Virus record (IMG/VR): IMGVR_UViG_3300006413_000010 | Coordinates: 1-22,157 of that record | Reading direction: 5' to 3' (one strand) | Length of the DNA: 22,157 bases | Source of the DNA: a virus | Shown: positions 1 to 22,157 of the stretch, piece by piece | Layout: the number at the start of each line of letters is the position of its first letter | How positions within the stretch are numbered: the stretch's first letter is position 1 | The notes under the pieces: model-generated | Databases searched by the model: none | Told to the model about the DNA's origin: nothing | What the model saw: only the letters and a program-made list of their open reading frames with translations | Translations under genes and position numbers: made by a program

Positions 1-548
1 TTTTTATCGGTATTAACATGTATTGCTTCATATATATCTACACCAAAAACATCACCAACCGGATAGCAATCATCTTTTATTCTTATTTGATCTTTTGGCC
101 AAACCATTTCTGCACATGATCCATTTAATAATTTAGGATTTTGAACTTTATAAATCCCTGGTGATAATTGTTTTTCTTCAAGTAAAAACCATTCATTCTT
201 TTCATTTAAAAAATCTAAAACATCGATATCCATTTCTTTGCATATCGTTTTTATTCCTTTTTCACCGACTTTTTCTTTGATAAGAAAGAGCGCGCTCGCA
301 AAAGATCCGAGTTTACTTCCACCTCCTGGAATGTTTGATACGAGCCTTTTAAGGTTAGCGGCAAGGCGAATGAAAGGAGTATAAGCAGACTTTTTTTCAT
401 CGTCATCTAGCCTCACGCTCTTGTTCCTTTTGCCATTTTCGTCTATTATTCCTAATTTGTACGCGTCCCAGCTTGTCCAATCCATAACCATCATTCTTAT
501 GAATCGAAACGTATATCCTAAATCTGCTGCTCTTTTTAATATACCCAT
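1..548 (-). CDS. conserved marine T4-like phage protein, C-terminus cut by window edge
   Basis: The reading frame opens at ATG 548-546 and stays open to the left edge, so only about 182 residues are visible. The protein begins MGILKRAADLGYTFRFIRMM and later has a Gly-rich stretch (IPGGGSKLGSFASALFLIKE) followed by a mixed C-terminal region. I recall similar proteins (aromatic N-terminus, then a KLxSFAxALFLIKE helix) as conserved unknowns in marine T4-like myoviruses. No catalytic motif, signal peptide or membrane segment is visible. Its start codon shares one base with the stop of the upstream gene (TAATG), so it is probably translationally coupled and belongs to the late minus-strand operon. 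A structural or assembly role is possible from position only. Confidence 0.8.
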   Translation of the reverse strand, partial: MGILKRAADLGYTFRFIRMMVMDWTSWDAYKLGIIDENGKRNKSVRLDDDEKKSAYTPFIRLAANLKRLVSNIPGGGSKLGSFASALFLIKEKVGEKGIKTICKEMDIDVLDFLNEKNEWFLLEEKQLSPGIYKVQNPKLLNGSCAEMVWPKDQIRIKDDCYPVGDVFGVDIYEAIHVNTDK

Positions 549-916
549 TAAATCTTCCTTAACACGTTAACTACTTCAGGATCCATAGTTATTCCAGTAT
601 ACTGATCGTTTCTAATATAATTTAAAAATATTAAAAATGGTTTCATAACTGGCCAATGTTTATCTTCTAACTTAAAATCTAATATATTCAAAGCAGCTTC
701 AATACCAAAAACATTAAAAACAACAATTAAATGATTGAGAATTAATCTTTCAGAAAGTTCATCACTTTCTATATATCTGTTCAACAATCTTTTAATATAC
801 TTAAATCTTTTTAAATCCTCGTTAAACTCATCGGCATCTGCTAACTTATTACTTCTATAATGCTTCGCCGCATAGAGAAAAAGATTTTTATCATTTAATT
901 CTTTAAACCTTAACAT
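548..916 (-). CDS. conserved hypothetical phage protein, 122 aa
   Basis: This small, probably all-helical protein starts MLRFKELNDKNLFLYAAKHY. It has a basic helical middle (residues about 35-50), a hydrophobic core around LNHLIVVFNVFGIEAALNIL, and a WPVMKPFLIFLNYIRND segment. The pattern of an LNHxIxxFNVFG helix followed by W..(M/L)KPFLxFL matches, from memory, a family of unknown function common in T4-like marine phages. No enzyme motif is visible. It ends in a TAATG overlap with the downstream gene, and the upstream gene lies 18 bases away, so it is part of the same transcript. No clear Shine-Dalgarno sequence precedes its ATG. The function is unknown. Confidence 0.8.
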   Translation of the reverse strand: MLRFKELNDKNLFLYAAKHYRSNKLADADEFNEDLKRFKYIKRLLNRYIESDELSERLILNHLIVVFNVFGIEAALNILDFKLEDKHWPVMKPFLIFLNYIRNDQYTGITMDPEVVNVLRKI

Positions 917-934
917 AAAATTATATATTAAGAC

Positions 935-1267
935 TTACAGTACTTCTTTGAGCTCCTCGATTAAATCAGCTTTATTTTTTCTTCTATCAAGTTCAATACC
1001 ATGTTCTCTACCAAGAGCTTCAAGTTCTATTTTACTCATTGAATCTAAATCAGTATTTACTTCTTCTCCAAACCATTCTTCCTTTGCTTCTTCAGCTGTA
1101 GTAGGAGATTCTTTTAAAACTTGAGGTTCTGGTTTTATACCAAAAAATTCGTCTATCTGACCTTGTGATATTTTTTGAGATATTAACAACTCTCCAGTTT
1201 GTTTATGTTTCCAACCTTGTGGAGTTGGTATCGCGCCTTTCGCCCAATTTGGTGGTTTTATAGCCAT
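935..1267 (-). CDS. small protein with C-terminal SAP/Rho-N-like helical motif, 110 aa
   Basis: The N-terminal part (MAIKPPNWAKGAIPTPQGWK) is Pro/Trp-rich and followed by HKQTGELLISQKIS. The middle is acidic. The last 35 residues (SKIELEALGREHGIELDRR, then KNKADLIEELKEVL) look like the short helix-extended-helix fold of SAP or Rho N-terminal-like domains, which often bind nucleic acid or act as small docking modules. An AAGGA ribosome-binding site sits 8 bases before the ATG. The gene is 4 bases from its upstream neighbour in the late operon. From memory, N-termini of the PPxWxxGAxPTxxGW type recur in marine T4-like phages. The biochemical role is not known, and the SAP-like call is a pattern-based inference. 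Confidence 0.8.
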   Translation of the reverse strand: MAIKPPNWAKGAIPTPQGWKHKQTGELLISQKISQGQIDEFFGIKPEPQVLKESPTTAEEAKEEWFGEEVNTDLDSMSKIELEALGREHGIELDRRKNKADLIEELKEVL

Positions 1268-1271
1268 TATA

Positions 1272-2036
1272 TTAGTCCTTCTTATTTGTTACTTTATTTA
1301 CTGCATCTAACAGTTCATTTATGGTCTTTCCAAATATTCCATACTTGTCGATTTTGCTTTCCATTTTAGCTGTTGGATCTTTTATAGGAGTTGCACTTGG
1401 CTTGATATTTCTATCGCCACTTGCTACGTTATCTCCACCAGATCTTTTTTTAGCTTGCTTCATCTTCTTATCAGCTTTAGACTTTTCGTTATCATCTATA
1501 GATTTTTTAACGTCTAAGTCTGCGGCTCCAGATTTAATTTTATCTTGAGCTCCTTTAGCCATATCCATAGCTCCTTTGGAAGACTGGCTCTTATCAAGCA
1601 TACCTTCTGGTGCAGTAGCACTTTTGTAATGCGCTGCTCTGTCGCCTTCAAGCACAGAAATTAATTTTTCTCTGAAAGTCATTGTACTCTCTTTCTTTAC
1701 TGATTCTTTTTTTGCTTTATCGTGATAATGATCTTGGTGTGGTTTAGCACGATCGTATTTTGGTAACTTGTCGTAGTCATGACCATCTTTCTTAGCAAGT
1801 TCTTTCGCTCTTTGCAAATGATAGTAACTCTTATCACCTGCTGTTTTTCCTACTGATTCTTTTTGATCTGCAATCTTAGTTGCAGTGTCTTTTTTCATAG
1901 TCACCGGATGAGTCTTTCCACCAAAGTTGAATTTCTTCTTACCGGCTTTTGCGGCTGCAGCTGCTGCGCCATGGAAGGCGGTTCTTTCATTTGCTGGAAT
2001 CTCCTCAGGTATATGATACTTTATACTTTCTTCCAT
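1272..2036 (-). CDS. lysine-rich, low-complexity late phage protein, 254 aa
   Basis: The start was set at ATG 2036-2034 because a strong AAGGAG lies 6 bases upstream. An in-frame ATG at 2057 has no such site. The protein begins MEESIKYHIPEEIPANERTA and contains an Ala-rich patch followed by KKKFNFGGKTHPVTMKKDTA. It is then very rich in Lys, Asp and Ser to the end. An internal MTFREKLISVLEGDRAAHYK module resembles a segment I recall in other marine T4-like phage proteins. It is mostly hydrophilic and probably disordered, with repeated short KKES patches. No catalytic motif is visible. Together with neighbours of the same composition it may be a head-associated DNA-binding protein, but this is inference. 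Confidence 0.8.
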   Translation of the reverse strand: MEESIKYHIPEEIPANERTAFHGAAAAAAKAGKKKFNFGGKTHPVTMKKDTATKIADQKESVGKTAGDKSYYHLQRAKELAKKDGHDYDKLPKYDRAKPHQDHYHDKAKKESVKKESTMTFREKLISVLEGDRAAHYKSATAPEGMLDKSQSSKGAMDMAKGAQDKIKSGAADLDVKKSIDDNEKSKADKKMKQAKKRSGGDNVASGDRNIKPSATPIKDPTAKMESKIDKYGIFGKTINELLDAVNKVTNKKD

Positions 2037-2047
2037 GGGATTCTCCT

Positions 2048-2377
2048 TTACATCCATACGTGAGCCACATAGGCTCCAAGTATAGCAACAATCAATGCCA
2101 TACCAATCTTATTTATAATTCCTACAGTTCGTGAATTATCGTCAACTGTTTTCTGTATCTCATCTAATTTTACCGAGAGCTTATTTAGTCTTTCTCTCAT
2201 ATTCTCATGATCGTCTTGTAGTGCTATGATCTTCTCCTCTGCTCTTGCCAAAGAAATCATAGCGTCCGCGAGCTTATCTATCTTTTGCTCGATCCTATCT
2301 AATCGTGATTCAGTTGTCTCGTTCTGAGCCATCTTACTGTAATCCTTCAGTATTTGGTGTATGAGATCTTTGTCCAT
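2048..2377 (-). CDS. coiled-coil protein with C-terminal membrane anchor (XhlA-like layout), 109 aa
   Basis: A long amphipathic coiled coil (about residues 20-85, with heptads such as LDRIEQKIDKLADAM and MRERLNKLSVKLDEIQKTV) is followed by one transmembrane helix (about 90-107, IGMALIVAILGAYVAHVW) and almost no tail. This layout is shared with the haemolysin XhlA family of small phage lysis-associated proteins and with several membrane-tethered phage proteins, so a lysis or membrane role is possible but unproven. Two starts are plausible. ATG 2377 has no ribosome-binding site and lies 5 bases after a CATAAATA box. ATG 2332 (MAQNETTE...) has AAGGA upstream. The 3' end overlaps the longer frame of the next gene. 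Confidence 0.8.
   Translation of the reverse strand: MDKDLIHQILKDYSKMAQNETTESRLDRIEQKIDKLADAMISLARAEEKIIALQDDHENMRERLNKLSVKLDEIQKTVDDNSRTVGIINKIGMALIVAILGAYVAHVWM
2110..2117 (-). promoter_or_regulatory. T4-type late promoter box TATAAATA
   Basis: The minus strand reads a perfect TATAAATA at 2117-2110, inside the coiled-coil gene and 73 bases before the chosen ATG at 2036. The box is the known recognition site of gp55-type late sigma factors in T4-like phages. In AT-rich DNA it can arise by chance, so this is a candidate only. Confidence 0.4.
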
Positions 2378-2382
2378 AAATA

Positions 2383-2390
2383 TATTTATG
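2383..2390 (-). promoter_or_regulatory. late promoter-like box CATAAATA
   Basis: The minus strand has CATAAATA at 2390-2383, one base off the T4 late consensus. Marine T4-like phages tolerate variation at the first position. The ATG at 2377 follows after only 5 bases. If this box is used, transcription would start at about that ATG, giving a leaderless message or one that uses the next ATG at 2332. Confidence 0.35.
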
Positions 2391-2393
2391 TGA

Positions 2394-2450
2394 TGTCATA
2401 AAATTGACACCAACAATAATATGACAGTTATTTTTGTCAAAAAATTGACA
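2394..2450. repeat. paired inverted repeats TGTCA-N6-TGACA (operator-like)
   Basis: Two perfect inverted repeats with the same geometry lie in the short gap between genes: TGTCA-TAAAAT-TGACA at 2394-2409 and TGTCA-AAAAAT-TGACA at 2435-2450. A further single TGACA half-site is at 2422-2426. Equal arm sequence and spacing, close packing and position just upstream of a promoter-like box suggest a binding site for a dimeric regulator. The 3'-most copy is too weak in downstream T residues to be a convincing terminator. Confidence 0.5.
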
Positions 2451-2452
2451 GT

Positions 2453-2593
2453 TCATCTTTTTCCTTGACCTCTATACTTTTTAAAACTTCTTCTCTTGTG
2501 TTTATTCATCGTTGAAAATATAGGCTTACGTCCAATTGTAGTACCGTGTTTATTCGGTTCATGTATTTTAACTGAACGAAATAACTTAGCCAT
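2453..2593 (-). CDS. basic microprotein, 46 aa
   Basis: The frame runs from ATG 2593 to TGA 2455-2453. It begins MAKLFRSVKIHEPNKHGTTI and ends in a very basic tail (NKHKRRSFKKYRGQGKR). The start shares the TAATG junction with the gene upstream, as with most genes of this operon, which supports real translation. A tail of the KHKRRSxKxYRGQG type is, from memory, seen in small proteins of other marine T4-like phages. It has no membrane segment. The charge suggests nucleic-acid binding, which is inference. Confidence 0.7.
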   Translation of the reverse strand: MAKLFRSVKIHEPNKHGTTIGRKPIFSTMNKHKRRSFKKYRGQGKR

Positions 2594-2757
2594 TACTCAG
2601 CTTTCCATATTGTCCATACACCATAAGCTATTGCTATACCTGCAGCAATCTTTGCCAATGGAGATAAAAATAATATCATAAGACCAAGAGCAATACACAC
2701 TGCTCCGTCCATAGATGTTCTTTCTTTCATTCTTTTTGTTATCCAGTTTTTAATCAT
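2593..2757 (-). CDS. small membrane protein, 54 aa
   Basis: The frame runs from ATG 2757 to TAA 2595-2593. A basic N-terminus (MIKNWITKRMKERTSMDGAV) is followed by a long hydrophobic region (about residues 19-51, CIALGLMILFLSPLAKIAAG and onward to VWTIW) that could make one long helix or a tight two-helix hairpin around the Ser-Pro. Both ends overlap neighbours by TAATG, so it is embedded in the late operon. The size and topology would fit a holin-like or other inner-membrane protein. No family could be assigned with certainty. Confidence 0.7.
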   Translation of the reverse strand: MIKNWITKRMKERTSMDGAVCIALGLMILFLSPLAKIAAGIAIAYGVWTIWKAE

Positions 2758-3062
2758 TAGCAGTTCCATCTCTTTCTTGCTTGTCTTAATCTACTGTTAG
2801 GATCTTTTGCTGCCTTTGGAAACTTCTTCATTTGTCCTGCGCTTCTTGCACAATAACTTTTTCTTCTGTTAGCAGCCTTAGAACCTTTTTTTAGTTTTGA
2901 TGGCGGCGTGGTTACAGCAGTTTTTAAGTTACCACCACTTTTTCTATTTGCCGCATCGACTCCTTTTTGTGTCATTCCCGCGCCTTTTTCAGTAGGACGA
3001 AAATGGCCTTTAGAATCTGCGCCTTTTTCTAAGATAAAATTTTTGAATCTAACCAAACTCAT
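2757..3062 (-). CDS. DUF6321-like late phage protein, 101 aa
   Basis: The protein begins MSLVRFKNFILEKGADSKGH. It then has the block KGHFRPTEKGAGMTQKGVDA and the C-terminal run RRKSYCARSAGQMKKFPKAA followed by KDPNSRLRQARKRWNC. This ordered set (RPTEKGAGM, TPPSKLKxGSKAA, KSxCARS, DPNSRLxxARKxWNC) is a recognisable domain of marine phages that I recall as DUF6321. Cys and Arg/Lys at fixed places might bind metal or nucleic acid. The N-terminal MSLVRFKNFILE peptide resembles the capsid-targeting peptides discussed in the findings. The gene overlaps its upstream neighbour by 14 bases and the downstream one by TAATG. The function is unknown. Confidence 0.85.
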   Translation of the reverse strand: MSLVRFKNFILEKGADSKGHFRPTEKGAGMTQKGVDAANRKSGGNLKTAVTTPPSKLKKGSKAANRRKSYCARSAGQMKKFPKAAKDPNSRLRQARKRWNC

Positions 3063-3978
3063 GGCCTGCTATCCTTCTCATTTGTTTATTAAACTCTCCT
3101 TGATCTGGCTTTGACTTATATAACTTTTTAGTAAGTGCGCTGTTTTTCTTACCTTTAATTCTATACTTATAACCTTTTTCCTTGTGTTCAGGATCTGTAG
3201 TTTTTACTAATCTTCTTTTGTACTGAGCTTCATAAGACTCTGGTCCTTTTGGAGCATCTGTCCTTCCTCTCATACCTTCTTTCTTAGCCTTGTTTTCACC
3301 GGGTGTCATGCTCTTCATAAGTCTAACTGACTCAGGAGTACCATAATCATACTTGTATTCTTTAATTTTTTCTCTTCCTTGTGCCTTATCTCTATAAATC
3401 TTTTTTACTGTTTGTTTAGTAATTCTTTCTATGTCTTGTATAAGAGAAGGCTGCTTTACTATTTTTCTAAGTTTTGCCTTAAGTTCACCTGGGGTCTTGG
3501 CGTCCATGTACATCTTAGGTAAGCCATCAATTGTAACTTCAAAACTAGTTTCTCTTTGTAAAACTCTTTTTATTAGTTCTTTTCTAGTATCATCGCGTTT
3601 AGCTAATGCAATATGACCTCTTGCTCTTTTTGCTATTTCTTTCGCGCGCTTTCCTGTATCTCTCATCCAATCAGGTCTTGCTTTTTTACTCGGTCCTCTT
3701 AGGCCACGAGCGATCTTTGCTTTAGCTTTTAACTTCATAGATAGTTCTGGTATATTTCTATCCAGTTCTGGTTTAGTTCTATTTCTGTTAAGTTGTGAAA
3801 ATAATTTCAAGTTATTACCAGCTAACTTAGCTTCTTTTTGATTATCACGTTTGTCCAGATAAGCCGCAATAGCCATCTTATGTCTCTTTTCTTTAGACTT
3901 ACCTTTAAACTGAGGAGCCTTAGACTTTCTAAAGTCTTTTACATAATCTCCGGCTGTTGCGTTTTTTCCTAATGGCAT
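3049..3978 (-). CDS. lysine/arginine-rich late phage protein, 309 aa
   Basis: The N-terminal 45 residues carry a recurring module (AGDYVKDFRKSKAPQFKGKS, then KEKRHKMAIAAYLDKRD). I recall this GDYxxDFxKSxAPQFxGKSxEKRxxMAIAAYL module from several unrelated marine T4-like phage proteins, where it appears to be a portable unit. A middle segment (about residues 145-185, FEVTIDGLPKMYMDAKTPGE...) looks like a small folded domain. The remainder is basic and probably extended. No enzyme motif is visible. The start is a TAATG overlap with the 73-aa gene upstream. A head-internal or DNA-binding role is plausible from composition and operon, but not shown. Confidence 0.8.
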   Translation of the reverse strand: MPLGKNATAGDYVKDFRKSKAPQFKGKSKEKRHKMAIAAYLDKRDNQKEAKLAGNNLKLFSQLNRNRTKPELDRNIPELSMKLKAKAKIARGLRGPSKKARPDWMRDTGKRAKEIAKRARGHIALAKRDDTRKELIKRVLQRETSFEVTIDGLPKMYMDAKTPGELKAKLRKIVKQPSLIQDIERITKQTVKKIYRDKAQGREKIKEYKYDYGTPESVRLMKSMTPGENKAKKEGMRGRTDAPKGPESYEAQYKRRLVKTTDPEHKEKGYKYRIKGKKNSALTKKLYKSKPDQGEFNKQMRRIAGHEFG

Positions 3979-4199
3979 TACTTTGCTTTCATTGCTGTTT
4001 GCATGGCTTTCATTAGATTATTCATATCTTTTTTAAGAACTTGAATATATCTACCTCTTTCGCCGTAGTTAATTTGAAAACCAAGACCACCTTTTAAAGC
4101 AGTTCTAGTAATTTGAATTCCAAATTTATCGAAAACATCAGTTGCTTCTTCGACTTTTTTAGGCTGTACAACATCAAGTATTGCTTGTCTTAAACTCAT
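3978..4199 (-). CDS. conserved hypothetical phage protein, 73 aa
   Basis: This compact protein starts MSLRQAILDVVQPKKVEEAT, followed by a predicted strand-rich part (FDKFGIQITRTALKGGLGFQ, then INYGERGRYIQVL) and a C-terminal helix (KKDMNNLMKAMQTAMKAK). AGGAG lies upstream of the ATG. It ends in a TAATG junction with the downstream gene and begins in an ATGA junction with the upstream one, so it is an intact operon member. There is no membrane segment and no recognised catalytic residues. The function is unknown. Confidence 0.75.
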   Translation of the reverse strand: MSLRQAILDVVQPKKVEEATDVFDKFGIQITRTALKGGLGFQINYGERGRYIQVLKKDMNNLMKAMQTAMKAK

Positions 4200-5311
4200 T
4201 TCATACTCCTTATTTTTTTACGTGTACCCATGGCTTTGGTGTCGCCTTTATCCATCATGCCTTTCATACCAGCTGCTGGATCAGACTTACCGTGATAACC
4301 TTGCGCGTACCCTGGTGCTAACTTTTTAATTTTTCCGCCTTTGGCCTTAAATGCATCAATTGCTTTTTGATGTGCTGCCTTTTCTGCGTCAGACATCCCT
4401 TCTTTTTTTACAGGTTTTTTCTTAATTCTTTCGCCTGTTGAATAATGATAATCATCAGCTTCTTTCTTTGCTAATCTTTTAGTAGCTCTATCAATACCAC
4501 GCATTCTCATTGCTGCTTTACGCTCTGGACTTTTCTTATAGTCTTGTTGCGGATGTGAACCACCAACAGCGCTTATTGCATCAACTGTTCCTTGATCTCT
4601 ACCTTTAAAGTACGCATCTCTTGAAGCCTTGCCAATATAATTCGCTGCAGTTCTTTTTGATATTTCTTTGACAGTCATTTCCCCCAGCTTAGTGTGGTGC
4701 ACCAGCTTCGGAAACTTATGCTTAGGTTTACCTGTCTTAAATTTTCCAGCGTCTTTAGTTGTTCCAATAGCTGTCTTACTATATTCATGAGCATCTTTAG
4801 CAGCTTTCTTATATTTTCCTTTAGGATCATATTGAGTTAAATCGCGAGCTCGCATATGAGCAGCATGTGCTTGTTTATGAATATCGATAGCGCGACCGTG
4901 CATATCTTCGTTATCGCTATTATGTTTTCCATGATGATATTCGGAATGATGACGCATAGCGTGGCTTTTATGAGCCTTTGCCATGTCAGTATGATAACTA
5001 AAGCTTTCGTTAACTGATTCTTTTTTCTTCTTTTGAAGTGGATCATATGATTCTTTTTTCTTCTTCTTACCCTTACCGCTAAGATCAGCATCAGCACCGT
5101 AATAAGTACCTTTACCTTTTCCTATGTAAGAGTTAACTCTTGCCATTCCCCACTGCTGTGGTGTTGTCCCTGGTCTATGACCAGTTCTCCAAGCCGCCAT
5201 GCCTCTATTATATACTTTCTTTAGAGTGCCTAAAGAAATTCCAGACTTGGCTGCTTTTTTCTTGAGTCCTTCATTCTCGAATAACTCTATGAAAGTAGTA
5301 AATTTAAGCAT
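4196..5311 (-). CDS. DUF5824-like protein with long basic, His-rich extension, 371 aa
   Basis: Residues about 12-80 form the recognisable block GLKKKAAKSGISLGTLKKVY, NRGMAAWRTGHRPGTTPQQW, GMARVNSYIGKGKGTYYGAD, which I recall as DUF5824 in marine phages. The middle (about 105-175) is His-rich with helical repeats (HKSHAMRHHSEYHHGKH, HKQAHAAHMRARDL). The C-terminus has another recurring marine-phage module (IDAFKAKGGKIKKLAPGYAQ, GYHGKSDPAAGMKGMMDKGD). It starts with MLKFTTFIELFENEG, one of the shared aromatic N-terminal peptides of this operon. It overlaps both neighbours (8 bases upstream, ATGA downstream). It looks like a chain of small modules rather than one enzyme, and the function is unknown. 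Confidence 0.85.
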   Translation of the reverse strand: MLKFTTFIELFENEGLKKKAAKSGISLGTLKKVYNRGMAAWRTGHRPGTTPQQWGMARVNSYIGKGKGTYYGADADLSGKGKKKKKESYDPLQKKKKESVNESFSYHTDMAKAHKSHAMRHHSEYHHGKHNSDNEDMHGRAIDIHKQAHAAHMRARDLTQYDPKGKYKKAAKDAHEYSKTAIGTTKDAGKFKTGKPKHKFPKLVHHTKLGEMTVKEISKRTAANYIGKASRDAYFKGRDQGTVDAISAVGGSHPQQDYKKSPERKAAMRMRGIDRATKRLAKKEADDYHYSTGERIKKKPVKKEGMSDAEKAAHQKAIDAFKAKGGKIKKLAPGYAQGYHGKSDPAAGMKGMMDKGDTKAMGTRKKIRSMK

Positions 5312-6488
5312 TTGCTGCCCCTTTGTTTTTTAGTTTTCTAATTTTAGCTCGATCTAACATGCGTGCATGTTTCATCTTGTCAACGGCTTTTTCTCTCTCA
5401 ATCTTTTTCTTAGCTAATGCTACTGCGTCTTCTCCGTACATTCTTCTGTACTTAAGTGTATGTACACTTGGCTTAGTCTTAGCTGTCTTATCTCCCGGAG
5501 CTTGTTTATAAGCTGCAGGATTGTCATCATCATACTTACCGTACTTTTTAAAATGTGCAAGTCTTTTTTTCTTGGTAGACTTACCTAAACCTTTATAATA
5601 TACTGAAGGCTGACTCCCTTTTGCCTTTTTAACGTCTTTATCTTGTGCAACTTCTTTTTTTCTTTCTTTTTCTAGAAGCTCCACAGAATCAAGCCATTTT
5701 CTATAGAACTTGCCGTTTTGTTCAATAATAACATAATTAGATCCAAGACTGGTAACACGAGCGAGTTCGTCACTGCCCACGACAGTAACACTATCACCAA
5801 TATTAAACAGGTTTCCTTTAACATATTCCTCTCGTTTCTCTGAAACTGGAGCAAAATTTAAAGTGTTATGGTACTGTTTAACTTCTTTAAGACCCATACC
5901 TTTTCGAACTTGATTATAAGCTTTTTTAGCTTCTGCATTTGAAACACTTCTTGGCAATCCTTGAGTAAACTGAGAAAAGTTTCCTTCCGCTGCAACTTTT
6001 CTCATTTTTGATGCGGACATTCCTGAGACATCGTCTGCATCTGGATCCCTTTCTCCAGCTGATATGGTATTAATTCTATTGAAGTTGTACAACCCGTGTC
6101 TAGATTTAACACCATTATATTTATTGAGTAAGGTATTGAATTCCATGACTCGGTCTGAGCCGACGACCATGGTTAAATTCTTATACCCTTCGTTAAATAA
6201 TCTAGTAGCGACATCAAATACACTTTTAATCTTTTTGTCTAGTATAACTTGTCTTGCGTGCTTAGGAAAGAATTTTCTTACCATCTTTATTTTTTCTTGA
6301 TATGGCAATGGATTTTTCTTCTTATCCTCGCTTTGAGATAAGAATATTTTATATTGATTCTTTCCAGACTTTTTTGCTAATTCATTCATTAATTTTTCAT
6401 GACCAGTTGTAGGAGGATTCATTCGACCAAACGTAAAAAATACGGTCTTTTCTTCTTCAACTAAGTACTGTTTAAAAGAACTTATCAT
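5304..6488 (-). CDS. cytidylyltransferase-like nucleotidyltransferase with C-terminal modules, 394 aa
   Basis: The N-terminal domain (about 14-200) is a nucleotidyltransferase of the cytidylyltransferase/NMNAT/PPAT superfamily. It has FGRMNPPTTGH at 20-30 with the T-x-G-H signature, VVGSDR at 108-113, and SGMSASKMR at 155-163, the counterpart of the family's ISxTxxR nucleotide-binding motif. Such enzymes transfer NMP to a phosphorylated substrate; the substrate is not evident here. Residues about 225-275 look like a small beta-barrel (GDSVTVVGSDELARVTSLGS, KOW/SH3-like). The tail has the marine-phage block QPSVYYKGLGKSTKKKRLAH ... PGDKTAKTKPSVHTLKYR. The protein starts MISSFKQYLVEEE, a capsid-targeting-like peptide. 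Similar genes are annotated as cytidyltransferase in cyanomyoviruses. Confidence 0.88.
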   Translation of the reverse strand: MISSFKQYLVEEEKTVFFTFGRMNPPTTGHEKLMNELAKKSGKNQYKIFLSQSEDKKKNPLPYQEKIKMVRKFFPKHARQVILDKKIKSVFDVATRLFNEGYKNLTMVVGSDRVMEFNTLLNKYNGVKSRHGLYNFNRINTISAGERDPDADDVSGMSASKMRKVAAEGNFSQFTQGLPRSVSNAEAKKAYNQVRKGMGLKEVKQYHNTLNFAPVSEKREEYVKGNLFNIGDSVTVVGSDELARVTSLGSNYVIIEQNGKFYRKWLDSVELLEKERKKEVAQDKDVKKAKGSQPSVYYKGLGKSTKKKRLAHFKKYGKYDDDNPAAYKQAPGDKTAKTKPSVHTLKYRRMYGEDAVALAKKKIEREKAVDKMKHARMLDRAKIRKLKNKGAANA

Positions 6489-7903
6489 TATCCTTTTTTC
6501 CTTTGAACCTCTGCCTTACGAACATCTTTAAACATTCTCTTCGCTATTCTGTTAATTCTTGCTTGAAGAGCTGGTTTTTCCAGTCTCTTTTCTATTTCTT
6601 TTTTTCTAGCAAAAGTTAATTCTTTCTTTGGTATTCCTCTTGTTAATTTTCTCGCGATCTGATCTCTAGCTTGTCTACGAGCTCTTCTTAACAATTTATC
6701 TTTATTAGCCATTTTTCTTTTGGCTCTTTCACGTCCTATCTTAATTCTTGTTTTCATTCTCTTCATAAGTCTAGAACGTTTCATTCTTTGTTGTAATGTT
6801 AAAGCTTCTTCAACATTCTCTTCATAGATCTTGTCCATTTCTTTTTTAACTTTAGGATCTTTTAAGAGATCTTTAGAAATCTTTTGAATTGCTGTCTTTT
6901 TATCAATTTGAGATTTCATATTAAATCTCTTATCTCTTATAATCTTTATTGCAGCTTTGACTTGATCTGCTGAAGATAAATTCTTTATTGCTTCGTCTAC
7001 TTTTGGTTTTTCATGTGTATATCCCATCTTAGCATATTTGTTATGATCTGCTGGTGTTTTGGCTTTTACTTCATTTCCAGTTTTTGGATCATACATCATA
7101 TGTGGATATTCAACTGCTTCTTTCTTTACTGCTGCTTTCTTTGCTTCTTTTTCTTTTCTCTTTTGTATATTAAGAGGATGAAGTGGATGTTTCAAGCCGA
7201 ATTTAGTTTTGCCATGATATGGATCTTTTTTTGTTGGTCTTCCTCTTAGATCCATAGGATCAACCATTTCTTTATGAATATCCATTCTAGTTCCAGATTG
7301 AGTCTTAACGTAATTCTTTACTTTATAACCATGCTTCTTTGCAAAAGCTTGTCCATCTTTCTCTTTGTGATAACTCTTCATATGTAGGTGTAGATGTTTA
7401 TCACCTGACTTTTTAATCATACTTGGAATTTTCTTAACACTCATACTTCCATCTGAATGTTGTTGAGCGTCACGGTGAGCGTCATCATGATTGATGGCTT
7501 CTCTTGGATACATTTTAAATACTTTAGCACGAGCTTTATCTAAATACTTTTTCTTATTCATCATGTAGTCTCTTGGATTCTTTGCAAGAGTCTTAGCGTG
7601 TTTGACAATATCCATAGTACTCTTTGGTTTAAGAACTGAAGCTTCTTTCTTTATAACTTCCTTATCGGTCTTTACCATTCTAATTCCGACCTTACCATCA
7701 GGCTTCATATATTTCTCTGGTTTTTTATCGGCGCTTTGTACAGAATTGTATAAGTCGTCTTTAGCTGTTGAAGGAAGCTTCTTACGCATATACTTACTTA
7801 CGCCTTTTTTACCTTTAACCGGTACTTTTAAATTTGGAAGTTTTTTGTCTTTTTTCATCGACAGTTCGTTCATCAAGTCGAAAAAAGATTTTAATTGGGC
7901 CAT
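6488..7903 (-). CDS. large basic late phage protein, modular, 471 aa
   Basis: It starts MAQLKSFFDLMNELSMKKDK, a variant of the shared N-terminal peptide. Residues about 20-90 hold a module with ADKKPEKYMKPDGKVGIRMV. A His-rich region (HDDAHRDAQQHSDGSMSVKK and HLHLHMKSYHKEKDGQ) follows, with a possible small alpha/beta domain around GQAFAKKHGYKVKNYVKTQS. The last 110 residues are a strongly basic, helical block (LTLQQRMKRSRLMKRMKTRI ... KKEIEKRLEKPALQARINRI) that I recall as a conserved C-terminal module in marine T4-like phages. The TGATG overlap with the upstream gene and a GGGAGG site support the start. It is probably a virion component that binds nucleic acid, which is inference. Confidence 0.82.
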   Translation of the reverse strand: MAQLKSFFDLMNELSMKKDKKLPNLKVPVKGKKGVSKYMRKKLPSTAKDDLYNSVQSADKKPEKYMKPDGKVGIRMVKTDKEVIKKEASVLKPKSTMDIVKHAKTLAKNPRDYMMNKKKYLDKARAKVFKMYPREAINHDDAHRDAQQHSDGSMSVKKIPSMIKKSGDKHLHLHMKSYHKEKDGQAFAKKHGYKVKNYVKTQSGTRMDIHKEMVDPMDLRGRPTKKDPYHGKTKFGLKHPLHPLNIQKRKEKEAKKAAVKKEAVEYPHMMYDPKTGNEVKAKTPADHNKYAKMGYTHEKPKVDEAIKNLSSADQVKAAIKIIRDKRFNMKSQIDKKTAIQKISKDLLKDPKVKKEMDKIYEENVEEALTLQQRMKRSRLMKRMKTRIKIGRERAKRKMANKDKLLRRARRQARDQIARKLTRGIPKKELTFARKKEIEKRLEKPALQARINRIAKRMFKDVRKAEVQRKKG

Positions 7904-9129
7904 CAGTTCCTCCCTGGTTTATCCCATCCTTTTAATATATCTGGCGAAAAGTTTGCGTATGAGAACTCCATACGGTCCACAATTTTCACGGCATCACCAC
8001 CAAGTTTGTCAATAGCTACGTAACCTTCTTGACCAGTTGTTTGATAACCATTTTTTGTTTTCAAAAAGGTTTGTGTACTATTTAACTTATTAAGTATATT
8101 TATAAGTTTTAATTTCGCTAGAACTATAGATTTTTGTAATTCAAACATCATTTGTAAACTTATTCTGTTCTGCGGAGAGAAGAAGCTTAATATCTCGTCA
8201 AGCTTCTTCTGCTGTCCGGATTTACCTTTCTCTGTTTTTCTCTTATCAATTTCTTTTTGATATTTTTGTTTTATGTAATTGATCAGTTTATTCGTATGCG
8301 TCTTGGTATCACCAATAACTTGACCTGCTCTGACAAAAGTATTGTTAAATGTTTCTATCAGCTCAGCTATGTTACGGTTCTTTTCTAGTTGTCTTAGAGT
8401 ACTTCCAGATATTTTATTAAATATCCTTCCACAGTTACTAAGATGATCGTTAACTTCTTGAGTATCTTTTTTTGTCATAGTAAATTGTGTCATATCTCTC
8501 AACATCGCGTCCTGTGACCATACTGTATTTGAATTCTTAAACTTACTTATATCCACTCCATAACTCGCTTTCATCGACTCGAACGAGCTACCTTTGTACG
8601 AAGTGTGCCAAACTATTCCTATCTTTGCCGCCTTTGCTTTTTTAGCAGCCATTGTTCCTGTTGGTATGGCGTACATTATCGTATTTGGATGGAAAGTAAG
8701 ATATGACTTTCCTTTAATCTTTTTTGTTTTTAAATCGCCCGGACCAAATAAAAAGTCTCCTTGTATTACTCCTTTGATTCCTAGGGCTGGTAAATATTTA
8801 AGAGCGTTCTTTAGTTTTAAATTAAGATCGCCGTCAGTATCGCTATCAACATCAGAAGTCGTTTTATATACCTTTGGATTCTTGTTGAAGATTCCTTTTT
8901 TCGCAACAAAAAACTGTCCGTCCGTAGGGTCGATCCCGCAAAATAACGCCGGCGCACCGTCCCACTTGACCGAGACTTTACCATCTTTGACACCTCCTAA
9001 CATGTCTCTTAAAGAACGTAAAGCGAGTATTGCTTCTCTCGTTCCATTGACTCCACCATAGAGAACCTTATCCTCTATATGAGTCATATGAGTATTTTTT
9101 TGTTCAGTTATAAAGTCTATAAAGTTCAT
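7903..9129 (-). CDS. DUF6267-like protein with nucleotidyltransferase/ligase-like KWDG motif, 408 aa
   Basis: The protein starts MNFIDFITEQKNTHMTHIED, a capsid-targeting-like peptide followed by the THIED block typical of this marine T4-like family (recalled as DUF6267). Residues 51-62 read KVSVKWDGAPAL. K55-W-D-G58 is the pattern of motif I (KxDG) of the DNA ligase/RNA ligase/capping-enzyme superfamily, in which the Lys carries AMP or GMP. FFVAKKGIFN (73-82), VIQGDFLF (121-128) and AKIGIVWHTSYKG (168-180) follow at roughly the spacings of ligase motifs III and IV. A clear KxK motif V was not found. The C-terminal third is helical. It sits between the nuclease-like gene (1 base away) and the 471-aa gene. 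Ligase-like activity is an inference. Confidence 0.85.
   Translation of the reverse strand: MNFIDFITEQKNTHMTHIEDKVLYGGVNGTREAILALRSLRDMLGGVKDGKVSVKWDGAPALFCGIDPTDGQFFVAKKGIFNKNPKVYKTTSDVDSDTDGDLNLKLKNALKYLPALGIKGVIQGDFLFGPGDLKTKKIKGKSYLTFHPNTIMYAIPTGTMAAKKAKAAKIGIVWHTSYKGSSFESMKASYGVDISKFKNSNTVWSQDAMLRDMTQFTMTKKDTQEVNDHLSNCGRIFNKISGSTLRQLEKNRNIAELIETFNNTFVRAGQVIGDTKTHTNKLINYIKQKYQKEIDKRKTEKGKSGQQKKLDEILSFFSPQNRISLQMMFELQKSIVLAKLKLINILNKLNSTQTFLKTKNGYQTTGQEGYVAIDKLGGDAVKIVDRMEFSYANFSPDILKGWDKPGRN
8097..8104 (-). promoter_or_regulatory. T4-type late promoter box TATAAATA (internal)
   Basis: A perfect TATAAATA is read on the minus strand inside the DUF6267-like gene, 194 bases before the ATG of the 471-aa gene. 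It could boost late transcription of the downstream genes. A chance match in AT-rich coding DNA cannot be excluded. Confidence 0.35.
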
Positions 9130-9130
9130 T

Positions 9131-9979
9131 TTATCTCAACGATATTATTGGTTTAATAATTCCTTGTGTCACAACTTGTATTTTACATTTTATAGGATTA
9201 ACTTTTTGTATTGCTATACAAGTTCCTGATCCTTTCGATAGTACTTTTTGTTTTCCAGCATCTGGAAATTCAGGATCAATTTTTTGACTAGCGTTGTTAG
9301 ACATGAATATCACTTGCTTATTTCCAAAATAGTCTCTACACTCTTTTTGAAATAATCCATCTAATTCCGCCATTTTTTTAGGATCTTTTTGTCTGAAAAC
9401 TTCTATGCCAGATTTAGAAGGTATCTCTTCTTTACCTTTACCAGTAGTTTTGATTCCATACATTTGTTTCATTTTCATTAATTCACTTACAATAGGTTTA
9501 AAATCTGTGCCAGCACCAAGTTTAAATCCACTTATATGCGTTTTTTGCGCGTTAACTAATGCTGCTTTTATTTCATATTCTTTAGTTCCAATTTTTAAAT
9601 CAACTCCTGCTGATGAACCACCTCCTAAATGTGCTTTGTCACACAAAAAATATAGTGTAGCTTCAGCAGGACCGATACCACTTAAGGGATAATTATGTAA
9701 TTTATTGTACATGGAAAAGTTTTCACGCTGTAAATCTTCTATCAGTTCGTTAAGTGCATTCGCGGTAGGTTGATCCTTAATCGTTCTATCTAAATCAAAA
9801 TTTGGAAAGAAATGTTTCTTAATAAGGTGTTGTATTTCAGCCTTATTCTTTGTCTTTTGAAAATCACCAGGGCCTATATTAAAAGAAGTAACTCTTTCTG
9901 CCCTTTTTATAAAGTTCATATCTAAATCGTTTATACTCACGGCTGCCATCTCCTTTAAATACGTTCTAAATTTCTTCAT
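9131..9979 (-). CDS. PD-(D/E)XK nuclease-like late phage protein, 282 aa
   Basis: Residues 100-145 read SGIGPAEATLYFLCDKAHLG, then a GGGSSAGVDLKIG turn and KEYEIKAALVNA. The order E106 in a helix, D127 in a strand and E136-x-K138 in the next strand is the signature of the PD-(D/E)XK nuclease fold (restriction enzymes, resolvases, recombination nucleases). The flanking N- and C-terminal parts were not recognised. The protein begins MKKFRTYLKEM, a capsid-targeting-like peptide with an L-K-E site. It is the first gene after the promoter region at 9999-10027, with GAGGACAGGG before the ATG, and so leads the late operon. The nuclease call rests on the motif pattern only; a catalytically dead structural relative is possible. 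Confidence 0.8.
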   Translation of the reverse strand: MKKFRTYLKEMAAVSINDLDMNFIKRAERVTSFNIGPGDFQKTKNKAEIQHLIKKHFFPNFDLDRTIKDQPTANALNELIEDLQRENFSMYNKLHNYPLSGIGPAEATLYFLCDKAHLGGGSSAGVDLKIGTKEYEIKAALVNAQKTHISGFKLGAGTDFKPIVSELMKMKQMYGIKTTGKGKEEIPSKSGIEVFRQKDPKKMAELDGLFQKECRDYFGNKQVIFMSNNASQKIDPEFPDAGKQKVLSKGSGTCIAIQKVNPIKCKIQVVTQGIIKPIISLR

Positions 9980-9998
9980 GACCCTGTCCTCTAGTTAT

Positions 9999-10027
9999 AT
10001 TATACACTATTTATAACAGTTTGTACA
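9999..10027 (-). promoter_or_regulatory. composite promoter: sigma70-like TGTACA-N17-TATAAT with embedded late box TATAAATA
   Basis: On the minus strand TGTACA (10027-10022) is followed after exactly 17 bases by TATAAT (10004-9999). Inside that spacer lies a perfect T4 late box TATAAATA (10015-10008). The ATG of the nuclease-like gene is 20 bases beyond the -10. This would allow both host-sigma and late-sigma transcription of the 10-kb operon. It directly follows the terminator of the upstream operon. Confidence 0.7.
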
Positions 10028-10028
10028 T

Positions 10029-10053
10029 AAAAAAAGCACCCGAAGGTGCTTTT
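10029..10053 (-). terminator. rho-independent terminator with UUCG tetraloop
   Basis: On the minus strand AAAAGCACC-TTCG-GGTGCTTTT forms a 9-bp stem with a C(UUCG)G loop followed by a T run. It overlaps the stop codon of the 59-aa membrane protein gene and ends the 11457-10052 operon. The symmetric A/T flanks could also terminate plus-strand transcription. Confidence 0.9.
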
Positions 10054-10231
10054 AATCGTGTATATTTTCGCAGAAATTTTTTATCTCTGGAAAGACGCCT
10101 ATTCTGCAATTACCTTTATAATATTCAATAGGCCAACCAATGAATAGTATAACAAATATTAATATGAAAACAATTGAGACCCAGTGTTTCTCTAGAAACG
10201 ACTTAATAGTCTCGCTATATGATGAACCCAT
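10052..10231 (-). CDS. small single-span membrane protein, 59 aa
   Basis: The frame chosen starts at ATG 10231 (MGSSYSETIKSFLEKH...). The longer upstream part of the frame runs antiparallel to coding logic inside the cotransporter gene and looks spurious. One transmembrane helix (about 17-34, WVSIVFILIFVILFIGWPI) is followed by a short soluble tail with two Cys (C42, C53) that could be paired in the periplasm. It overlaps the end of the Na/Pi cotransporter gene by 40 bases, so the two are probably co-translated. The stop lies in the terminator hairpin. A role as partner of the cotransporter is possible but only suggested by the overlap. Confidence 0.6.
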   Translation of the reverse strand: MGSSYSETIKSFLEKHWVSIVFILIFVILFIGWPIEYYKGNCRIGVFPEIKNFCENIHD

Positions 10232-10659
10232 GGTAGTAACATTATTGCCATAAATAAGTTTGCGCCACTGTGTGCTAATGCTATTCGTAGAGTATCGCCT
10301 TTCGGCATGCCGTCTGATACAAAGAAACCTGCGAGCCATATAGTACCAGTAGTTCCTATGTTTGCTCCAAGAACTGCTGCTATGGCTGCTGGTAGTGGGA
10401 GAGCTCCACTTGCAACGAGAGCTATGATTGCAGTGGTAGATAATGATGAAGATTGCCAGAGTAGTGTCATGACAATTCCACCTATGAACATATAAATCGG
10501 ATTACCTAAAAAGAAGTTTAAGTGTTCTAAGTTTCCCATGGATTTCATTCCACCGGAAAACATTTTAAGACCTATATAAAAAACTACAAGTCCAACAAGA
10601 GCCGTGATTACGGGATTACCTAGTTCCATTTTGCTAACCTTTTTAATTAATTCGTTCAT
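10192..10659 (-). CDS. single-domain Na+/phosphate cotransporter-like protein (PF02690), 155 aa
   Basis: Residues 69-104 contain QSSSLSTTAIIALVASGALP and then AAIAAVLGANIGTTGTIWLA. QSSS plus GANIGTT are the signature motifs of the Na/Pi-cotransporter II family (NptA/YjbB type), which takes up phosphate with sodium across the inner membrane. A following LRIALAHSGANLFMAIMLLP helix also fits. Bacterial members normally have two such repeats and often a PhoU-like tail, whereas this protein has only one repeat and about four helices. The start is uncertain: ATG 10659 lacks a ribosome-binding site, while ATG 10629 (MELGNPVITAL...) has AAGG 8 bases upstream. It may work as a dimer, or alter the host transporter; both are inference. 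It is probably a host-derived metabolic gene linked to phosphate limitation. Confidence 0.85.
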   Translation of the reverse strand: MNELIKKVSKMELGNPVITALVGLVVFYIGLKMFSGGMKSMGNLEHLNFFLGNPIYMFIGGIVMTLLWQSSSLSTTAIIALVASGALPLPAAIAAVLGANIGTTGTIWLAGFFVSDGMPKGDTLRIALAHSGANLFMAIMLLPWVHHIARLLSRF

Positions 10660-10670
10660 ACTAATATGTA

Positions 10671-10832
10671 TTAACGACCACGTCTTTTAAATGTTACACT
10701 TTTGTTAAATCTTTTCTTTTGAGACGTCTTTTTTCTTCTATCGTGTTCACGATTTCTCGGATCGTACATCTCATAACCACGAATGCCGTTTTCTTTCGCC
10801 CAAGCTGCGATCATTTCTGGCTTATGTTTCAT
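10671..10832 (-). CDS. basic microprotein, 53 aa
   Basis: The frame runs from ATG 10832 to TAA 10673-10671. It begins MKHKPEMIAAWAKENGIRGY, a short helix, followed by EMYDPRNREHDRRKKTSQKK and a basic tail ending KRRGR. The ATG overlaps the TGA of the upstream glycine-zipper gene (ATGA), which supports translation. There is no membrane segment and no metal-binding motif. A nucleic-acid-binding role is possible from the charge. The function is unknown. Confidence 0.7.
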   Translation of the reverse strand: MKHKPEMIAAWAKENGIRGYEMYDPRNREHDRRKKTSQKKRFNKSVTFKRRGR

Positions 10833-11287
10833 TTTTTAAACCTCACTGTATAAGTTCTGCCTTCATAATTAAAAGTAATAGTTGAATGAGAGTAAATAGT
10901 TTCCATTGACTCGTTATATCTAGTCATAGTTCTACATCTCATTTGCTTACCGTTGATAGTAGAGTTTTGATTTCCAAGAATACCACCTATGATAGCACCA
11001 GCAGTAGCTCCATCAGGTAAGTCTTTAGTAATATTTTGACCGATAGCACCACCGATGATAGCACCTAGTATAGTATCTTTTGTTTTATCTCTTTGAACGT
11101 CAACTTCAGAGCAAACTTCAACACTATATGGTGTTCTTTTAATTACAGTTTTAGTGTGATCTTCAACGACAGCTGCATGAGGCTGAGTAGCAAATGCACT
11201 CTTACCAGTTATAAAGCCACCGACAAACGCTAGCGACCATATAACAATTGTTATCTTTATAAAATTTCTCACTTCTTTAACTTCCAT
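10829..11287 (-). CDS. glycine-zipper envelope protein (17-kDa surface antigen-like), 152 aa
   Basis: An N-terminal hydrophobic segment (about residues 10-28, IKITIVIWSLAFVGGFITG) acts as signal peptide or anchor; its cut site is not obvious. A glycine-zipper region at about 73-106 (ILGAIIGGAIGQNITK ... GATAGAIIGGILGNQNS) matches the Gly-zipper 2TM/Rickettsia 17-kDa antigen family of outer-envelope proteins. The C-terminal part has YEGRTYTVRF and two Cys (C59, C117) that may pair. The protein probably acts in the cell envelope, perhaps altering host surface or lysis. It overlaps its upstream gene by 19 bases and the downstream one by ATGA. Related genes occur in marine phages and in their alphaproteobacterial hosts. 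Confidence 0.85.
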   Translation of the reverse strand: MEVKEVRNFIKITIVIWSLAFVGGFITGKSAFATQPHAAVVEDHTKTVIKRTPYSVEVCSEVDVQRDKTKDTILGAIIGGAIGQNITKDLPDGATAGAIIGGILGNQNSTINGKQMRCRTMTRYNESMETIYSHSTITFNYEGRTYTVRFKK

Positions 11288-11457
11288 AATATATACTCTT
11301 CACCATTAGACTTCATGGTAATTGCAGGAACGCCAGATGGTTTAGTCTTACCGACGTATTCCCAGTTGTAGCCATCTTTCATCTGAGAGTTGGCTGTCTC
11401 TCTAAATTCTTGAGTGTCAATACTGAACATGCCAAGAACTAATGCGATAATACCCAT
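11269..11457 (-). CDS. small exported or membrane-anchored protein, 62 aa
   Basis: It begins MGIIALVLGMFSIDTQEFRE: a short hydrophobic leader, then a soluble part (YNWEYVGKTKPSGVPAITMK, EEYILWKLKK) that looks like one small beta-rich domain. An AGGAG site lies before the ATG. It is first in the envelope-gene operon and overlaps the glycine-zipper gene by 19 bases. The leader is short for a classical signal peptide, so membrane anchoring is uncertain. The W-x-Y-V-G and V-P-A-I patterns recall small periplasmic domains, but no family is assigned. Confidence 0.7.
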   Translation of the reverse strand: MGIIALVLGMFSIDTQEFRETANSQMKDGYNWEYVGKTKPSGVPAITMKSNGEEYILWKLKK

Positions 11458-11486
11458 GATAACTCCTTCTGTTTAGGGATTAAGAA

Positions 11487-11502
11487 GGTAGCTTACGCTA
11501 CC
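11487..11502 (-). terminator. probable terminator hairpin at the end of the DUF932 gene
   Basis: GGTAGC-GTAA-GCTACC on the minus strand forms a 6-bp stem whose loop contains the TAA stop of the DUF932 gene. It is followed by a short T-rich run (TTCTTAAT). The weak T run makes termination partial at best. It separates the DUF932 gene from the envelope operon. Confidence 0.5.
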
Positions 11503-12449
11503 TCCGCAAAATCTAATGCTGTTTTAAGAGCATCTCTTTTTCTGGCTTGATCGCCAGCAAACCATGAAGAGTACATTCTGTTATCGGCGTTTGCGCCCTT
11601 CAAATGGTCAGTTACAAAAGTAACTGAGTTAAAAGCCTGCCACCAAGAACCTTCGGCATACTTTGAACCCGGTTGAGTATTAATATTATCGTAAGCTAAC
11701 TTAGCGTTACGTGATAATGTCTCAACTGATAGAGGTTGATTTTGAACTCTCTTATCAGCAGTTCTAGGAAACACAGTGTTATAATACTCTATAAGCTTAT
11801 CTATATTGTATCTCTTTGAACCGAGAAACTCAGCCATTTCTTTATACTGCTCGAGTTTTGCAGTAGCGATACCAAGAGCTTTCTTGACCTCTGTAGCGTC
11901 GAACTCGACTCTGTGGCCGACTCTTACAGATCTTTCAGCTTCCATCTCAAGAGATAAAGATAAAGTGTTGTTACAAACTACTCTGATTGGAGTAAATCTA
12001 ACGTCAATTGAATGACCATACCTATGTGGATTTGAAAACAATAAGTACGAATCAACTTGATCTCCGCCAAAAAGATCGAAAGACTCTTTAACTTTAGCGA
12101 GAGCCCATACAATCTGTCCATTTCTTAATGAACCTGCTGTATGCATCTCCATATCGCCAGCGAGAACGTACTCACTGAAAAAGTTGAAGGCATCTTCGTT
12201 TTGAACGGGATTCCACACTGGACCGACGTTAGTAAGAATTCTACCGTCAGTACTTCTTACGAGAGCTCTTTGACCGGTCTCGATTTTTTTACCATCGTGC
12301 TCGATGTACGATGGACATTCAATGACGGACCAGTCAAGACCAGCTTTTTCCATCATTTGATTTGGTGTAAGATCATTAGAGACCTGTACACCTAGGCCGT
12401 GCCAAGGAACTTCTCCTGCATAAGCCATAGTTTCTACGTTGTGAGCCAT
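11493..12449 (-). CDS. DUF932 / phage-plasmid-like protein (TIGR03299 type), 318 aa
   Basis: The N-terminal block AHNVETMAYAGEVPWHGLGV and the later DGRILTNVGPVWNPVQNEDA, FFSEYVLAGDMEMHTAGSLR and FTPIRVVCNNTLSLSL match the DUF932 family found widely in phages and plasmids. The family's molecular role is not settled. A GGAAGG-type site precedes the ATG. The length, about 320 residues, is normal for the family, so it looks intact. It lies between a terminator on each side and so may be its own transcription unit. No clear promoter was identified in the 45 bases between the upstream hairpin and the start. Confidence 0.92.
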   Translation of the reverse strand: MAHNVETMAYAGEVPWHGLGVQVSNDLTPNQMMEKAGLDWSVIECPSYIEHDGKKIETGQRALVRSTDGRILTNVGPVWNPVQNEDAFNFFSEYVLAGDMEMHTAGSLRNGQIVWALAKVKESFDLFGGDQVDSYLLFSNPHRYGHSIDVRFTPIRVVCNNTLSLSLEMEAERSVRVGHRVEFDATEVKKALGIATAKLEQYKEMAEFLGSKRYNIDKLIEYYNTVFPRTADKRVQNQPLSVETLSRNAKLAYDNINTQPGSKYAEGSWWQAFNSVTFVTDHLKGANADNRMYSSWFAGDQARKRDALKTALDFAEVA

Positions 12450-12486
12450 AATATAACCTTCCTTTCTATGCTAATATAATATAGGC

Positions 12487-12510
12487 TAAAAATAATTCTG
12501 CGAACAGAAT
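12487..12510 (-). terminator. rho-independent terminator with UUCG loop
   Basis: ATTCTG-TTCG-CAGAAT on the minus strand (12510-12495) forms a 6-bp stem with a UUCG loop followed by TATTTTTAG. It lies 36 bases after the 88-aa gene and before the DUF932 gene. The rest of the 96-base gap shows an AT-rich stretch and no gene. Confidence 0.75.
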
Positions 12511-12545
12511 GAACGAACAAATAAAATATAGTATTGATTTAAACA

Positions 12546-12812
12546 TTAGTTAATTCTCCAACCAAGATTTTCCTCGACCCAGTCATTACCTAAGTCATAA
12601 CCGATAGAGATGATAGCGTGCTCTCTTGGAAGAGTGTCCATGTACTGGATTAACTTCTTAGCGCCAGAGATATTACCGTCCTTAAAGAAATTTAAGATTG
12701 ACTTGTAATCTTGAGCGTCTTGCTTGTACATATCAGCCATATCTTCTTTGACAGCCCAATCCATCTTTGATAACTTAACTGTTTCTGAGATTAATTTTTT
12801 TAAATGCTTCAT
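12546..12812 (-). CDS. conserved hypothetical early protein, 88 aa
   Basis: The start was set at ATG 12812 (MKHLKKLISETVKLSKMDWA) because AGGAG lies 6 bases upstream. A TTG two codons earlier was rejected. It is a small helical, acidic protein (DMYKQDAQDYKSILNFFKDG, GAKKLIQYMDTLPREHAIIS, then YDLGNDWVEENLGWRIN). It has its own strong promoter (12874-12846) and a terminator after it, so it is a single-gene unit. From memory, proteins with a MDTxPREHxIxxI pattern occur in marine T4-like phages. The function is unknown; early expression and small size fit a host-takeover role. Confidence 0.8.
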   Translation of the reverse strand: MKHLKKLISETVKLSKMDWAVKEDMADMYKQDAQDYKSILNFFKDGNISGAKKLIQYMDTLPREHAIISIGYDLGNDWVEENLGWRIN

Positions 12813-12823
12813 ATTCAACTCCT

Positions 12824-12875
12824 TATTTAATTATTTAATGTATACATTATACCATATTTTCTCTCATTTGTAAAC
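12824..12875 (-). repeat. promoter-leader repeat, copy 1
   Basis: These 52 bases match 13761-13812 with three mismatches by my reading. The repeat covers the whole promoter and the 5' leader down to the ribosome-binding site. It looks like a duplicated regulatory cassette. Confidence 0.85.
12846..12874 (-). promoter_or_regulatory. strong early promoter TTTACA-N17-TGG-TATAAT
   Basis: On the minus strand the -35 TTTACA (12874-12869) and -10 TATAAT (12851-12846) are 17 bases apart with an extended TGG before the -10. It drives the 88-aa gene. The same design occurs at four more sites in this window. Confidence 0.88.
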
Positions 12876-12876
12876 A

Positions 12877-12903
12877 AAAAAATCACCATCAAAGTGATTT
12901 TTT
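12877..12903 (-). terminator. hairpin terminator directly upstream of an early promoter
   Basis: A 10-bp stem (AAAAAATCAC with GTGATTTTTT, loop of 7) is followed by T residues. It ends the 13747-12915 operon and touches the -35 of the next promoter. A stem-loop plus early promoter is the layout described for mobile PeSt cassettes of T4-type phages. Confidence 0.85.
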
Positions 12904-12918
12904 CACTTAACATGTTAA
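12901..12918. repeat. TTTCACTTAACATGTTAA element, copy 1 (palindrome TTAACATGTTAA)
   Basis: A 12-base perfect palindrome (12907-12918) preceded by TTTCAC. It overlaps the stop codon of the SWIM-like gene. The same block recurs at 13837-13854 and, with one change, at 15381-15398, each time next to an early promoter. Confidence 0.7.
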
Positions 12919-13106
12919 TCATTACCGGCGATCCTTTTTTCTACCTCTTTGATATGCTTACACTTTCGAAACGCGATACAACTGCAGTCAAAGCCGCTGT
13001 CGTACATCGTGACTTTGTACTCGTTACCTTTTGACCCGATCACCGGCCATACCACACCGGTGAAAGGATGTTTTTTCGTGTTGATCACATCAGACTTATG
13101 CGACAT
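12915..13106 (-). CDS. SWIM-type zinc-finger-like small protein, 63 aa
   Basis: The start was set at ATG 13106 (MSHKSDVINTKKHPFTGVVW) because GGAG lies 6 bases upstream and the upstream gene then overlaps by only 11 bases. Residues 41-51 read CSCIAFRKCKH: C41-x-C43-x5-C49-x-H51, the CxCx(n)CxH metal-binding pattern of SWIM domains, preceded by a strand (NEYKVTMYDSGFD) as in that family. SWIM domains bind DNA or protein. In phages this lone form has no defined role. It is the last gene of the early operon led from the promoter at 13811, followed by a terminator. Confidence 0.8.
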   Translation of the reverse strand: MSHKSDVINTKKHPFTGVVWPVIGSKGNEYKVTMYDSGFDCSCIAFRKCKHIKEVEKRIAGND

Positions 13107-13263
13107 CGAAAGCTCCATCAAAGTCTAAAGTTGACTCGTGCGCGAGTTGCATCTCGCCGTCTGGGTACTCTACCATGTAGTTACCCATTCCTAAATAAGA
13201 TATGACCTTGACGTAGTCGTCGGTGAAGTGGCATCTCGCTCTTTTCATAACAGCTTTATTCAT
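13096..13263 (-). CDS. small conserved-looking protein, 55 aa
   Basis: The frame runs from ATG 13263 to TAA 13098-13096. It reads MNKAVMKRARCHFTDDYVKV then ISYLGMGNYMVEYPDGEMQL and an acidic end. The alternation suggests a small beta-rich domain. It fills the gap between two operon genes exactly: 2 bases from the upstream stop and an 11-base overlap with the downstream start. This packing supports a real gene. An imperfect GGGAG lies before the start. The function is unknown. Confidence 0.75.
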   Translation of the reverse strand: MNKAVMKRARCHFTDDYVKVISYLGMGNYMVEYPDGEMQLAHESTLDFDGAFDVA

Positions 13264-13265
13264 TA

Positions 13266-13442
13266 TTATACTCCCTTTGTTTCAATTTTAAGTATTTCAT
13301 TTGGATCTAAGGCCAAACACTTAAAAGTGTTAAAGGCCTCGTCGACTGAGTTCTTTGCGGAATAGCCAAGTTCAACCACTCTAAGAGTGATTGATTTGGT
13401 AAGACGATCTTGAGTGTATATACAAGTTTGATATTGCTGCAT
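13266..13442 (-). CDS. small early protein, 58 aa
   Basis: The start is ATG 13442 (MQQYQTCIYTQDRLTKSITL), which overlaps the stop of the upstream gene as TAATG and has GAGG upstream. A longer in-frame extension overlapping that gene was rejected. The second half (VDEAFNTFKCLALDPNEILK) loosely resembles the end of the 70-aa gene at 15103-15315 (IDRALENF ... DDTILSIRTYDD), so the two may be distant relatives of one small beta-alpha-beta family. The function is unknown. Confidence 0.75.
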   Translation of the reverse strand: MQQYQTCIYTQDRLTKSITLRVVELGYSAKNSVDEAFNTFKCLALDPNEILKIETKGV

Positions 13443-13747
13443 TACACGACCTCCTCGAAACCGATTGGCATACACTTGAACTTTTTAAACTTTTTATCGT
13501 CGAACCAGACGGTAAAGGTATCGCCGACCATAGAAGATCGAAGACCTGCGCCGCTGGCGTAGTAGTGTAGAGGGGTAACGTTGTCGTTGGCGTCCTCGCC
13601 GATCTTGTTTGACCAAGAACCGGATAAGTTTTGAGTCCAACGAAAGGCGTAGTTTAATGCCTCGTTGACGTCTTGAGTTGGGGCTTTGACTTCAGCCGCG
13701 TTGTAAGGGACCTTGTCATTTTGGTAAGTAACGATAATATTTAACAT
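13442..13747 (-). CDS. conserved early phage protein, 101 aa
   Basis: It begins MLNIIVTYQNDKVPYNAAEV, then DVNEALNYAFRWTQNLSGSW and later LHYYASGAGLRSSMVGDTFT, VWFDDKKFKKFKCMPIGFEE. The DVNEALxYAxRWTQNxxGSWS block is, from memory, a recurrent feature of small marine T4-like phage proteins without known function. The order of strands and one helix suggests a single compact domain. It is the first gene behind the early promoter at 13811-13783, with a GGAG site, and leads a four-gene operon ending at the hairpin at 12903. Confidence 0.8.
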   Translation of the reverse strand: MLNIIVTYQNDKVPYNAAEVKAPTQDVNEALNYAFRWTQNLSGSWSNKIGEDANDNVTPLHYYASGAGLRSSMVGDTFTVWFDDKKFKKFKCMPIGFEEVV

Positions 13748-13760
13748 AAATAAAAACTCC

Positions 13761-13812
13761 TATTTAATTATTTAATGTATACATTATACCATACTTTCTC
13801 TCAAATGTAAAC
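13761..13812 (-). repeat. promoter-leader repeat, copy 2
   Basis: This is the second copy of the 52-base promoter-leader block at 12824-12875, with three mismatches. Both copies lie 937 bases apart in the same orientation. Confidence 0.85.
13783..13811 (-). promoter_or_regulatory. strong early promoter TTTACA-N17-TGG-TATAAT
   Basis: The -35 TTTACA is at 13811-13806 and the -10 TATAAT at 13788-13783 on the minus strand, with a TGG extension. It drives the four-gene operon 13747-12915. Confidence 0.88.
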
Positions 13813-13815
13813 GTT

Positions 13816-13854
13816 TTTTTTCACTTATTTTAAAGTTTTCACTTAACATGTTAA
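13816..13854. repeat. tandem TTTTCACTTA plus palindrome TTAACATGTTAA, copy 2
   Basis: TTTTCACTTA occurs twice (about 13817-13826 and 13837-13846). The second copy runs into the perfect palindrome TTAACATGTTAA (13843-13854). It lies between the stop of the Nfu-like gene and the early promoter at 13811. It could be an upstream activator or repressor site. Confidence 0.65.
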
Positions 13855-13857
13855 TGA

Positions 13858-14133
13858 CTAGGAGTAGTAGGGATCGACGTTTGAGTTCGGGTCCTCCACC
13901 CCGTCGACCGCGTGAACCTCAGGAACGTAGTGCTTGAGCATGTTCTCGATTCCCATCTTCAGAGTGGCGGAAGACATCGCGCATCCGGAGCACGCGCCGG
14001 TGAGAAACATCGTGGCGACTCCGTCCTCGTACTTCTGCAGAGAGACGTGTCCGCCGTGCGACTGAACGTGCGGTAAGATACTCTCGTCGAGAATTCTCTG
14101 TATGTCTTTGACCACCTCATCGTTGGTTCGCAT
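13858..14133 (-). CDS. NifU C-terminal (Nfu)-type Fe-S cluster protein, 91 aa
   Basis: The protein has the Nfu domain from about residue 8 to 78: IQRILDESILPHVQSHGGHV, then the core LTGACSGCAMSSATLKMGIE with the cluster-binding C48-x-x-C51. Nfu proteins hold or deliver [4Fe-4S] clusters to apo-enzymes. The length is that of a free-standing domain. AGGAG precedes the ATG. Third codon positions are visibly G/C-rich, unlike the genes further down, and match the 14161 and 16203 genes. The radical SAM enzyme 2 kb away would be a client needing clusters, which is inference. Nfu-like genes are known as metabolic genes in marine phages. Confidence 0.92.
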   Translation of the reverse strand: MRTNDEVVKDIQRILDESILPHVQSHGGHVSLQKYEDGVATMFLTGACSGCAMSSATLKMGIENMLKHYVPEVHAVDGVEDPNSNVDPYYS

Positions 14134-14160
14134 TTTTTTTTCTCCTAAGCAGGATTTTTT

Positions 14161-14835
14161 TTAGCATCCCGTGAAGTCGCTGTCTCGAGCGAGCCAGTCC
14201 GGATGCATGTCGTAGTGATACTCCTCCGTGTCTCCTAAGCGATACTCGTTTCCGTTCTCGACCTGATAGTACTCGGTAGAGACCTTAAAGTCAGGAGTCT
14301 TCGGCTCCTTCGGAGTCAGGCTGTTATCGTAGACTCTCATCCTGTTATTCGGATAGAGAGCGAACTGCCCGTTCTCCAACTCTAACAAGTTAAAAGACTT
14401 GTGCTCGTCCGGCTGTTCCGCCGTAGAGTAATCGATCTCGTCAGCGTGTACGTGATAGTTATCAAGTGTTGCTATATAAGAACCTTTGACTCTTCCATGA
14501 CTCTTCGTCCATACCTCGTAATCCATAGAACCAATGAACTGTTTCTGTATACAAGTCACGCCATAGTCCATGCAATTCCAGAACTGCAACTCAGGCAACG
14601 CCATATCTAAGGAAGGAGTCTCCGGAGAAGCGACGAAGGCGGATATCGGTAACTTATCGAACAAGGCACCGTACTCTGGTAGAAAGGTCTCAAAATAAAA
14701 GGCGCGACCTGGGATAGACTTTGCGGTAACCCAGTGGCCCTCGACGAACTCACCGTGACCGTCCTCGAGATCTCGTAGGTATTCACGGCGCACCCACACT
14801 TTATTGTTGGGTATATTACAAATTAAATGCGACAT
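14161..14835 (-). CDS. conserved marine T4-like phage protein, 224 aa
   Basis: The start was placed at ATG 14835 (MSHLICNIPNNKVWVRREYL). An in-frame ATG at 14868 would add 11 residues that look non-conserved. The sequence FVEGHWVTAKSIPGRAFYFE, TFLPEYGALFDKLPISAFV, and LQFWNCMDYGVTCIQKQFIG strongly resembles, from memory, a single-copy unknown protein of marine T4-like myoviruses. No nucleotide- or metal-binding motif is clear. The tail from about residue 150 is hydrophilic. No good ribosome-binding site is seen for either start. It lies 27 bases before the Nfu gene, so the two may share a transcript. G/C-ending codons dominate. Confidence 0.8.
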   Translation of the reverse strand: MSHLICNIPNNKVWVRREYLRDLEDGHGEFVEGHWVTAKSIPGRAFYFETFLPEYGALFDKLPISAFVASPETPSLDMALPELQFWNCMDYGVTCIQKQFIGSMDYEVWTKSHGRVKGSYIATLDNYHVHADEIDYSTAEQPDEHKSFNLLELENGQFALYPNNRMRVYDNSLTPKEPKTPDFKVSTEYYQVENGNEYRLGDTEEYHYDMHPDWLARDSDFTGC

Positions 14836-15102
14836 GTATCTATCTATACAAAAAAGGTCCGCGGGCAAATTTTCCCGAGAAAAAAATTTTTATAAAAAGG
14901 TATTCTGAAAAAAATCTGAGTCTCATAAAACGCTTAGATCGATCGAGCCCACTGTAGACGGTGGCGCGAGATTCTGAAATATAAACCCCCTATATAGAGG
15001 GATCCCTGCCGTGACCGCTGAGACCCTGAAACAGTATACTCTATAGTATCTAGCCTAGTGGCGCCAGATCAGTGCTCTGTGGTCCTCTGAGGGACGCGCC
15101 CT
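14836..15102. other. 267-base non-coding, structured, G+C-rich intergenic segment
   Basis: No open frame of note was found on either strand. The segment holds several short inverted repeats: CCCTC/GAGGG-type around 14985-15002, GTCC...GGAC around 15081-15094, CCAC...GTGG around 14949-14965. A motif (G/A)xxCTGAAA recurs three times: TATTCTGAAA 14901-14910, GAGATTCTGAAA 14968-14979 and GAGACCCTGAAA 15020-15031. Long A/T homopolymers lie at 14878-14900. It separates the 70-aa gene from the 224-aa gene and could hold a non-coding RNA, a long leader or a processing region. I see no tRNA fold and no good sigma70 promoter. Confidence 0.45.
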
Positions 15103-15315
15103 CTAAGTGCGTATCGCCTTGAGAGAAACTTTGCTGATGTCGTCGTACGTACGTATTGACAAGATAGTGTCGTCGCCATACTTGATCTTACCGATCGTGA
15201 AGTTCTCTAGCGCTCTGTCTATAGACGTCTGTGCTGACTTACCCTCACCGCTGTAGAATGACTTCCCATCCAACGACTTATCTGATGCTGTAACGACTGT
15301 AAAATACTTTTTCAT
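15103..15315 (-). CDS. small early protein, 70 aa
   Basis: It begins MKKYFTVVTASDKSLDGKSF and continues YSGEGKSAQTSIDRALENF with a C-terminal strand region (DDTILSIRTYDDISKVSLKA). The pattern strand-helix-strand and the IDRALENF helix recall the 58-aa gene at 13266-13442. AGGAG lies 10 bases before the ATG, and a strong early promoter lies just upstream (15375-15348). It is a single-gene early unit followed by the long non-coding segment. The function is unknown. Confidence 0.78.
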   Translation of the reverse strand: MKKYFTVVTASDKSLDGKSFYSGEGKSAQTSIDRALENFTIGKIKYGDDTILSIRTYDDISKVSLKAIRT

Positions 15316-15347
15316 AGTTTTTGAACTCCTCTTTATTTTATAGTACT

Positions 15348-15375
15348 ATTATACCACATCTGTCGGAAATGTAAA
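15348..15375 (-). promoter_or_regulatory. early promoter TTTACA-N16-TGG-TATAAT
   Basis: The -35 TTTACA is at 15375-15370 and the -10 TATAAT at 15353-15348, with 16 bases between and a TGG extension. It drives the 70-aa gene. The palindrome element TTATCATGTTAA sits 12 bases upstream. Confidence 0.82.
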
Positions 15376-15380
15376 GGACT

Positions 15381-15398
15381 TTTCACTTATCATGTTAA
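15381..15398. repeat. TTTCACTTATCATGTTAA element, copy 3
   Basis: This is the third copy of the element found at 12901 and 13837, with one base changed so that the palindrome is imperfect. It lies between the minus early promoter and the plus-strand ORF at 15402. Confidence 0.6.
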
Positions 15399-15401
15399 CT
15401 A

Positions 15402-15527
15402 ATGGGGACTTTTTTTGCGCGCTCAAAAGAAAAACTCCGAGCCGTGCGAGGACTGGAGTACGCGTTTATGTGTACACTGAGGGTAGTTTCTGAGATCTTG
15501 CACGCGCCTGAGCACTTCTATAAATAG
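15402..15527 (+). CDS. possible microprotein, 41 aa
   Basis: An open frame starts at ATG 15402 and reads MGTFFARSKEKLRAVRGLEY then AFMCTLRVVSEILHAPEHFY, ending K-stop at TATAAATAG. It has a basic N-terminal part and an amphipathic helix. G/C-ending codons match neighbouring real genes, and it lies just 4 bases before the next plus-strand ORF. Against it, there is no ribosome-binding site, no recognised relatives, and its last codons are the late promoter box. It could be chance or a leader peptide for the gene that follows. Confidence 0.35.
   Translation: MGTFFARSKEKLRAVRGLEYAFMCTLRVVSEILHAPEHFYK
15519..15526 (+). promoter_or_regulatory. T4-type late promoter box TATAAATA
   Basis: A perfect TATAAATA is on the plus strand, 5 bases before ATG 15532. 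The predicted transcription start is at or within a base or two of that ATG, so the transcript may be leaderless. Confidence 0.6.
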
Positions 15528-15531
15528 ACAT

Positions 15532-15663
15532 ATGTACAGGTTCATACGAGAATGGTGGTGGTACTATAGACAGTACGCTCCACGATATGGTTACTTCTGG
15601 TCTATTGGATACAGCTACTTTAACGCTCGATACTTTAATAGAGACGGATCGTATAGAGATTAG
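15532..15663 (+). CDS. aromatic/arginine-rich microprotein, 43 aa
   Basis: The frame begins MYRFIREWWWYYRQYAPRYG and continues YFWSIGYSYFNARYFNRDGS-YRD-stop. Of 43 residues, about 19 are Tyr, Trp or Phe and 8 are Arg. This extreme composition without frame breaks argues for coding. It has a perfect late promoter box 5 bases before the ATG and no ribosome-binding site. It ends with a 4-base overlap with the convergent 65-aa gene. It has no hydrophobic run long enough for a classic membrane span, though residues 8-30 could lie in a membrane surface. A small virion or membrane protein, or a peptide substrate for the radical SAM enzyme 540 bases downstream, are both open possibilities. Confidence 0.6.
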   Translation: MYRFIREWWWYYRQYAPRYGYFWSIGYSYFNARYFNRDGSYRD

Positions 15664-15857
15664 AACCCTATACGATTAGGATCGTCCTTTTGTTTGTTGT
15701 TCCAAGGCCAGTTATTTGTTTCCCAGGCCCTTATAAGATTGTTTATGTTAATGTTATATCGAGATAGATCTTTTTGATGTTTTTGGAGGTATAAGATCTT
15801 ATGTGGTATAGTAGGTTCGAGTTGAAAGTTATGGTAATGTTGTTGTAATTTATTCAT
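15660..15857 (-). CDS. small early protein, 65 aa
   Basis: It begins MNKLQQHYHNFQLEPTIPHK and continues ILYLQKHQKDLSRYNININN, with a C-terminal Trp/Asn-rich part (LIRAWETNNWPWNNKQKDDP). An AGGAG site precedes the ATG and a matching early promoter lies at 15909-15881, so it is a single-gene early unit. It is convergent with the aromatic microprotein and overlaps it by 4 bases. Asn- and Gln-rich composition and A/T-ending codons contrast with the plus-strand genes around it. The function is unknown. Confidence 0.7.
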   Translation of the reverse strand: MNKLQQHYHNFQLEPTIPHKILYLQKHQKDLSRYNININNLIRAWETNNWPWNNKQKDDPNRIGF

Positions 15858-15880
15858 GTTTACTCCTATTTAATAAGTAT

Positions 15881-15909
15881 ATTATATCATAGTTTTATTC
15901 AATTGTAAA
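15881..15909 (-). promoter_or_regulatory. early promoter TTTACA-N17-TGA-TATAAT
   Basis: The -35 TTTACA is at 15909-15904 and the -10 TATAAT at 15886-15881 on the minus strand, with a TGA extension. It drives the 65-aa gene. Confidence 0.8.
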
Positions 15910-15926
15910 GGATTAATTTAATTATT

Positions 15927-16076
15927 ATGAAAAAAAGTTTTAACGTGCAGGATATTAAGAGGAACATGAGCACGAAGAAGAATGTGCAAACTGACCCTAT
16001 AGATATATTACGAGGAAGGATAAAGAGATTAAGAGAAAGGTTGATATGGTTACGCTCACTACACAGGACCACGTGA
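15927..16076 (+). CDS. basic microprotein, 49 aa
   Basis: The frame is MKKSFNVQDIKRNMSTKKNV then QTDPIDILRGRIKRLRERLI and a short tail ending HRTT. The second half is a strongly amphipathic basic helix. It overlaps the next plus-strand gene by 31 bases. An AAAGGA lies upstream but is far from the ATG, so the start is uncertain. It is probably the first gene of the small plus-strand unit that leads to the radical SAM gene. The function is unknown. Confidence 0.5.
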   Translation: MKKSFNVQDIKRNMSTKKNVQTDPIDILRGRIKRLRERLIWLRSLHRTT

Positions 16077-16216
16077 TGTGTGGTCTGACGGCGATCATGT
16101 TGTTCGTCGCCATGAAGATAGCGTTCTGGAGCCCGATATGGTGTGGGCTCATGATATGGTTTAACATGTCGATGTTCGACCGGTACGCTAGGAAGAGACG
16201 CGATGAGAATACCTAG
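16046..16216 (+). CDS. small two-span membrane protein, 56 aa
   Basis: The frame is MVTLTTQDHVMCGLTAIMLF then VAMKIAFWSPIWCGLMIWFN and a basic tail MSMFDRYARKRRDENT. Two hydrophobic helices (about 10-25 and 28-43) are joined by a short Trp-Ser-Pro turn, with a positive C-terminus that should stay in the cytoplasm. AAAGG lies 5 bases before the ATG. The 3' end overlaps the radical SAM start by 14 bases, so the two are probably coupled. The hairpin topology would fit a membrane adaptor or a holin-like protein. No family is assigned. Confidence 0.68.
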   Translation: MVTLTTQDHVMCGLTAIMLFVAMKIAFWSPIWCGLMIWFNMSMFDRYARKRRDENT

Positions 16217-17090
16217 CGCTCTCTACATCGAGACGACGAACCTCTGTAACGCTCGCTGCGTCTTCTGTTACTACCCGAAGGTACACGGAACGATGCCCGT
16301 CAAGTACATGGACATGGACCTGTTTCGAAAGATCGTCGACGAGTTCGTCGAGATGGGTGGTGACACGATATCGCTGACTCCGACGATCGCCGACCCGCTG
16401 GTCGACAAGATGATAGACGAGAGACTTCGTTATATCGACTCCACTCCTATCAAGAAGCTGAGATTCTACTCGAACTTTATTAACTTTCGCGACAAGACGA
16501 GAGAGGCCTTCGAGTCCATGTCGCACACGCACTTCAATATCGGTATCTCTATGACGGGATTTAATCGGAACATGTACAACAAGCTTATGGGTGTTGACAA
16601 GTTCGACAAGGTGATGACTAACCTACGCGAGCTGTCGAAGATCGTACGAACGAATCCTTTCGTCAGCGCGCACTTGGTACTACGTCGATACGAGGGAGAC
16701 ACCGGAGAGACGAATCGCATGGCCGAGTTCTGCAGGTCTATGGGGCTCGGACATCAGTGGGCTACCGAGTTCGACACGTGGGGTGGACTGATGGAAGAGG
16801 AGATCAAGAGTAACGAGTTCATCGGCAATCGACTACGAAAGAGACTACCGAGGACGAGACCGTGTGAGGTGACCTATCGTAAGCCGTTGATTACCGTCGA
16901 CGGAGACTACAAGGTTTGCGAGTGTCGTGACGTCTTCGGAGAGCTGGTGATAGGTAACGTCAAGTTACAGTCTTTTCGAGAGATGTGGGAAGGACCAGAG
17001 CTTAAGGCCTTAAGAGACAGGTTCTATAATCCTGACACTCTGCCAGAGATATGTAAGAAGTGCGAAGTTTACGCGCCGGCGAACGTATGA
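16203..17090 (+). CDS. radical SAM/SPASM-domain enzyme, 295 aa
   Basis: The N-terminus reads IETTNLCNARCVFCYYP: C15-x3-C19-x2-C22, the [4Fe-4S]-SAM motif. A TIM-barrel-like middle (about 40-200) follows. The C-terminal region (about 220-290) has C221, C239, C241, C284 and C287 in the order RPCEVTY ... VDGDYKVCECRD ... LVIGNVKLQSFREMWEG ... CKKCEVY, which is a SPASM/twitch auxiliary cluster domain. Such enzymes mature peptides or modify small molecules by radical chemistry. The substrate is not evident. AGGAAGAG lies just before the ATG. It overlaps the oxygenase-like gene downstream by ATGA, so the two enzymes are made together. G/C-rich third positions suggest a different origin from the AT-rich genes nearby. 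Confidence 0.93.
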   Translation: MRIPSALYIETTNLCNARCVFCYYPKVHGTMPVKYMDMDLFRKIVDEFVEMGGDTISLTPTIADPLVDKMIDERLRYIDSTPIKKLRFYSNFINFRDKTREAFESMSHTHFNIGISMTGFNRNMYNKLMGVDKFDKVMTNLRELSKIVRTNPFVSAHLVLRRYEGDTGETNRMAEFCRSMGLGHQWATEFDTWGGLMEEEIKSNEFIGNRLRKRLPRTRPCEVTYRKPLITVDGDYKVCECRDVFGELVIGNVKLQSFREMWEGPELKALRDRFYNPDTLPEICKKCEVYAPANV

Positions 17091-17551
17091 TACACGAGAT
17101 AGATTACGAGTACGACAGGTTACTACTACTCGAGGAGAGTATGGACCGAGACTACAAGTCTTTCGTCGACTCGAAGACCGGACTGGTATGGGACGAGTGG
17201 CTTATCTGTAGAGACATCGGTCCTGTCGGATCGAAGATCGCCGCAGACTTCGAGTCGATACTCAAGACGAAGATCGAGCCAAGATACTACATTCAAAGAA
17301 AAGGAATGAGACTACCGTTTCACTGTGATCGAGGTACGCAGTGCGCGATTAACCTGATACTTAACGGCAGTCAGGACGCTATCGAGTTTCGAGTAGACGA
17401 CAAGGTCTACACCAATCACTATCAAAGCGCATTGATCGACACGCAGACAGAACATCAGGTCGTCACGGTGACGGGTGACAGGATACTGTACAAGTTATCT
17501 ATGAAAGAGATGTCGTTCGATCAAGCGAAAAAAGCTTTAGTTGATCTCTGA
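17087..17551 (+). CDS. small 2OG-Fe(II) oxygenase-like protein, paralog A, 154 aa
   Basis: The start is ATG 17087 (MIHEIDYEYDRLLLLEES), within the ATGA overlap of the rSAM gene. A longer in-frame extension into rSAM was rejected. The metal triad pattern is H79-C-D81 (LPFHCDRGTQCAINLIL), H123 (TQTEHQVVTV) and the 2-oxoglutarate-binding R132 (GDRILYKL), with the usual strand IEFRVDDKVYTNHYQSALID between. This is the HxD...H...R order of small double-stranded beta-helix oxygenases of the aspartyl/prolyl hydroxylase type. Two paralogs lie nearby on the minus strand (17499-17984, 19910-20401). The last 53 bases overlap the end of one of them tail to tail. The target of hydroxylation is unknown. 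Confidence 0.85.
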   Translation: MIHEIDYEYDRLLLLEESMDRDYKSFVDSKTGLVWDEWLICRDIGPVGSKIAADFESILKTKIEPRYYIQRKGMRLPFHCDRGTQCAINLILNGSQDAIEFRVDDKVYTNHYQSALIDTQTEHQVVTVTGDRILYKLSMKEMSFDQAKKALVDL

Positions 17552-17984
17552 TCTCTTCGTAAGAATTTTCTAAGTAAGCGAACATGAGTAACAGTCTTTC
17601 TTTTGGATAGGCCGGAACCATGTGCATTCTACTGTTGTTAAATAGAGCGCACTCGTACTTGACCTCTCCAAATTCTTCAAATATTGCAGGACCATAGTCA
17701 TCTGATAATATGATATTAACAGCACAGCGAGTCTTCGGGTCTGTGTGCATGTGAACGTACGCGTTTGGTCGTAACGTAAAAGCGATAATATTACTTCCTT
17801 TAAATTTTTTATGAAGAGAGTCTATGATAGGATAGTCATTCGTGTCTTGCAAAGTGGCTCTTAACCAAGTGTCTTTGATGTTTGGTGACGTAAAAAAAGT
17901 CTTAAAATCAAGTCTTCTAAATTCTTCTCTTAATTTTATCTTATCGTATTCGAGTTTAAGGTGCGTTATAAACTGATTTTCCAT
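17499..17984 (-). CDS. small 2OG-Fe(II) oxygenase-like protein, paralog B, 161 aa
   Basis: The pattern VHMHTDPKTRCAVNIILSDD gives H80-T-D82. FEEFGEVKYECALFNNSRMH gives H121, and PKERLLLMFAY gives R130. Spacing and the CALFN.S..H.V....ERLLL block match paralog C at 19910-20401 closely and paralog A less closely. It is the last gene of the minus-strand metabolic operon, starting next to the end of the GNAT-like gene (stop and start share one base). Its C-terminal tail YEEIRDQLKLFSL aligns with the tail of paralog C (FEEVKSELTEKGL), which supports that the 53-base antisense overlap with paralog A is real coding on both strands. The substrate is unknown. Confidence 0.85.
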   Translation of the reverse strand: MENQFITHLKLEYDKIKLREEFRRLDFKTFFTSPNIKDTWLRATLQDTNDYPIIDSLHKKFKGSNIIAFTLRPNAYVHMHTDPKTRCAVNIILSDDYGPAIFEEFGEVKYECALFNNSRMHMVPAYPKERLLLMFAYLENSYEEIRDQLKLFSLDRTTSLS

Positions 17985-18511
17985 TATACTTTTGGTAGTC
18001 CTATAGTGTCTTTGTTAGTGATGATATGTTGATGGCACTTTGGATTACTTCTATCGCACGTAAGATACAAGTCTGGTAGAAGTTGATACTTGTATTTTGG
18101 ATCAAAGTATTGCATGAATCTTTTTATTGAATTTGTTTTATCTACTTCTGCACTCATCGAAATAAATGGTTGATACATATTTTCTACAGCCCATTCAGTC
18201 TGTGTTGATACGAAATACTCGACGCAAAATCTAATATTTTTGTTAATGAACTTGTTGATACCAAATCTTCTATAAGATCTTAATGTACAATACCTATCAC
18301 ATATTCTTACTAAGTTGTTTTCAAATTTAATAATTCCTCCAAAGGCGACAGGAATATCGTTATCTTCTAGTAGATGAAACTTGAGATATCTGTTCCATCT
18401 TTTTTTCATTTTTTCGAATTGATAGTTCTCGGCATTGCGGTGATTATCATTAGCAGCTTCGTGAAGAACTAATTTTAATTCTTCAATATCTGTTATCTCT
18501 CTTATCAGCAT
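17984..18511 (-). CDS. GNAT-like acyltransferase candidate, 175 aa
   Basis: The start was set at ATG 18511 (MLIREITDIEELKLVLHEAA), which overlaps the TauD-like stop by 7 bases. The fold cues are an N-terminal IREITDIEEL helix, strands IPVAFGGIIKFENNLVRICD, and the segment RSYRRFGINKFINKNIRF, which resembles the R/QxxGxG/A acetyl-CoA pyrophosphate loop of GNAT N-acyltransferases. The Gly spacing is not perfect, so the call is moderate. Such a protein could acylate a product of the neighbouring oxygenases or desaturase. It sits fifth in an operon where every junction overlaps. Confidence 0.6.
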   Translation of the reverse strand: MLIREITDIEELKLVLHEAANDNHRNAENYQFEKMKKRWNRYLKFHLLEDNDIPVAFGGIIKFENNLVRICDRYCTLRSYRRFGINKFINKNIRFCVEYFVSTQTEWAVENMYQPFISMSAEVDKTNSIKRFMQYFDPKYKYQLLPDLYLTCDRSNPKCHQHIITNKDTIGLPKV

Positions 18512-19209
18512 GCGCCGGCGAGTCTCCACAGATGTCTGTTTCCAGCGCTCGTGCCTTCTCTCTTATGATTAGTCGTTAGGTTGTTACTAATCATCAAGTC
18601 GCCTTTCTTCCACTTGTGATAGTATATTCTGTCAGGCGCGTATAGAATATCTTCCATAATCTTTTTCTCGTCTGATGGCAAATCAGTGTACGCTTCAGAA
18701 TAAAATACGTATTTGCTTTTAGAGTCTTCTTGTACTAACTGGTGTTTAACATTTCGATACTTCAATCGAAACCATCTTCTGTCTGCCTCGGTCTTAAACT
18801 TATATCCATACCTCTCGCTCTTTGTAAATCTGTCCATGTTTGCAGATACGATTCTGTCTGGTATCGGGCATTCGATTCGATTACTTACGAACATAGTTCT
18901 ACCAGCGTCGTCAGTTACGTCGACCGCGTAGAGTCCGGTAATGTGTACAGGATCTTGCATGTAACCGCCGTCCATGTGCCATTCTAAATCAGAACTACTA
19001 TAAAGATTACCTTTTCCCTCTCCACTACTCGTAATATCGAGAAATATCGTGTCCATCGGATTCTGTCCTACGACCTCGTAGTACTGACTTACAAACTTAA
19101 ATATTTCCATTTGAGATGGAGGAGTATTCTCAATAACCATCAAATCAGTATCTTTTCGCTTGAGAGGAGACAGGTCTCTATCTTCCCACTTTTGTATCGT
19201 TACTTCCAT
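18505..19209 (-). CDS. TauD/TfdA-like 2OG-Fe(II) dioxygenase, 234 aa
   Basis: H78-M-D80 in LEWHMDGGYMQDPVHITGLY, H215 in GDLMISNNLTTNHKREGTS, and arginines R225 and R229 (RHLWRL) give the HxD...H...R layout of the TauD (taurine/gamma-butyrobetaine) dioxygenase family. DDAGRTMFVS fits the usual strand after the HxD loop. It is shorter than typical TauD proteins (about 270-300) but has all catalytic residues. These enzymes hydroxylate or desaturate small molecules and lipid tails using iron and 2-oxoglutarate. It is coupled to the desaturase upstream by TAATG and to the GNAT-like gene downstream. Confidence 0.88.
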   Translation of the reverse strand: MEVTIQKWEDRDLSPLKRKDTDLMVIENTPPSQMEIFKFVSQYYEVVGQNPMDTIFLDITSSGEGKGNLYSSSDLEWHMDGGYMQDPVHITGLYAVDVTDDAGRTMFVSNRIECPIPDRIVSANMDRFTKSERYGYKFKTEADRRWFRLKYRNVKHQLVQEDSKSKYVFYSEAYTDLPSDEKKIMEDILYAPDRIYYHKWKKGDLMISNNLTTNHKREGTSAGNRHLWRLAGAC

Positions 19210-19913
19210 TATGTACTCCTTATCAGTTTTATAAAGAAATAAGTTGGATCTATAGGTCCGTGTCTTAATTTCTTAGAATCGTCATGATGCGCTTTATGAT
19301 ACCCTTCACCAGCAGTAAAAAGATTAATCAAAGCGTTATTTGTAGCTTCTCCAGTCTTATGCAGGTATGCGTTAAATAGTCCAAATAAATGAGAACTTAA
19401 TACGCATGGTAGAGCGTACGCAAATACTAACAATAATGGATCAATGACGAGTAATGTTACGACCAGAACGCCAACCATCTTAAAATAATGATCGTGCCAA
19501 AACTTAAGGATCTTATTATTGATGAGACCTTTAAAAAACTTTCTTTCTATCTTCTGATCTAATCCCCACAAGTTAAAATATATTCTCCAGAATCCATAAT
19601 GAGTCGGAGACTGTGGATCTTTCTCTGTATCAGAATACGCGTGATGTTGCCTGTGAATCGCGGCTCTCGTTAAGTACGGGCCAGATCCTACGAACAAACT
19701 TAAAATATTAGTAAAGTATTCAAACCACTTACCAGCTTTAAAAGCACCGTGAGAGTAATATCTATGATAGCCTGCACTTGACGACGCGATAGTAATAAAA
19801 TAATACCAAGCAAAACCTGCTATCCACATCCACCAAGAACCATAGAACGCACCATACACTAGAGCGACATGACATAAACTGTGATTGATTAATAACTTAT
19901 ATGTAGTCTTCAA
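19209..19913 (-). CDS. acyl-CoA/fatty acid desaturase (delta-9 type), 234 aa
   Basis: Three histidine boxes are present: H50-RYYS-H55 (SAGYHRYYSHGAFK), H87-RQHH (RAAIHRQHHAYSD) and H206-KAHH (GEGYHKAHHDDSK). Four hydrophobic segments lie at about 8-24, 28-45, 65-80 and 145-172, as in membrane di-iron desaturases that put a double bond in acyl chains. The start codon appears to be TTG (19913-19911), overlapping the TGA of the upstream oxygenase gene as TTGA; no earlier ATG fits. The enzyme would act in the host inner membrane and could alter membrane fluidity or feed an acyl product into the neighbouring enzymes. Desaturase genes are known as metabolic genes of marine phages. Confidence 0.93.
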   Translation of the reverse strand: MKTTYKLLINHSLCHVALVYGAFYGSWWMWIAGFAWYYFITIASSSAGYHRYYSHGAFKAGKWFEYFTNILSLFVGSGPYLTRAAIHRQHHAYSDTEKDPQSPTHYGFWRIYFNLWGLDQKIERKFFKGLINNKILKFWHDHYFKMVGVLVVTLLVIDPLLLVFAYALPCVLSSHLFGLFNAYLHKTGEATNNALINLFTAGEGYHKAHHDDSKKLRHGPIDPTYFFIKLIRST

Positions 19914-20401
19914 ATTAAACCTTTTTCTGTCAGCTCGCTCTTTACTTCTTCAAAAGTCTTTTTATGCCAAGCATATTTTAATAACAATCGATCTTTTGGA
20001 TGAGCTTTAACGCTGTGTACTTGTGAAACGTCTATCAAGGCGTGTTTATAATAAACATCGCCGTGATCAAAAGTCATTGGAGCTCTATCTTCTGTTAACA
20101 GTAAATTAACTGCTGTTATAACATCGTAATCACGGTGTCTTGGCAAATCAGAATTTGCTAGTTGTTTATACACGTACATGATATCGCACTCGAGTATAGA
20201 ATTTATTCGTGCGATCTCAGGTAAGTTACTAGTGTCTTCAATAATAGTTTTCAACCACGTGTCAGTCTTTTTCCAAAATTGTTTCAATTCTTCAGTTTGA
20301 GCTCTCCACCAATTATTAGAGTGCCCGGGCTGCAAGTCAAGAGTACTGATCTCGTCTATTACTTTTTGCTCGTCGAAAGAAATCTTTATTTCTGTTATCA
20401 T
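19910..20401 (-). CDS. small 2OG-Fe(II) oxygenase-like protein, paralog C, 163 aa
   Basis: LPRHRDYDVITAVNLLL gives H89-R-D91, DVSQVHSVKAHPKDRLLLKY gives H129 and R138. The central strands PMTFDHGDVYYKHALID match the paralogs at 17499-17984 and 17087-17551. The N-terminal 60 residues are helical with a Trp-rich patch (NNWWRAQTEELKQFWKK). It is the second gene of the minus-strand operon, with an ATGA overlap to the 29-aa membrane protein upstream and a TTGA overlap to the desaturase downstream. Position next to the desaturase suggests a lipid or protein substrate, but this is not known. Confidence 0.87.
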   Translation of the reverse strand: MITEIKISFDEQKVIDEISTLDLQPGHSNNWWRAQTEELKQFWKKTDTWLKTIIEDTSNLPEIARINSILECDIMYVYKQLANSDLPRHRDYDVITAVNLLLTEDRAPMTFDHGDVYYKHALIDVSQVHSVKAHPKDRLLLKYAWHKKTFEEVKSELTEKGLI

Positions 20402-20487
20402 GACGATACCTTTATCGCTACATAAATTAATGTACCTAATATACTAAAATTTATAATCATATTTACGTAGTGTGGATTCGGTGCCAT
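20398..20487 (-). CDS. single-span membrane microprotein, 29 aa
   Basis: The frame MAPNPHYVNMIINFSILGTL-IYVAIKVSS has one transmembrane helix (about 9-26). AGGAG precedes the ATG, and the TGA overlaps the ATG of the downstream oxygenase (ATGA), so it is translated as the leader gene of the operon. It could be a membrane anchor or a coupling peptide. It is too short to assign. Confidence 0.65.
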   Translation of the reverse strand: MAPNPHYVNMIINFSILGTLIYVAIKVSS

Positions 20488-20516
20488 AATTTTTCTCCTT
20501 TTACGTTGTGAAGGGC

Positions 20517-20535
20517 GGCGGTAAGGTATACCGCC
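20517..20535 (-). terminator. hairpin between operons, possible weak terminator
   Basis: GGCGGTA-TACCT-TACCGCC forms a 7-bp stem with a 5-base loop on the minus strand. No T run follows, so it may be an RNA-processing or attenuating structure rather than a full terminator. No promoter was found between it and the 29-aa gene, so read-through from the tmRNA unit may feed the metabolic operon. Confidence 0.4.
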
Positions 20536-20561
20536 ACTCCATTCAATGAGTCTTCCCCACA

Positions 20562-20795
20562 TTATTTTTTTTCACTTACATAAGCATAGAGTTCGTTAGC
20601 TCTCTTAACGATCTCTTCTGGCTTGTACATATCAGGTACGCACTTTTCATACGCTTCCTTAATATCAGCACCAGCCTCATTAGCCTGATCCATCATGCGA
20701 TACATGAAGTCCATCTGTAATTGAAATTGTTGGTCAGCCATTTCTTTAGCCATTTTCAGAGTTTCGAGTCTGATCTCGTATGGATTTTTAGACAT
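20562..20795 (-). CDS. conserved small helical phage protein, 77 aa
   Basis: The start is ATG 20795 (MSKNPYEIRLETLKMAKEMA) because a perfect AGGAGG lies 5 bases upstream. The longer open frame upstream belongs to the tmRNA. The protein is one or two long helices (MADQQFQLQMDFMYRMMDQA) followed by GADIKEAYEKCVPDMYKPEE and a C-terminal helix. An NPYEIRLETLKMAKxM start is, from memory, shared by small proteins in other marine T4-like phages. It shares the promoter at 21140 with the tmRNA. The function is unknown. Confidence 0.85.
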   Translation of the reverse strand: MSKNPYEIRLETLKMAKEMADQQFQLQMDFMYRMMDQANEAGADIKEAYEKCVPDMYKPEEIVKRANELYAYVSEKK

Positions 20796-20860
20796 ATTGT
20801 CCTCCTGTGTGTGTTGGTGGAGAGATTCTGTTTCCACGCTCTCTCCGAAGCGCATAGGAA

Positions 20861-20905
20861 TTACGCAGCTTGCGCAAACTCCTGAGGTGCAAAATTATCG
20901 TTTGC
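20861..20905 (-). other. tmRNA proteolysis-tag frame, ANDNFAPQEFAQAA
   Basis: GCA AAC GAT AAT TTT GCA CCT followed by CAG GAG TTT GCG CAA GCT GCG and TAA encodes a 14-residue tag. The AND start matches bacterial tmRNA tags and the ANDNFA start matches alphaproteobacterial ones. The end is QAA rather than the common LAA or VAA. Confidence 0.9.
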
Positions 20906-20991
20906 ATTTATAGTTTTGTTCGCATTAACCGAGCTTACATCCGGATAACTCCACATCGCTATTCAATACCTGTCGATCCTATTTCAGCCCC

Positions 20992-21040
20992 ATCGGGAAT
21001 ACCTGAAGACTTCCGTAACTTTACGTGCATCAGGTATTCT
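20992..21040 (-). other. excised spacer of the pre-tmRNA, with a perfect hairpin
   Basis: Between the CCA end and the mature 5' G lie 49 bases containing a perfect 10-bp inverted repeat (GAATACCTGA with TCAGGTATTC, 21039-21030 and 21006-20997) and an inner CGTAA/TTACG repeat. It would hold the two pieces together before processing (RNase P at the 5' end and 3' trimming). Confidence 0.75.
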
Positions 21041-21111
21041 TGGTGGAGCTGACGGGTACCGCCCCCGTGTCCAGAATATATTTCGCTTTGTTTCATCGTT
21101 ATATAGTATAT

Positions 21112-21140
21112 ATTATACCACATTTTTTGACGTTTGTAAA
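21112..21140 (-). promoter_or_regulatory. early-type promoter of the tmRNA unit, TTTACA-N17-TGG-TATAAT
   Basis: The -35 TTTACA is at 21140-21135 and the -10 TATAAT at 21117-21112, with a TGG extension. Transcription would start at about 21105, just before the acceptor piece. It is the same promoter design as the early protein genes, so the tmRNA is probably made early. A divergent late promoter lies 9 bases away. Confidence 0.88.
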
Positions 21141-21149
21141 CCTTTTTTT

Positions 21150-21157
21150 TATAAATA
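21150..21157 (+). promoter_or_regulatory. T4-type late promoter TATAAATA
   Basis: A perfect TATAAATA on the plus strand, 20 bases before ATG 21178, with GAGGA between. The spacing leaves a normal short leader, so this is the best-placed late promoter in the window. Confidence 0.82.
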
Positions 21158-21177
21158 GTTTTGAAGAGGAATTACAA

Positions 21178-21660
21178 ATGATTGAAGTAGCAGCCGCGTT
21201 AAGCGTAGCAACAAGTGCATTCAATGCAATTAAAAAAGGTTTTGAGGTCGGTAGAGATATCGAGTCAATGTCAGCTGACTTAGGTCGTTGGATGGGTGCG
21301 GCGTCAGATATCAATAAGGCAGACGAATACGCAAAGAAACCTCCACTATTTAAAAAACTATTTGCAGCAGGTTCTGTTGAAGAAGAAGCTATGGCAACAT
21401 TCATGGCTAAGAAAAAAGCCGAGGATATGCGTTATCAACTCAAACAACTCATATCGTTAACACGTGGTCCAGCTGCGTGGGAAGAGTTACTTAAGACAGA
21501 GGGCGAGATAAGAAAGAAAAGACAAGCAGCAATATATGCACAAAAAGAACGCCAAAGAAAATTGATGGAAGTCATAGCTTGGGTTATAGGCTGTGGACTT
21601 ATTGGTGGTTTCATAGTTTGGTTAATAGGACTAGCAATGAAGGCGCAAGGAGTACTTTGA
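21178..21660 (+). CDS. conserved late phage protein with C-terminal membrane helix, 160 aa
   Basis: The start is ATG 21178, with GAGGA 7 bases upstream and a late promoter before it. The longer open frame starting in the tmRNA region is not coding. The sequence begins MIEVAAALSVATSAFNAIKK, then GFEVGRDIESMSADLGRWMG, KKPPLFKKLFAAGSVEEEAM, a coiled basic stretch (RKKRQAAIYAQKERQRKLME) and one transmembrane helix (about 134-153). It matches, from memory, a widespread protein of unknown function in T4-like marine phages. Late expression and topology suggest a membrane or virion role. It leads the plus-strand unit running to the window edge. Confidence 0.88.
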   Translation: MIEVAAALSVATSAFNAIKKGFEVGRDIESMSADLGRWMGAASDINKADEYAKKPPLFKKLFAAGSVEEEAMATFMAKKKAEDMRYQLKQLISLTRGPAAWEELLKTEGEIRKKRQAAIYAQKERQRKLMEVIAWVIGCGLIGGFIVWLIGLAMKAQGVL

Positions 21661-21700
21661 GCCAAATCAAAAAAATCTCAAACAGAAGCGAAACACAAAA

Positions 21701-22069
21701 ATGAAATGGTTGATAATTTTATTTCTACTATTTGTCGTAACTATGTCGACTGCTGACGGTGGTGGTAAGATATACGAGCCAAAAGATCCAAAGTATGGCA
21801 CGAAAAAACAATACACTAGACAACAGTTAATTCAACGTGGTAACAACGACGCAAAAAAATATACCACGTGTAGACTCATGAAAAGATTAAAGTCACGTAC
21901 CACTGGAAGACAGGCGTGTATCTATAGAGGTGGTAATAAAACTTTTACTCTAATGTATGAAAATAACTGTCCACCATCTTACAAATGTGTATATAATCCA
22001 TGGAATAAAGAACCAAGTATCGATGATATTATCGATAGCTTAAACTCTATTAAGAAAGGTAATAAATAA
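21701..22069 (+). CDS. exported cysteine-containing late protein, 122 aa
   Basis: An N-terminal signal peptide (MKWLIILFLLFVVTMSTADG, cleavage likely after about residue 18) is followed by a basic soluble part with four cysteines (TTCRL, QACIY, ENNCPPSYKCVYN), which could form two disulfides in the periplasm. The C-terminus is an acidic/basic helix (PSIDDIIDSLNSIKKGNK). No ribosome-binding site of note is seen, but an A-rich stretch precedes the ATG. It ends as TAATG with the next gene. A periplasmic or lysis-stage role is possible. The family was not recognised. Confidence 0.75.
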   Translation: MKWLIILFLLFVVTMSTADGGGKIYEPKDPKYGTKKQYTRQQLIQRGNNDAKKYTTCRLMKRLKSRTTGRQACIYRGGNKTFTLMYENNCPPSYKCVYNPWNKEPSIDDIIDSLNSIKKGNK

Positions 22070-22157
22070 TGTCAGGAAGTCCAGAAAGATGGTGTAACAC
22101 TTGTGGCTGTAGATGCCATTGTTACTCGCCGGAATGTCCAAACTGCGCTAATGACGT
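22069..22157 (+). CDS. cysteine-rich zinc-binding-like protein, 3' end beyond window
   Basis: The frame starts at ATG 22069 (TAATG overlap) and reads MSGSPERWCNTCGCRCHCYS then PECPNCANDV before the edge. Seven Cys and one His lie within 22 residues (CxxCxCxCHC...CPxC), a pattern of a compact zinc ribbon or treble-clef-like domain. Similar MxGSPERWC starts are recalled from marine T4-like phages. The rest is not visible. Confidence 0.7.
   Translation, partial: MSGSPERWCNTCGCRCHCYSPECPNCAND

Follow-up and report, generated by a model that had tools for sequence, protein, structure and literature searches.

The sequence studied here, hereafter the window, is a 22,157-base virus fragment from IMG/VR (IMGVR_UViG_3300006413_000010). 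A first-pass annotation had described positions 16203-20487 as a block of iron-enzyme genes in two convergent units with overlapping junctions, and all ORFs of this block were found in their places, overlaps included. The plus-strand unit begins with a hydrophobic, membrane-type ORF of 56 amino acids (16046-16216), followed by the gene for a radical SAM/SPASM enzyme (16203-17090) and that for a small 2OG-type oxygenase, ox3 (17087-17551). The minus-strand unit is headed by a 29-amino-acid hydrophobic ORF of uncertain coding status (20398-20487), which precedes a second small oxygenase, ox1 (19910-20401), a membrane di-iron acyl-CoA-desaturase-like protein (19209-19913), a TauD-family 2OG oxygenase (18505-19209), a GNAT-like probable N-acyl/acetyltransferase (17984-18511), and the third small oxygenase, ox2 (17499-17984). 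Neighboring genes are joined by ATGA-type overlaps at 17087/17090 and 19910/19913, by 1-base overlaps at 19209 and 17984, and by a 7-base overlap at 18505-18511, and the tails of the two convergent units overlap by 53 bases, bearing out the layout that had been reported. The iron requirement of the block's enzymes is a known property of their families.

The genes outside the block resemble those of Kyanoviridae phages, among them C48C1 (one protein at 64%) as well as Melnitz, HTVC008M, and cyanophages. They include a NifU-like protein (13858-14133, minus strand), and the next ORF (14161-14838, minus strand) belongs to a family annotated in cyanophages as ferredoxin, PurM, or transcriptional regulator. 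Beside the block lies a two-piece tmRNA of the Alphaproteobacteria type (20816-21157, minus strand; RF01849, E 6e-37), which is also present in the related contigs L001, L006, and L015, the last additionally having a glutamine riboswitch. Phage tmRNAs and riboswitches of this kind have already been published for Melnitz and Mosig (PMC9004378).

Pfam matches and motif residues confirmed the presence of the radical SAM/SPASM, TauD, and desaturase genes. The radical SAM protein matches PF04055 (E 1e-13) and the SPASM family PF13186 (E 4e-10), both above the Pfam cut-off, with its CX3CX2C motif at C15/C19/C22 and its SPASM-region cysteines at 221-287; no subfamily cut-off was reached in NCBIfam. 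The TauD protein matches PF02668 (E 2e-18, 67.7 bits against a cut-off of 27), and its residues H78, D80, H215, and R225 are invariant in 21 distinct sequences. Its matches in the PDB are 7tcl and PvcB; ScoE is a weaker match, far under the curated cut-off. The desaturase matches PF00487 (E 5e-12, 46.5 bits against a cut-off of 29.7), a family whose substrates are acyl chains, and its PDB match is acyl-CoA desaturase (4zyo/4ymk). The histidines of its boxes, at positions 50, 55, 87, 90, 91, 185, 206, 209, and 210, are conserved in 20 distinct sequences, one of which is gapped at the final two.

The three small oxygenases are paralogs with 30-31% pairwise identity. Each has an HxD motif and a distal histidine followed exactly 9 residues on by an arginine (H89, D91, H129, and R138 in ox1; H80, D82, H121, and R130 in ox2; H79, D81, H123, and R132 in ox3), and these residues are invariant in 8 distinct homologs, in agreement with the earlier description of three paralogous HxD...H...R proteins. 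None of the three matches Pfam. Structure prediction, which had been suggested as a check, gave an AF2 model of ox1 with a pLDDT of 90 and a pTM of 0.85 that matches the structures of PHD2, P4H, AlkB, and AspH, with VIA Z scores of 12-14 to the PHD2, P4H, and AlkB folds. The small proteins are thus predicted to have the double-stranded beta-helix fold of 2OG oxygenases, ox1 through its model and ox2 and ox3 through homology to it.

The possible acyltransferase of the first-pass annotation is the least certain of these assignments to a family. The window protein matches no Pfam model above cut-off, GNAT included, and PF00583 appears only marginally in 2 of 12 homologs (best E 0.018); we therefore call it GNAT-like and not a member of the family. 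In a low-confidence AF2 model (pLDDT 58) the order of elements fits GNAT, and GNATs are listed among its matches by both Foldseek (best E 1e-4) and VIA (Z about 9), a family absent from these lists not being counted as excluded. The GNAT-like proteins of the window clade are likely homologous to those encoded in the tail islands of other contigs, because reciprocal HMM searches (E 2.8e-5 and 9e-5) rank each as the other's next match; the profile-profile score between them is weak (hhalign probability 8.7%).

The conserved core of the block consists of the desaturase, the GNAT-like protein, and TauD. An alignment search with TauD found 28 virus contigs, of which 20 also carry the desaturase and the GNAT, counted initially with an HMM that included both the window and tail-island clades; the remaining 8 are cut by a contig end adjoining TauD or GNAT. 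The corresponding search with the desaturase found 51 virus contigs, 22 with a desaturase at 71-99% identity and 29 with one at 38% or less. Since one of the 22 ends inside the desaturase gene, 21 contigs of the close group could be tested, and TauD and GNAT both lie nearby in 20 of these 21; of the 29 with a distant desaturase, none has either gene (Fisher p 4e-13, the contigs not being independent). In the exception, L059, a predicted 2OG-type protein adjoins the desaturase in place of TauD and GNAT. Several large virus contigs (L073 and L076-L081) have 2-4 tandem or closely spaced desaturase paralogs but neither TauD nor GNAT.

The core genes occur in four different arrangements, and across 15 non-redundant contigs the divergences of the three are correlated with one another (Spearman 0.73, 0.89, and 0.86). 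On the ten contigs that share a neighboring 113-amino-acid tail-associated gene, the divergences of TauD and the desaturase are correlated with each other (Spearman 0.87) but not with that gene (-0.10 and 0.16). The core genes have been inherited together as one unit, with their active-site residues intact. This core recurs in some twenty further virus sequences, in many cases near tail-fibre genes, and its members therefore probably serve one tailoring pathway.

Other members of the block vary around this core. In a relative, L001 (IMGVR_UViG_3300047365_000330), the order ox1-desaturase-TauD-GNAT-ox2, convergent with ox3, is the same as in the window, and ox2 is 92% identical. Between the two, the block genes have been under strong purifying selection (dN 0.03-0.21, dS 0.6 to saturated), with dN far lower than dS. 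L015 has the order ox1-desaturase-TauD-GNAT. All three small oxygenases are retained in L001, one in L015, and at least one in a few other relatives, which links them moderately to the core pathway. A similar small membrane-type ORF precedes an exchangeable slot in the window, L001 (9647-9829), and L015 (7497-7658), the counterparts in the relatives being 53-60 amino acids long. The slot holds the radical SAM gene in the window, a 245-amino-acid Asp/Arg-hydroxylase-like protein in L001, and in L015 two other predicted 2OG oxygenases of 193 and 286 amino acids, which have oxygenase-like HxD motifs and no Pfam match. Extra oxygenases of the small P4H-like and Asp/Arg-hydroxylase-like kinds have been added or swapped around the core, as has a radical SAM/SPASM enzyme in the window.

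The radical SAM gene has a GC content of 51% (68% at third codon positions) compared to 38% for the window, and this GC-rich slot suggests recent exchange. No close viral relative of the enzyme was found, its sole viral matches being to Campylobacter phages at 28% identity over half of the protein. Because the slot is exchangeable, GC-rich in the window, and filled by a gene without a close viral relative, we place the radical SAM gene outside the core and rule it out as a core member. The first-pass annotation had proposed that the block is a pathway rather than a scatter of metabolic genes, and had suggested looking for the same gene set elsewhere. The proposal is well supported for the desaturase, TauD, and GNAT, which recur and diverge together with their catalytic residues conserved, and to a moderate degree for the small oxygenases. 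It is not supported for the radical SAM gene as a core member, whose slot has different occupants in the relatives and which in part shows the independent occurrence that would have spoken against a shared pathway.

The cassette appears in these searches as a viral feature. A search of 84,980 bacterial and archaeal genomes, limited by short peptide patterns, gave no relative of it. A bacterial origin of the unit was rejected within the same short-pattern limits: the TauD scan returned 0 matches, and the one match of the desaturase scan was to Woesearchaeota, at 32%. We also found no isolated phages with close relatives of TauD, GNAT, or the small oxygenases. A search for the gp23 capsid gave no signal on any sequence, controls among them, and carries no weight.

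Most cassettes adjoin tail-fibre genes, and several of their islands also hold genes for a nitroreductase, an epimerase, a methyltransferase, a glycosyltransferase-like protein, or a radical SAM enzyme. Of 30 contigs that carry the cassette or are related, 8 have radical SAM matches, none of them close to the window enzyme. One 57-kb contig (L041/G028, IMGVR_UViG_3300026097_001066) has eleven radical SAM genes beside the cassette, at 9.5-25.5 kb, where the cassette, further 2OG-type genes, and the radical SAM genes sit between tail and baseplate genes. Two proteins of such oxygenase islands (L016 1807-2496 and G028 11868-12611) contain SGGxDS, a motif that ATP pyrophosphatases typically have. 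The window block itself lies near the tmRNA and away from recognized tail-fibre genes. In pelagimyophages, Zaragoza-Solas and colleagues described this region as a host recognition cluster that contains glycosyltransferases along with radical SAM cassettes, and alteration of the surface was proposed for it; such islands are hypervariable (PMC7029224).

We tentatively propose, at somewhat less than even odds, that the block is a mobile oxidative and acyl tailoring pathway of marine T4-like phages whose product ends up on the lipid or surface glycan of the host envelope. Located in the inner membrane of the host, the desaturase would oxidize an acyl chain or a substrate held in the membrane. Its product would then be further hydroxylated or desaturated by TauD and the small 2OG enzymes, and the GNAT-like protein would link the acyl group to an amine. 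The modified group would be placed on an envelope lipid or surface glycan, giving the infected cell an altered surface that could act, for example, against superinfection, with the radical SAM enzyme as an optional further tailoring step. We draw the link to the envelope because cassettes adjoin tail-fibre genes, because several islands contain glycosyltransferase-like, epimerase, and methyltransferase genes and one contig has eleven radical SAM genes, and because the published pelagimyophage region has been proposed to alter the surface (PMC7029224); since the window block is not beside recognized tail-fibre genes, this link is taken from its relatives. Other points also count against an envelope pathway. 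The GNAT assignment is weak, the cassette contains no gene for a lipid, ACP, or sugar donor, and the nearest solved relatives of TauD include PvcB, an enzyme that acts on an isonitrile amino-acid derivative, which would fit a small metabolite too. We regard as rather doubtful the broader proposal that the cassette is restricted to viruses, was not borrowed as a unit from a sequenced host, makes a modified acyl or amino group new to the host and places it on the envelope of the infected cell or on virions, and is extended by interchangeable 2OG and radical SAM enzymes.

The same enzymes could instead act on the virion, with the small 2OG enzymes hydroxylating side chains, the GNAT acylating lysines or N-termini, and TauD and the radical SAM enzyme modifying tail-fibre or other phage proteins. 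The proximity of the ox1 model to prolyl/HIF hydroxylase, AspH, and AlkB folds would suit such a role, as would the position of many cassettes beside tail-fibre genes, and some SPASM enzymes modify peptides. However, an integral-membrane acyl-desaturase-like enzyme in the core would be odd for protein modification, the cassette diverges independently of the neighboring 113-amino-acid tail-associated gene, and the window block lies away from recognized tail genes, and we consider virion modification unlikely. We assign a similarly low chance to a soluble small metabolite, such as an N-acyl amino acid or an isonitrile-like or metallophore-like compound, used for host manipulation or counter-defence. 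In its favor, 7tcl and PvcB (and, more weakly, ScoE) are nearest to TauD, and in the Mosig island discussed below the same enzyme types are accompanied by an aminotransferase, an FMN reductase, a peroxiredoxin, and methyltransferases. Against it, the cassette showed no PvcA-like isonitrile synthase, NRPS, or ligase, the desaturase is located in the membrane, and the similarity to PvcB is remote.

That the block is a gathering of independent auxiliary genes at a plastic hotspot, with no shared pathway, would agree with the exchangeable radical SAM slot and with the hypervariability of such islands (PMC7029224). This is unlikely for the core, which stays intact through four arrangements and in all but one of 21 contigs, its genes diverging in a correlated way, but it may apply to the radical SAM gene and in part to the small oxygenases; as an account of the whole block we judge it improbable. 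If the envelope tailoring proposed above does take place, the cassette would provide a mechanism for the surface remodelling proposed for SAR11-type phages. The joint role of the abundant 2OG oxygenase and radical SAM genes of marine phages is largely unexplained, and a core that is stable across four arrangements offers a small testable set of three genes and one small oxygenase.

Islands of this kind and the enzyme types in them are already known from marine phages; the cassette as a unit appears to be undescribed, no account of a desaturase-GNAT-TauD cassette having been found in the open-access literature. For TauD, the nearest named relatives among solved and curated proteins are PvcB and ScoE of isonitrile pathways, at a remote similarity, and no PvcA-like isonitrile synthase was present among the annotated or Pfam-scanned genes. 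In its enzyme types the cassette is analogous to the ornithine-lipid pathway. There, an amine acyltransferase and lipid hydroxylases (OlsB and OlsC/OlsD/OlsE) act on one envelope lipid (PMC3972451); the cassette differs in having no Pfam acyltransferase family above cut-off and no visible OlsA. Among marine T4-like phages, cyanomyophages carry many 2OG enzymes, and P-HM1 and P-HM2 have a TauD along with two asparaginyl hydroxylases (PMC3037559), but the TauD of P-HM2 lies among replication genes, and no desaturase or GNAT is listed with it.

There is also a close likeness to the pelagimyophage islands (PMC7029224) and to that of Pelagibacter phage Mosig EXVC030M (MT647606), which, like the cassettes of the window's relatives, are hypervariable and adjoin tail-fibre genes; the window block differs from them in its nearby tmRNA. 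The Mosig island contains Asp_Arg_Hydrox-like, FA_desaturase, TauD, GNAT, and radical SAM genes, as well as an aminotransferase, an FMN reductase, a peroxiredoxin, and methyltransferases. Its proteins are far from those of the window (32-36% identity for the desaturase, 26% for TauD, and a barely detectable similarity for GNAT), and with other genes intervening it represents a looser version of this enzyme set.
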